A DNA stretch of 64,000 bases. It comes from Haematococcus lacustris (taxonomy: Eukaryota; Chlorophyta; Chlorophyceae; Chlamydomonadales; Haematococcaceae). The stretch covers positions 8,460,100 through 8,524,099 of the forward strand of contig JASKMD010000026.1 of assembly GCA_030144725.1 (NCBI GenBank), written 5' to 3'. A program made the position numbers and the translations under genes. Below are positions 1-64,000 of this stretch, piece by piece. Position 1 is the stretch's first letter. Every line of letters begins with the position of its first letter. Below the pieces are notes generated by a model, which was not told the DNA's origin, did not search any database, and worked only from the letters and a program-made list of their open reading frames with translations.

Positions 1-162
1 AGCTAGAATTAGTTAAAAAGATGCAGAACTTGAGCAGACCGCCCACACATGAAACGACCCACACATCAAGACAACGCGTTTCTGTTCTCATGACAAGTTA
101 GGAACCCACACAAGGAGCCGCACAGAACTGGCAGTTCATCATTTGACGTCCTGTTTGGACAG

Positions 163-2359
163 TTATTCCGGCCGGAAAAAGTGCCCATTTATGGAAATTT
201 GACTTGGGGTGACGTGACACGAGTTGCACGCTGTTCGGGTGCAGGGAAGGCCACACGCCATACAAACACCCTCAGACATGTCATCAGCACTAGCACTAGC
301 ACTAGAACACATGTCAGGGGGGGTACTGGTCACCCCTCCCATTGAACCACCACGTAAGGGACATTTGACTTTGCGGCACGCCTCCATCACCTCCTGACCC
401 ATGCGCTCAGTGTGCTTGTCACGGGGGCCTGCTGCTGCTGCTGATCCACGCTTCCACGGCTCCTGCTGCTGTGGCTGCTGGTTCCCAGGATGCGTGGCAG
501 GAACATGGGTGGGAGCTGCCGGCCCTGAGCTGCTCCTGCCCCTCTCCCTGATCCTGCCCCTTCCCCTGCTCCTGCCCCTCTCCCTGCCCCTGGCCCTGTC
601 GGTGTGTGGTGTACTGTGTTGCGTTGTGGCAGCACGGGTGGCAGCTGCGGGAGGGGGGGCTGGCGGGGGCGGGCTGGGGCTGGAGCGGGGGGAGGGGAAT
701 GGGGAGGGGGAGGGGGAGTGAGGGGGGCAGCAACATGCTGCAGCTTTGGCAGCCCCCCCCTCTCTGAGGAACTGTATGGTGCTGGGTGATAAGCGTGCCT
801 TCACCTCGCACAGCAACCTGCTCCGTTCAGCAGGGCTAATGGCCTGCAGACAGGCCAAGTTTTGGTCGTGCCAAGGGCAGGGGTCGGGGCTAGGGCTGCA
901 GCTGGGGCAGGGGCAGGGGTTGGGTCTGGGGCTGAGGCAGCCGGGGGGGCTGGGGAGGGGGCTGGTGCGGGGGCTGTGATGAGGGCTGAGGTGGTGGCGA
1001 GGGCTGGGATGAGGGGAGAGGTGGGGGCCGGGTGGGCTGGGGCTGGGGCTGGGGCTGGGGCTGCTGGGCTGGAATAGTGGCTGCATGGAGGCTGATGGCA
1101 TGCTGTCAGCCGGCGTATTGACCCCCTGCTGCAAGGGTGCGGGGGTGCTGGGACCCTGCTCCTCAGGTAATGGTGCCAACGGGGATGACGAGAAGGGCCT
1201 GCAACACATCAGGGCAGGGCAGGTAGCATGCAGGTAGCAGTGCCTTCAGCTGTACCTTCAGCTTCACAAGTGCCTCATTCATTGTCACCACTCCCAGCCC
1301 CACCCCACCCCACGCCCCTGCCATTCGCCCTGCCCCTCCCTCCCTAGTTACCTGGGTTGCATGATGTGCTGCAGCGCAAACTCCAGTCGGCCAAGCTGTG
1401 CCTCAGCATCTTGCAGTGTTGACAACTGTAGCGTCACCTTGCTATCAGGCTGTGACCGCAGAAGGCGCAACAGAAGGGCAAGGCAGTTCAGCGAAGGTCA
1501 GGCTATGGCCATAGCCAGGGCAAGGCTGGTGCAAGGCAGGGCTGGTGCAGGTCATGGCTGAGGAGTGAAAGGCGCACCTTGCGGTGGCCCAGTCCTGCTG
1601 TTGCTTGGGCATGCTTGGGGGCATGGTCTGCTCGTCCTGCTCCTCAGTGGTGTGTCTGCATGACACCACACGGGAGTGTGACGAGTGGTGCTGCCACCAG
1701 GGTGCTAGGTGGAATGGGCTCAAACAGCTGCAACCTGAGTGTGCAACTCATGTTGTTCAGCTGGCTTGCCATGTCAGCCCATCATCCAGCAGGGGCACTC
1801 ACATGATGGGCTGCTGCTCCTCGGCAGGTGAGGTCACAGGGTTAGTGGCAGGCCTGGTGAGGATGGAGAGCCCCGGTAGGTGCAGCAGTGCTGGCAGGGC
1901 CGGGTGGTGCTGGCTGGACCCCTGCAGCTGGGACTGTGATGGGTGCGAGGGTGGTTGGTCTGGGAGATGGTGGGGGCTGGGCGCATGGGCTGGCCCAAGC
2001 TGTGCACCTGCTTGCATGGGAGTGGAGCAGAGACGGGGCATGGGCTGGGGCTGGCCGGCTGGCTCCTGCCCCCGCAGCCGCTTAGCAAGCGCAGCTGCAG
2101 CAGCCTGGGCGCAAGTCCTATGGGCCAGTGGAATCAGTGCGGGCTTCGTGTTGCTGCAGGCCATGATGACTTCAGACATCTGAGCTGTGACATGGCCGAT
2201 GGCTTGTAGACTCTGTCCGGAACGGTAGAAGGCTGCCTCCCCCTCCACATGGATCTCCACCCAGCCAGCATGGCCAGTTGGTGTACACGTCACACACACA
2301 ACACAGCGGGCAGCATGCCCTCCCTTCCCCTTGTAGGGGTGATACTTGGATGCAGGCAT
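163..2359 (-). CDS. Unrecognised 3-exon gene, Pro/Ser-rich with C-terminal Cys cluster
   Basis: I do not recognise this protein. Three exons join in phase on the minus strand: 1803-2360 (ATG at 2359-2357), 1352-1441 and 163-1198, giving about 560 residues. Donors are GTGAGT and GTAACT. Exon 1 has a Lys/Tyr-rich start and a Cys-x2-Cys pair (VVCVTCTP), then a Pro/Gln/Ser tail. Exon 2 is an amphipathic, probably helical piece (LSTLQDAEAQLGRLEFALQ). Exon 3 begins Pro/Ser-rich, has a short helix (SPAERSRLLCEVKARLSP) faintly like an RPAP1-type motif, then an Arg/Gly/Glu-rich stretch. It ends in a Cys cluster, C-x2-C-x3-C-x4-C-x2-C, possibly zinc-binding, before TAA. The exon join is well supported by phase and splice sites. 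The true start could lie further upstream in another exon. No function is claimed. Confidence 0.55.
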
Positions 2360-2360
2360 C

Positions 2361-4312
2361 CTGCTAGCACGTACACACGTAGGTAAAAACACTATTGGCA
2401 ATACTCAGCAATAGTTGAGAACTTGGCAGGGGGTCCACAGCTAAGTTCCCTAGCCAGTGACGCAGGGCTGGAGAGTTTGATTTAGTTTTATGGTGGTCAT
2501 ACTGGCATCAGCAGAGTGGGCAGCATGGAGGAGGGTTTGCCCACCTTTTGGAGCCTAATCAAGAAGGGATCGATGCAGTTGTCACTTCTGTGCTTCTGCC
2601 GTGGTCTTCTCCAAGTTTCAGAGCCCCTGAGCCAGCGCATGTTGGTCACGATGTTGGACATTGGGTCGGGCTCCTCGCACATCGCGCACTATCCATCGCG
2701 TTAATCAGGGACTCACAGATTCTGGGTCAACGTACATCAAGTCCGCAGGCTCGGTAGGGTCGGATACCCGGCAACATGCCCGACCAGCTCAGCGTGTGGC
2801 TGAGCGCAGCCGCTTTCCGACGCTTCAATCCGCGTGTCTATCCGTGCAGAAATCAGTCCGGAGAAGCCGTTGTCCCTTACCATGAGGGGGGTTGGTGGTC
2901 CAATGGGAGGGGTGACCTACTGCGCCCGACGAAAATACAAACATTTGAAAAGGTGGGCCGCTGAGCGCGATAGCTGTTCTCTGATCACAGCCCCACTAAG
3001 TAGGCTATTCCCAACACAACGCGACCTAATCTCTCAGCACCCCCGCCCGCCCCGGCACAGGTGCACATCAGCCCGAGCAGCCCGCTAGCTTCGCTTTAAT
3101 GAGCTGCACCGTCCTGCGCAGGAATCGTTGTGAAACTCGTAAAGACCAGTAAGATTTTATCAGGGGGTCCGCCAATGGCGGGGGTGACTTCCTGCCTTAC
3201 TCAAGCCTGCACCTGTCCTAATTGAACCCAACCTCTTAGGCATAGGTGGCCGCAGTCCGCGGTCTGCATACATCGCATTAGTTAACGTGTAGATGCGCTG
3301 ATTGTTCAGCAATTTAGAATGCTGAACAAGCCTGGCCAAGCCGATAGCACCCACGACCGCACCCCTTCCCGGCCTGCACATGTATACCCCTTTCCCCTCC
3401 CCCTCCACCATCTGCGTCCACACGTACAGCTGACATGGAATGTTGCAGCAGCAGGTCATGCTACACCGTCGCGTTCCTTTAAGTTCCCTGGGAGGACAGC
3501 GCGTAGCCTTTTTTGCAGAGTCCCCGTCCCCTCTCCCCATCTGCGTCCGCACGTATAGCCAACATGGTAGCTTGCAGCAGCAGTAGGAGGAGGAAGGGTG
3601 GGGCAGCACCCTTGCATGATGCCGGGCATTAAGGAGGAAGGTCTAGGGCCTCCAGACGCCCTGGCAAGCACCATAGCAAGAGCGGCTGGATGGTGCTTTG
3701 CTGGCATCCATCGCGTAGGGGTACAACGTTCATGTGTGTAGCGCAATGTCAGCATTCCGGGTCAAGGGTTTGAGGTCATGTGAGATGAGCCCCAGCCATC
3801 ACACCAGCTGCCTGTGTATGCCGCTCTGTGTGTGCCTCACATCACCGCAAATGCAATCATCCAGCCAGCCAGCCAACCAACCAACCACTCGCGGGAGGTG
3901 TATAGCCTGTGTAAGATAACTGCATGTATGCATGTGGGTGATTTTCTGTTATGTGGTGCATGTGACCCAAGATGAACATGAGGCACACCCACCAAGCCAT
4001 GACATAAGTATGTGGCCATGCTAGAACACAAGCCGACAAGGCCAACCAAGAAACAGGCGCAGGGAGCCACCTGGGGTGGCTGCTAGGAGATGGCTGCTGC
4101 TGCCACCAAGCACCGTCTAGCAGCAATGAATGGGCCTTCCTAGTGCTGCCCAATGAGGGAACCTAAGGTCCAAGATAACAATACATAGGAAGAGGGTAAC
4201 CTCGGTGGGCTTCACGAAACACGGAGAAATACACCACCCTGCTGGTAGTCGGGGTCCTGGCGAGGGGAGTGTTGATCATTGTCACGTGATAAGATGTTCC
4301 TAAACATGATAG
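2361..4312. other. Intergenic, no gene recognised
   Basis: About 1.95 kb without a convincing coding region; the open frames are short and lack splice logic or family motifs. One local feature is a diverged direct duplication of about 60 bases (3397-3462 and 3527-3590, both around CATCTGCGTCC..CACGTA). A short CAAC/CCAG simple repeat lies near 3868-3890. Confidence 0.6.
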
Positions 4313-5115
4313 TGCCGCCGCTAGGGCGCGCCCGAAAAAATCTTTAAGATATGACCCAATATGATCAAGCCAGAGAATATGATGAAATATGATCAAGCCA
4401 AAAACGAGCTAAAGTCAACTGCGCATCAACAACAAGGTATGGGCCCTGTTCTCAAGCTTCTAGAATCCCATTTGCTCTAAACCGCTGCACTTTTCGGCCG
4501 TGTGCCAAAATGGCTGGCGCGATGCGCGGCCTGACCCCACACGGTTCTCCTGCACATCTGTAGCTGCTTGGGGAGCGTCTCAGCAGCGCAAATGGCTGAC
4601 CCGTGGCGACCTAACCGTCGGACCCAACCGCCGAGCATTTCAAATTTGCTGACCCTTTTTGTTAAAGCAATAGCATGCAACCTTAGCATCGCATGCTACA
4701 AGGCTTGTACATTACACTCAGGCCGCTGCAGCTTGAGGAGCTTGACAACTTTGAGATAGGAGCATGGAACCCGGACATGGCGTGTAGCCAATATCATTTT
4801 GCGCATGACCAAGGCTACAGAGATCGATTGCAAGAGGATACAGAGAGCCTCATTGCCGTGGTCTCAAGCTCAATAGTTAACTGCGCAGAGAGTAGAGGAA
4901 TGTTGCGGCGGGGTAACTGCAACTGAGAGCGGTACTGGTTTGGAGGGCGTCAAACCCTCTTCACACTCGGGGTTCCCAGGTGGGTTAGTGTGGACATCTG
5001 CCACATTATCCTCTTGACTACGTACCCAGTCATATCCCATCTTTAAGCCATCATATTCAGTCATATGACCAATTCCTCAGCAAGTCATATGATCGGTCGC
5101 GCCCTAGCCGCCGCA
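4313..5115. mobile_element. Possible short TIR element (non-autonomous)
   Basis: The ends are near-perfect inverted repeats of 23 bases: left TGCCGCCGCTAGGGCGCGCC at 4313, and the reverse complement of the right end (to 5115) TGCGGCGGCTAGGGCGCGAC; 20 of 23 positions match. Both ends are followed inward by AT-rich sequence with repeated TATGA/CATAT words. There is no transposase ORF inside, and I could not find a convincing target-site duplication, so the boundaries and the class are uncertain. Confidence 0.35.
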
Positions 5116-6377
5116 GCATCTCAATCCACTATCCCCATGCAACCATGTCAGAACTATCCCAATCCCCATGCAACCATGTCAGAACTATTATGCAAGTCGC
5201 AGGACACACACACAAATCCATCAACAGTGACCAAGTCACATCAATCATCATCCACCAACCACCATCTACCGTGACACAACCACCTTGCATGCTTGCATGG
5301 CTAGTCCATGTCACGCATTCCGCACAGTCACGCTCATGGTTGTGACATCATGAGGCCCATGAGAACGGAAGGAAGACGCCACCCCTACTGACGGGCGGGC
5401 GTGAAGGGAGGAGGGTGGCATTGCTCCTGGACGGCGGCATGGACCCTTGCTCCCCTCCCACCAGTACGGGCCCAGTGTAACCATGGGATACGCACACAGC
5501 ATACATACACAACCCATGGTCATATTGGGCCCGTGCTGGTAGGCGATAGGTGGATGCCATCACGCATTTACGCCATGGGATGCATCTCCCTCCCTCACCC
5601 GCACCCCCTTTCCTAAATGGGGACCCCCTCTCTCACCCGCCCCCCCACTCTCTCCAGCTAGCGGCTAGACAACAACCACAACTGCAACAGTGCGGAAGCA
5701 GAGCGAGTTCCTGACCAGCGGGCCCCACACCTGCACCTACCCCGCTGGTGCCAGGCAAAATGTGGGTCACATTTGAGGCTCGCAGGTGTGGGTCACGTTT
5801 GAGGCATGGCGTGAGGGCACCAGGCGTGAGGGTGCTACCCACTGACCACTTTCACATTTCACCGACCAGCTCTTCCAGACAGCAGGTCGTTGCAGCGCAG
5901 GTATCGCGTTGCTGTAAGGAGGATGGGCTGGTCGGATCGCTCCCCCTGCGGCAGCAGTTTTGGGAACTCGAAGGGGCGTGGCAAGGCACTTGAATGCGCA
6001 AGTACAAGTGATCGACCTGTGGTCCCTTCCCGCCTGGTCTGCTGCGGCAGCGGCAGCGGCAACACCAGCAACAGTGACATGTGTATCATGCCTTGCCAGG
6101 TAAGGGTGCAGTCCCGGCCTAGGTTAGGGATACACACCGGTCTCTCACTTGTGACAAAGTGTAGGGGGTCCACAGGATGTTAGGGATACAGGTGTCCTGA
6201 AATGAGACAAGCTGTCAAGGGAACTGCGCCCCCCCCTTGGGAAGACCCTGAGGAGAACCGTGTATCTCTATCCTGGAGACCCCCTACACAACAGGTAGCG
6301 ACTGGTGATACTGGGTGTGACCTACCGAGAAACATACAAGTTGCCCAGCAGGATTGCGGTTCTTGCAGCAAGTTGCG
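5116..6377. other. Intergenic / upstream region of the J-domain gene
   Basis: No gene is supported. Visible features are a tandem duplication of about 30 bases (around 5130-5185, CCCATGCAACCATGTCAGAAC twice) and an imperfect inverted repeat at 5462-5540 (CAGTACGGGCCCAGTGTAAC paired with a diverged reverse copy ending in GGGCCCGTGCTGG). The last few hundred bases should hold the promoter of the gene starting at 6378, but I see no clear TATA box. Confidence 0.5.
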
Positions 6378-9300
6378 ATGGGTGGCGAAACTCACTACGA
6401 GGTGCTGGGCGTAGCCCGCACAGCGGACCGTGTCGCCATCCGCCAGGTAACCTTTCCCAGCGAGCATTCAGCGGCGCTAGTCGCTGAGCTGCAGCTGTAT
6501 CATCAGCGTATCTTTCCCTTCTCGCTCCTCACCCGGTCCAAGAAAGCACTGTCGCAGGCCTACACACGGCGAGCTCGCGAGGTTCACCCAGACAAGGGCG
6601 GCGATGCGCGGCTCTTTGCCCGACTGCAGCTGGCTTACGAAGTCTTGAGCACAGGTACGTCCAGTCAACACAGGAACGTTGCCGCGTCGACTTTTGCGGG
6701 CTGATACCCGCACTTGCGCCCTACCATCGCGAGCAGATAAGCTGCGGCATGTGTACGACCAGCTTCATCCCCCTGCTGCGACAAACACGCCCTGGTGGCA
6801 GCACAGCGTGTCAACACAAAACCGAGCACCAACCAGCCCGCAGCAACCAGAGCCCAAGCAGGCATCTGCGACGCCACAGCCCCAAACAGCACCCGCCACG
6901 CCCTTCCCACCCCGGGAGGCAGCGGCAACCAACCCGGCGCCGGCGCCGGGTTTGGCAACAGCCACCGCCTGTGTAGATGATGGGTGGTGGTCCGATGATG
7001 GCGATGATCATGGCAAAGCAGAGCAGTGTACCAGAGCCCCTTATCCGCAGCCAGCTGCTGAGGATTCAGACCACCCAACAGCCCTCAACCCGCACAACCC
7101 CTGCACTGCTGGTGCTACCCCAGCCCCCTCAGGCCCCACCCCCCACCAGCAGGCCCCCCTAGGCCCCCACGCCCTGCCTGCTGACCTGGTCACAGATACA
7201 GCCGCCCTGCACCCCTCCTCCCCTCGCACCAGCAGCAGTGCCAGCTGCAGCGCCAGCAGTGGCAGCGAAGCAGGCAGCGAGCCTGGAGGCAGCAGTGGAG
7301 AAGGAGGCCTGCCGGCACCTCCTCCTGCAGCCGGGCCCTGCCCCTGCCCCCCTGTGGTGGACCAGGCACCAGCTGGGCAAGGAGCAGCAGGCAGCTTGCA
7401 TGAGCATGCTGCAGGTGCGGAGCCTGGCCAGGTTGCGGGCCAGTGTGAGGCACTGCTGCTGGAGGTGCTGCACAGCAGGGGGGTGGTGTGTGATGCCGCC
7501 ACACAGCTGGTGAGTGCAGGGCAGCAGCATTCAGGGGCCCTGGACTTGGGCAGTAATCCCCATTCTCTCCACCCCCACCCCCACCCCCCACCCCCACCCC
7601 CGCCCCCACCCCCACCCCCACCCCCACCCCCACCCCCACCCCCACCCCCACCCCCACCCCCACCCCCACCCCCACCCCCACCCCCACCCCCACCCCCACC
7701 CCCACCCCCACCCCCACCCCCACCCCCACCCCCACCCCCACCCCCACCCCCACCCCCACCCCCACCCCCACCCCCACCCCCACCCCCACCCCCACCCCCA
7801 CCCCCACCCCCACCCCCACCCCCACCCCCACCCCCACCCCCACCCCCACCCCCACCCCACCCCCACCCCCACCCCCACCCCCACCCCCACCCCCACCCCC
7901 ACCCCCACCCCCACCCCACCCCCACCCCCACCCCCACCCCCACCCCCACCCCCACCCCCACCCCACCCCCACCCCCACCCCCACCCCCACCCCCCCCCAC
8001 CCCCACCCCCACCCCCACCCCCACCCCCACCCCCACCCCCACCCCCACCCCCACCCCCACCCCCACCCCCACCCCCACCCCCACCCCCACCCCCACCCCC
8101 ACCCCCCACCCCCACCCCCACCCCCACCCCCACCCCCACCCCCACCCCCACCCCCACCCCCACCCCCACCCCCACCCCCACCCCACCCCCACCCCCCACC
8201 CCCACCCCCACCCCCACCCCCACCCCCACCCCCACCCCCACCCCCACCCCCACCCCCACCCCCACCCCCACCCCCACCCCCACCCCCACCCCCACCCCCA
8301 CCCCCACCCCCACCCCCACCCCCACCCCCACCCCCACCCCCACCCCCACCCCCACCCCCACCCCCACCCCCACCCCCACCCCCACCCCCACCCCCACCCC
8401 CACCCCCACCCCCACCCCCACCCCCACCCCCACCCCCACCCCCACCCCCACCCCCACCCCCACCCCCACCCCCACCCCCACCCCCACCCCCACCCCCACC
8501 CCCACCCCCACCCCCACCCCACCCCCACCCCCACCCCCACCCCCACCCCCACCCCCACCCCCACCCCCACCCCACCCCCACCCCCACCCCCACCCCCACC
8601 CCCACCCCCACCCCCACCCCCACCCCCACCCCCACCCCCACCCCCACCCCCAGGTGGTGACGTGTGAGGTGTGCCGCCGCCCGGCCACGCAACGCTGCTG
8701 GACCTGCTCGGCCGACATCTGCGAGTTCTGTGTGCGCACCCCCCACGCCAAGGTGTGACCCCGGGGCTGTGACCGGGCACTAGCCGCCGCAACCTGCAAG
8801 GCGCTGCGCCGCGCCCCCACCCTCCGCTTACACACCATGGCAGCGTGCACCAGACCAGGATGTGGGAGGGCAGTGGTGGCAGAAGGGCCCTGAGGCTCGG
8901 TGGGGGCCGACAGCACAGCACACCAGCCAGCAGCACCCCCTGACATGGAGGCTGTCAGCCCAGCAGCGCTGCTAGGGGCACAGGGGGGCTGCCCTCCCTA
9001 GGCCACCTGCCTGGCTGCCTGCCTGCCTGCCTGTCTGCCTGGCTGCCAGGGTGAGGTGGCCCTGCACTGGCCGCTCATCAACAAGCCTGGCTCCTTGTTG
9101 GACCGCCTGGGTCAGCAGGAGTTTGAGCGCAAGCGCCTGGCTGATGCCGAGGAGTGGGTGCAGCAGCTGGGGGGAACAGGGCAGCCAGGCAGCAGGCGGG
9201 GGGGCGACAGGCAGCCAGGCAGCAGGCAGGTGCGGGGCGGCCAGGCAGCAAGCGGGGAGGGGCTGGGGGGAGGAAGGGCAGGAGGGAGGGAGGGGCTGGG

Positions 9301-10629
9301 GGGAGGAAGGGCAGGAGGGAGGGAGGGGCTGGGGGGAGGAAGGGCAGGAGGGAGGGAGGGGAGAAGGGTGGGAGGGCAGGAGAAAGGGGGATAGGCAGGG
9401 CGGGCATCACTTGTAGCCGTGCTTTGCAGAAGGGGTCAGGCGGGCAGGCAGGCAGGCAATCAGGTAGAGGAACTGGATGCGGCAGCAGTTGCCTTGCCTT
9501 GCTGGCATGCCCTGCCTTTGCTAACAGTGTGGTTGGTGGAGTGAGAGGGAGGGAGGTGTGACCTGTAGCGTGTGACCTATGATGTGTGATGTGCCCCCTC
9601 ACTCCAGGTACGAGAAGAGGCAGCCCGGGTATAAGAGTGCGGCGCAGAGGGCTGCGATTCGCACCTTCCAGGCAGCTGCCGCCAGAGCAGCCACCCTGCC
9701 CCACACCAAGGTCACACCCAACAGTAGGACAACCCAGGCACACAAGGCACACAGCAGCCAGAGTAGCAGCAGCAGCGGGGCATAATGTGGGGTGGGGGGG
9801 TGAGGGGGGGCCGGGGCAGATAGCAGCTGCTGCTGCCAGAAGCAAGAAAGCTGTGCATGAGGGTGCGCATGGGAGTACATGGAAGACAGAGGGGCATGTT
9901 GTGTTGGACATGCGGGGGGAGGGTCAGGCGGGGGGGTTAGGGGGTAGGGTCAGGGTTAGGGGGTAGGGTCAGATGTAGGGGGGTGGTGGGTTAGGGCACA
10001 CATGGCTGGCCCACATGCTGATCAGGCCGCAGCCTTCCTGGGAACCCCCTGCACTGCAGACCAGCTACCACCCCAGCCTGGCCCGCTTCTACCAGTGGAC
10101 GCAGACTCAGTCAGCGCTGTATGTGGCCGTGCACCTCCCTGAAGGTGAGAGGGGGGGCCAGGCCACCTCCCCTTCTTCCCCTTCCCCCCTCCCCCCTCTA
10201 GACCCTCCCCCTCCAGACCCTCCCCCTCCAGACCCTCCCCCTCCCTCTCCCCCCTCCAGACCCCCCCCTCCCCCTCCAGTGCAATAGCGGTGATAGGGTG
10301 TGGTGTGGTGTGAAGCTGTGGTGTGCTGGTCTGCCTGCAGGGGCGGAGGGTCGACCCATGCAAGCTGATGTGGACCCCTCAGGCCTGATGACTGTGTGGT
10401 CAAAGCTGCAGGGCACACCCTCCACCTCCACCCCCTCCACCTCCACCTCCACCACCTCCACCACTTCCACCACCCCCCCTGTTAGCCACAGCAGCAGCCA
10501 GCCCGGTCCTCAACTGCATGCAGTGATCAGGCGCCAGCTGGCCGGCCGCCTGGACACGCAGCAGCCCATGGAGACAGTGAGGTGAGTGTGAGTGTGACAG
10601 TGCAGGGCAGCAGCAGCAACTCTGCGGGT

Positions 10630-10678
<49 letters not shown>

Positions 10679-13249
10679 AGAGGGTGGCTATTACCATTGC
10701 CATCATGAACACCAGCAGCACTGCAGCAGCAGCAGCAGCAGCAGCAGCAGCGGCAGTGGCAACAGCTGCAGCGCCTGCCCCTGCCCCTGCCCTCCCCCCC
10801 ATGCAGGACCCCATGTGGGCGGTTTGCCTGCCTAGTGCTGCCCAAGGCCTCCCCAGGGCTGGCCTGGCCCTGCCTGTTCAAGGGGGACAGTGACGGGGCG
10901 CGCAGCGTGGGGGTGGGGGGACCCCCCCTGTACACCACCACCAGGGAGGCCGATGAGGTGAGGGGGGGGGGTGGGGGGATGGGGGAGGGGGGAGGGGGGG
11001 GGGGGGGTAAGGGGAGGGGGATGCAGGAGGAAGGGCCAGGAACGGCCGGCCGTGGAGCCATAGAGTTCCGTGGAGCTCCTGCTTTGCAGCGTGCAACAAC
11101 ACTTTCCAGCAGGGGGGGTGTGGGGCAGTGCAGCCGGTGTCCCCGTATGCAAGCGGTGTCTGGGGGGGGGCAGAGTCCCTGTCCAGCCCCTGGCTGCCCC
11201 TGGCTGTGTAGAGCCAGCGGACCCCCTGCCCCCAAGGTGCCCCCCTGCCCCCAAGGTGCCCCCAAGGTACGCCCCTGCCCCCCTGCCCCCCCAGGTGCTG
11301 CTGGAGGTGGAGCTGCCCAGCTGGACGGTGTCCAGGGACGTGGCCTGCGCCTTCTCCCCCTCCGGCCTCAGCCTGGCAGTGGTCGGGGTCATGAAGCTGC
11401 AGCGCACCTTTGCTGCGTGAGTGGAGGGCTGCTGGGGGGGCAGGGGGAGGGGGAGGGGGGGAGGGGAAGCAGAGGGGGAGGGGGGAAGAGGCGGGTGGAG
11501 GGGAAGGAGGGGGGGAGGGGGAGGGGGCTGTGGCAAGGTTAGTGACGGGGCAGGGGGTAAAGAGGAAGGGGAGGGGGGAAGAGGCGGCAGCCTCCTCCAA
11601 CCCTTGCCTACCCCCCCGCCCTCTTGTAGGGGAAGGAGGGGGGGAGGGGGGGGAGGAGGTGGCAGCTGCCCCCCCCCTCTCTTGCCTCCTGCATCACCAC
11701 GCCTCCTGCGCCCACCTTGCCTGACCTTGCCTGACCTTGCCTGACCTTGCCTGACCATGCTCACGTGCTCCCCCCCCGCTCCAGTGTGAGACTGCAGCTG
11801 CGCACCCTGGGGGCACCACTCCCTCCGTGAACCTTACTTGCGGGCGTGCCCTGCCCCAGGCCGCCCCCCTGACCCCACTGACTCGCTAGGTCCTGCCTGC
11901 AGACAGCCCTGCCCCTGCTGCCCTGCCCTTGGCCCCCCCTGCTGCCCCCCCCCCTTACGGCCTGGCTGCGTGGCCTGCCCTTGGCTGCAGGGGGCTGCAG
12001 GTGGACCCTGCCCAGTGCTCCTGGACTCTGACAGAGCTGCCAGCAGCAGGGCGGCGCCAGGCAGCAGCAGTCACGGCCTCCACCCCTGCTGCCCTCAAGC
12101 CCCTGAAGCTGCTGAGTGTGACGTTGGTGTGTGAGGAGGTGCAGGGTGAGTGGCTGGGTGGCGGGCAGCTGGGCAGGGCTGGCCTTGTGGCAGCGCGGAG
12201 CCACAGTGCCAGAGGGGCGAGGGAGATGAAGGGAGGGGCAGGGGGCAGGGGGCAGAGGGCAGGGGGGTTAGACGCCCAAACCAGGTCGGTGGTGCTGCTG
12301 CAACCAATGCTGCCCTGCCCCCACCGTGCCTGCTGCACGGTTGTCCACCGCTGGGCGATGCTGGCCACAGCCCTTCAGCGGCCACAGCCCTGGGCATCAG
12401 GCTAGTCTGCCCTGCACTGAGGCTGGCTGCCTGGCTGACCCCGCAGGCGAGAAGGCGGGCAATGGGCACGGCCTGGCAGGGGGTGCTGTGTTTGCGGAGG
12501 ATGTGGACGAGTTCGGGCTGACGCCGCTGCTGCAGGTACACAGCCCAGGACCCTGATCAAAACCCTTGTGTGTCACACCCTTTCTCACCCTTCCTCACAC
12601 AACGTGCCTGGACGCTGTCACATGGCAGGCCACGGCAAGCCGCGGCATTGCTTTGCACCGCACAGCACCGCCAGGCAGTGTGCAGCAGTGCAGCGGGGCA
12701 GCGCAGCACACAATGCCTGCACCAGGGGGTCCAGGCGTCTAGGCCCTCAGCAGTAATAGGCCACCCCCCTGCCCCCTGCCCCCTACTGCTGCTGCCCCCT
12801 ACTGCTGCTGCCCCCTGCCCCGCCGCCCTTGCGCCTGCAGGCCTGTGTGTTTGCCTCATGCGGCAAGGTGTGGGACAGCAGCTGCCGCAGCCCCCCCAGG
12901 GCCCAGGCGGAGCAGGTGGAGGGCCGGGACGCAGGCCAGCCGGGCCCGGGCTGGGGCAGCGGGGCCCTGGGGGGGGCCTGGCGCACCTGCCTGGCCGACC
13001 TGCCCCAGGTGAGGGCTGGCGGGAGGTGGGGCTGGGCGCAGCGGCGCTGTGTGGGGGGGAAGGCAACGCACCCCCTCCTGCAGCCATTTGGGGTGGATAA
13101 GTTCAGAGTTAGGGCAGCTAGGGGTGTGAGGGGCCCAGCGCGTGGGTGAGAGGGGTGGGGCATTGCGCCACAGCTCTGCTGCCCTGTGCGCTGCGGCTGT
13201 GGTGCAGGGCGTGCAGCAGATGGTGCGGGCCATGCAGGGCCAGCCGTGA
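6378..13249 (+). CDS. J-domain / CS-domain co-chaperone (15 exons)
   Basis: Fifteen exons keep phase to a TGA, 793 residues: 6378-6446, 6543-6654, 6737-7509, 8654-8752, 9050-9153, 9608-9710, 10033-10144, 10341-10581, 10807-10957, 11295-11416, 11785-11826, 11991-12145, 12447-12535, 12841-13008, 13208-13249. Residues 1-72 form a J domain (HYEVLGV, HPD at 38-40, DKLRHVYDQ) that should stimulate Hsp70. Residues 62-318 are Pro/Gln/Ser-rich and probably disordered. Exon 4 encodes a Cys finger (CEVC, CWTC, CEFC, His). From about 421 a first CS/p23-like domain is readable ([33 protein letters not shown]); from 589 a second ([21 protein letters not shown]). CS domains usually bind Hsp90 or client proteins, so a cytosolic Hsp70-Hsp90 adaptor role is inferred. 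Intron 3 is almost entirely a hexanucleotide minisatellite. The exon 5 donor and the small exon 11 are the least certain parts. Confidence 0.8.
7569..8653. repeat. (CCCCCA)n minisatellite filling intron 3 of the J/CS gene
   Basis: About 1.08 kb of almost pure CCCCCA hexamers with occasional one-base slips (CCCCA or CCCCCCA). The block starts shortly after the 5' splice site at 7510 and runs into the CAG acceptor at 8653. The complementary strand is (TGGGGG)n, a strong G-quadruplex candidate. Long poly-Pro/His/Thr and poly-Gly/Val/Trp frames through it are artefacts of the repeat. Confidence 0.95.
9276..9370 (+). repeat. 33-bp tandem repeat in intron 5 of the J/CS gene
   Basis: Three near-identical copies of a [24 protein letters not shown] unit of about 33 bases lie between exons 5 and 6. 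They are purine-rich on the plus strand. Confidence 0.85.
10637..10751 (+). repeat. CAG/GCA trinucleotide tracts in an intron
   Basis: Two CAG-phase triplet tracts (about 10637-10676 and 10724-10751) lie between exons 8 and 9 of the J/CS gene, so they are spliced out in the model. Confidence 0.85.
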
Positions 13250-13789
13250 CCAGCTGGGTCAACGTCGCCCTGGTCAGCCCCCCCAATACTGCCGGGAGGG
13301 GGGTGGGGGAGAGGGAGGGGGAGAGGTAACTGATAATGGCTCACGCCGCCATCAGGCTGGTGTACCGCCCTCCCCCTCTTAGGGGTTCGAGGGATTTTCT
13401 AGGGGGACAGAGATGGGCACAAGGGGGAATAAGAGGGAAGAAGGAGGTGATGAAGAGGTCGCCCTAGTAGGCGCCCCTGATGCTGCCATGCCTGAAGTGT
13501 AATCAAGTGAGGAGCAGTGTGCCCTTGTCTTACGCCGTTCGCCATTAGGGGTGCTGCTCCAAGGGGACTGCTGAAGCAAGGGGACAGAGGCATGGCCTTA
13601 CATCGAAAACAGCAGTCCTCCTCCTACGAGACATCTCCTGCAGGGTGTTGGGGGTGTTGCCCCACTCCTGTACATCACGTGCATAAGAAGCATGCATGAG
13701 TATGTGCATGCATGGACTGTGTTTTGAGGCGGATCAACTATCACACATTCCAAAGTAATGGCGAGTGTTCCCAATCCTCTCGGTAAAAT
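13250..13789. other. Intergenic, no gene recognised
   Basis: A 3' flank of about 540 bases downstream of the J/CS gene, ending at the left terminus of the foldback element. It holds G-rich stretches only; no ORF or RNA gene could be supported. Confidence 0.6.
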
Positions 13790-15810
13790 GTCCACCGAAC
13801 TTGTGGACATTTTGTCCACCAGTTATGTGGACATTTGAAACACGCACCAAACAGCTAACGCTGCATCAACCCTGCATTGTCTTAGAACCTGTGTGCCAAC
13901 CGTAGGTCGAACACTGCGATCGACGCAGGCACCCAAACATGTGACCGCTCACTCCCTGCCAGGCCGGACTTGGGCCCCTGCTGCTGTTGATGTGTATTGA
14001 TGGGGAGGCTTAACATGAATCCAAACGCACCAGGCCCGTCTCCAAAGCAAGCGAATAGGCAGAATTCCTCCAGTTCGCAAAGCTTTGAATCTTGGCGAGG
14101 CTAGTTAGCGGCTAGGGGAAGACGACTGAGCGGACGACCCAGCAGGCGGTAACGACTCTGACCCAGCACCAGGCAGGTTCCAGCATCAAATCCAAACCCC
14201 CATTAGCACACCATCATGATATTACATTGAGGCCAAATGCCCAACGGTCAAGGAGCCCAAGGCTGCATCATCAGCAGCAGTAGCCACCTTCCTTGCCCTC
14301 TGCCCTTCTCAGCAGCCCAGGGCTGTAGCACACAGCCCCCTTTGCCTTGTCCTCTGCCCTTCTCAGCAGCCCAGGGCTGTAGCAGCAGCAGCAGCCCCCT
14401 CCTGCCTTGCTCCCCTGTCCCTGCTGCCCTGCTCACCAGCCCAGGGTTGCAGAAGGTGTGCCACTCCCATCCCTTGCCCAGACCTGCCCTACCCCCTCCC
14501 AGCCCTGCAACCTGCAGCTTGGTGCTGCTGCTCATGCACTGCATCACACCTGCACTGCCACACGCCTACAGGCAGGGCAGGGCAGGGCAGGGCAAGGCAG
14601 GGCAGGGCAGGGCAGGGCAGAGGGGAGGGGGCAACGCAAGGCTGGGAGGGGGTGGGGCAGGGCTGGGAGGGGGTGGGGTAGGGCTGGGAGGGGGTGGGGC
14701 AGGGCTGGGAGGGTGTGGGGCAGGGCTGGGAGGGGGTGGGGCAGGGCTGGGCAGGGGGGGAGGGGCAACGCAAGGCTGGGAGGGGGTGGGGCAGGGCTGG
14801 GAGGGGGTGGGGCAGGGCTGGGAGGGGTGGGGCAGGGCTGGGAGGGGGTGGGGCAGGGCTGGAGGGGGGGGGCTGGGGGGGGCAGGGCTGGGAGGGGGTG
14901 GGGCAGGGCTGGGAGGGGGTGGGGCAGGGCTGGGCAGGGAGGGGAGGGGCAACGCAAGGCTGGGAGGGGGTGAGGCAGGGCTGGAAGGGGTGGGGCAGGG
15001 CTGGGATGGGGTGGGGCAGGGCTGGGAGGGGGTAGGGCAGGTCTGGGCAGGGATGGGAGGGGCACACCTTCTGCAACCCTGGGCTGGTGAGCAGGGCAGG
15101 GGACAAGGCAGGAGGGGGCTGCTGCTGCTGCTACAGCCACTGCTGCTACAGCCCTGGGCTGCTGAGAAGGGCAGAGGGCAAGGAAGGTGGCTACTGCTGC
15201 TGATGATGCAGCCTTGGGCTGGTGAGCATGGCCGGGGACAAGCCAGGCAAGGCAAATGGGCGAGTCTGGGAGGGGGTGGAGTCCAGGATGCTGCACTGGC
15301 GGTATCTTCACCCGCTTCTTTGCTGCACTCTTTCCTGACCTTCTGGGCATTTGGCCTGCAAAGAAGAATATGTTATCATGATGGTGTGCTGAATGGGGGT
15401 GCTTGTCTGTGTTTTCAGCTGGAACCTGCGGTGCTGGGTCAGAGTCGTTACCGCCTGCTGGGTCGTCCGCTCAGTCGTCTTCCCCTAGCCGCTAACTAGC
15501 CTCGCCAAGATTCAAAGCTTTGCGAACTGGAGGAATTCGGCCTATTCGCTTGCTTTGGAGACGGGCCTGGTGCGTTTGGATTCACGTTAAGTCTCCCCAT
15601 CAATACACATCAACAGCAGCAGGGGCCCAAGTCCGGCCTGGCAGGGAGTGAGCGGTCACATGTTTGGGTGCCTGCGTCGATCGCAGTGTTCGACCTACGG
15701 TTGGCACACAGGTTCTAAGACAATGCAGGGTTGATGCAGCGTTAGCTGTTTGGTGCGTGTTTCAAATGTCCACATAACTGGTGGACAAAATGTCCACAAG
15801 TTCGGTGGAC
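13790..15810. mobile_element. Foldback-type element with very long inverted arms
   Basis: The sequence from 13790 (GTCCACCGAACTTGTGGACA) inward is repeated in reverse complement from 15810 inward. The outer 380 bases or so of each arm (13790-14175 against 15430-15810) are nearly identical. Homology continues with indels into the blocks containing AGCCCAAGGCTGCATCATCA and CAGCCCAGGGCTGTAGCAGC. The centre (about 14570-15060) is a GGGCAGGGCTGGGAGGGGGT tandem repeat. Each tip carries two nested GTCCAC..GTGGAC palindromes. There is no transposase ORF, so it must be mobilised in trans if it is mobile. I found no clear target duplication. It lies directly between the J/CS gene and the dapB gene. Confidence 0.8.
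14570..15060 (+). repeat. GC-rich tandem repeat forming the foldback loop
   Basis: About twenty degenerate copies of a 20-21-base unit (GGGCAGGGCTGGGAGGGGGT), interrupted by GGCAACGCAAGGCTGGGAGG blocks. All frames stay open only because the repeat lacks stops. Confidence 0.85.
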
Positions 15811-15972
15811 TGTGTGGCACGCAGTAGCTAAAACAGTATACACTGGTCGGCAGCAAGTACTCGTTGACAGCAAGCACAACGCAGGGTCTAGTTATACGCC
15901 ACTGACTAGAGAGTAACTTACGAGTCAGACCTGGCTGTTGCGTACCCCCTGCATCCCATAGAGACAACGTAA

Positions 15973-17168
15973 ATGCAGACCACCCACCCATCTTCTCAGG
16001 CCTCTGTAGGTCAGGGACGTTTGTTGCCGTCTAGGCCGCGCACATCGCGACGCGCGCTGCGGATGGCTGTCACTGCATCTGCGGTGAAGCCGCAAATCAT
16101 GGTGAACAGCTGCCTGGGGAAGATGGGGCAGGCAGTGGCGGAGGCGACGCTGCGCGCTGGTTTAGAGCTGGTACCCTACACGCTATGCCCAGCGGAAGCA
16201 GCCAGTGCGGGCCATGTCAGCGTGGGCGACCGCCAGGTCAAGCTGGTCGGACCCGCCGATCAAGACGCACTGATGGATGAGCTGCGCAGCAAATATCCGC
16301 AGCTGGTGGTCGTCGACTACACCCTGCCCCATGTCATCCACGACATGGCAGCCTTTTACATCAAGCACCGCACACCCTTCGTGATGGGGACCAGCGGAGG
16401 GGACAGGGCCCGGCTGCTGAAAGATGTCCAATCATCAGGCTTGCATGCAGTCGTGGCGCCCAACATGGGCAAGCAAATCGTAGCATTCCAGGCCATGCTG
16501 GAGCATGCAGCGCAAACCTACCCCGGAGCCTTTGCTGGCTACAAGCTGCGTGTGATTGAGTCGCACCAGTCCAGCAAGAAGGACACGTCTGGTACAGCCA
16601 TCGCGGTGGTCTCATCATTCGTGGGTCTGGGCCTGGACTTTGACGTGTCGCAGATTGAGCTGGTCAGGCAGCCGGCACAGCAAGTAAGCGCCAGGCAGGC
16701 TCAGCGCTGACTCGGCAGGGCTGAGCACTGTAGTGGTGGCAGAGTGAGGGGCTGCAACCAGGTCCCCTGCCAGCCACCTGCACAGGGCAGGTCAGTGGCT
16801 AGCCCTTGTCACCCACCCCCCCAGCCTAGAACATACCAGCCTAGACCAGCTCAGACAAGCCTTGGCTTGCATGGCTTGCATGGCCTGCATGGCCCCCAGC
16901 CATTCAGCCACATTTGCCTGGCTTGCCACAGGTGGAGTTGATGAAGGTTCCAGAGTCCGCCCTGCAAGGCCACGCGTACCACACCTACCAGCTGGTGTCA
17001 GGCGACGGCAGCGTGATGTTTGAGTTCCAGCACAACGTCATTGGCCGCACCACCTATGCGGAGGGCACCGTGGACGCCTGCCTGTTCTTGGCAGTGCAGG
17101 TGCAGGCTGGCAGTTCCCGAACCCTGTTCAACATGGTGGATGTGCTGAAGGCAGGGGCCATGCGGTAG
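15973..17168 (+). CDS. dapB: 4-hydroxy-tetrahydrodipicolinate reductase, plastid (two exons)
   Basis: The enzyme reduces 4-hydroxy-tetrahydrodipicolinate with NAD(P)H in the diaminopimelate route to lysine, in the chloroplast. Exon 1 is 15973-16683 and exon 2 16932-17168; the CAA|GTAAGC donor and CACAG acceptor keep phase, giving 315 residues. The first 35 or so are Ser/Arg-rich without acids and fit a transit peptide. The Rossmann motif reads VNSCLGKMGQAV. Plant-type DapB blocks follow: VVDYTLPHVI, FVMGTSGGDR, VVAPNMGKQIVAF and the catalytic-loop motif ESHQSSKKDTSGTA. Exon 2 carries EFQHNVIGRTTYAEGTVDA and ends NMVDVLKAGAMR. Length and motif order match plant DapB. The 5' flank, including any promoter, abuts the foldback element that ends 162 bases upstream of the start. 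Confidence 0.93.
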
Positions 17169-18401
17169 GGGCCACGGCTGGGGTGGCAGCAGCGGTGGCA
17201 GCGGTGGCGACGGTGACAGCTGCGGCAGTGGTTGCTGGCCTACTGCGGCAGCCAGGCTGCGAGACTGCCATTGGGTAGCCTGCTGGGGCTAAGGCACAGC
17301 AGTGGTTGGGGAGGGGCTGGGGGGTCCGGGCATGGCAAGCAGGGGAGGGGCCAGGGGTCTGCTGTCCATAGCATGCTGTTGGCATAGCAGCCTAAGGGCC
17401 TGGTGGGTGTATTGTCAGGGCCTGGTGCCAGGTGCCTTGTGGGAGGGGGCTGCTGCCACTACACAGTCCAAGCACAGCAGGCCGAGGTCGTAATGGGTGC
17501 TTGGTCAGCAGCTTTGATGCGGCCTGGCAGCACCAGTGGTGGGTGAGTGGGTGGGTAGGTGGGTGGGTGGGTGAAGCAGGTGCCCTGGTGCCAGGGCTAC
17601 ACTGGCCTGGTTAGGAGTCTCCCCTGATGTGCCCAGCCTGCAGCAGCAGCAGGACCGCATGGTGGGGCCTGGAGCGGGAGGCACGCATGAGCAGGCTCTC
17701 AGAGGCTCCATGCTCGCTCGCTGTTGGGCCACTCGGCCACTGCCAGCTTCCAGGTCACAGCTGCTGGGTGTGCCGGGTGCAGCTGGACGCAGCAGGGTCT
17801 CAGGCGCCGGGGCTGGGGCACTGGTGGGGGATAAGCGGGCCTTGACCCTTGCTGCCATCAGGCATCGGGACAGAGGTGGGCCAGGCTGGCCTGCCCCAGG
17901 CAGGGAGGGGTTGAGCTGCCAGCGGCAAGGTGGCCGGCCCTCTGAATTCTGTGCAGCCAGAGCTTCCTACAGTCTTGCCATGGCCAAGGTGTTAGGGGAG
18001 GGGAGGGGGGTACAGGCTTGAAGAGGACCTGCCGCTTGCCAAAGGGCAGTTGCCAGGAGCAGGTTCTATCTGACCACCCTGCCACGAACAGTGGCTGCCA
18101 TTCTCACTGCTAGGCGACCTGTGTCAATGCCAGGCTGTGCAGCAGCGCTCAGCCTGACAGGGTCCTCCGGTGAGTGAGAGGGATGAGGCGGCAAGTGGCT
18201 AGGCTGGGCACTAACACGCAGTGCCGATTGTGCAGGGTTCGCCCACAGCAAACTTATTAGGCGGGGACGTTTTGTTTGTTGCTGTTGATGTTTTCCTTGG
18301 ATTGCTAGGACCTGTGCTTGACATTGGGCCATAGTCTGTGCCAGTTTGGGTCCTTTGCCTGGCTTTGCGCAACGTAGCCGGTCTCGACTAACAAAACATC
18401 T
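17169..18401. other. Intergenic, no gene recognised
   Basis: A 3' flank of dapB of about 1.2 kb. It is G-rich, with a small GGTGGGTGG tract near 17536-17572. No coding family, RNA gene or TIR was recognised before the hAT target duplication at 18402. Confidence 0.6.
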
Positions 18402-18409
18402 CTCCCTGC
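18402..18409. repeat. 8-bp target-site duplication, left copy
   Basis: CTCCCTGC immediately precedes the hAT element; the same eight bases follow it at 21550-21557. Eight bases is the family's characteristic target-duplication length. Confidence 0.9.
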
Positions 18410-19554
18410 CAGGGCTGTGACTATACGGGGTAAGTTACGGATATACGGGTGGTAACCCGTACGTATGTATATCCGTAAGTAATACGGGTCAAATCCGGAT
18501 CCAACCGCCACCCGTATGTGTGAAGCACCCAGTGACCTTCAAGCCCCGCAGCAGAATTAGTGCGTCGCGACGAGCGCACATCGACTGTCATGGAGCTGGG
18601 GTCACCACGCGCCACTCAGCGTCTAAAGATGCAGACACTTTGCGCCGGTCATCCATGGCCACTGCGGAGGATGTGCAGCAAATCCCCGGCGTCACTGGGC
18701 CACTCAGAAAGCGCAGCCGGACCGACCAGCCCAGCATCAGCACACCGGTCTGGTATCAGCGGCATTTTGGCGCAAATGGCGATGGTTGCGCTAGCGACAG
18801 ACGCAAGTGCAAATTCTGTTCCTTTGCTGCCAAGGCCGCCCTTGGCAGCAACCCGAACCCACCTCGGTGCCCATTTGCTAACAGCGGCCTGCTCGTACCT
18901 CATGAGTGCCGAGGCCATGGCTGACGCAGCCAACGTGCATATCGTCCGTCAGCACCTGGAGGCTAGGCAGGGCGAGGCAGGCACAAGTCTGGAGGTGGAC
19001 AACCACAATGTTGACCGCTTGCTGTTGGAGTGGCTGTTGCATGATGGCATGCCCCTCACCATTGTGGAGTCAGGTGCCTTCCTAGAGTTTGTGAGGGCTC
19101 TCAAGCCTGACTGGACACCACCTTCTCGCTACTTGGTGAGAGACTGCCTTTGTTGCTAACTACTGCGGCGGCGGCAGTTTCACGTGATTATCGGCCAGCT
19201 TGCATGCCTGCATGCATGACTGCCTGCTTGCCCACCTGCCTGACACAGCTGAGTCACCGCATGATGCTCGACGTGTACCAAGGCGTGATCACAGCTGTGG
19301 TGGAGAGGGTGGAGACCCAGCCATTCGTGGCCATGTCCGTGACGGCTGGTCTAAGGACATGGGCTCTGCACACTGCCTAGCATGGTGTGCTGCCTGGTGG
19401 GGCAAGCGTACCTAGTGGACTGCATCAACACAGAGGCCAACAGCGTGACGGCAGCCTACCTCTTGTCCAAGTTTGAAGAGACCATGACAAAGCACAACCT
19501 GGTGCGGCACAAGCAGTCTATTTTAACTTCATCATGATCAGGTTGCTTGATGCT

Positions 19555-19690
19555 TCCATTGTATTGATGTGCACACGTATTAAAGTGTCATTGTATTGAT
19601 GTTCCATTGTATTGATGTGCCATTGTATTGATGTGCCATTGGATTGAGGCTGGCTTGATGCTTGATGTTCCATTGTATTGATGTGCAGGA
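19555..19690 (+). repeat. TTCCATTGTATTGATGTGC tandem repeat inside the hAT element
   Basis: Several degenerate copies of a 19-base unit lie between two transposase coding blocks, probably within an intron. Confidence 0.8.
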
Positions 19691-19822
19691 GGGCAAGGTG
19701 TGCGCACTCGTGACAGACACCCCCAGCACTCACAAGGCGCTCTGGCGGCTTGTTGAAGAGAAGTACCCCAAAGTCCTGGGTGTGCCGTGCCAAATGCATG
19801 TGCAGGACCTCTACCCTAAAAG

Positions 19823-20195
19823 GTGCCCTGCCCTGCCCTGCCCTGCCCTGCCCTGCCCTGCCCTGCCCTGCCCTGCCCCTGCCCCTGCCCCTGGTACAGC
19901 TAACTTATTGCTTGTTGCCTTACCCTCATGCAGACCTGCTCACCACAACTGTGGTGGGCCAGCAGCCTGGTGGCAGCAGCACCACAGGCCTGGCGGGCCA
20001 GCAGCCTGGTGGCAGCCAGCACCACAACTGTGGTGGGCCAGCAGCCTGGTGGCAGCAGCACCACAGGCCTGGCGGGCCAGCAGCCTGGTGGCAGCAGCAC
20101 CACAACTGTGGTGGGCCAGCAGCCTGGTGGCAGCAGCACCACAGGCCTGGCGGGCCAGCAGCCTGGTGGCAGCAGCACCACAGGCCTAGCGGGCC
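19823..20195 (+). repeat. CCCTG pentamers followed by 39/78-bp tandem repeats
   Basis: About a dozen CCCTG units (19827-19877) are followed, from about 19945, by alternating 39-base units built on CAGCAGCCTGGTGGCAGCAG with CACAACTGTGGTGGGC or CACAGGCCTGGCGGGC, that is, a 78-base higher-order unit. The block lies inside the hAT element. Confidence 0.85.
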
Positions 20196-21549
20196 AGCCG
20201 TCAAGCCGCAGTTTTGCCGTCACAGCCCTTCAGATGTACAACAAGCGCTTGCAGTACGGTGCCAGTGCCGCCCAATACTTGGCAGCACTGCTTGACCCTC
20301 GCTACACAGGCGCCTATCGCAGCACGTCACACGGGAGCAGTGCAAGCTAGCTGAGCAGCTCCTCATCAAGCTGGCCACAGAGGATGGCAGCGAGGGTGAC
20401 CGTCCGGCTGCTGAAGCACTCAGCCAGCTGGCAATTTGGCAACAGCCAGATGTGGTGTTGTTCTCACACACCAGCTTGTCAGCCGTGTACTTTGCCCCTC
20501 AGCTGACTTCGGACCCAGTCAGTTGGTGGCGGCAGCACGGAGACTTCGCACCCAAACTGCAGACCGTGGCTCAACGGGTGTTGTGCATCCCCGCCACAGC
20601 CGCTGCAAATGAGCGGGTCTTCAGTGCCTTCAGCCATGTGTGAGTGACAAGCGCGCCAGCCTGATCTTGGGACGCATGTGGGTCATGGCCTACATCTACT
20701 TCAATAAGTAAGCACCGGCCCTGGTAGATACACGTTGTTATTGCTGCCCTAGCCAATTCACTCCTGATGGTTGATGCATCACTGCTGCTATTGCCGTGCT
20801 ACAGTGCTACTGCTATTGCTATTGCTGTTGCGGCATGCTACATGTGCTGCATTGTTGTGTTATTGTTTCCTCAGGCGGGTGTTGGAGCGCAAGCCGAAGA
20901 CCTTGTCAGATGCAGACTGGGAGGAGTACGAGAGGTGGATGCGCAAGACCCCACAGGACCAGGACCAAAACTAGGACAAGGATCAAGAGGTGAGCCAAGG
21001 TAGCATTGGTGAGCCAAAGAGGCATCCTATCACACCGTGCCATCTACCTGCTTGTGCCACTTACTACTTCATGTCGTGCAGGTGCTGGATGGCGGCTGGC
21101 TCAGCGCTGACGTCAATGGCGCACTACATGGGCGCCTACTTATGGCATGCATGACTTCATTGCAGCCCTGAGATGGGGAGGGGTTTGGGGGTGAGCAGGC
21201 CCAGCAGTTCAACAACTGCTGTCACAGTGCAGACCTGCTTAGGCACATGGCTGAGAGACGCTGATGATGATGGCTGAAGGTTGTTGGCTGGGTGTAACAT
21301 GCTGAGTACTACACACTCGGTAGTAGATAGGCACCACCTGCCCCTAACAGGCGGAAACTGGGGAAACAGGGTTGGCGGAAGCAAGGAAGGCGGGAGGGAA
21401 AGGCGAAAAAGATGCCCCGCATGCCTGCATGGGCCCCCTTACGGCGGAACTTACGGATCGGTTAGGCGGAACCTTACGGGTGTGACCACGTATTACGGTA
21501 AGTAACGTAAGCGTATCCGTAATCCGTATCCCCGTATCGCACAGCCCTG

Positions 21550-21557
21550 CTCCCTGC
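21550..21557. repeat. 8-bp target-site duplication, right copy
   Basis: CTCCCTGC, identical to 18402-18409, directly after the hAT right terminus. Confidence 0.9.
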
Positions 21558-21690
21558 TAATCAAAACGCCCCTAGTAATCTTAACCGTGCGAAGCATGGG
21601 CTATGGCGTGACTGTCCTGTCACTTTAGCATTAGCGCCATCAAAACTATCCTCCAGCCTTTCCAGCTGTGTTATTTTCGCCCCATTCACC

Positions 21691-21843
21691 GGCCCTGTTC
21701 GCACTCGATTCGTTCGATGTCGTTGACGGTTAACTAGTTAACTGCCGCGCTGTAGTTGGCTAGCTTCGTCCGCGGGGGCTGCTGCGTCCGAGTCTGTTAC
21801 TAGTCAGCCGTCAACTGTCAACGAATCGAGTGCGAACAGGGCC
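21691..21843. mobile_element. 153-bp MITE with 24-bp perfect terminal inverted repeats
   Basis: The left end GGCCCTGTTCGCACTCGATT (24 bases in all) is perfectly repeated in reverse complement ending at 21843. Both ends are flanked by ACC (21688-21690 and 21844-21846), which fits a 3-bp target duplication as in CACTA or PIF/Harbinger elements. It is too small to code. It lies about 355 bases upstream of the VTE3 start. Confidence 0.75.
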
Positions 21844-22198
21844 ACCCTTTGCGCTTCATGTCTAGGATCTGGAAGATACATTAACAAAGGTGCATACGAG
21901 CGCCAAGCAAGCCAGCTAAGCGGCGTGAGCAAGTGAGAGATTTTGCGCACTGAAGCATTTAGTTACTTTTGTTTGTTTGCATTAACAAAATAACGTCGCG
22001 GCCGCTATTAGTATGTAACTGGTGCTCTTTGCAGCTGGCACATCCCAGCAACCTTGTACCGGCATCATCAACTACCTCCTCAGATTTCATAGCAAGGTGG
22101 TTGCGGCGGTTCATACTGGGTTTCCCTTAAACTGAGCTGACTTGCCGCGAACCTTGCAGATCGTTAGACCCTGCCATCTATCATCCGACCCTGCCACA

Positions 22199-24391
22199 AT
22201 GCAAATCAGCGGGCAGCGATCGTTGGGCGGGGCCACGTCGCGGCACCGCTCAGAGTGCGCTTCTCTGACGCGATCAGCACGCACGGTGCAAGCTCGTCCA
22301 AGTGCGGGGAAGCGGAGTTTGCCCGAGCGTTACCGCAATGTCATCGCCGCGACGTCTCAGACATATGGGCGAGACATCACCGCAGCGCCACGCCTCATTC
22401 AGCACAAAACGGAGGTGCGCCCCCCATGTGTGCAATTCTCTCTCTCCCATCGCAATTCTCAGGTCACAGCAGCGATCGTAGAAAACGCTCAGAAAGAGTT
22501 CAGTGCACGCCTAGCAAGCGATGCATAACGCTTTGTGCACACACCAGCGTGTCGCAGCACACTAGCGTGTCGCAGCACACGCCATGCCCCCGTCCTCAAA
22601 TGCCCTCGGCCACTGACTTGCACCTAGGCACCCTCAGCAGGGCACGACCAGGTCTTCCCATTCAACCTGCGTCTGGCAGCCACCTCCCTGACCACCTCCC
22701 TCACGCCTCTTGGCTGCCCCCTCTGGGAGGGGCAACCCTGATTGAGAGGCAGCCATGCAGCTAGCCAAGCTTTGGCCTGTGACCTGTTTGCTGAGCCCCT
22801 GAGTTGCAGTCGGCACTTGGTGGTCCCAACTGCCCATGCAGGGCCAGGTCTAGCACCCGGTGCGCGCCCTCCCTTTCCCCCCAGCCTGCAGCCTGGCCTG
22901 GCCTGGTTGCCCCTCTCAACACCATAACCCTATAGCTGCCCCCCATGCACCCCCGCAGCCAGCAACCTGGGTTGCCATGACCACCCATGCGTGCCTCCCA
23001 CCCATCCTTCAAAACCACCTTCAAAACCACCCTGGAGCTGGCCCCCACCCACAACATGCCCCACCACCTACCTGCCTGCGCAGGCCTTCTGGTTCTACCG
23101 CTTCCTGTCCATCGTGTACGACTCCATCGTGAACCCGGGGCACTGGACTGAGGACATGCGGGAGGATGCGCTGCAGCCAGCACTGCTCAACGACCCCAAC
23201 CTCAAGGTCAGGCCCCTGCCCCTGCCCCTGCCCCTGCCCCTGCCCCTGCCCCTGCCCCTGCCCCTGCCCCTGCCCCTGCCCCTGCCCCTGCCCCTGCCCC
23301 TGCCCCTGCCCCTGCCCTGGCCCTGGCCCTGGCCCTGGCCCCATCACCTGCTGCATCCTCATGTCAACGCACCAAGGCCGGGGAAGAGGAGGGCACTGGG
23401 GTGTAAGGCGGCATGCGGTTTGAAGGGATATGGCTGGACACCCGGCGACCCCCATGGCCTATGTGATTGCTGTACAACGAGGCATGTTCACTGGAGGCTC
23501 TATCCTGACGCACTAAGGCTGAGGAAGAGGAGGGGAAGGAGGAGGAGGAGGAGGAGGAGGAGGCCACCACCTGATACAGCCAGGCCTGGCCCCCCTTACT
23601 GTGCAGGTGGTGGACGTGGGCGGGGGCACCGGCTTCTGCACCTTAGGCATTGTGAAGAGCATCGCCCCGCAGAATGTCACCCTGATTGACCAGTGAGCGG
23701 GGGCGAGGGGCGGGGGCCGGGGGCGAGGGGCCGGGGGGGAAGGGTCATGATGTTGCAGCAGGGGCCCGTCGGGCCGATCAGCAGATAGAATCAGCTGTTT
23801 GGTAAGACAAGGGATAGCAGCTAGGCAGAGTGGGTGAGGAGGCCAAGTTGAGGGCCCTAGGGGCAGGGAGTGAGGCAGGGGGGGGACAGGCTGGCTGGGC
23901 AGTCCTTCACTGTCTGCGCTGGGGTGTGAGTGCTGCTACGGGCTGAGGGCTGCAGGTCACCCCACCAGCTGGCCAAGGCGCGGGCCAAGCCAGCCCTGAA
24001 GGGCGTCACCATCATGGAGGTGGGAGTCAGCCCCTGCTAGTCCTGGCACCTGCACTGACCCAGCCCCCCCCCCCCCCTCCCACTCCCCCGCCCTAGCCTC
24101 CCTGCCTCCTTGCCCCATCTACCTGGCCTGGCAGTTGGCCTTAAGCCCCTTCCTACTGCCCTCCCCCTGTCCCTCCCCCTCCTGCCCTGCATGACGCCCG
24201 CCTGACCACCCTGGACAACCTATTGTATGGCCTTCAGTCCCTACCCTGCTTACTTCCTTCTGCCGCCCTTTGACCTGCCCCACATACCACTGGCCCTCCT
24301 CATGCCGCCCTTGTACCGCTGCCCCCTCACCTCCTGGCTGCCCTGCCTGCCTGCTGGCCCCATCCCTTCACCCCAGCTGACCTTCGCTGCC

Positions 24392-24433
<42 letters not shown>

Positions 24434-26106
24434 AGGGGGATGCCGAAGACCTGCCCTTTGCCACGGACAGCTTTGACCGCTACGTGTCAGCGGGCTCCAT
24501 TGAGTATTGGCCTGAGCCACAGCGCGGCATCAAGGAGTCCTACCGGGTTATCAAGGAGGGGGGGGTGGCCTGCATGATTGGACCAGTGCACCCCACCTTC
24601 TGGCTGTCAAGGTCAGGCGGGGCAGGGGGAGGGTGGAGGGGGGCAGGGGGGGCAGCCTAGGGTGGTGGGGGGGGGCAGGGTGTGGGGGGCCAGGGAGGTC
24701 GGGCTGGATGACAGCCCGCGCTTCATTGCTGGGGGGAGGGCAGGGGAGGGAGGCAGAGGGGGGTGGGTGCGGGGGGCAGGGTGTGGGGGTGGGCTGGAGT
24801 GAGCTGACCTCTGGCAGGGAGGGCAGGCTGGGTGAAGGCCTGCGCTTCATTGCTTGGCTGCAGGTTCTTTGCTGACGTGTGGATGCTGTTCCCCACGGAG
24901 GAGGAGTATGTGGAGGTGAGGCGGGACACAGGAGGCGCTGGGCGCAGCAGGCGCTGGGCGCTAGGTCTGGCACCTCCCTTGCGGTGGCAGTACCTCAGCT
25001 GGCTGGTGGCACTGGCAAGCTGGCTGCCACTGGGGCTGTGACCTGGCTGGATAGCCACCAGTGGCACCAGTGGCTGAGCAGTGGGGGCAGGGCAGGGCAG
25101 GGGGGGCAGGCTGCAAGCTAGCAGGCTGCCTCCAGGCGCAGTGGCCACCACGCAGGTCCCCCCTTGCTGTCGTCATGCTGACACTTTGCTGGCAGCTGGG
25201 AATGCTTGGGGGGCTGGGCTGGGCTGGGCTGGGCTAGGGGGAGGCCTGACCTGCCGTAATGCACTGCCCTGTGGGCGTGTTGCTCGCGGCTCTGCCATGT
25301 CCATGCTGACCTGCTGCCAAGCAGGAGGGGCGGTCCCCCCTTCCCGGCACCTTCACGGGTAGGGGTATTGGTAGGGGAAGGGGAACCCTAAGCCAACCCT
25401 GCTAAGTCCGCTCTACCCGCCTGCCTTGCACCCTCCCCTATGCCCTTCACCTCTGCCTGCCCTCCTGCCCTCCTGCCCTCCTGCCTGCCCCCTCAGTGGT
25501 TCACCAAGGCCGGGTTTGTGGACGTGAAGATCAAGCGCATTGGGCCCTCATGGTACCGGGGGGTCAGGCGCCACGGTCTCATCATGGGCTGCAGTGTGAC
25601 CGGGGTGAAGCCCAAGGTGTGAGAGGGGGGTGGGAGGGGCAACAGGGGATACAACAGGCTGGCTGGGATGGTAAGGAAGCAAGCGGGCAGGCAGGTAGGG
25701 AGTCATCCCGGCAGGTTGGGCAGGTCAGTGTTGGAGGGAAGTAGATGAGAGGGGAAAATAGGAGTGTGGTCAACCTGTGGGAACCCCCCATGAGTGGGGG
25801 TGGGGCGATCAGGTAGAGTGAGCAATGCAAGTTTGCGAGTTGGAGTGAGGGAGTGTGGCCTGCAAGTGCAGGCCTGAACTTATTCGTTGGTTGGTTGGTT
25901 GGTTGGTTGATTGGTTGGTTGTGCAGGCGGGCGAGTCCCCGCTGGTGATGGGGCCCAAAGAGGAGGTGTCTGGCTCCATGAACACCAACCCCATCAGCTT
26001 CCTGTTCCGCCTGATGCTGGGCACAGCGGCTGGCTTCTGGTACTTCATCCTGCCCGTGTACTTCTACCTCAAGAACCTGGTGTGGCCTAAGAACTGGCCC
26101 ATGTGA
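22199..26106 (+). CDS. VTE3: MPBQ/MSBQ methyltransferase, plastid inner envelope (8 exons)
   Basis: It methylates 2-methyl-6-phytyl- and 2-methyl-6-solanyl-1,4-benzoquinone with S-adenosylmethionine, a shared step of tocopherol and plastoquinone synthesis. Exons: 22199-22414, 23084-23206, 23607-23692, 23956-24019, 24436-24611, 24864-24915, 25497-25616, 25927-26106. They sum to 338 residues in phase, the usual plant length. An Arg/Ser-rich transit peptide precedes RLIQHKTEAFWFYRFLS. The SAM-binding motif I reads VVDVGGGTGFCTLG. Further plant VTE3 blocks are SPHQLAKARAK, GDAEDLPF, DRYVSAGSIEYWPEPQRGI, FFADVWMLFPTEEEY and WYRGVRRHGLIMGC. The C-terminal hydrophobic stretch (GFWYFILPVYFYL) is the expected membrane anchor. 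Introns carry (CCCCTG)n, (GCT)n and (GGTT)n repeats. An ATG just upstream at 22142 in another exon frame is less likely as start. Confidence 0.95.
23212..23341 (+). repeat. (CCCCTG)n then (CCCTGG)n hexamer repeat in VTE3 intron 2
   Basis: About 18 CCCCTG units begin a few bases after the exon 2 donor, followed by several CCCTGG units. Confidence 0.92.
24391..24434 (+). repeat. (GCT)n triplet directly at the VTE3 exon 5 acceptor
   Basis: About 14 GCT triplets form the final bases of intron 4 and run into the TAG acceptor at 24433-24435, taking the place of a normal pyrimidine tract. Confidence 0.85.
25884..25921 (+). repeat. (GGTT)n tetramer next to the VTE3 last acceptor
   Basis: About nine GGTT units, with one GATT variant, immediately precede the TGTGCAG acceptor of exon 8. 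Confidence 0.85.
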
Positions 26107-27255
26107 AGGCACCCAGTCCCCACCTTCCCAGACCTCCTGTGCATGTGGGCTGCACATAGGCATGCAAGCATGCTGGGCTCCATGTTCAGGCAGTGGTGGG
26201 CGCTGCTGATGTGACTTTGCCCATTAGGTGTGACCAGAGTGTGACAGGCAGTGTGGGGTGTCAAGGTATGCTATGGTGCGGCAGAGGGTACAACAAGGGT
26301 GGGGGGGGCATAACAAGAGCAGCGCAGTGCACAGGACTTGGCGCAGTTGTACATACCATGCACACCACCCAACCACGATGTGACATGGGTGTCAGCGCAA
26401 TGGTTGTATTGTTGACCCAACATCGGGTGCTTGGCGGTGGTTATGGTCATGAGAGGGTGTGACAGAGCTTGAGAGCAGGTGATACAGGATGCCATGCTGG
26501 CAGACTGCAACCCAAGCGCCAGGTGGTGATGGCAGCGGGCACCCCGGCCATTGGTCCCGCCAACCCGTGACAGGCCTGCGCATCGCACCACGCGCTATTA
26601 AAGGGTAGCTGAGGCTATCGCGGTAAGTCACGCGCGCTGAAACTCGCGTTTTGGACTGAAGCCTTGTCCCAGTACACCGCCCGCCATTCCCGCGGACTGT
26701 GAACATGGTCGCTCGCTGCAGCCTGGGGCTCAACGGGGTGCCACCGTACGTGGGTCGCAGGTCGAAGCGCAAGATTCCCTGGGTTGGGTCGGGACCCCTC
26801 ATGGCCCGGGCCCTTCCTGACACCTGGCGCGAGACCTGCCTGACCCTGCCTCCAAGCATGCAGAGCATCTCACTGAGGTGTCAGCAGCACTGTGCGTGGA
26901 CTTTGTTTCACTACCGTGCACTCTGCTGAAGCCTAGACCCCATCATTTCGGGGCTTCGTTCAAGTCCTTTAACTTTTCGGTCAGTGGTCCTATCCGCGTG
27001 CTTACACCTTTGTCGGACAGCTAGGCGAGTCTACATTCCGGGATGTACCCCCAGGCATGCTCCATCACCTAGTTTGGTACATACAATAACAAAATATGGC
27101 AGAGGGTGAATGTGGCATGGGGCAATCTCATTACAGTGAGCGATTGGCGGCGTCCTTGGGTGCATCCCCGACGGTGTGGACCCTGTGCTGCCCTTGGGCG
27201 CCCTCATCGTTGCATTTCTCGCACTGTGTCCTGTGAAATTTGCGATGGGCCGTCA

Positions 27256-28741
27256 TGGACCCCGACGTCGCGCTGCACTGGCACACCATAAAGCGATACG
27301 TGCCAAGCTGGTAAGTAGTGGCAATGGCAGTGGCGGACACCTCCATTGTGGCGGAATCCACCATTGTGGCGGGAACCCATACCTTAACATCCTCCTCCTC
27401 CACCCTTCACCCTGCAGAGCCCTACCGAGCTGCCAGCCCTTGAAACAGCCCTTGCAACACCACAACAGTCAAGCAGGGGTGCCAGCACATGGGGCCATAA
27501 GCGCCCACGCACCTGCCTTGGCCGGGGCGCCCAGCAGCAGCTGAGCATGGACCAGCAGGAGCTGCAGGGTGCCCAGCACCAGCTGGCTGTGGACCAGCAG
27601 CTGCTGCAGGATGCCCAACGCCAGGTGGCTGTGGACCAGCAGCAGCTGCAGGGTGCCCAGCACCAGCTGGCTGTGGACCAGCAGCAGCTGCAGGGTGCCC
27701 AGCACCAGCTGGCTGTGGACCAGCAGCAGCTGCAGGGTGCCCAGCACCAGCTGAGCCTGGACCAGCAGCAGTTGAAGGGTGCCCAGCACCAGCTGAGCCT
27801 GGACCAGCAGCAGTTGAAGGGTGCCCAGCACCAGCTGGCTCTTGACCTGCAGCAGCTGCAGGGTGTCAAGCGGCAGCTGACCCTAGATCAGGAGCATGGT
27901 CATGAAGCAGTTGTGCATGTGGTCAGATGGGTGCGCAGCTCAGTTCAAGGGCACACCGGCATTGCAGCTGCACCGGCGCATGGCCATGAGGTACAAGGTG
28001 TCAGTGTGGTGGTCGTATGGGGCCACATCTCATTTCAAGGGCCGCCATGACTCTGAGGGTGGGGTTTTCAAGCATAGCATGGCAGCCAGAGTCTTGGCTG
28101 ATCACCCAGTTCTCAGTGCAGAGTGCAAGGCTCAACAGCTGGCAGGTGTGCATAATGTAGAGTGTGTGGTGCCTGCTGCACAGCTAGCTGCCAGTGTTGC
28201 ACATCAGACTAGGGGGAGCGTGCAGCGGCGGTGGTGTTTGGTGCTGAAGGATGAGGAGGTTGAGAAGTGTGCTGAGCCTGACCCTGATGCGCACAGGCTG
28301 CTGCGCACCATCTCTGGGTCGCGGGCCATGCATGCAATGTTCTTCCCCGCAGATGGGGTTGCGCCCATGTGGTCTGAGACTGCATGTGCGTGTGTGAGGC
28401 ACATGGGCAGCAAGCCACAGCAGTGCATGTGTCATGGAGCATCTACCCTGAGCAGCATTCCCATGTTTGGACGTGTGACACTGGCAAGTGACAAGGAGGA
28501 AGATGCTGAGTGCTTGAAGCTTTTGCATGCACGGGCACCACACATTGCAAGCTCTTACATGACCTTGACAATGCATCTGCTGAAGGAGTATGCCCGGGGG
28601 TGCTTGGGGTGGAAGGGCAAGAGGTTGACGCAGAAGAAGCCATTGCTTAGGGCTGACATCTTGGAACATCTGAGGTGGGAGCAAGAGATGGAGGAGGATC
28701 AGTTGGCTGAAGTGGGGGATGACGAGGCAAATGACATGTAA
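27256..28741 (+). CDS. Transposase-like protein with Gln-rich repeats and DDE-like core
   Basis: The reading starts ATG GAC CCC at 27256 ([19 protein letters not shown]), breaks at a GTAAGT donor (27311) and resumes after the CAG at 27416-27418 with [15 protein letters not shown]. From 27547 seven or so 14-residue repeats ([14 protein letters not shown] type) form a probable coiled coil. A frame change or unplaced intron near 27890 leads to the frame starting at 27896, which ends with a stop at 28741. That part contains [11 protein letters not shown] and [20 protein letters not shown]. The aspartate blocks and the GKG/GG-like block resemble a DDE-type transposase family I know only as uncharacterised proteins. 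The C-terminus is basic then acidic. The location between inverted repeats supports a transposition role. Confidence 0.5.
27547..27862 (+). repeat. 42-bp coding tandem repeat
   Basis: About 7.5 units of 42 bases (core GACCAGCAGCAGCTGCAGGG) encode 14-residue Gln-rich units in the element's ORF. Units differ by point changes such as GCTGTG/AGCCTG. Confidence 0.9.
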
Positions 28742-29231
28742 GGCAAAGCACCTTCGATTGAAACCAGCAGCAGCAACGAATCCAGAATAGCACAACTGAG
28801 CCGATAGAGAAACTGAGCCAATGGAGAAAGTGAGCCAATAGAGCCGAAAACGTTAAGAGTGCCATGCACCCAACTTGAACCGACTTGTGCGAAGCGTGGC
28901 GAGACTCAGTCTCGTGGTGTAATGACATGGCTCGGTGACATGGCGCACTGCGATGGCCTACTCCGCAGTACTGCGAGGCTGCCTCTTTAGTGCGAACTTT
29001 GCTACGGATGCCACGGAGCGCCTCGCTTCCCTGCTCTTGTAGCTGGGTCGCTGCTTGTTTGCGCTATCTCAGTTTTCGACCTGGTGGCGGGCGGTGTACT
29101 GGGACAAGGCTTCAGTCCAAAACGCGAGTTTCAGCGCGCGTGACTTACCGCGATAGCCTCAGCTACCCTTTAATAGCGCGTGGTGCGATGCGCAGGCCTG
29201 TCACGGGTTGGCGGGACCAATGGCCGGGGTG

Positions 29232-30202
29232 ACCAGCGGCAGTGCTCGTTGTGAATTGTTGTGGTGGGCGAGGGTAGGGCGCGAGCCATATGTATACAGG
29301 ACGGGGTAAGTGAAGAATCTGAGTTGAAGTTGCGTACGAATATGCGTCGTACGAGTAGGGTCGGACAATATCATGTCGTAAGCGCATCCCCCTCGATAGG
29401 TCCAGGAAGCTCAAGTCAATGGCACCTAAGCTCTCCCCGCCATGTACCGGTGCACCAGCGCGTGGCGCACGGAAGCTGCTTCCTCGCCGTCCCCGGCTAC
29501 AATGTTGGGTTTCCTGAACACTCCTTCACCCATTCCTCTGGAAGTGCGTTGCAAGAAGTTCTGAACGGGAACAGCAGCAACCTATCAACAGTGTCCGCAA
29601 CCTTTTTCTTCCAGCAGCCAGGCGAACAGCTCAAACAGCACAGTTTGTGGGGCTGCTACTGGCCCACATCACGACTAGGACTGTCCTTGCCAGCAGAGCC
29701 CCTGACCTGCTACCCTGACCTGCAGCAGCCACCTTCCAATGAAGGTGAGACTGGTGAAACATGTAGGCTTTGTCAGCAGCGCAAATGGCTCTTCCACACC
29801 TACAGCATGTTTTACACGGCTCAAACCATGAGCCCGGATGTTGCTCGCTACCCCTCCCCCATCAAGGCACCAAGGCTACAGCAATCCAGTGCGCCTCCTA
29901 GCGGTGCCTGCAAGCCTCCCCCACACATGCACCCAACACGCCTGCACATCATCTGCGCCAAGGCCTAGCACATGTACCTGGCGTACACCCCTGCAGCCTA
30001 CCCAGCAACAGCAGGTGCCATGACTGGCTGGTGCCCACCTCCCCTGAATGAGGTCAGAAGTTGCGCGCCACAGTAGGCCTGGGGCAGCACTGAGAGAGCA
30101 TGTTGCCCTCCACCCCTGGAGCTACACCCTGGCTGGCTGCTAGGGAGGCCAACCCTGCAGTGTCTGAACTAAGATGGGTGGGCTGGGCTGGCCAGAGCTT
30201 GC
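29232..30202. other. Intergenic, no gene recognised
   Basis: Nearly 1 kb between the TIR element and the RBX gene. One plus-strand frame is open from 29261 to 29968, but its translation shows no family motif and no splice logic, so I leave it uncalled. A CRLCQQRKW piece near 29760 is the only Cys pair seen. Confidence 0.45.
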
Positions 30203-30907
30203 TCAATCCAGACCAACAGTGCCCCCGGGCAAGATTTTCTCAATCTTTGCAAACTCCCATTCCTGCAGGCAGGGTGCTAGCCAGGTGTTGGTGCCATGCA
30301 TGGCTGAGCTGTTGCACTGTATCTGGTGTGCACATGGTTTCTTGGACTTCCAGGAGAGCCCTATCTGGAGCCACTGACCTACAGCAGGGGCTAGGGGTGT
30401 GTTGCGGGACTGAAAGCCCCAACACACCTTGTTGCACAGCGGGCATGCACTGCGAGTCTTCAACCATCTCTGGATGCAGTCGAGATGGAACACATGCCCA
30501 CAGCAACCCCATGCTATGCTCAACCCTGGGTGGTCAGCATCGCCAGTGGGGTTAGCCTGCAATGTGCACCGAACCCCAGGTGCAACAACACATTCTTGCC
30601 AGGGCTTTACCGTGCGGACACCTGAACTGTAATGATGCAGCTGCAGCTGCGAATGACTCCATGTGCGGCGTGCTCTGTTTTGGAAAGCAGCGTAGTCGAC
30701 ACGCACCTGATACTCAATGCTCGGCTCGTACAAATTGTTTCTGCAGATGGCGCAGGTGTCCGTGCAGATTGCCCAGGACCACATCGCCACAGCGTTCCAT
30801 TTCTTGATCTCAAACCGCTTCCCGCTCTTGGAACTTTTCGCCTTGCTTCCGCTCGCTACCTCAGTGACTGCCTCCTCCGCATCCACCATTTTCTCGTCAT
30901 CCGACAT
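30203..30907 (-). CDS. RBX1: RING-box protein of cullin-RING ubiquitin ligases (RBX/ROC family)
   Basis: The protein recruits ubiquitin- or NEDD8-charged E2 to a cullin. Three exons keep phase: 30707-30907, 30428-30556, 30203-30262; 129 residues with clean GTGCGT and GTGTGT donors. Residues 1-35 are an acidic then Ser/Lys tail. The cullin-binding strand reads KRFEIKKWNAVAMWSW. RING-H2 ligands follow: CAIC, the RBX-type inserted loop, then CGHVFHLDCIQRW, and CPLC. The end is EWEFAKIEKI plus nine residues. The eighth ligand is Cys (CPLCN), where canonical RBX1 has Asp (CPLDN). The inserted loop lacks the cysteines and histidine that bind the extra zinc in animal and plant RBX1. The symbol is therefore a family call; RBX2-like is the alternative. 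APC11 is less likely because of the KRF..KKWNAVAMW strand. Confidence 0.85.
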   Translation of the reverse strand: MSDDEKMVDAEEAVTEVASGSKAKSSKSGKRFEIKKWNAVAMWSWAICTDTCAICRNNLYEPSIEYQVRVDYAAFQNRARRTWSHSQLQLHHYSSGVRTVKPWQECVVAPGVRCTLQANPTGDADHPGLSIAWGCCGHVFHLDCIQRWLKTRSACPLCNKVCWGFQSRNTPLAPAVGQWLQIGLSWKSKKPCAHQIQCNSSAMHGTNTWLAPCLQEWEFAKIEKILPGGTVGLD

Positions 30908-31179
30908 TGCGAATAATGTGGGTTTTGTGAAGGCTCCAGGTCTAGCTCGGAAGCTGTCAAGCGCACACAATGCAAAGGTGAAATAACCCAGTTAGGTTAT
31001 CGGTGTTTCACGCGTGCATGAGAGGAGCTTTGCCCGTGCGCAGGGTGGTTAAAAGTTGGTTTGAACCCAGGAAGCTGGTCCAGAAACCTGGTCCTAGGGA
31101 ATCGAGGTGAAGTGTGCATTTGACGGCTATATTGCAACTTGTGACTCTTGTACTTAAACTCTTGTGACTCAGTACCCCC

Positions 31180-31600
31180 ACCCCCACCCCCTCCCCCACC
31201 CACACCCCTTCCACCACCAGCAGGGCAGCAGGGCAACAGGGCAACAGGGCAACTGCCCCACCACTTGTTCGCTGCTGCCCCACCACCTGCCCGCTGCTGC
31301 CCCACACCCTGCCCGCTAACCCCACACCCTGCCAGCTGCTGCCCCACACCCTGCTCGCTGCTGCCCCACCACCTGCCCGCTGCTGCCCCACACCCTGGCA
31401 GCTGCTGCCCCACACCCTGGCAGCTGCTGCCCCACCCCCTTCCCCACCCACACCTGCCCTTCCCCCACCCCCAGCCCCACCCCCACACCAGCAGGGCAGC
31501 AGCAACAGCAGCAGGGCAGCAGCAGCAGGGCAGCAGCAGCGGGAGTCACACCCTACCCCCTGCTGCCACACACCCCCTACCCCCTTCTGCCTGCTGAGTA
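31180..31600 (-). repeat. C-rich tandem repeat (CTGCTGCCCCACACCCTGC units)
   Basis: Degenerate units of about 27-30 bases around GCTGCTGCCCCACACCCTGC, flanked by CCCCCACCC runs and CAGCAGGGCAG runs. Confidence 0.8.
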
Positions 31601-33269
31601 ACCCCGTTCACTCTGTTCACCCTGTTGAGTAGACTGAGTTGCCCTGTTCCTTACTCACTGACACAGATGTTGAAAAATAGCACGGCGTTCCATGGACCGT
31701 GCCTGTTGGAAATGACTTTGGCGCGACCCGACATTGCCTTGCAAAAGCGACCAGCCCACTCCGACCGCGTGCACCCTAAGCCCTCGCACCCATTGCACCC
31801 CTTCCCACCCCCTCGCGCCCCCACCATCTCCCAGCCTCCCGCATAAGCCTCCCACCCCCTCCCAGCCCCAGCCCCGCCCTCCCACCCCCTCCCCACCCCT
31901 CCCACCCCCTCCCAGCCCTCGGCATCAGTCCCTGTGGCGTGCTCACCTATTAGACCTGATAAACTCACCAAGGGCTGGCTACCTGCACTGCCCTAGCGGC
32001 GTAACAGCCACAGCAAGGAGAGCTAAGGCTATTGCCCTGCAGGTGCAGGCCGAGAATAAGATGTTAATAATCAAGGCCGAATTGCAACAAGCCATCGAGG
32101 AGGTCTTTGATGCTAGAGGTCAATACCTAGAGGAGAAGCAAGCAGCACATGCAAGCAGCACATGCAAGCAGGACAACGGCAGCTAAGGTTGGAGACTGAG
32201 TCACTTGGTGTCTTGTTGCAGCAACACGCGTTGGCTATGACACTTGCAAGGCGTAATCAGCACCGCCTAGGAGCCCAATTGCGCAAATGTCAGCGCCGCA
32301 CCTCACTTACCCCTGGGCTGCTCACCCCTCCTGCTGCCCCCCTTGGCAGCAGCAGGCAGCAGGTGCTAGTGCAGCCCTAGGGTTGCTCAGCCCTCCATGT
32401 GTTGCTACAGCTGAGGAGCAGCAGGAGGCCACAGTGGAGATGAACACTAGCTTGCCACGCAAGCGTAAGGCGACACAACCAGCCGAGCAAGGTAACATAG
32501 CAATGTCTACACACCTTGTGGGGCCTTGCAGAGTGGCCAGGGCATCCGTACTGCTCAGTTGCATCGGTTTGAGATGCCATGAGAGTCGTTTTTACTGCGA
32601 CGACTGTCCCTGTTTGCAGGTGCTCCTGGGCCAGGCAAGTTGCGGCGATCGCTCGCGACGAGGCCCGCATGAGCAAAACGTGCATGGATTCGAAAGCCGC
32701 CACTGCGCATCGCACTCGGGGGACCCCAACTAACAGAAAACCTACCCCTGGTAGTAGGATGGCTGTAACTCTGCACTCACTGCGCCAAATATTATGCTAG
32801 ATAATTTACAATGTAGGCAAGCCAGCCAGCTACCTCTCACCCACTTTGGGTAATTATCCAGTCAGTAGGCCGTGCACAGTGAAGCATCAAAGTCAGTGAT
32901 TTAAATTTAAGCCGTTGCGGAGCATGCAGTCATCGCTGCGACCGCCCGCGTCGCTTAGGCTGCTCTACATGAGCATGCGCATCGGCAGCAGCAGTCGGAT
33001 CGGAGAACGGTTGCGGGAATGTTTGCCGGGAGCTGCTCAACCTGTGCCCGTAACACCATGGCGTCGTTCTGTGCCTTGTTCATCTGAGCTTTCAAGCCAT
33101 TGGGGCTGCACTTAAAACCTGCCTTGGGTGAGGCATTTAGCTTTTGTAACTGTTGACACTTTTTCTTGCTGAGCCTCTTACCCCCCATGGTGGTGGCTAG
33201 GGCTGGGAAGGGACGGGGAAGGGAAGGGGGAGTAGGTAGCGAGCAAGGGAGAGGGTGGGTAGGCTTGGA

Positions 33270-33650
33270 GGTTGTGGGCTGGGAGGGGGTGGGCTAGGAG
33301 GGGGTGGGCTAGGAGGGGGTGGGCTGGGAGGGGGAGGCTGGGAAGGGGTGGGCTAGGAGGGGGTGGGCTGGGAGGGGGAGGCTGGGAAGGGGTGGGCTAG
33401 GAGGGGGTGGGCTGGGAGGGGGAGGCTGGGAAGGGGTGGGCTAGGAGGGGGTGGGCTGGGAAGGGGTGGGCTGGGAGGGGTGGACTGGGAGGGGGTGGGC
33501 TAGGAGAGGGTGTAAGAGTAGCGTACGAGCTGGGAAGAGTAGGCTGGGATAGGTGGGCTGGGAGAGGTGGGCTGGGAGGGGGTGGGCTGGGAGGGGTGGA
33601 TTGGGAGGGGGTGGGCTTATGGGGGGTGGGCTAGGAGGGCTAGGAGAGGG
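33270..33650 (+). repeat. [18 protein letters not shown] minisatellite
   Basis: More than twenty degenerate copies of a 14-17-base unit (GGGTGGGCTGGGAGGGGG, GGGTGGGCTAGGAGGGGG, AGGCTGGGAAGGGG), with a longer 60-base period visible at 33320-33450. Confidence 0.85.
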
Positions 33651-34847
33651 TTGTCTGGGACGTGAAGCGAGGGTTGAAGGCAACGGTGGTTTGGGGGGGG
33701 CGAGGGGGAGAGTTGTGAGGGGGTGGCAGGCTCAATAAGGTGGGCACCTGCAACGATGGGTGAAGGGGGGGGCGGGCATGGTGAGTCGTTGCATGCCGTG
33801 GCCATGAAACTGCCTAATGAGCATGATGTAACTTTGAAGCTGTCAAACTGAACGAGGCCTGAGCTGTTTAACGTGCGGGTTGTTTCAATAGATGCGCCAA
33901 TGGGTCATGAACAAACATTTCGTGTCGCTTTTTCTTTAGGTGCAGCCGGTGCAACACAAAGGAGGACACAGTGGAGGAGGGGGGGTGTAACCCGGTGATA
34001 CCTTAGTGTGCGCCGACCCAAATGATGTCTTCGGCGAGAAGCGAACACGAATATATCTTTCAATCACCCCGTCTAGGCGCCCTGCACGCTCGGCAGGCAT
34101 CGCGTTGGGTGTTTGCCGGACATTCCATTTGTGCACAACCAGCTCACTACGCTAGGTAGATGGGGCCACAGCGATGTGGCTCACCGTGCCAAGGAGACCC
34201 GTCTCGCCGATGTGATTTGTTCGCGGGCACATGTGGCAGTACGCAAGCAAAGACTCCAATGGCTTGCGCTGAAGGTCAGATTACGCGGACTCAATCGCAG
34301 CTGCCAATGTGATGAACGGTATCAAAAACGGTGCAGTATTGAGTGAGTAGTTGCATGCATATTACCAACCCCATGTTGGGGCGGCACTGCGCATCGCACA
34401 CTGCACGGTAATATATGACTCATACTGCACCACGCAGCTGACAGAGTCTTTTAGCTAGTAATGTTCGAGGCATGGATAGAAGCCTGAGATAGAAGGCTGA
34501 GGCGCGGCGTCGTTTTGATTACCAGGGTACTTGTTTGTTAGTTGGGACCGGCTGAAACCCATCGTGGTTATGGAAAGGTATGTATTGTCAGGTTGATGGA
34601 AAGAAACTGGAAAATCAGCTGCACTATCAAAGTGTGGACAGTGTGAGAGTGTCTGACGAGGCTCGGGACAAACTTCGGCACTTTTAGTGTCGGTCTAGCA
34701 TTACACACCCGTGCACCACATCACCACATGGAACGGAGCACGAGAAGACATGCCGTGACGCTTTGCATTGATTGTGCGGCCATTCATGACATTCAATAGA
34801 ATGGGGGGCACACACGTCTGCCGGAGCAGGCGCAGACTCCGCCTGGC

Positions 34848-37800
34848 CTACGAGAAGTAGGTTGCAGACGACGTCGTCTGCTGCAGCTGGTCCCAGTCGT
34901 CGGGGTCCATCATAGCGCGTAGCGCAGCGAGGCTGTCCTGCTCGTGCGTGCGCTTGAACTCCGACAACGCCTGCGGCACAACAGCGACAGACCATCGCCG
35001 CTGCGCACCCACCCTCCCGCACCTGCCCTCCCTCTATTGCCTTTTTATGCCTCTTCCCGAGCCCCACCGCCCTGACAGCGCACCACAAACCCAACATCAT
35101 ACCTCTCCCACCCGTCAAACCGGGTTTCGCCAAACCGCCAGCTGTCTGCCTCAACCGCCAACCAGACTGCTTGCAAACCCTCTCAAACCCTAACTACGCT
35201 GCCAGCCAAGCATGCGCAAGGCCGAGCAGGCATATGAGGCTGGCCATCATTGTGGTGTAAACCCACCATCTCGAGCATAACCGCCTTCCCCTCCCCAGGC
35301 TCCGCCCAGCTGGGCCTACAGCTGCCCGGGGGCTCCTGCAGCATGGCCCCCGCTCACCTTGGCAGCCTCCCCCCTGACTGCAGCCTCTAGTGAAGAGTGG
35401 GCAGCAGAAGCGGGCGCCAGCAGCGCCAGCAGCACGGCGGGCAGCCAGGGCGGGCAGTCGTAGGGCACTGACTGCAGGAACGCCTTGAGGCCCTGAGGGG
35501 GGGACAAAGCCAGGCAGCAGGGGGGTGCAGGCAGAGGGCAGCAGGGGGGTGCAGGGCAGCAGGGGGGTGCAGGGCAGCAGGGGGGTGCAGGGCAGCAGGG
35601 GGGTGCAGGGCAGCAGGGAGGGTGCAGGGCAGCAGGGGGGTGCATTGGCCTGCACCGGGGGGTGCCCTGTCAGGGGGCTGTGGCATGGAGTAGGCATGGC
35701 GAATAAAGGAAGGCCTTCCCCTACCCCTGCCCCCCCCCCCCCCCCCCCCGCCCCCGCCCCCGCCCACACCCCTGCCCACCTGGACGACACCGTGCTTCTC
35801 CAGCACCAGAGACGCCGCACCGGGCAGCGGCCCACCCCCCCCGCCTGGCAGCAGTGTTCCAGCATCGGCCTGGCGCTTGACCCCCCGCCTGGCACTGAAC
35901 AGCTGCAGGGCGCGGGAGCTCAGGGCGCTGCGCAGGGCCTGGGCGGCAGCGGGCTGCAGGCCACGCAGCATGCCGCTCAGCGTGGCGCTGGCTATGGAGC
36001 GCACCTCCGGCTGCAGCAGCAGCAGCAGTCAGGGGGGGCAGCAGGGGGGGCAGCAGCAGGGGCGTCAGCAGCAGCAGGGGAGGGTAGGCAGGCAGGCTGG
36101 CTAGAGGTACCCCATCACAGCAGAGGGTGAAGGGCAGGAGGGCGACAGACAGAGCTATAGCAGACGGCAGGTGGGGCACTCAGCCGCCCTCGGCCGCCCC
36201 CCATCCCGCCCCCGCCCCCCCCGCCCCTCCCTGGTGGCGCCCCACCTTTGAGTCCGCCAGCCTGGCCAGCACCACCGTCTGCAGGCGCTGCGTCTGGCCG
36301 GGCTGCAGCAGGAAGCAGGCGCGGAACCAAAAGTACTGGCAGTGCGCCAGCGCCGCCCCCCGGGTGCTCCACAGCTGGCCAGGGACACCCCCTGACGCAC
36401 CCACCCCTGCCGGCAGGCCAGCAGCAGCAGCACCAGGGGGGGCTGGGGAGGGGGTCTCTAGCTCCATGGGGGCGGGGGTGAGAGGCGGGGGGGCTGCCCC
36501 CAAGGGGTTGAGGCTGGGGGTGGAGGGGGGCTTAGACAGGCTGGGCGTGTCTGAGCCTGGCCCCGCTGCAGCCTCAATGGCCTGGATCACGGAGCTGGCC
36601 ATGGGCCCTGGGCAGGGGGGCAGGTACTTGGCCAGCGCCAGGGCCATCTGAGCGTCATGAGCCAGCTTTTGCAGCACTGGGCCTGCAAGGGGGGCGGGGT
36701 GCAGCACCGGTGCAGTGGGGGGAGGGGGGAGAGGGGAGAGGGAGGGGAGAGGGAGGGGGAGGGGAAGGGGGAGGGGGAGAGGGGGTAGTAGGGGGAACAC
36801 CCAGTCAAGAGGAGGAGCTGCAGGGCACAATTAAATATGGCCTACTTTTCCTATTGCTGTCCTACTCGCAAATTAAAGCCATGCTGGCCTCCAGCTCATG
36901 ATCGCTTGCCTCCAGGGCACAACAACTCAACTGAACTGCAGCACAGCAGCCCTTGCATGACCTCTCAATAGGCGCTGCTGTTCTCTACACTACTGCCCTC
37001 AGGACCGCCTCGTGACAGTCAAGGCCAGCACCAGAACCCTGCCGCTGAAGCACACCAGACGCAGGCTCTGACTGGTCAGCTCTGGTGAGCCCTCACCTGC
37101 CAGCTCTTGTAGCCTAAACAGGTGCGGCAGCAGCGCCACCAGCAGCGGCCGCAGGGTCACCGCATCGCCATGGAACGCAGCCCACAGGCAGACGCCCAAG
37201 CCCATGCCGACCCGCGACAACGCCAGGCCGTCCGTGTCTGCGTCACTGCCTGCGCTGCCAGACGCGACGTCCGCGTCCGCGTCGTCCGCCTCTAAACCTT
37301 CCGCGAGGGATATGAGTGAGGGGCTGCGAGGCTTATCGACCATGACCACGTCGAGCTCACGGTCGACAGACGCGGTGCTGGCCGCCACAGCGCTGCTGCT
37401 GCTGCTCCGACTACTGCCCTCAGCTGGAGGAGTTGCCCGGGGAAGGTTGCCGTCTGTGCCATTGCCAGCGTCAGCTCCATTGCTGAGTCTTAGGACTTGA
37501 ATCCTTGCGGTGCCCAAGGCAAATGTGTCTACGAGGCGAGATGCCAAATGCTGGGCGGCAGCCTGTAGCTCCTCCACGCTAGGCAAACGATCGGAAAGGG
37601 ACGTTACGGCAAGAGCGGCCTGCGATGTGCAAGTGTGACCATGATATCCGGCGCGACGAAGTCAAGGGATGTGACGGGTGTAGATAGCAGGAATGCAGCG
37701 ACGACATTGAGTGACTGGGTGATACCACAGGTGACGGGTGGGAGACGGGTGGGTATCATCAAATAGCGCGCTCACCTCCAATGGGCTGCTGCCCGCTTCC

Positions 37801-40800
37801 GTGGTGTCCATCGACGCGCTGCACAGCGCAGTTTAACACGACACACTGGATAGCTTGATACAAAAAGTGCTGCTAAAACGCGGAGCAGATGTCGATCAGC
37901 TGCTGGACATTCTTTTTGCTGCTTCCGCATTCCTTCACCCACCTGACGCCGCTGCTTGCTTTGTCAGCCCCGCCCCAGTAGCTCAGCGCGAGGCCGGCCA
38001 TCTTGCCCAGCTGCTGGCGGTTGCTCAGCAGGTCGCAATCCAGGCTGTCCGTCAGCTCCCGCAGCAGCTGCATCCAAAAGCTCCGCACCTGCACCAAGCA
38101 GCCGTGCCATTGCCAGGTATGCAAGCAAGCTGTGCAAGGTGTGCAAGCTGTGCAAGCTGTGCTTTCAATGTCATCAAGCCGCAACTCCTTTAGCAACTAG
38201 TCCCAGAAACCAAGCCTGAACCCCTGAACCGACCCTTCAATAAACTCCCCGCAGTCTCCCTCGACCCCGGACTTGGAGGATGTGTGGCTCACCGAGGAGG
38301 GGAGGGCGGCTGTGACGGGAGTCCCGCTCAGCTCCCTGGCCACCTGGTGCTGGTACTTCAGGCGCCTGACCTGGGCAGGCAGGCTCCCTGACCCCACCCC
38401 CCCACCCCCTCCCCCCAGCCCCAGCCCCCCCTCTGCTCTCTCCCTTGACGCTCGAGTCAGGGCGGGCCCGCTGGCTGCCAGCACACGCAGCAGGTCGGCC
38501 AAGGCCGTCAGGGCGGGGGCCGGCAGCAAGGCACCATGGCTGGGAATTGGAGGCGGGACCAGCCTCATGGGCGGGCACAGCGCTTGCATGAGCCCATGCA
38601 CACCAAACCTGCATGCAGGGCAGAAGTGCAGACATCAGGCGTGTCCGTTCATCACGTCCCGCCCTTCCCCTCCCCCCTCACCCTCCCTTGTCCTTCCCTG
38701 TGCCCCTCACCCCTCCTCGTGTCCCCCTCCCCCTCCCTTATGTCCCCCTGTCCCCCTCACCCCTCCCCTTGTCCCCCTTCCCCCCCAGCCCCTCCCCCCT
38801 CTCACCTGAAGGTCAGTGCCCAGGCCTCAGACAGCTCCAGGCTAGCCCCCTGGACCTGCTGCTCCAGCAGCGGCAGCAGCCAGGCACCCGCCTCCTCCTC
38901 CACCCCCCCGCCCTCTGAACCCGCTGCCCCCGACCCTGCCTTCCCTGCGGGGGCCTGGCAGGCTGCTGCTGCTGCTGCTGCTGCCAGCAGCCCCCCCATG
39001 ACCTCGGCAGCAGCACCCTGCTCGGCCTTGTCCCCCGTGTGGGCGGCTTGCTGGCGCGATGCAGCCTGCAGGGGGGGGGGGGGGGCGGGGGGGCAGGCCA
39101 CACAAGTCAGCACACTCCCCCCCCCCCCCCTGCCTTCATTCTCAGCCTGACTCCCACCCCGCAGTGCCCTCGCCCCTCACTCTCACCTCTGCCCAGCCTT
39201 CCAGGGCGGGCCTGAAGGCAGCCAGGCAGGGGCCAGGGGCCAGGCGGGCCAGNNNNNNNNNNNNNNNNNNNNNNNNNNNNNNNNNNNNNNNNNNNNNNNN
39301 NNNNNNNNNNNNNNNNNNNNNNNNNNNNNNNNNNNNNNNNNNNNNNNNNNNNNNNNNNNNNNNNNNNNNNNNNNNNNNNNNNNNNNNNNNNNNNNNNNNN
39401 NNNNNNNNNNNNNNNNNNNNNNNNNNNNNNNNNNNNNNNNNNNNNNNNNNNNNNNNNNNNNNNNNNNNNNNNNNNNNNNNNNNNNNNNNNNNNNNNNNNN
39501 NNNNNNNNNNNNNNNNNNNNNNNNNNNNNNNNNNNNNNNNNNNNNNNNNNNNNNNNNNNNNNNNNNNNNNNNNNNNNNNNNNNNNNNNNNNNNNNNNNNN
39601 NNNNNNNNNNNNNNNNNNNNNNNNNNNNNNNNNNNNNNNNNNNNNNNNNNNNNNNNNNNNNNNNNNNNNNNNNNNNNNNNNNNNNNNNNNNNNNNNNNNN
39701 NNNNNNNNNNNNNNNNNNNNNNNNNNNNNNNNNNNNNNNNNNNNNNNNNNNNCCTCCTACTAGGTCCAGGTGCATGTGCACAGCGGTTGAGGCTGAGACA
39801 TGGGCCCTGGCATCAGCTGAGGCAGCAGCAGCAGCAGCCTAGCCTAGGGGCTTGCTTCTAAGCAGACAGCCCAGCCCAGCCCCCAGGGCAGCTGCAGTGT
39901 GGCCCCAGTGCCCTGTTACCTGCATCCATCATCACCCACCAGCAGCAGCCACACCCAGACCCACCTCCTGCTCCCCTCCCCTCCCCTCCCGCTAACCCTC
40001 GCTGGCTCTACGCCTCTATGGCTGGTGGGGCGGCGGGGGTAAGGCGGGGCAAGGCGCTTGCTGGCGCTGTCCTACCTATCCCACCTCCCCTCCCCTGCTT
40101 TGCCCACCCCTCATCTCAACACCCGCCCTGCTCCTGGACCCTGGACCTACCCCTCCCCCTCCCCCTCCCTCTGCCCCCCCTACCCGCAGACATACCCCCC
40201 TGCCTGCAGCAGCAGCAGCAGCCCACCTGCAGACATTGTGTGTGGGGGCGAACAGGGCCAGCCAGCCCAGCGCCTCATGGGCCACGCTGGTGTCAGTAGA
40301 CACCTGGGCAATGGCGGGCTGCAGCCGGGCCCACACCTGCAGCAGGCCTTCAGGGGGGAAGTACCTGCAGGGGCCAAGCCAGGGGGCAGGCTGGGGGGGG
40401 AGGGGGGCTAGTGGGCAGCACCAGGGGTGCTGGAAGCCGCTATGCCCCCTCACATGCTGCTGCTGCTCTGTGCCCCCCCCCCCCCCTCCCCCTCCTTTCA
40501 TGCAAGCAGGGAGGGAGGGACATCAGGGTGGAACCAAGGGCCTGGCGGCTCTGCCTCGTCCAGGCTGCTCAGGGCCTGCCGCACTCCACCGCGCACCGAC
40601 CCCCACCCCCGCCTCCACCCCAGCCCCCACCCCCGCCCATGCCAGGGCAGCAGTGGGGGTGGGTGGGGGGTGGAGGGGGGGGCCCACTGGGAGGAGGGCG
40701 CAGTCTGAGCTTTGGGCACCCCCTGTTGGCCTCCCCCCTGCTGCCCCGCTGCCCTGCTGCCCGCACCTCCTGCACTGAGCCACCAGCTTGAACAGCGTCT

Positions 40801-41242
40801 GCTGCCGCACCGCTGCCAGCCCCATGCCTGCAGCAGCAACACCCCCGACATGGCAGTGGGGCGGCAGAGGTCACTTTGAGGCAGCAGCAGGAACAGCTGC
40901 AGCAACACCAAACAGGGCGAAGGGTGGGAGGAGGAGGTAAGGGGGAGGAGGGAGGGTGGAGGAGGGAGGGTGGAGGAGGGGGGGGGGGGGAGGAGGGGGG
41001 GGGAGGAGGAGGGGGAGGGGTCCTCACCTTCCAGGCGTGCTGCTGGGCTGCTGAACATGGCCAGCATCATGTCATACAGCGGCTGCCAGTCCAGGGTCAG
41101 GGGGGGGGGGGCCCGCCTGTAACCCCCCCCCTGGCCCCCTGCTGCTCCCTCCACTCCAGGCAGGGGGGCGGGAGTCTGGCCTGACAGCGCCCGCCTCTGT
41201 CTGAAGAGCAGCTCAGTCAGGGCGGTGGCGCTGCGCACCTGG

Positions 41243-41274
<32 letters not shown>

Positions 41275-42482
41275 AGAAGTAGCAGCAGGAGGGGAAGGTG
41301 CCAGGGTGGGGGAAGCAGCAGCTGCAGCAGCAACAGCAGCCCCATTCTACTTTGTCCCCCGCCCCCGCCCCCGCCCCAACCCCGCCTCACCTGCACCTCC
41401 AGGTCATGGCGTGTGGCCAGCACCACCTCCAGCAGCAGCCTGACGCCCCGCACCACATCACCCAGCTCAAACACACGCTCCGTATCCACCAGGCTGCAGG
41501 CACACAGGCAGGCAGTGCGAGGCAGGCAGGCAGGCAGGCGGGCCCCACACAGCCACATGCAGGCAGGCGGGCAGACCAACATGATCTGATCTGATCTGCT
41601 GATCTGATCTGGCGATCTAGTCTGCTGATCTGATCTGGCGATTTGATCTGCTGGTCTCCACACCTGGTCAGCTAGAGCCAACCTGTGCGGCTAACTGATT
41701 AACTAACTGACTCACTAACTTGACCAGCCCAACCCAGCATGGCCCCACGCAGTGCACAAAAAAGGCAGCCAGACACAACTTGCAGCTCATGACCCGGCCG
41801 GCGCAGCACCCAGTGCAGCCACCTGGCAGCAGCCTCTCACTACTGTACATGACCCTGACCGGCACACTCAGTCACGACCAGCACGCACAGCAGTCTGCAC
41901 ATGACCCTGTGCCTGACCCTATGCCTGACCCTAACCCTAACCCTAACCCTGCACTGACCCTGCACAGCGCAGGCCAGGGCTTGCACCTCATGGCACGGAC
42001 CCACCCTGCACCTGACACCCCTGCGGCCCACAGCACTGCTGGCGCTGTGCCACTGCTGCTGCATCGCCTATCCAGCATGACCCTGTGCCTGACCTGACCT
42101 CCTGAAGCCCCAAGCGCTGCCAGTGATGTCTTGCTGCTGCTTTGCTGCGTGCTGCAACCTCTTGCTACACAATGCCGTGACTTGCTGGCTGCTTTCCTCA
42201 GCTGGAGGGGTTGCCGTGCTTGCACGATGTGCATGTGGTGAGGCCAGGGATGACGCGAAGCGCACTTTGCGAAGCGCAGCGCAGCACCCACTTGTTCAGC
42301 AGCGGTATGAAGGGAATGACCGCTGCATGCCACGCGTCAGGGTCGGGAGAGGTCCGGGCAACATCCACTCGTGCTGACAACGCAGACACCAAGGCAGCAA
42401 AGCGCTGCGGCTCCTCTCTCGCTGCCTCCTCGCGCAGGGAGGGAGGCAACCACTTCATGATGTACATATTATTTGGCTTCAT
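34848..42482 (-). CDS. PA200: Proteasome activator PA200/PSME4 (gap inside the gene)
   Basis: PA200/Blm10 is a HEAT-repeat cap on the 20S proteasome. 5' exons: 42292-42482, 41391-41493, 41028-41238, 40767-40827, 40227-40364 (235 residues). The start MKPNNMYIMKWLPPSLREEA matches the family N-terminus; DWQPLYDMMLAMF and VAQCRRYFPPEG follow. After the 39253-39752 gap: an exon ending at 39187, then 38806-39065, 38293-38608, 37943-38088, 37776-37818, 37097-37619, 36246-36682, 35780-36010, 35358-35492, 34848-34970. Landmarks are PEVRSIASATLSGMLRG, KHGVVQGLKAFLQSVPYD with CPPWLP, and EFKRTHEQDS; the end is ATYFS. Phase holds on both sides of the gap. About 970 residues are visible against about 1800 in the family, so the middle is missing. 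An acidic Ser/Ala-rich insert occupies part of exon 37097-37619. The terminal Y-F-S resembles but departs from the HbYX tail that opens the proteasome gate. Confidence 0.88.
35520..35643 (-). repeat. 20-bp GGGGGGTGCAGGGCAGCA repeat in a PA200 intron
   Basis: Six near-perfect copies of a 20-base unit (GCAGCAGGGGGGTGCAGG on the plus strand) lie between exons 35780-36010 and 35358-35492. Confidence 0.9.
36718..36790 (+). repeat. GGGGAGAGGGA purine tract in a PA200 intron
   Basis: A GA/GGGA-rich homopurine tract on the plus strand lies upstream of the PA200 exon 36246-36682. Confidence 0.8.
39253..39752. other. Assembly gap of 500 N
   Basis: Exactly 500 undetermined bases, a conventional placeholder size. 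It falls inside the PA200 gene; coding sequence runs into its left edge (the minus-strand exon ends at 39187 and is still open at 39252). Confidence 0.99.
41242..41274 (+). repeat. (CAG)n triplet in a PA200 intron
   Basis: Nine to ten CAG units lie just upstream, on the minus strand, of the acceptor for exon 41028-41238. Confidence 0.85.
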
Positions 42483-42859
42483 CCTAAGACCTCACGATCG
42501 ACTGATGCCTACAACACAGAGTTTGCAGGCAGCCTTTGCTTGCGATCCGGTGGTCGCGAGGGTTTGCTCACACATTTTGTATTTCGCCGCACCATCACGG
42601 GAGGCACACAGGCGGTTCCACCTACTTCACGAAGATTCGTACCCACGCCTCATGTAATGGTAGTGAGGGAAAGGATGGGGCGGGAGGGGTGGGGGCGGGG
42701 GGGCGGGGCACGCCAGTGGCTAGTCAGCGCGGCCAGTTGCAGTTCTACTGGCGGAAGTCGTGTGGCGCATTTGAAACGGCGTAGAGGCTGCTGCTAGAAC
42801 GTGCAGGTCGCAGCACGTGCAGATTGCAGGCTGGGTCATGTGGATCACAATTGTCAGTT
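42483..42859. promoter_or_regulatory. 5' flank of PA200, no defined elements
   Basis: About 380 bases upstream of the PA200 start. The promoter is expected here because the gene reads leftward, but I recognise no defined TATA box or motif and no other gene. Confidence 0.3.
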
Positions 42860-43350
42860 CCCTCGTCCCTCACCAGGGCCTCCATTTAAGCCGGACCAGT
42901 AGTGGCCACTAGCAGCCACTAGCGGGAACACTAGTAGCCCGACTCAAATGGTGTCATTGGGCTGTGTGGAGTAAACCCAGTGCACATGGCACATGAGCGC
43001 CTACCACCTACATTTTTGCCTGACTCGTGAGGGCTATCGTGTAGGGTTGGCATGACAAAACATGCACTGATTGTAAGCTGATGACAGCTCAGATGCGGGG
43101 GCACACACTACTGTTCCACACAGCTCAGATGAAGTACAAGACATGCAGACAAGGACAGATGGTGTTCTCCAGGACAGCTTTGGCTGCTGCCAGTGCGCTG
43201 CAGACGTCAGACTGGAGGCTTCAGATCTTGAACGCAGGGACATGAGGAAGGAGGTTCATGGGGAAACAATTGGTGTAAAGCCACCATCGTCTTCGTCAGC
43301 ATTGTCACCGCATTCGACAGCATTCGCAGCACTGAGCAGCCACATTACTC
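42860..43350 (-). mobile_element. Fanzor 3'-noncoding fragment (third copy)
   Basis: The bases 42868-43085 are about 90% identical by eye to the 3' flanks of the two Fanzor genes (57640-57870 and 61860-62090), in the same orientation, including the hairpin at 42882-42951. A second block at 43252-43345 (GGTTCATGGGGAAACAATTG onward) matches 57328-57410. No RuvC coding sequence is present, so this is a solo or truncated element end. Confidence 0.75.
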
Positions 43351-43820
43351 AGCGATGTTGGTGAGGGCAGTGGCTGCGTGAAGTGGGTGCTTGCCTGCAG
43401 GTCACCTCAGGTGCAGTGCAGAGGGGGGACTGCAGGGGGGGGGCGGGCCAAGTGAGGGGCAGCTAGGGACTGCCTGTCCCTCACTTGGCAGCAGCCAGGA
43501 GTCAGGGGGGGCCAGGGGTCAGGGGCCAGGGGCAATGAGGGGGGTCAGGGGCAATGAGGGGGGTCCAGGGGGTCCAGGGGGGAGCTTGTAGCTGTGCCCC
43601 ACACCATGGGCCTCAGGGCCCCTCCCCGGCTGGCCAGCAGTCTATTGGTGTGCGGCCTGGTCAGGTGGCCTGGGGGCGGCTGGGTGCCACTGGCTCGGGG
43701 GAGAGGAGAGGAGGGGTCAGGGGTGGGCCCCCCGGGGGGCTGAGGGGAGCTGTGGGGGGACGGGGCATGGCTTGAGGGTGAGGCATGGCCGCCTTGGGGG
43801 GGTGGGGGGGGCTGGCCTGC
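43351..43820. other. Intergenic 3' flank of ARP2
   Basis: G-rich sequence with GGGGTCAGGGGCAATGAGG direct repeats near 43500-43580. No gene recognised. Confidence 0.6.
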
Positions 43821-48755
<4,935 letters not shown>

Positions 48756-48951
48756 ATCGCATTGGGCGCAGTATGTTTTATCGTGATTACTGGTGGTGGT
48801 GCGGATGGCATGTCGGCATCGGTGTAGCTCTGGGTTTTCATTGTTTCATGCCTTATCCATTCCTTACACCTGATCAAAAACCTGGCCAGTTCCTCACTGC
48901 ATACACAGAAAGGTTCCTAACCTGAATAACTTTTAGCATTTCATGTCCATT
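48756..48951. promoter_or_regulatory. Short 5' flank of ARP2
   Basis: Only 196 bases separate the ARP2 start codon from the hAT-type MITE. The stretch is AT-richer than its surroundings, but no defined promoter motif can be assigned. Confidence 0.3.
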
Positions 48952-49402
48952 CAGTGATGGGTAATACAAGATATGTGTATCGATACCGATACGTATTTTT
49001 TGTATAATACAAGAATACACGTATCGTATTAAAAATACAAGTGCCGGCCGGCAAGTTGCGTGGATGCCTTAGAAACAGCTGCTGGGTGCTGACGCAACTA
49101 GAGTCCGCGCTAAAGCAATGCCGCGCGGGGCTAAAGCCATCGGCCTGCTCCCGGAGCAGCCGGTCGCATGTGCCGGTGTTACATGCAAGAACATCAGAGT
49201 TGGGAGGCCCTGACTTTCCGACGTCGCCGTCCTGCCCAGACATCAAGTACAGGCTGCGGGACTGGCTGCGCTGCTCCTAGCTGCTCCTTTCCCGCGTGAC
49301 ATGTTGCCTCTGTATCGCTGTATTGTATCGATACAAAAAATACACGTTTTTTCTTGTATTTTCTTGTATTTCCTGTATCGATACACGTATTACCCATCAC
49401 TG
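48952..49402. mobile_element. 451-bp hAT-type MITE with TIRs
   Basis: The ends are inverted repeats starting CAGTGATGGGTAATAC, continuing with GTGTATCGATAC words. The flanking octamers TGTCCATT (48944-48951) and GGTCCATT (49403-49410) match at seven of eight positions, an 8-bp target duplication as in hAT elements. Sub-terminal ATACAAG/CTTGTAT repeats are abundant. The interior is noncoding, so the element depends on a transposase in trans. It is AT-rich compared with its surroundings. The TIR differs from that of the 18.4-kb hAT element. Confidence 0.85.
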
Positions 49403-50373
49403 GGTCCATTGCTGATCCATTCCGGTAGAATTGTGAAAGCCAAGCACATAGCCGTGCAACCCTTCATGACACCTCTCCACAGTGCCCTTGATTGTCTCTT
49501 TATGGCTACCAGCAGCAAAGTTGTGACATATTTCAGTACCAATATTTACTACATGGACATAGAGATGTCTATTTGGGAACCTTACATATTTTAGTACCAT
49601 ACCCCCCCAAAACCAGTTTTACAACCGAAAGTCCCCTAATGTGAACATGTCGTTGCTCCTGTCCAATCACTGAAAGATTGGCACCATAACTTTTGTAGAA
49701 GCAGCTACCCATCCCAATGCCCCTATCAAAGCCGGCAGCTCGCCCAAAACATGATCAAGTGGCAGTCCATTGGCACTGAAACTAGGAACCTTTCTGTGTA
49801 CCGAACACGACTTCCTAGCAAGATCAAGATGTCGTCTGTGGGTAATCTCCATCCAATACAGCATCAGCACAACAGGTTTATCGGGGAACCCTTGATGACT
49901 ATAACCCTCATCCTTGGTGGCACGTTCCGTTCCTTGACCACTGGGTTACTCGTTATAAGTAACACCTTCATGCTCAGTCTGGTTACCTTACCTCTTCCTC
50001 TATTCTTTCTTACCTCTAGGACTTCCATGTCAGCAGCTGCTGCTGCACGGCCTTCACAGCTGGCTGGGCTGGTTTCAGGCTGCCCCTCACAGCCAAGGCC
50101 CTGCAAGGGCTTGGCTATGGCCTGGTCCAGCTGCAGCGCGGGCTGCTGTGGCCCATGCTTCAATGGCACTGGCTTCACTGTGTGTGCTGAGCAGCATGCA
50201 GCAGCGGCAGCAGTGGCTGCGGTGCTCGTGTCAGCACCTGTGGACTTCGCAGGGCGCTTGTGCAAGCTGCTGCAGCCCTGCTGCTGCCCAGGGTCTGCCC
50301 AGGGTCGAGCTGGTGGGCTGTACACAGCTGTCATGATCAGTGCAGCTGCGGGAGAGCTGCCTTATAAGCGGAG
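49403..50373. other. Unassigned region with decayed minus-strand frames
   Basis: Minus-strand frames (for example about 50334 to 49864, then from 49870 to 49667 in another frame) join across an apparent frameshift near 49870 and include RVIVIKGSPINLL and WMEITHRRHLDLARKS. I do not recognise the family. The position next to Fanzor relics suggests mobile-element debris, but that is inference. Confidence 0.35.
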
Positions 50374-50547
50374 AGCTGTTAGTTTTGATGGGGTGCCCAG
50401 TGGTTTAGCGGGAAAATACCATTTGGGGGTGGGGTCTGTAGTCATCAAGGGTGCGACCGAGGATGCTTCAACTTGATTGGAGTAGCTGAGTGAGATTACC
50501 CACAGTCAAACAAGCTGTTACATGTTGAATGAGCTGTGTTTGGTCTG
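50374..50547 (+). repeat. Dispersed repeat, copy 1
   Basis: About 175 bases (from AGCTGTTAGTTTTGATGGGG to AATGAGCTGTGTTTGGTCT) recur in diverged form at 52766-52956 in the same orientation. The intervals contain the Fanzor relics, so it may be an element end. Confidence 0.75.
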
Positions 50548-50565
50548 GTTACATGTAGGTCCTGT

Positions 50566-51040
50566 TTGCGAGCCCCGGCACCACCCGTACTCCACCGCCC
50601 GATGCAGCCGCTGCCTGGCCTTGGGCAGCCCGTCGTTGACCAGCTTCAAGCCCTATCAGGGGCAGGCAGCGCCCTCGAGGCCCTCCCAGCTGCACATCTG
50701 TAGGGGGCGCTGCCTGCCACCTTTAGGGGGGAGGGGAGGGTCGGGGTATCGTCAGGGTAGGGGGCTGGGCAGGGTCCTAGGCAGGGGTAAGGGTCCAGGC
50801 AGGGGGAGAGGCCTGGGCAGGGGGAAGGTTTTGGGCAGGAAAAAGGGGCACCTCGTGGCACCACATCAGGCCCCGCACCGGCTAACCATGCCTCTTGTGT
50901 TTTTGTTGTCGGGTACAGCACGCAAATTGTCTACGTCGCGGTCCACGAACTTGATCTAAGGGTGTTTCAGTGGGCTCCCCATCAACCCGCGAACTTGCTT
51001 CTGTGTCGCATCGCTGCACACCGGTCGCAGCAGCCTGTCC
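50566..51040 (-). pseudogene. Fanzor relic(s), minus strand
   Basis: Two nested remnants are readable on the minus strand. At 51036-50905: LLRPVCSD, then KQVRGLM, a premature stop, and KFVDRDVDNLRA. This aligns block by block with WLRPVYSE, SQVRGLM and RFYDRDVSAAL of the intact Fanzor at 58.5-61.4 kb. At 50895-50566: VRGLMWCHEVP, a Pro/Gly-rich linker (GQG/CPG repeats), MCSWEGLE and LVNDGLPKARQRLHRAVEYG, which match the C-terminus of the plus-strand relic at 52.5-52.7 kb (LCSYEGL, VHDRLPKVKHRL). Stops and frame changes make both non-functional. The order suggests one element inserted into, or recombined with, another. Confidence 0.6.
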
Positions 51041-51879
51041 GGCGTGTTGGGCAGGCAGTGGCTGGCGCCGACCGCGGTGGTCCGAAGTTTGTCCACACTG
51101 GCACCGCCTGCCGGTCCCGGCTACCAGGTGCCCACGATGCATCGCCGTGGGCAATGGCCGGCTTGATGCCAGGCCAGAGCTGATGGCTAACCCGCTTGAG
51201 CAGCACCCAATACCGGGAGAGGTGCCAGCGTGTTGGTGCAGGGCACAGCCACATTAAGGCACAGGGGTTGGTTGGGTGGTGCGTGCTGCAGGCCAGGTAG
51301 CTAGGGAGCTGGCTGTCGCCCTGCTCCAGAATTGGGACGGCCTGTGACCTGTGCCAACAGCATGGGTTGCCAATGCACGGGCAGGCCAGGACTAAGGCAC
51401 AAGGGCTGTAGGCTGGTGCATGCCACAAGTCAGCTAGCTAGCTAGCTGAAGGGTAGTAACCCTGCAAGCTCACCATGCTCCTTAAACCGAGCCATTGCGC
51501 GGCCCGCTGCTTACTGCCATTGCGTGCTGGCCTTGGTCAAGGTGGGCAGCTGCTCGATATGTTGCCTCCCTGCCAGGTCTGAGTCTGCTGCTTGGCGGCG
51601 CTGAGGCTTCGGTCATGGTGGCACTCGTCCCGGGGGGTCTGCTGGCTGCACAAGTCCCCCATGGTGCCTTCCTCATGCCGCAGGTCAATGGCCATTGCCA
51701 CCATGATGCCACCACCATGCCACCACCATGTGCAGCCTGCCAGGGGGCAGACGGGGGGAGTGGATGTGTTAAAAAAAAAACAATATGTTTTATTTTCTTC
51801 AAAACACCATCTATCAAAATTTCAGCCCGATCGGACAAGGTTGGTAAAAAATGCAGGGAAGAATGCAGGGATTGAGTTC

Positions 51880-52711
51880 TAGGAGTGTGGCAACTTCAGC
51901 CAGGGTGGGTGGAAGGCGGGGGCGGTGCGGGAGGGGTTTTGCAGGGTGGTGGAGCACGTTTGACAGGCCCAGCACGTTTGACAGGCCTGACAGGCTGGTG
52001 ATCGTGGACGAGTTCCGCACCACCAGCTCGTCCGTGCATGCCCGCCAACCTTGTGAGCTGCACCTGCCAAATGACCGGCCTAGGCCCGCAGACTGCGTAC
52101 CCACAGCAGGCCAGGTCAACCATCGGCTGTTGCGCCCAGCCTGGAGCCTGCGGCATGCTAAGGATGTGCGGGGCCTGAAATGGTGCCATGAGGTGCCGCC
52201 CAACCCCAATCCCCCTCCCCCAGCTCAGCACCCCCCTGCCCCTGCCCAGGCCCTCCTTGCCCAGGAGGCCCCTGCCCAGGACCCCCCTGCCCCTCCCCCA
52301 GCCCAGGACCCCCTTGCCCCTCCCCCAGTCTAGGACCCCCCTGCCCCTAGCCCAGGCCAGGACCCCCCACCCCTCCCCCGGCCCAGGCCACACCACCTCC
52401 CCCTGCCCAGGACCAGCCCCCTGCCCGGGCCCCACCTGGCTCAGTGCCACGACCCCAGGCACCCCCATGCGGCAGGTGGCTGGACCGGGATACCAACCCC
52501 TGCCTCAACTTCCATCGCATTGGGGAGAGCATATGCAGCGCCCCCTGGAGCTGTGCAGCTATGAGGGCCTGAAGGCTCTGCCCCCCACTGGCAAGGAGTA
52601 CCAGCAGGGCTACAAGCGGGTCCATGACCGGCTGCCAAAGGTCAAGCACCGGCTGCAGAATACCGGCGGGGCATTGATGGCCGGGCCCGCAACAATGCAT
52701 AGGTCCTGGTA
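51880..52711 (+). pseudogene. Fanzor relic of a second lineage, plus strand
   Basis: The RuvC-II motif reads RLVIVDEFRTTSSS (about 51991-52035), followed by HRLLRPAW and VRGLKWCHE (52120-52195). A long Pro-rich linker follows (52196-52430). After a CAG, RWLDRDTNPCLNFHRIGES (about 52475-52530) is the RuvC-III block with its RD aspartate. One base of frameshift then separates it from MQRPLELCSYEGLKALPP and GKEYQQGYKRVHDRLPK, which ends with a stop near 52699-52711. The RuvC-I part is not visible upstream; an in-place duplication (CACGTTTGACAGGCC twice, 51955-51985) interrupts the sequence there. The C-terminal extension differs from the intact pair at 58-64 kb, so this belongs to another Fanzor lineage. 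Linker and final block could have been separate exons. Confidence 0.65.
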
Positions 52712-52765
52712 GTTAGCCTGGTAGGTCCTGGTAGTTAGCACAGGCTTTTAGCATTACAAGCATTA

Positions 52766-52956
52766 AGCTGCTAGTTTTGATGAGGTGCCCAGTGGTCAAG
52801 GGGGATTAGCCCCAGGAAAGAGTGCCATTGATGTGGGGGCTGCAGTCAGCAAGGGTGCGACCGAGGATGCTACAACATGATTGTAGTAGCTGAGTACGTG
52901 AATTTACCCACAGGCCAACATGTTGTTCCTTGTTGAATGAGTTTTGTTTGTCTGCC
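52766..52956 (+). repeat. Dispersed repeat, copy 2
   Basis: A diverged copy of 50374-50547 (shared words CTAGTTTTGATGAGGTGCCC and GGGTGCGACCGAGGATGCT), located just after the plus-strand Fanzor relic. Confidence 0.75.
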
Positions 52957-53388
52957 AGGGGGCAGAGTGTGACAAGGGCAGCTTACCCCGGCTTGTGGGC
53001 TGCTCTGCTGCGGGGGCTGGGGCTGGGTGATGGCCAGTGGAGGGGATCAGGCTCGTGGGTGGGTGGGGTGGGTGTGTGGGACAGCTAGGGGGCCGCAGGT
53101 GCCAGGGCCTCGCCCAGGTTGGAGAGGCAAGCCAGGGCCGGTGGGGTGGGGACGGCTGATATGCACGCGGACCGCTTCACCCTCCGTCTGCACCAGCAGT
53201 CCAAAGCTGGCTCCTGCAGCCTGCAGCTTGTCTACCCTTGACAGGAGCACCTCCCACCACTCGTGGAGAATAAGGCCGAGTCGGCGATTTTAGGTAAGGG
53301 GTACTGCAGATAGCCCTTTCAAAGGCCGTTCCATCGCCATATGTTTCATGATTTTAATCGACGTGGTTGGGCTGTAATCGGCCCTGAG
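52957..53388. other. Intergenic, no gene recognised
   Basis: About 430 G-rich bases between the repeat copy and the satellite array. No ORF with recognisable motifs. Confidence 0.6.
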
Positions 53389-53885
53389 CTGAAGGTTCGT
53401 AACTCTGTGCAGGGTTTCGCCAAACCGTGCACAGGGTTTCAACTGGCTCAGCCCCTAGGTGGCAGTCAAGCCAGTTCCTGACCGTGTGCAGGGTTTCGCT
53501 GACCGTGTGCAGGGTTTCACTGACCGTGTGCAGGGTTTCATAGACCGTGCACAGGGTTTCATAGACCGTGCACAAGGTTTGGTGTGGCTCAGTTCCTAGG
53601 CGTTTCTGACCGTGTGCAGGGTTTCGCTGAGCGCTTGCAGGGTTTCAAAGCCTAGTGCAGGGTTTTATAGACCTAGCACAGGGTTTCATAAGCCGTGCAC
53701 AGGGTTTGGTGTGGCTCAGTTCCTAGGCGTTTCTGACCGTGTGCAGGGTTTCGCCGAGCGTGTGCAGGGTTTCGCTGACCTAGTGCAGGGTTTCATAGAC
53801 CTAGCACAGGGTTTCATAAGCCGTGCACAGGGTTTGGTGTGGCTGAGTTCCTAGGCGTTTTCCGACCGTGTGCAGGGTTTCAGTA
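53389..53885 (+). repeat. GTGCAGGGTTTC satellite with higher-order units
   Basis: About 20 copies of a 20-24-base unit centred on CCGTGTGCAGGGTTTCGCTG. They are organised in a higher-order unit of about 125 bases that starts GGTTTGGTGTGGCTCAGTTC and repeats about three times (from about 53577, 53707 and 53832). Unit variants alternate GTGCAGGG with GCACAGGG and CTAGTGCAGGG in a fixed order inside the higher-order unit. Confidence 0.9.
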
Positions 53886-54844
53886 CTTCGGCCCCCATTC
53901 CTTACTGGCCTTGACTTTGCACATGCTACCTACTAGGTTGTGCTTCTATTCTGATGCCTGACAACTCCTCATACTCAGAAATTTTAAAAAGTCACTTCAG
54001 TCAGTTGGCGCCATCTCCCTTAGCCAAATACGGGGTGAGGGCTCAGCCACTGGTCCAGCAGCTCCGCAATGACCACGAATTTCACTTTGGCCCAAGGGAG
54101 TCTTCTCCTCCACTAGGTCACAGCAGCCTACATACCAAGTCTCAGACCTAAACTCGCAAGTTTGCCGAGCCAGCCAGCCCTTATTTGCCAGGAGTGACCA
54201 GCTTTGTCCATCATACGAACCACGATACTCCTCTAGGCTTGGGGGACACTCAATGCAGTGGCATGGGTCCTACGGCCGCTCTTGCCAGCCTCTTCAGCAG
54301 CCTCCCACTCAACAGGCCACTGCTTCCCATGCGCTGCCCGCCCTGCTTCTCCCATCTCCCATTACCTTCGCCCTGCTTCACCCATCTCCCATTCTCCCAT
54401 TACCTTAGGTTAACTGGACTTGCCATGATCTATGTTTGTCTGGCCTTGCCTAGGATCATTTCATGGCCCATAAGGTCCATGCTACTGTAAGAAAGGGAGC
54501 ACGAGTTTGCGTTGCTGCTTCGCAAGGCAAGGGTGACAGTCGGGTGCTTGTATCTCAACACAAGCTCCTTTGTGAGCACGCATTACTGGCATTGCGCAAA
54601 CGAGATTGTAAAATACATTGTGCAAACGAGACTGGTGGCATTAGATCAACAACCACATTGCAAGGGCAACTGCGCTCTAAAAACACCCCCTTAGGATGAC
54701 ATACATGTGCACTGATTTGCGGGTGTGGAATCCAAGGCAGGTCACACCTGCAGCCTGCCCTGCCTCCCCCTCATACCCACTATGACAGGGGTTTTCATTC
54801 GTACCCAAATGGCCAGCTGTCCAGAGCCTGGCCAGGTGACTAAG
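53886..54844. other. Intergenic, no gene recognised
   Basis: Nearly 1 kb of lower-GC sequence downstream of the FAS1 gene. Short open frames exist but none has a recognisable domain. A direct repeat (CGCCCTGCTTC..CCCATCTCCCATT twice, 54337-54405) is present. Confidence 0.5.
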
Positions 54845-56385
54845 TCACGGCAGCAACACCTTGTCCACCAGATGTACCACGTTGCCATTCCACTGAATGT
54901 TGGACCGGCCAACCAATACTGCGCTGCTACCCTTCCCATCTACCACAAGCAAGTTGATGCCCCTGCAAGCAGCAATCAGCGAGTCCTGGTTGAGCTCAAT
55001 CTGCAGCAAGGGCTGGATGCAACTATTAGCCATACTCAGGCTTGGTGAGATGCCCTTGCTAGGCAGCACTATGCACCACCACCACGCCTCCATCACCAGC
55101 CTGCCGTTATGATGCAGCTTTGTAGCTTGCCGTAGCACGTGCAGCAATGTCAATGGTTGTTCGAGCCTGGCCACTTGTAATGTGACCACTTGTGATCTGA
55201 ACGCCACACGATGGCCACACGTAGTCTGGGTCTGGGTCTGGGCCGGGGCCTGGGCTTGGGTCCGAGAGACACCTGACAGCTGCCCTTGAGGCCCCGCTAG
55301 GCTCCGTGACTGTACGTTGGTTTGTCCCCCGCACCTCTTAATGATCTTCAGCTGCTTGCCGTCCGAAGCTGTGGTGTAGGTGGTTTCGCCACTTGGAAAA
55401 TCGGTTGTGATCAACATCCTATCGGGGATTACTGCACCAGCACCAGCACGAAGGCCAGCAAGCAGTCCTAGCGCAGGCCTTGCGCAAGCAGCAAGCGTCA
55501 TTCCCCAACACAGCTGAGACCAGGAGAATGGCTCCATGCAGACATGCCACTCCCTAGCATGCCTAGGTGGCCTTTTCAAGCAACTTGGGTTTCCGTGAAA
55601 ATACACAGTTGTGTGACGCTACATTCCAGCCTTCCTGTGTGCCAGAAAACGAACATTGTTCTTTGCAGACATACTAAGCAAATCTCATGGACAGCCATCA
55701 TCTCATGGACCAGCCAAGGGACCAGCTGCTGCTCAAGCTCATAGTCACATATGTATTCACAGCTGTTGCTCCTGCCCTTTGCTCTACATGCTCCTAGGCT
55801 CCAATGCCTGCCGCCTGGGGGCACGGGAGTAATGTTAGCCTGTCAACCTGCCGCACATCACCGTCACCCTGGCCGCCTCGGATGCGGTGTGAGAGGTGTA
55901 CCTGGACCTCAAGTGGACATGGCAGCGGCTGAGGACTATATAAGCAGCCCAGTGCATATGAGAGAGGTGGTGAGCGCACCGTGGTATTTCAGTGATGCCA
56001 GGGAACTGTTAAGGTAGGGCGCTCTCAACAGTATGTTGGCCACGCTCACGCGCAGGCGCATGCTCAGTGCCCGCAGAGCCTGTAGGTGGCAATAAGCTAC
56101 TGGGCAGCGTTGATGGGGGCAGCGCCGACAGTGGACAGCGGCAGCGGCAGCAGCACTTGGCAGCAGCAGGGAGCCGCAGCAGGCAGCAGCCTCATCACCT
56201 TGTCTGTGGGTGCAAAGATTGTGGAGTTGTTGAGCTGTATCTTGAAGACGGTAAGGAAACCAATGGCGAGGGACACGGCGTTGTTGGTGCTGTTACTGTT
56301 CTTGACCCGAGTGCTGTTGCCATTCTTAATTGGAGTGCTGTTGGGCCCGCCTGCTGTGCCTGTCTCGTTGGTCTTAAGCAGCTCC
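54845..56385 (-). CDS. Fasciclin (FAS1) domain protein, 5' end unresolved
   Basis: FAS1 proteins are secreted or membrane-anchored adhesion proteins; in algae they are common at the cell surface. Four exons join in phase: 56199-56385, 55980-56079, 55335-55431, 54845-54962. The first has several Asn-x-Ser/Thr sites (NGNSTRVKNSNST) and the FAS1 H1 motif NNSTIFAPTDK. The second and third join to give LKYHVIPDRMLI, the YHV/H-box of the domain. The fourth carries NGNVVHLVDKVLLP, the classic FAS1 end (NGxVHxIDxVLLP), directly followed by the stop. This is one complete domain of about 140 residues plus an N-terminal stretch. The exon before 56385 must end in phase 2 and should carry the signal peptide; I could not place it. 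The missing 5' part lies against the left border of the Fanzor element (56665), which may have disrupted it. Confidence 0.7.
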
Positions 56386-56664
56386 CTGCAGCCAGGTGGC
56401 ACACAGCGTGGCAGGGGTCCAACTAAGGTGGTAGGATGTGAAGCAGCCTCACAACTAGCCCCCCACCGCCCACCACACTTCCACAACTTCTGGGCTGCAA
56501 GCGCCATCCCTGCTCCTGACCCGCATGGCCATGAGGCAAGGCGAGGCTGCATGGTGTGCTGCCACGGCAATGGAGCTGCGGTCCGTGGCAAATGTAGGCA
56601 GGTGGGTGCCATGGCAGGATGGGGCCCAGCTGTGCAATCGAAGGCTGTGGAGCTTCCAACCTGT
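56386..56664. other. Unresolved 5' part of the FAS1 gene
   Basis: The first exon of the FAS1 gene is expected here. A minus-strand frame begins near 56612, but I cannot fix its splice junctions, and the element border at 56665 follows. Confidence 0.35.
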
Positions 56665-56795
56665 CAGGGTGGCCAGCTCAGGGTCGGGTCAGGGTGAGGA
56701 TCAGGTAGCAGGTGGGTTGGGGGTCAGGAATATACCTTTCCTATGTGCCGCTGTGCCGCGCCTTATACGACTGCAGAGCCCCATGCTGACAGGGT

Positions 56796-57417
56796 GCCCC
56801 ATGCTGTGTTACCCTGGCCAAGGGTGTTACCGCTTCTTCCCATCGTACCCATGCAAGGCTGCTGTTGCTGCCCCTTAGGAAGTGCCCTTTGGAAGTGCTC
56901 TTTAGAGGCTTGCCCTTTGGAGGTGCGAGAGTGAGTGACATCGCCTCCTGGGTATAAGTAGGAACGCGCAGATATGAGAAGGTATGAGCCTATTGGCAAG
57001 TACAAGCGGCTGCGAGACAAGCCACCCAAGGCTCAGTAGCAGCCTGCTGAGGCACAGTAGCGTGTGCCCCCCACTTTGAGCTGTCATCAGCTCACAATCA
57101 GTGCATGTTTTTCATGCCAACTCTACATCATAGCCCTCGTGGTCAGGCAATAGTGTAGGTGGCAGGCGACCATGACCATGTGTATGCCATGTATAAGCAT
57201 GAGTATGCCATGTGAAGGGGAACACCACACAGACAAACCACCGTTTTGTAATGGTCCACAATGAGTGTTCGACTGCAATGATGGCTCATGGTTGAGAGGC
57301 AAGGTGCTGACAGGGTGGCTGACAGGAAGGTTCATGGGGAAACAATTGGTGTAAAGCCACCATCGTCTTCGTCAGCATTGTCACCGCATCTTCCAACACT
57401 GAGCAGCCCCTACGGCC
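56796..57417. repeat. Segment present in unit A and absent from unit B
   Basis: About 622-624 bases interrupt the otherwise collinear 3' regions. Part of it (57056-57180) is an inverted copy of the sequence at about 57755-57872 (including the TGACAGC..TGCATGTTTT block), and 57328-57410 matches the fragment at 43252-43345. It could be an insertion in A or a deletion in B; because the 43-kb fragment shares it, a deletion in B is plausible. Confidence 0.75.
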
Positions 57418-57588
57418 ACCTGGGCCAAGAAGGCTGCCAGGCCTGATGATGCCTGTGGGTCCTGCCAGGCCACCTGGCCCCAACGCCCCGCCAGGGCCAG
57501 CAATGCCACCTGGCAGGCTGATGACGCGGTTCACCTCATCCCTTGGCCCATCAGGCCGTGACTTGAACTTGTCAATGCTGCCAGTCAT
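57286..57588 (-). other. Small Gly/Pro open frame conserved in both units
   Basis: A minus-strand frame starts MTGSIDKFKSRPDGPRDEVN and continues with GPGG/GPTG-type repeats. Unit B keeps the start and the repeats (61813 downward) with two or three substitutions, but the C-terminal part differs because of the 624-base difference. Whether it is translated is unknown; it lies where a guide RNA would be expected, so the conservation may reflect recent duplication only. Confidence 0.3.
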
Positions 57589-57655
57589 GTTGTGAACACA
57601 GTCTGGAACACTTCAGGTCAGTCCAAGGCAACCCCCTTGTCCCTCACTAGGGCCT

Positions 57656-57735
57656 CCATTTGAGCCGGACCAGTAGTGGCCACTAGCAGCCACTAGCGGG
57701 AATACTAGTGGGCCATAGTAGCCCGACTCAAATGG
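57656..57735 (-). ncRNA. Candidate guide-RNA (omega-RNA) hairpin, unit A
   Basis: An 80-base imperfect palindrome: CCATTTGAG..CCGG at the left pairs with CCG..CTCAAATGG at the right, and TAGTGGCCACTAGCAGCCAC forms an inner stem with CACTAGCGGG and ACTAGTGGGCCATAGT. It lies about 750 bases downstream of the Fanzor stop on the gene's own strand. OMEGA systems place the guide RNA at the 3' end of the nuclease gene. The homologous hairpins at 61881-61962 and 42882-42951 keep the outer stem with single changes. The RNA role is inference. Confidence 0.4.
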
Positions 57736-58481
57736 TGTTACTGGGCTGTGTGGAGTAAACCCAGTGCACATGGCACATGAGCGCCTGCCACCTACATTAT
57801 TGCCTGACCCCTGAGGGCTATTGTGTAGAGTCGGCATGTCAAAACATGCACTAATGTAAGCTGATGACAGCCTTCCTGTGAGCCAGGTTCTGCCAGGCCA
57901 GCCAGCCCGAGCCTATCGGCAGTCCAAGGCAGTCCAGGGGAAGGCAAGGCAGGGGTTGGGATGTACCTTGCCTGGTTTGTCACATGTATGGCTGCCTTGT
58001 CGAGCTGTGGTGCACTTCTAGGAGTACGCACTAGCGCAGGTGTGTAGGTGGGTGGGGGGATGGCAGGGGCGGCGGAGCACTCGCCTGCCGGGTCTGTTCA
58101 CGAAAAGTTCTACTGGGCCAGCGATCACGTCCGCGGACAAACCTGTCGAGGCAGTAGAGGCAGCTGACACGAAGGTGCTTGAACTGCGCACTACATCCCC
58201 GCAGCTGTTTGGCTTACCTAACACTAGCAAGGAGACCAAGTTTTGGTCCCTACAGCCCTCATGCAACTCATGAGTTGTAATCAAACACAGGCTGCGAGAT
58301 CGCTGTTGTAAAGGCTACTGATAGTGTGCCTAGTGCCCACTTCAGCTCAGCCTTCTGGTGTGTGTGCCTCCAGGGCTACTACTAGCAAGAGCTCTACCCT
58401 ACTCTATAGCTCTCACTCACACACATCCCCTTTGTGAGGGGCTCAATATTTTGTTTTCTTGGATTGTCTTGCTCCTGCTGG

Positions 58482-61388
58482 CTACCGCTGCCACTTGCGC
58501 CGCCACTTGCGCAACAGGGCCTTGTCAGGCAGGTACACCCACTGCTGGCCTGGCTGGCCTGGCTTTGGCATGGCTGGGCGGCCATCCCAGTAGCACAGCT
58601 CAGTGGGGCGTGGTCCTGGGCCAACTGCGCAGCGGCGGATGTTTAGCGCGGCTGACACGTCCCGGTCATAGAACCTGCACATGGTGTGGGAGATGCATGA
58701 AGTCAAGCCATGTGCCATGTCATGTGTCATTTCATGTGGGATATGTTGCAGTGTCTGGTCAGTGCTTACCTGATGTTGTGGCTTGTTGAGCTCATCAAGC
58801 CCCTGACTTGGGATCGCTTTGCCTCGCTGTACACTGGCCGCAGCCACCTGCATGGACACATGGGGCAATGCACATTTGTAAGATTCATTCCTTACCTTCC
58901 CAATGTTGACCCTACCCAGCCACCTTGACTCCACCACCTCCTAGCACTACCCTGACCCAACGACCATCACCCACTGACCCTCTCACCTGAAGGACTCTGG
59001 CGGCTGTCCTGGGAGGGCCTCACTGGGGCTGCTGTAGGCTGAGCTGACCCGGCTGGTGCGGAACTCCTCCACCAGCACCACACGCCCTGCCCCGAATTGC
59101 TTCACTGCCTCCTTCCGCATCTGGCTGACTGGGACACCCCTGCAGCCAATGCTGCCGCTGCCGCTGAAGCTAGCTGCCCCATAGGCCAGGGCCAGGATGC
59201 GGTCCGGCCACCGCTTCTGTGCCTGCTTCTTGACCTGCATCCACACATGGTACAGCACACAGTGGCACACATGTGTAAGGTCGGGTATACCAGCAGCAAC
59301 AGAGGCAGCAACAGGAGCAACAGCAGCTGGCCAGGTGAGCTGACTGTGGTTGGCTGCTGCTACTGGGCCTTACCTTGGCCCAGAACGAAGCCACCACGCG
59401 CATCTTGCCACAGTACAGCCTGAACTTGGCGTTGGCCCAGCGCTTCTTTGAAACCTCGGCCCACATGGCGTCGTACGTCGCCAGGACTGTGTTGGCGAAC
59501 CGCCGGTACGAGGCCAGCGAGCTGGGCTTGCTGCTGACCCGCGACAGGGCTGTGAGCTGCGGCTTCACCTTGGCCAGCCACGTCTTGGTCGCCTGGGCCT
59601 GCCGCGTAATGCCGCTGTCCCGGTAGTACTGACCGGCTGTAAGCTTCAAGTGCCACACAGACACTACTGTGCCGGCAGCGCTGCGCTCCTCGTGCGCCAC
59701 TGTGGCCATGTTGGTTTTGCCGGGGTCCACGCCCAGCCACTCCGCGTGAAGATGGGCCAGCGGGTTGACTGCGCCCAAGCCCCTGCCCATCCGCGGCAGC
59801 TCTGCGGGTGGAGCTGCAGGCTTGGGCCGCAGGAACATCACGCTGATGGCGACTCCATCGGTGTGCACGATTTGCGCGAAGTTGTGCTTGGGGCTAGCGA
59901 GCTTCTGGCGGCGAGGGTCAGGCAGCAATGCATCCCATCGGTTTGCCACCTGTAGCCACCATATGCACATACCAAGGCACTTCATTAGCTTGTGTGGGCT
60001 CACAAGGCAGGCACAAGGCAGCTGACTGCAGGCTCACAAGGCATGTGACAGCACACATGGCAGCTGACGGAGCACCAGAGGACTGACTAGCACCTGACTG
60101 CAAGGAGCACTCACGTGGCTGTCTTTGGGCCCTGCAATGAAGTTGCCCGGCACCGCTGGGTCAGGTAGGGCACCGTTCCTGAACTTCTTCAAGGAGGTGA
60201 CCCCCTCCTCCGTCAGCACCCCCAGCATGCCGGCGTCATGCATCATGCCGTACAGGCCCCTGGTGTCGATGAAGACATGCCGAGCCTGGCACTTGCTGGT
60301 GGGGGTGAGGGCATAGGGTGTGGGGGGGCGGGGGGGCCTTGGCAGCAGCCCTGGGTTGGTGAGCTCAGCCTGCTGCCAGGGCACCATATCCAGCTGCCAG
60401 GCTGCCATGGCTGCCTCCATCTCTCTGGTAGTGTGCACCGCATGGCGCAGCAGCCGGCCCCGGTTGACTGGATCCTCCACCCAATCATCATTCACCAGCT
60501 CCCCCTCCTCAAGCCCCAGCAGGCCCCGTTGCAAAGCCACCTCAGCCTGCATGGCTGGAGTCGGCACCACCCCACCCTGCTCCAGCAGCCAGCTGACGTC
60601 TAGGCCGCACACCATGCGGCGCACATAGGTGCACTCCCGCTTTGACCAGGCTGGCAGGTGCCCACCACCCACCCCCCAGAATCCAAATCTGCGCCGGTGT
60701 TCCTCAGTGCCCACCAGGACCTTAGCCCCAGCGAGGGACACTGACTTCTTGAGCCTGCCAGCGAAGAGCAGGGTGAGCATGTTGCTGAAAGCTATCTCCA
60801 GCTGCTTCCCGACGTGGTCCACCATGTTAGTGTCAGACAGGTGGCGGGGGATTGCTGCGAGGCGGGCGCGAAGGTCAGGGTGCGCTGCCAGCACGGCAGC
60901 CACTGCCGCGTTTGGCTGAGTGTTCGCGCCGTTTCCGGGCGGGCCGCGGCACAGCTGCAGGAACAGGTTCCGGCAGCTCAGGTCCGGGATGGCTGCCTGG
61001 GAGACAGGGATGTCTGTGTACACGGGCTGTTCGTGCAGGCCCAGCGGGTCGGCTACGCGAATGGTAAACAAGCCGCGCACGAGTAAGCCCAACAGCAGGC
61101 TGGCGAGCACCCCACGCTCGCTGATGGCCTCCACTCGTGGCTGCACAGCGTCGTCCAGAAAGGCATCCCAAAGCTCTTGCGGGAGGTGGTCGATGAGGTG
61201 GGCTATCTTACACTTCCTGCCGTGGTATGGGTTATCCCTATCGCGGGCAGCTCGGGCCTCTCCGGAGGTCTTTCTATTTCGCTGCGCTTCGGTGAGGTCC
61301 GGCTGTAGTGCCTCGTCGCGGTCCTCAATGTCACTGTCGAGGTCCTCCGGCACTGGCCTAGTCACCGTCCGTCTTTTTTTTTAGCCAT
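58482..61388 (-). CDS. Fanzor RNA-guided nuclease homologue, copy A
   Basis: Fanzors are eukaryotic TnpB relatives that cut DNA with an element-encoded RNA. Exons: 60115-61388, 59374-59949, 58987-59234, 58770-58847, 58482-58674; phase holds, 781 residues from codon 61365. RuvC-I: WLGVDPGKTNMATVAH (Asp about 492). RuvC-II: VLVEEFRTSR (Glu about 666). RuvC-III: RFYDRDVSAALNIRR (Asp about 723). All three catalytic acids are present. WLRPVYSEAKRSQVRGLM and an upstream VHTDGVAISV block match Chlamydomonas-type Fanzors as I know them. The TnpB zinc ribbon is degenerate: both CxxC pairs are missing. Exon 1 (417 residues) would hold the WED/REC part. The only ATG (61388) is separated from the long frame by a nine-A run; in the sequence as given the frames do not match by one base. 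With one more A the start would read MAKKKRRTVTRP, a basic nuclear-localisation-like tail. Confidence 0.85.
61374..61382 (-). other. A9 homopolymer causing an apparent frameshift at the Fanzor start
   Basis: Nine T on the plus strand (A on the sense strand) follow ATG-GCT. As written, the ATG frame ends at TGA after eight codons, while the 417-codon frame is shifted by one base. This may be a homopolymer sequencing error, a real inactivating deletion or a slippage site. Confidence 0.8.
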
Positions 61389-61880
61389 AGAAACCAAGAG
61401 CGTGAAGCCATCACAAATACTAGAAAAATTGTCAGGTTTGTTCGTTACCTTTATATCTACCTATAATCTACCTGACCTACAAGCTCACCTATCTTAATCT
61501 ACCTGACCTACAGGGTGGCCAGGTCAGGGTCGGGTCAGGGTGAGGATCAGGTAGCAGGTGGGTTGGGGGTCAGGAATATACCTTTCCTATGTGCCGCTGT
61601 GCCGCGCCTTATACGACTGCAGAGCCCCATGCTGACAGGGTCACCTGGGCCAAGAAGGCTGCCAGGCCTGATGATGCCTGTGGGTCCTGCAAGGCCACCT
61701 GGCCCCAACGCCCTGCCAGGGCCAGCAATGCCACCTGGCAGGCTGATGACGCAGTTCACCTCATCCCTTGGCCCATCAGGCCGTGACTTGAACTTGTCAA
61801 TGCTGCCAGTCACGTTGTGAACACAGTCCGGGGCACTTCAGGTCAGTCCAAGGCAGCCCCCTTGTCCCTCACTAGGGCCT

Positions 61881-61962
61881 CCATTTGAGCCGGACCAGTA
61901 GTGGCCACTAGCAGTCACTAGCGGGAATGTACTAGTGGGCAATAGTGGCCCGACTTAAATGG
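61881..61962 (-). ncRNA. Candidate guide-RNA hairpin, unit B
   Basis: The counterpart of the hairpin at 57656-57735. The outer stem is CCATTTGAG with CTTAAATGG, one change that is a G-U pair on the plus strand and an A-C mismatch on the Fanzor sense strand. The inner loop has a GTCACTAG/GCAATAG variant. The role is inferred. Confidence 0.35.
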
Positions 61963-62703
61963 TGTTATTGGGCTGTGTGGAGTAAACCCAGTGCACATGG
62001 CACATGAGCGCCTGCCACCTGCCCCCTGACCCCTGAGGGCTATTGTGTAGAGTCGGCATGTCAAAACATGCACTAATGTAAGCTGATGACAGCCTTCCTG
62101 TGAGCCAGGTTCTGCCAGGCCAGCCAGCCCGAGCCTATCGGCAGTCCAAGGCAGTCCAGGGGAAGGCAAGGCAGGGGTTGGGATGCACCTTGCCTGGTTT
62201 CTCACATGTATGGCTGCCTTGTCGAGCTGTGGTGCACTTCTAGGAGTACGCACTAGCGCAGGTGTGTAGGTGGGTGGGGGGATGGCAGGGGCGGCGGAGC
62301 ACTCGCCTGCCGGGTCTGTTCACGAAAAGTTCTACTGGGCCAGCGATCACGTCCGCGGACAAACCTGTCGAGGCAGTAGAGGCAGCTGACACGAAGGTGC
62401 TTGAACTGCGCACTACATCCCCGCAGCTGTTTGGCTTACCTAACACTAGCAAGGAGACCAAGTTTTGGTCCCTACAGCCCTCATGCAACTCATGAGTTGT
62501 AATCAAACACAGGCTGCGAGATCGCTGTTGTAAAGGCTACTGATAGTGTGCCTAGTGCCCACTTCAGCTCAGCCTTCTGGTGTGTGTGCCTCCAGGGCTA
62601 CTACTAGCAAGAGCTCTACCCTACTCTATAGCTCTCACTCACACACATCCCCTTTGTGAGGGGCTCAATAATTTGTTTTCTTGGATTGTCTTGCTCCTGC
62701 TGG

Positions 62704-64000
62704 CTACCGCTGCCACTTGCGCCGCCACTTGCGCAACAGGGCCTTGTCAGGCAGGTACACCCACTGCTGGCCTGGCTGGCCTGGCTTTGGCATGGCTGGG
62801 CGGCCATCCCAGTAGCACAGCTCAGTGGGGCGTGGTCCTGGGCCAACTGCGCAGCGGCGGATGTTTAGCGCGGCTGACACGTCCCGGTGATAGAACCTGC
62901 ACATGGTGTGGGAGATGCATGAAGTCAAGCCATGTGCCATGTCATGTGTCATTTCATGTGGGATATGTTGCAGTGTCTGGTCAGTGCTTACCTGATGTTG
63001 TGGCTTGTTGAGCTCATCAAGCCCCTGACTTGGGATCGCTTCGCCTCGCTGTACACTGGCCGCAGCCACCTGCATGGACACATGGGGCAATGCACATTTG
63101 TAAGATTCATTCCTTACCTTCCCAATGTTGACCCTACCCAGCCACCTTGACTCCACCACCTCCTAGCACTACCCTGACCCAACGACCATCACCCACTGAC
63201 CCTCTCACCTGAAGGACTCTGGCGGCTGTCCTGGGAGGGCCTCACTGGGGCTGCTGTAGGCTGAGCTGACCCGGCTGGTGCGGAACTCCTCCACCAGCAC
63301 CACACGCCCTGCCCCGAATTGCTTCACTGCCTCCTTCCGCATCTGGCTGACTGGGACACCCCTGCAGCCAATGCTGCCGCTGCCGCTGAAGCTAGCTGCC
63401 CCATAGGCCAGGGCCAGGATGCGGTCCGGCCACCGCTTCTGTGCCTGCTTCTTGACCTGCATCCACACATGGTACAGCACACAGTGGCACACATGTGTAA
63501 GGTCGGGTATACCAGCAGCAACAGAGGCAGCAACAGGAGCAACAGCAGCTGGCCAGGTGAGCTGACTGTGGTTGGCTGCTGCTACTGGGCCTTACCTTGG
63601 CCCAGAACGAAGCCACCACGCGCATCTTGCCACAGTACAGCCTGAACCTGGCGTTGGCCCAGCGCTTCTTTGAGACCTCGGCCCACATGGCGTCGTACGT
63701 CGCCAGGACTGTGTTGGCGAACCGCCGGTACGAGGCCAGCGAGCTGGGCTTGCTGCTGACCCGCGACAGGGCTGTGAGCTGCGGCTTCACCTTGGCCAGC
63801 CACGTCTTGGTCGCCTGGGCCTGCCGCGTAATGCCGCTGTCCCGGTAGTACTGACCGGCTGTAAGCTTCCAGTGCCGCACAGACACTACTGTGCCGGCAG
63901 CGCTGCGCTCCTCGTGCGCCACTGTGGCCATGTTGGTTTTGCCGGGGTCCACGCCCAGCCACTCCGCGTGAAGATGGGCCAGCGGGTTGACTGCGCCCAA
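62704..64000 (-). CDS. Fanzor RNA-guided nuclease homologue, copy B (5' part beyond window)
   Basis: Exons 62704-62896, 62992-63069, 63209-63456 and 63596 to beyond 64000 match copy A at an offset of 4222. RuvC-I (VDPGKTN), RuvC-II (VEEFRTSR) and RuvC-III (RDVSAALNI) are all present. Differences from A that I can read: His for Asp two residues before the RuvC-III catalytic Asp (FYHRD against FYDRD), Arg for Lys in ANARFRLYC, and VSVRHWKLTAG against VSVWHLKLTAG. Other changes are silent. The N-terminal exon lies outside the window, so whether copy B has an intact start is unknown. Confidence 0.85.

Follow-up and report, generated by a model that had tools for sequence, protein, structure and literature searches.

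A damaged copy and a truncated duplicate of a probably non-autonomous Fanzor1 element without zinc-ribbon cysteines in Haematococcus lacustris

In PMC3627910 the C4 zinc finger between RuvC-II and RuvC-III is called "strictly conserved" in Fanzor1, and PMC10711439 reports it from many Fanzor1 proteins. The latter also names a DPG motif at RuvC-I as a Fanzor1 fingerprint. The closest described systems are SpuFz1, the Fanzor1 of Spizellomyces punctatus (PDB 8gkh), the Chlamydomonas reinhardtii Fanzor1 elements CRe-1/2/3 (Bao and Jurka 2013, PMC3627910) and a Fanzor repeat in Auxenochlorella (PMC12636532). Here we analysed a stretch of 64,000 nucleotides (the window) from the green alga Haematococcus lacustris. 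Judged from the sequence, the genes at this locus are real Fanzor1 genes, and the encoded putative protein is a probable RNA-guided DNA-cutting enzyme. By the alignments it is an unusual kind, a five-exon Fanzor1 without the zinc-ribbon cysteines of its relatives.

An earlier note on the window had assigned the genes to Fanzor and proposed a profile search and a structure prediction. Both agreed with the assignment: the profile comparison between the SpuFz1 family (Spizellomyces) and the window Fanzor family gave an E-value of 1.5e-14, and solved Fanzors ranked first when the predicted structure models were compared by fold. The first AlphaFold model was poor (pLDDT 50.4); the better model had a mean pLDDT of 69.9, with SpuFz1 relatives included in its input alignment, and solved Fanzors were still at the top with a model built from Haematococcus-search sequences alone. 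With hhalign, a single SpuFz1 fragment matched A1 weakly (E 0.012), and its score against the core fell among those of 60 shuffled sequences. TNB was matched by six of eight paralogs at 12.5–16.7 bits, none reaching the cut-off of 26.3, and was not matched by P0006. Nothing relevant was found in Pfam, NCBIfam and PDB with single sequences or exons, in PHROGs and NCBIfam with eight paralogs, or in a PDB profile search, and none of six pattern matches in viral contigs was confirmed as a relative. Among the matches listed (120 of 280; 120 of 208), nothing from outside Haematococcus came closer than SpuFz1; in the list taken from the 280, 114 entries were named Haematococcus and six carried no name.

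The complete RuvC triads described earlier were recovered, with VDPGKTN, VEEFRTSR and RDVSAALNI in both copies. All three residues of the D-E-D triad aligned with SpuFz1 in the profile alignment, and the triad was present in 90 of the 110 paralogs in which all three positions were aligned (154 proteins in total). The DPG at RuvC-I, found in both window copies, aligned to DPN of SpuFz1. The rearranged RuvC-II Glu, a Fanzor1 trait, was found six residues before the zinc-finger position (E-FRTSRV-S), the S of which aligned to SpuFz1 C548.

At the four positions aligned with the zinc cysteines of SpuFz1, cysteine was absent from all 145, 144, 129 and 111 paralog letters, respectively, that could be read (154 proteins); these positions were read off the alignment, and the fourth adjoins a gap. 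An earlier count over the first 120 paralogs, on a slightly different alignment, had one cysteine at the second position. One position ahead of the third, cysteine was common (94/128). Within the zinc-ribbon span one CxxC occurred in 1 of 127 readable spans and two in none, and by eye the second Fanzor-like fragment in P0065 had no CxxC pair at the zinc region. In the SpuFz1 family (36 members) a CxxC or CxC lies just past the Glu-TS motif in 28 of the 29 motif-bearing members. As far as these alignments tell, the metal-binding part kept by the best-studied relatives seems to have been lost in the Haematococcus Fanzor. No report of a Fanzor without zinc ribbon appeared in the titles or abstract openings of the Fanzor literature searched, which was covered mainly at that level; the loss may be new, the Chlamydomonas Fanzors being compared by their published description.

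Table 1. Features of the Fanzor locus, in window positions.
Feature	Positions	Strand	Basis
Copy 1 of the Fanzor1 mobile element: core common to the copies, which differ in their 5' leader	58236..61446	-	homology limits in 19 fetched genome copies
Copy 1 exon 1, starting at the conserved ATG and frameshifted behind it; carries REC and some of WED	60115..61388	-	alignment
Copy 1 exon 2: TDG motif of WED, RuvC-I (VDPGKTN)	59374..59949	-	
Copy 1 exon 3: RuvC-II (VEEFRTSR)	58987..59234	-	
Copy 1 exon 4: part of region in which the SpuFz1 zinc ribbon lies	58770..58847	-	
Copy 1 exon 5 and stop: RuvC-III (RDVSAALNI), C-terminus	58482..58674	-	
Copy 1 3' RNA, conserved, structured, candidate omega RNA	58236..58481	-	
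Copy 1 3' flank, largely duplicated with copy 1; holds inverted-repeat segment 57080-57871	56665..58235	-	
Segmental duplicate: 3' flank and 5'-truncated Fanzor copy 2; homology extends to 64088 outside window	61511..64000	-	
Copy 2 exon 2 (part): RuvC-I	63596..63999	-	
Copy 2 exon 3: RuvC-II	63209..63456	-	
Copy 2 exon 4	62992..63069	-	
Copy 2 exon 5: RuvC-III, YDRD to YHRD	62704..62896	-	
Copy 2 structured 3' RNA	62459..62703	-	

The five-exon model proposed earlier was upheld. On the minus strand, copy 1 reads as five exons with GT-AG borders, and the same layout was found in 13 of 19 fetched high-scoring genome copies, as an intact ORF of 781–790 residues; in 12 of these 13 all sites were GT-AG, the exception being L027, whose first donor reads TT. 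Exon 1 of copy 1 is 1274 nt long, compared with 1275 or 1278 in 16 parsable relatives. The frame from the conserved ATG reaches a stop after 8 codons, and in the long exon-1 frame the next Met is residue 186 of 422.

The locus had also been read as a head-to-tail pair of Fanzor genes. Two copies are present, and 57414–59778 and 61639–64000 are 98.6% identical; 6 of 307 codons differ, two silently and four non-silently, which bears out the view of a recent duplication with few protein changes. As a gene pair the reading did not stand: copy 2 is a segmental duplicate whose homology, beyond the window end, goes no further than window-equivalent 64088. This point corresponds to residue 454 of P0006, a relative of 789 residues, so that copy 2 is without exon 1 and the first part of exon 2. 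In the YDRD motif of copy 2 the first D is changed from Asp to His; the alignment places the catalytic Asp at the second D, and the triad of copy 2 is therefore retained. The two copies have a common 3' flank down to 61511, minus about 620 bp absent from copy 2, and two independent insertions were ruled out because of this flank. Sequence comparison indicates that the repeat that begins at 56665 represents a segmental duplication taking in the 3' flank. Neither window copy looks intact and both are probably non-functional; the earlier rating of the locus as a strong candidate for activity was not sustained, since the start of copy 1 is shifted and copy 2 is 5'-truncated. The inverted-repeat segment of the flank has arms of about 100 bp that are 86% alike, and it is partly repeated at 42860–43313.

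Elsewhere in the window, decayed pieces at 50587–53256 (minus) and 51965–52699 (plus) resemble a second, divergent Fanzor subfamily, with P0065 as best match for several of them. Just beyond the window, L009 (window-equivalent 69491–71172) holds another degenerate Fanzor, of P0066 type. The segments 1580–2392 (minus) and 28211–28546 (plus) match portions of the gene models P0070 and P0048; these models could represent fused host genes or repeats of another kind.

The limits of the element were taken from the 19 genome copies, which comprise the 16 best exon-1 matches plus three of lower rank, all free of an exon-1 stop. Homology to the window copy ended at 61446 on the 5' side and at 58234–58249 on the 3' side, each in 17 of the 19, and position 56665 was ruled out as element end by this 3' limit. 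The 131 nt at 56665, which belong to the flank, folded no better than shuffles (z 1.2 and 1.6), and the test for inverted terminal matches of the Helitron2 kind, with the 3' end taken there, gave only 8-bp matches, a length that turned up in 207 of 2000 shuffles as well. In most of the 17 copies with an end found, the 3' end of the element was constant, ...GGGATTAAAAC(TTG), and in a few it lay some bases earlier; the 5' leaders were variable and nested. Target duplications of 9–18 bp were detected in 15 of 27 insertions examined, namely 11 of the 17 first loci (L011 and L022 were left out, no 3' end being found) and 4 of 10 further loci; at the threshold of at least 9 bp, the 11/17 compares with 4/270 in controls. 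Ten of the 15 duplications begin with TTG and five with TG, and the 9-bp cut-off counts these letters and therefore favours sites that have them. L021 and L026 have one common insertion site. The 10 further loci were drawn from 40 scored 3' UTRs as having no listed exon-1 match alongside; six have an internal deletion, three are 5'-truncated and one (L055) carries an insert, its 5' end lying beyond reach. The 3' RNA sequence had 2399 first-look candidates in the genome, of which these 40 were scored; the copy numbers given here are minimum values. The window Fanzor is best explained as a damaged copy of a high-copy mobile element together with a truncated segmental duplicate, and the Haematococcus lacustris Fanzor1 element is probably non-autonomous.

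The 3' UTR of about 250 nt holds a conserved RNA with some covariation. The stretch past the stop folded with z near -2, and 12 of the 40 scored 3' UTRs tied at the maximal score over 258 nt. The RNA recurs in six subfamily B loci, as two blocks that omit a variable arm, and its 5' part in all nine fetched subfamily C loci. Over 19 chosen rows 94.1% of the cells pair and the covariation score exceeded all 500 shuffles; the structure was drawn from the same sequences on which it was scored, and relatedness alone can exceed shuffles. Three pairs in helix 3 and one in helix 5 are changed on both sides. Two of five measures were not above the shuffles: the value for two-sided changes was reached by 137 of 500 shuffles and that for further pair types by 311 of 500. 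In helix 3, which has nine pairs, three are broken in 5 of the 19 rows. RNAalifold returned helices 1 and 2 only for all 19 rows, with 0 compensatory pairs, and helix 3 as well for the nine subfamily C rows. Matches in Rfam were all far below gathering scores. We regard the 3' RNA as a candidate omega RNA. A divergent copy of it (78%) lies in L015 (reverse strand, 2495–2749); by eye the 75 nt ahead do not resemble Fanzor coding sequence, and this is perhaps a gene-less element.

The computation supports membership in the Fanzor1 family, an aligned RuvC triad, a constant 3' end with target duplications and a conserved 3' RNA. We consider it quite probable that the locus holds a damaged copy, plus its truncated duplicate, of a Fanzor1 element that occurs in many copies, is probably non-autonomous and lacks the zinc cysteines, its 3' RNA serving as putative omega RNA. 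The sequence just beyond the 3' end of the element would then be the guide, and the Fanzor protein would cut DNA matching it; such a guide would match the empty insertion site, so that cutting would favour retention or copying of the element. More would follow if a zinc-ribbon-free Fanzor1 lineage were under selection, with the 3' RNA as both transposition end and guide scaffold, the 3' flank as guide and the (T)TG of all 15 duplications of at least 9 bp as target-adjacent motif: each copy would thereby be programmed against its own empty site. This extended proposal we hold to be rather unlikely. That the whole family is dead and its conservation due to recent common ancestry alone seems to us quite improbable. 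Both window copies are damaged, 6 of the 19 fetched copies are without a clean full ORF (L011, L015 and L022 miss a landmark; L013, L014 and L016 have shorter frames), and 12 of 56 scored matches, the window copy among these, have an exon-1 stop. Against a dead family stand the 44 of 56 without such a stop, the 13 intact copies, the 12 3' UTRs tied at maximal score and a dN/dS of 0.26 (21 pairs among seven equal-length copies of the 13), a set restricted to intact copies, a choice that favours a low ratio. The family looks recently active, and from these sequences activity may fairly be presumed of its members elsewhere in the genome, but not of the two window copies.

The mode of movement can be explained in two further ways. 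Instead of a guide scaffold, the 3' RNA could be the tail by which a reverse transcriptase recognises the element in trans, in the manner of SINE/LINE pairs; target-primed reverse transcription would account for the constant 3' end, the nested, truncated 5' ends, the 9–18 bp target duplications and the (T)TG common to element end and target in all 15 duplications of at least 9 bp. It is at odds with the retention of all four introns in 13 read-through copies, for which spliced mRNA was therefore not the template, and with the 6 of 10 further copies that join a 5' piece to a 3' piece across an internal deletion, and we find it doubtful. One-ended Helitron2 transposition, as proposed for CRe-1/2/3, with the Fanzor as cargo or helper, is a tenable possibility at somewhat under even chances, and is compatible with the damaged-element explanation preferred above. 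Copies that are 5'-truncated or internally deleted, with the 3' end intact and target duplications present, occur in the same mixture as described in PMC3627910, and CRe-1 likewise has five exons. Against Helitron2 transposition, TTTT precedes none of the 11 duplications of at least 9 bp at the first loci.

If intact relatives of the window copies cut DNA, the zinc ribbon would be dispensable in Fanzors, and an alga cultivated for astaxanthin would be home to a large natural collection of elements that bear guides. From the constant 3' ends together with the target duplications, guide and motif can be guessed in a form open to direct test.

Compared with SpuFz1, the Haematococcus Fanzor has the same IDT and TDG motifs of WED, DP at RuvC-I, a RuvC-II Glu placed the same before the zinc-finger position, the RuvC-III Asp and the overall predicted fold. 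The two differ in the zinc-ribbon cysteines, present in SpuFz1 and absent here, and in gene structure, since SpuFz1 is described as a single ORF between inverted repeats and the Haematococcus gene has five exons. An abundant Fanzor-coding repeat is likewise described from the green alga Auxenochlorella (PMC12636532), the comparison being one of descriptions only. For CRe-1/2/3 the likeness is one of published description (PMC3627910): CRe-1 has five exons, and the three elements have intact 3' ends with 5' truncations and internal deletions. Their target duplications of about 7–19 bp resemble the 9–18 bp of the Haematococcus element, but follow T-rich tetranucleotides, whereas those in Haematococcus begin with (T)TG.
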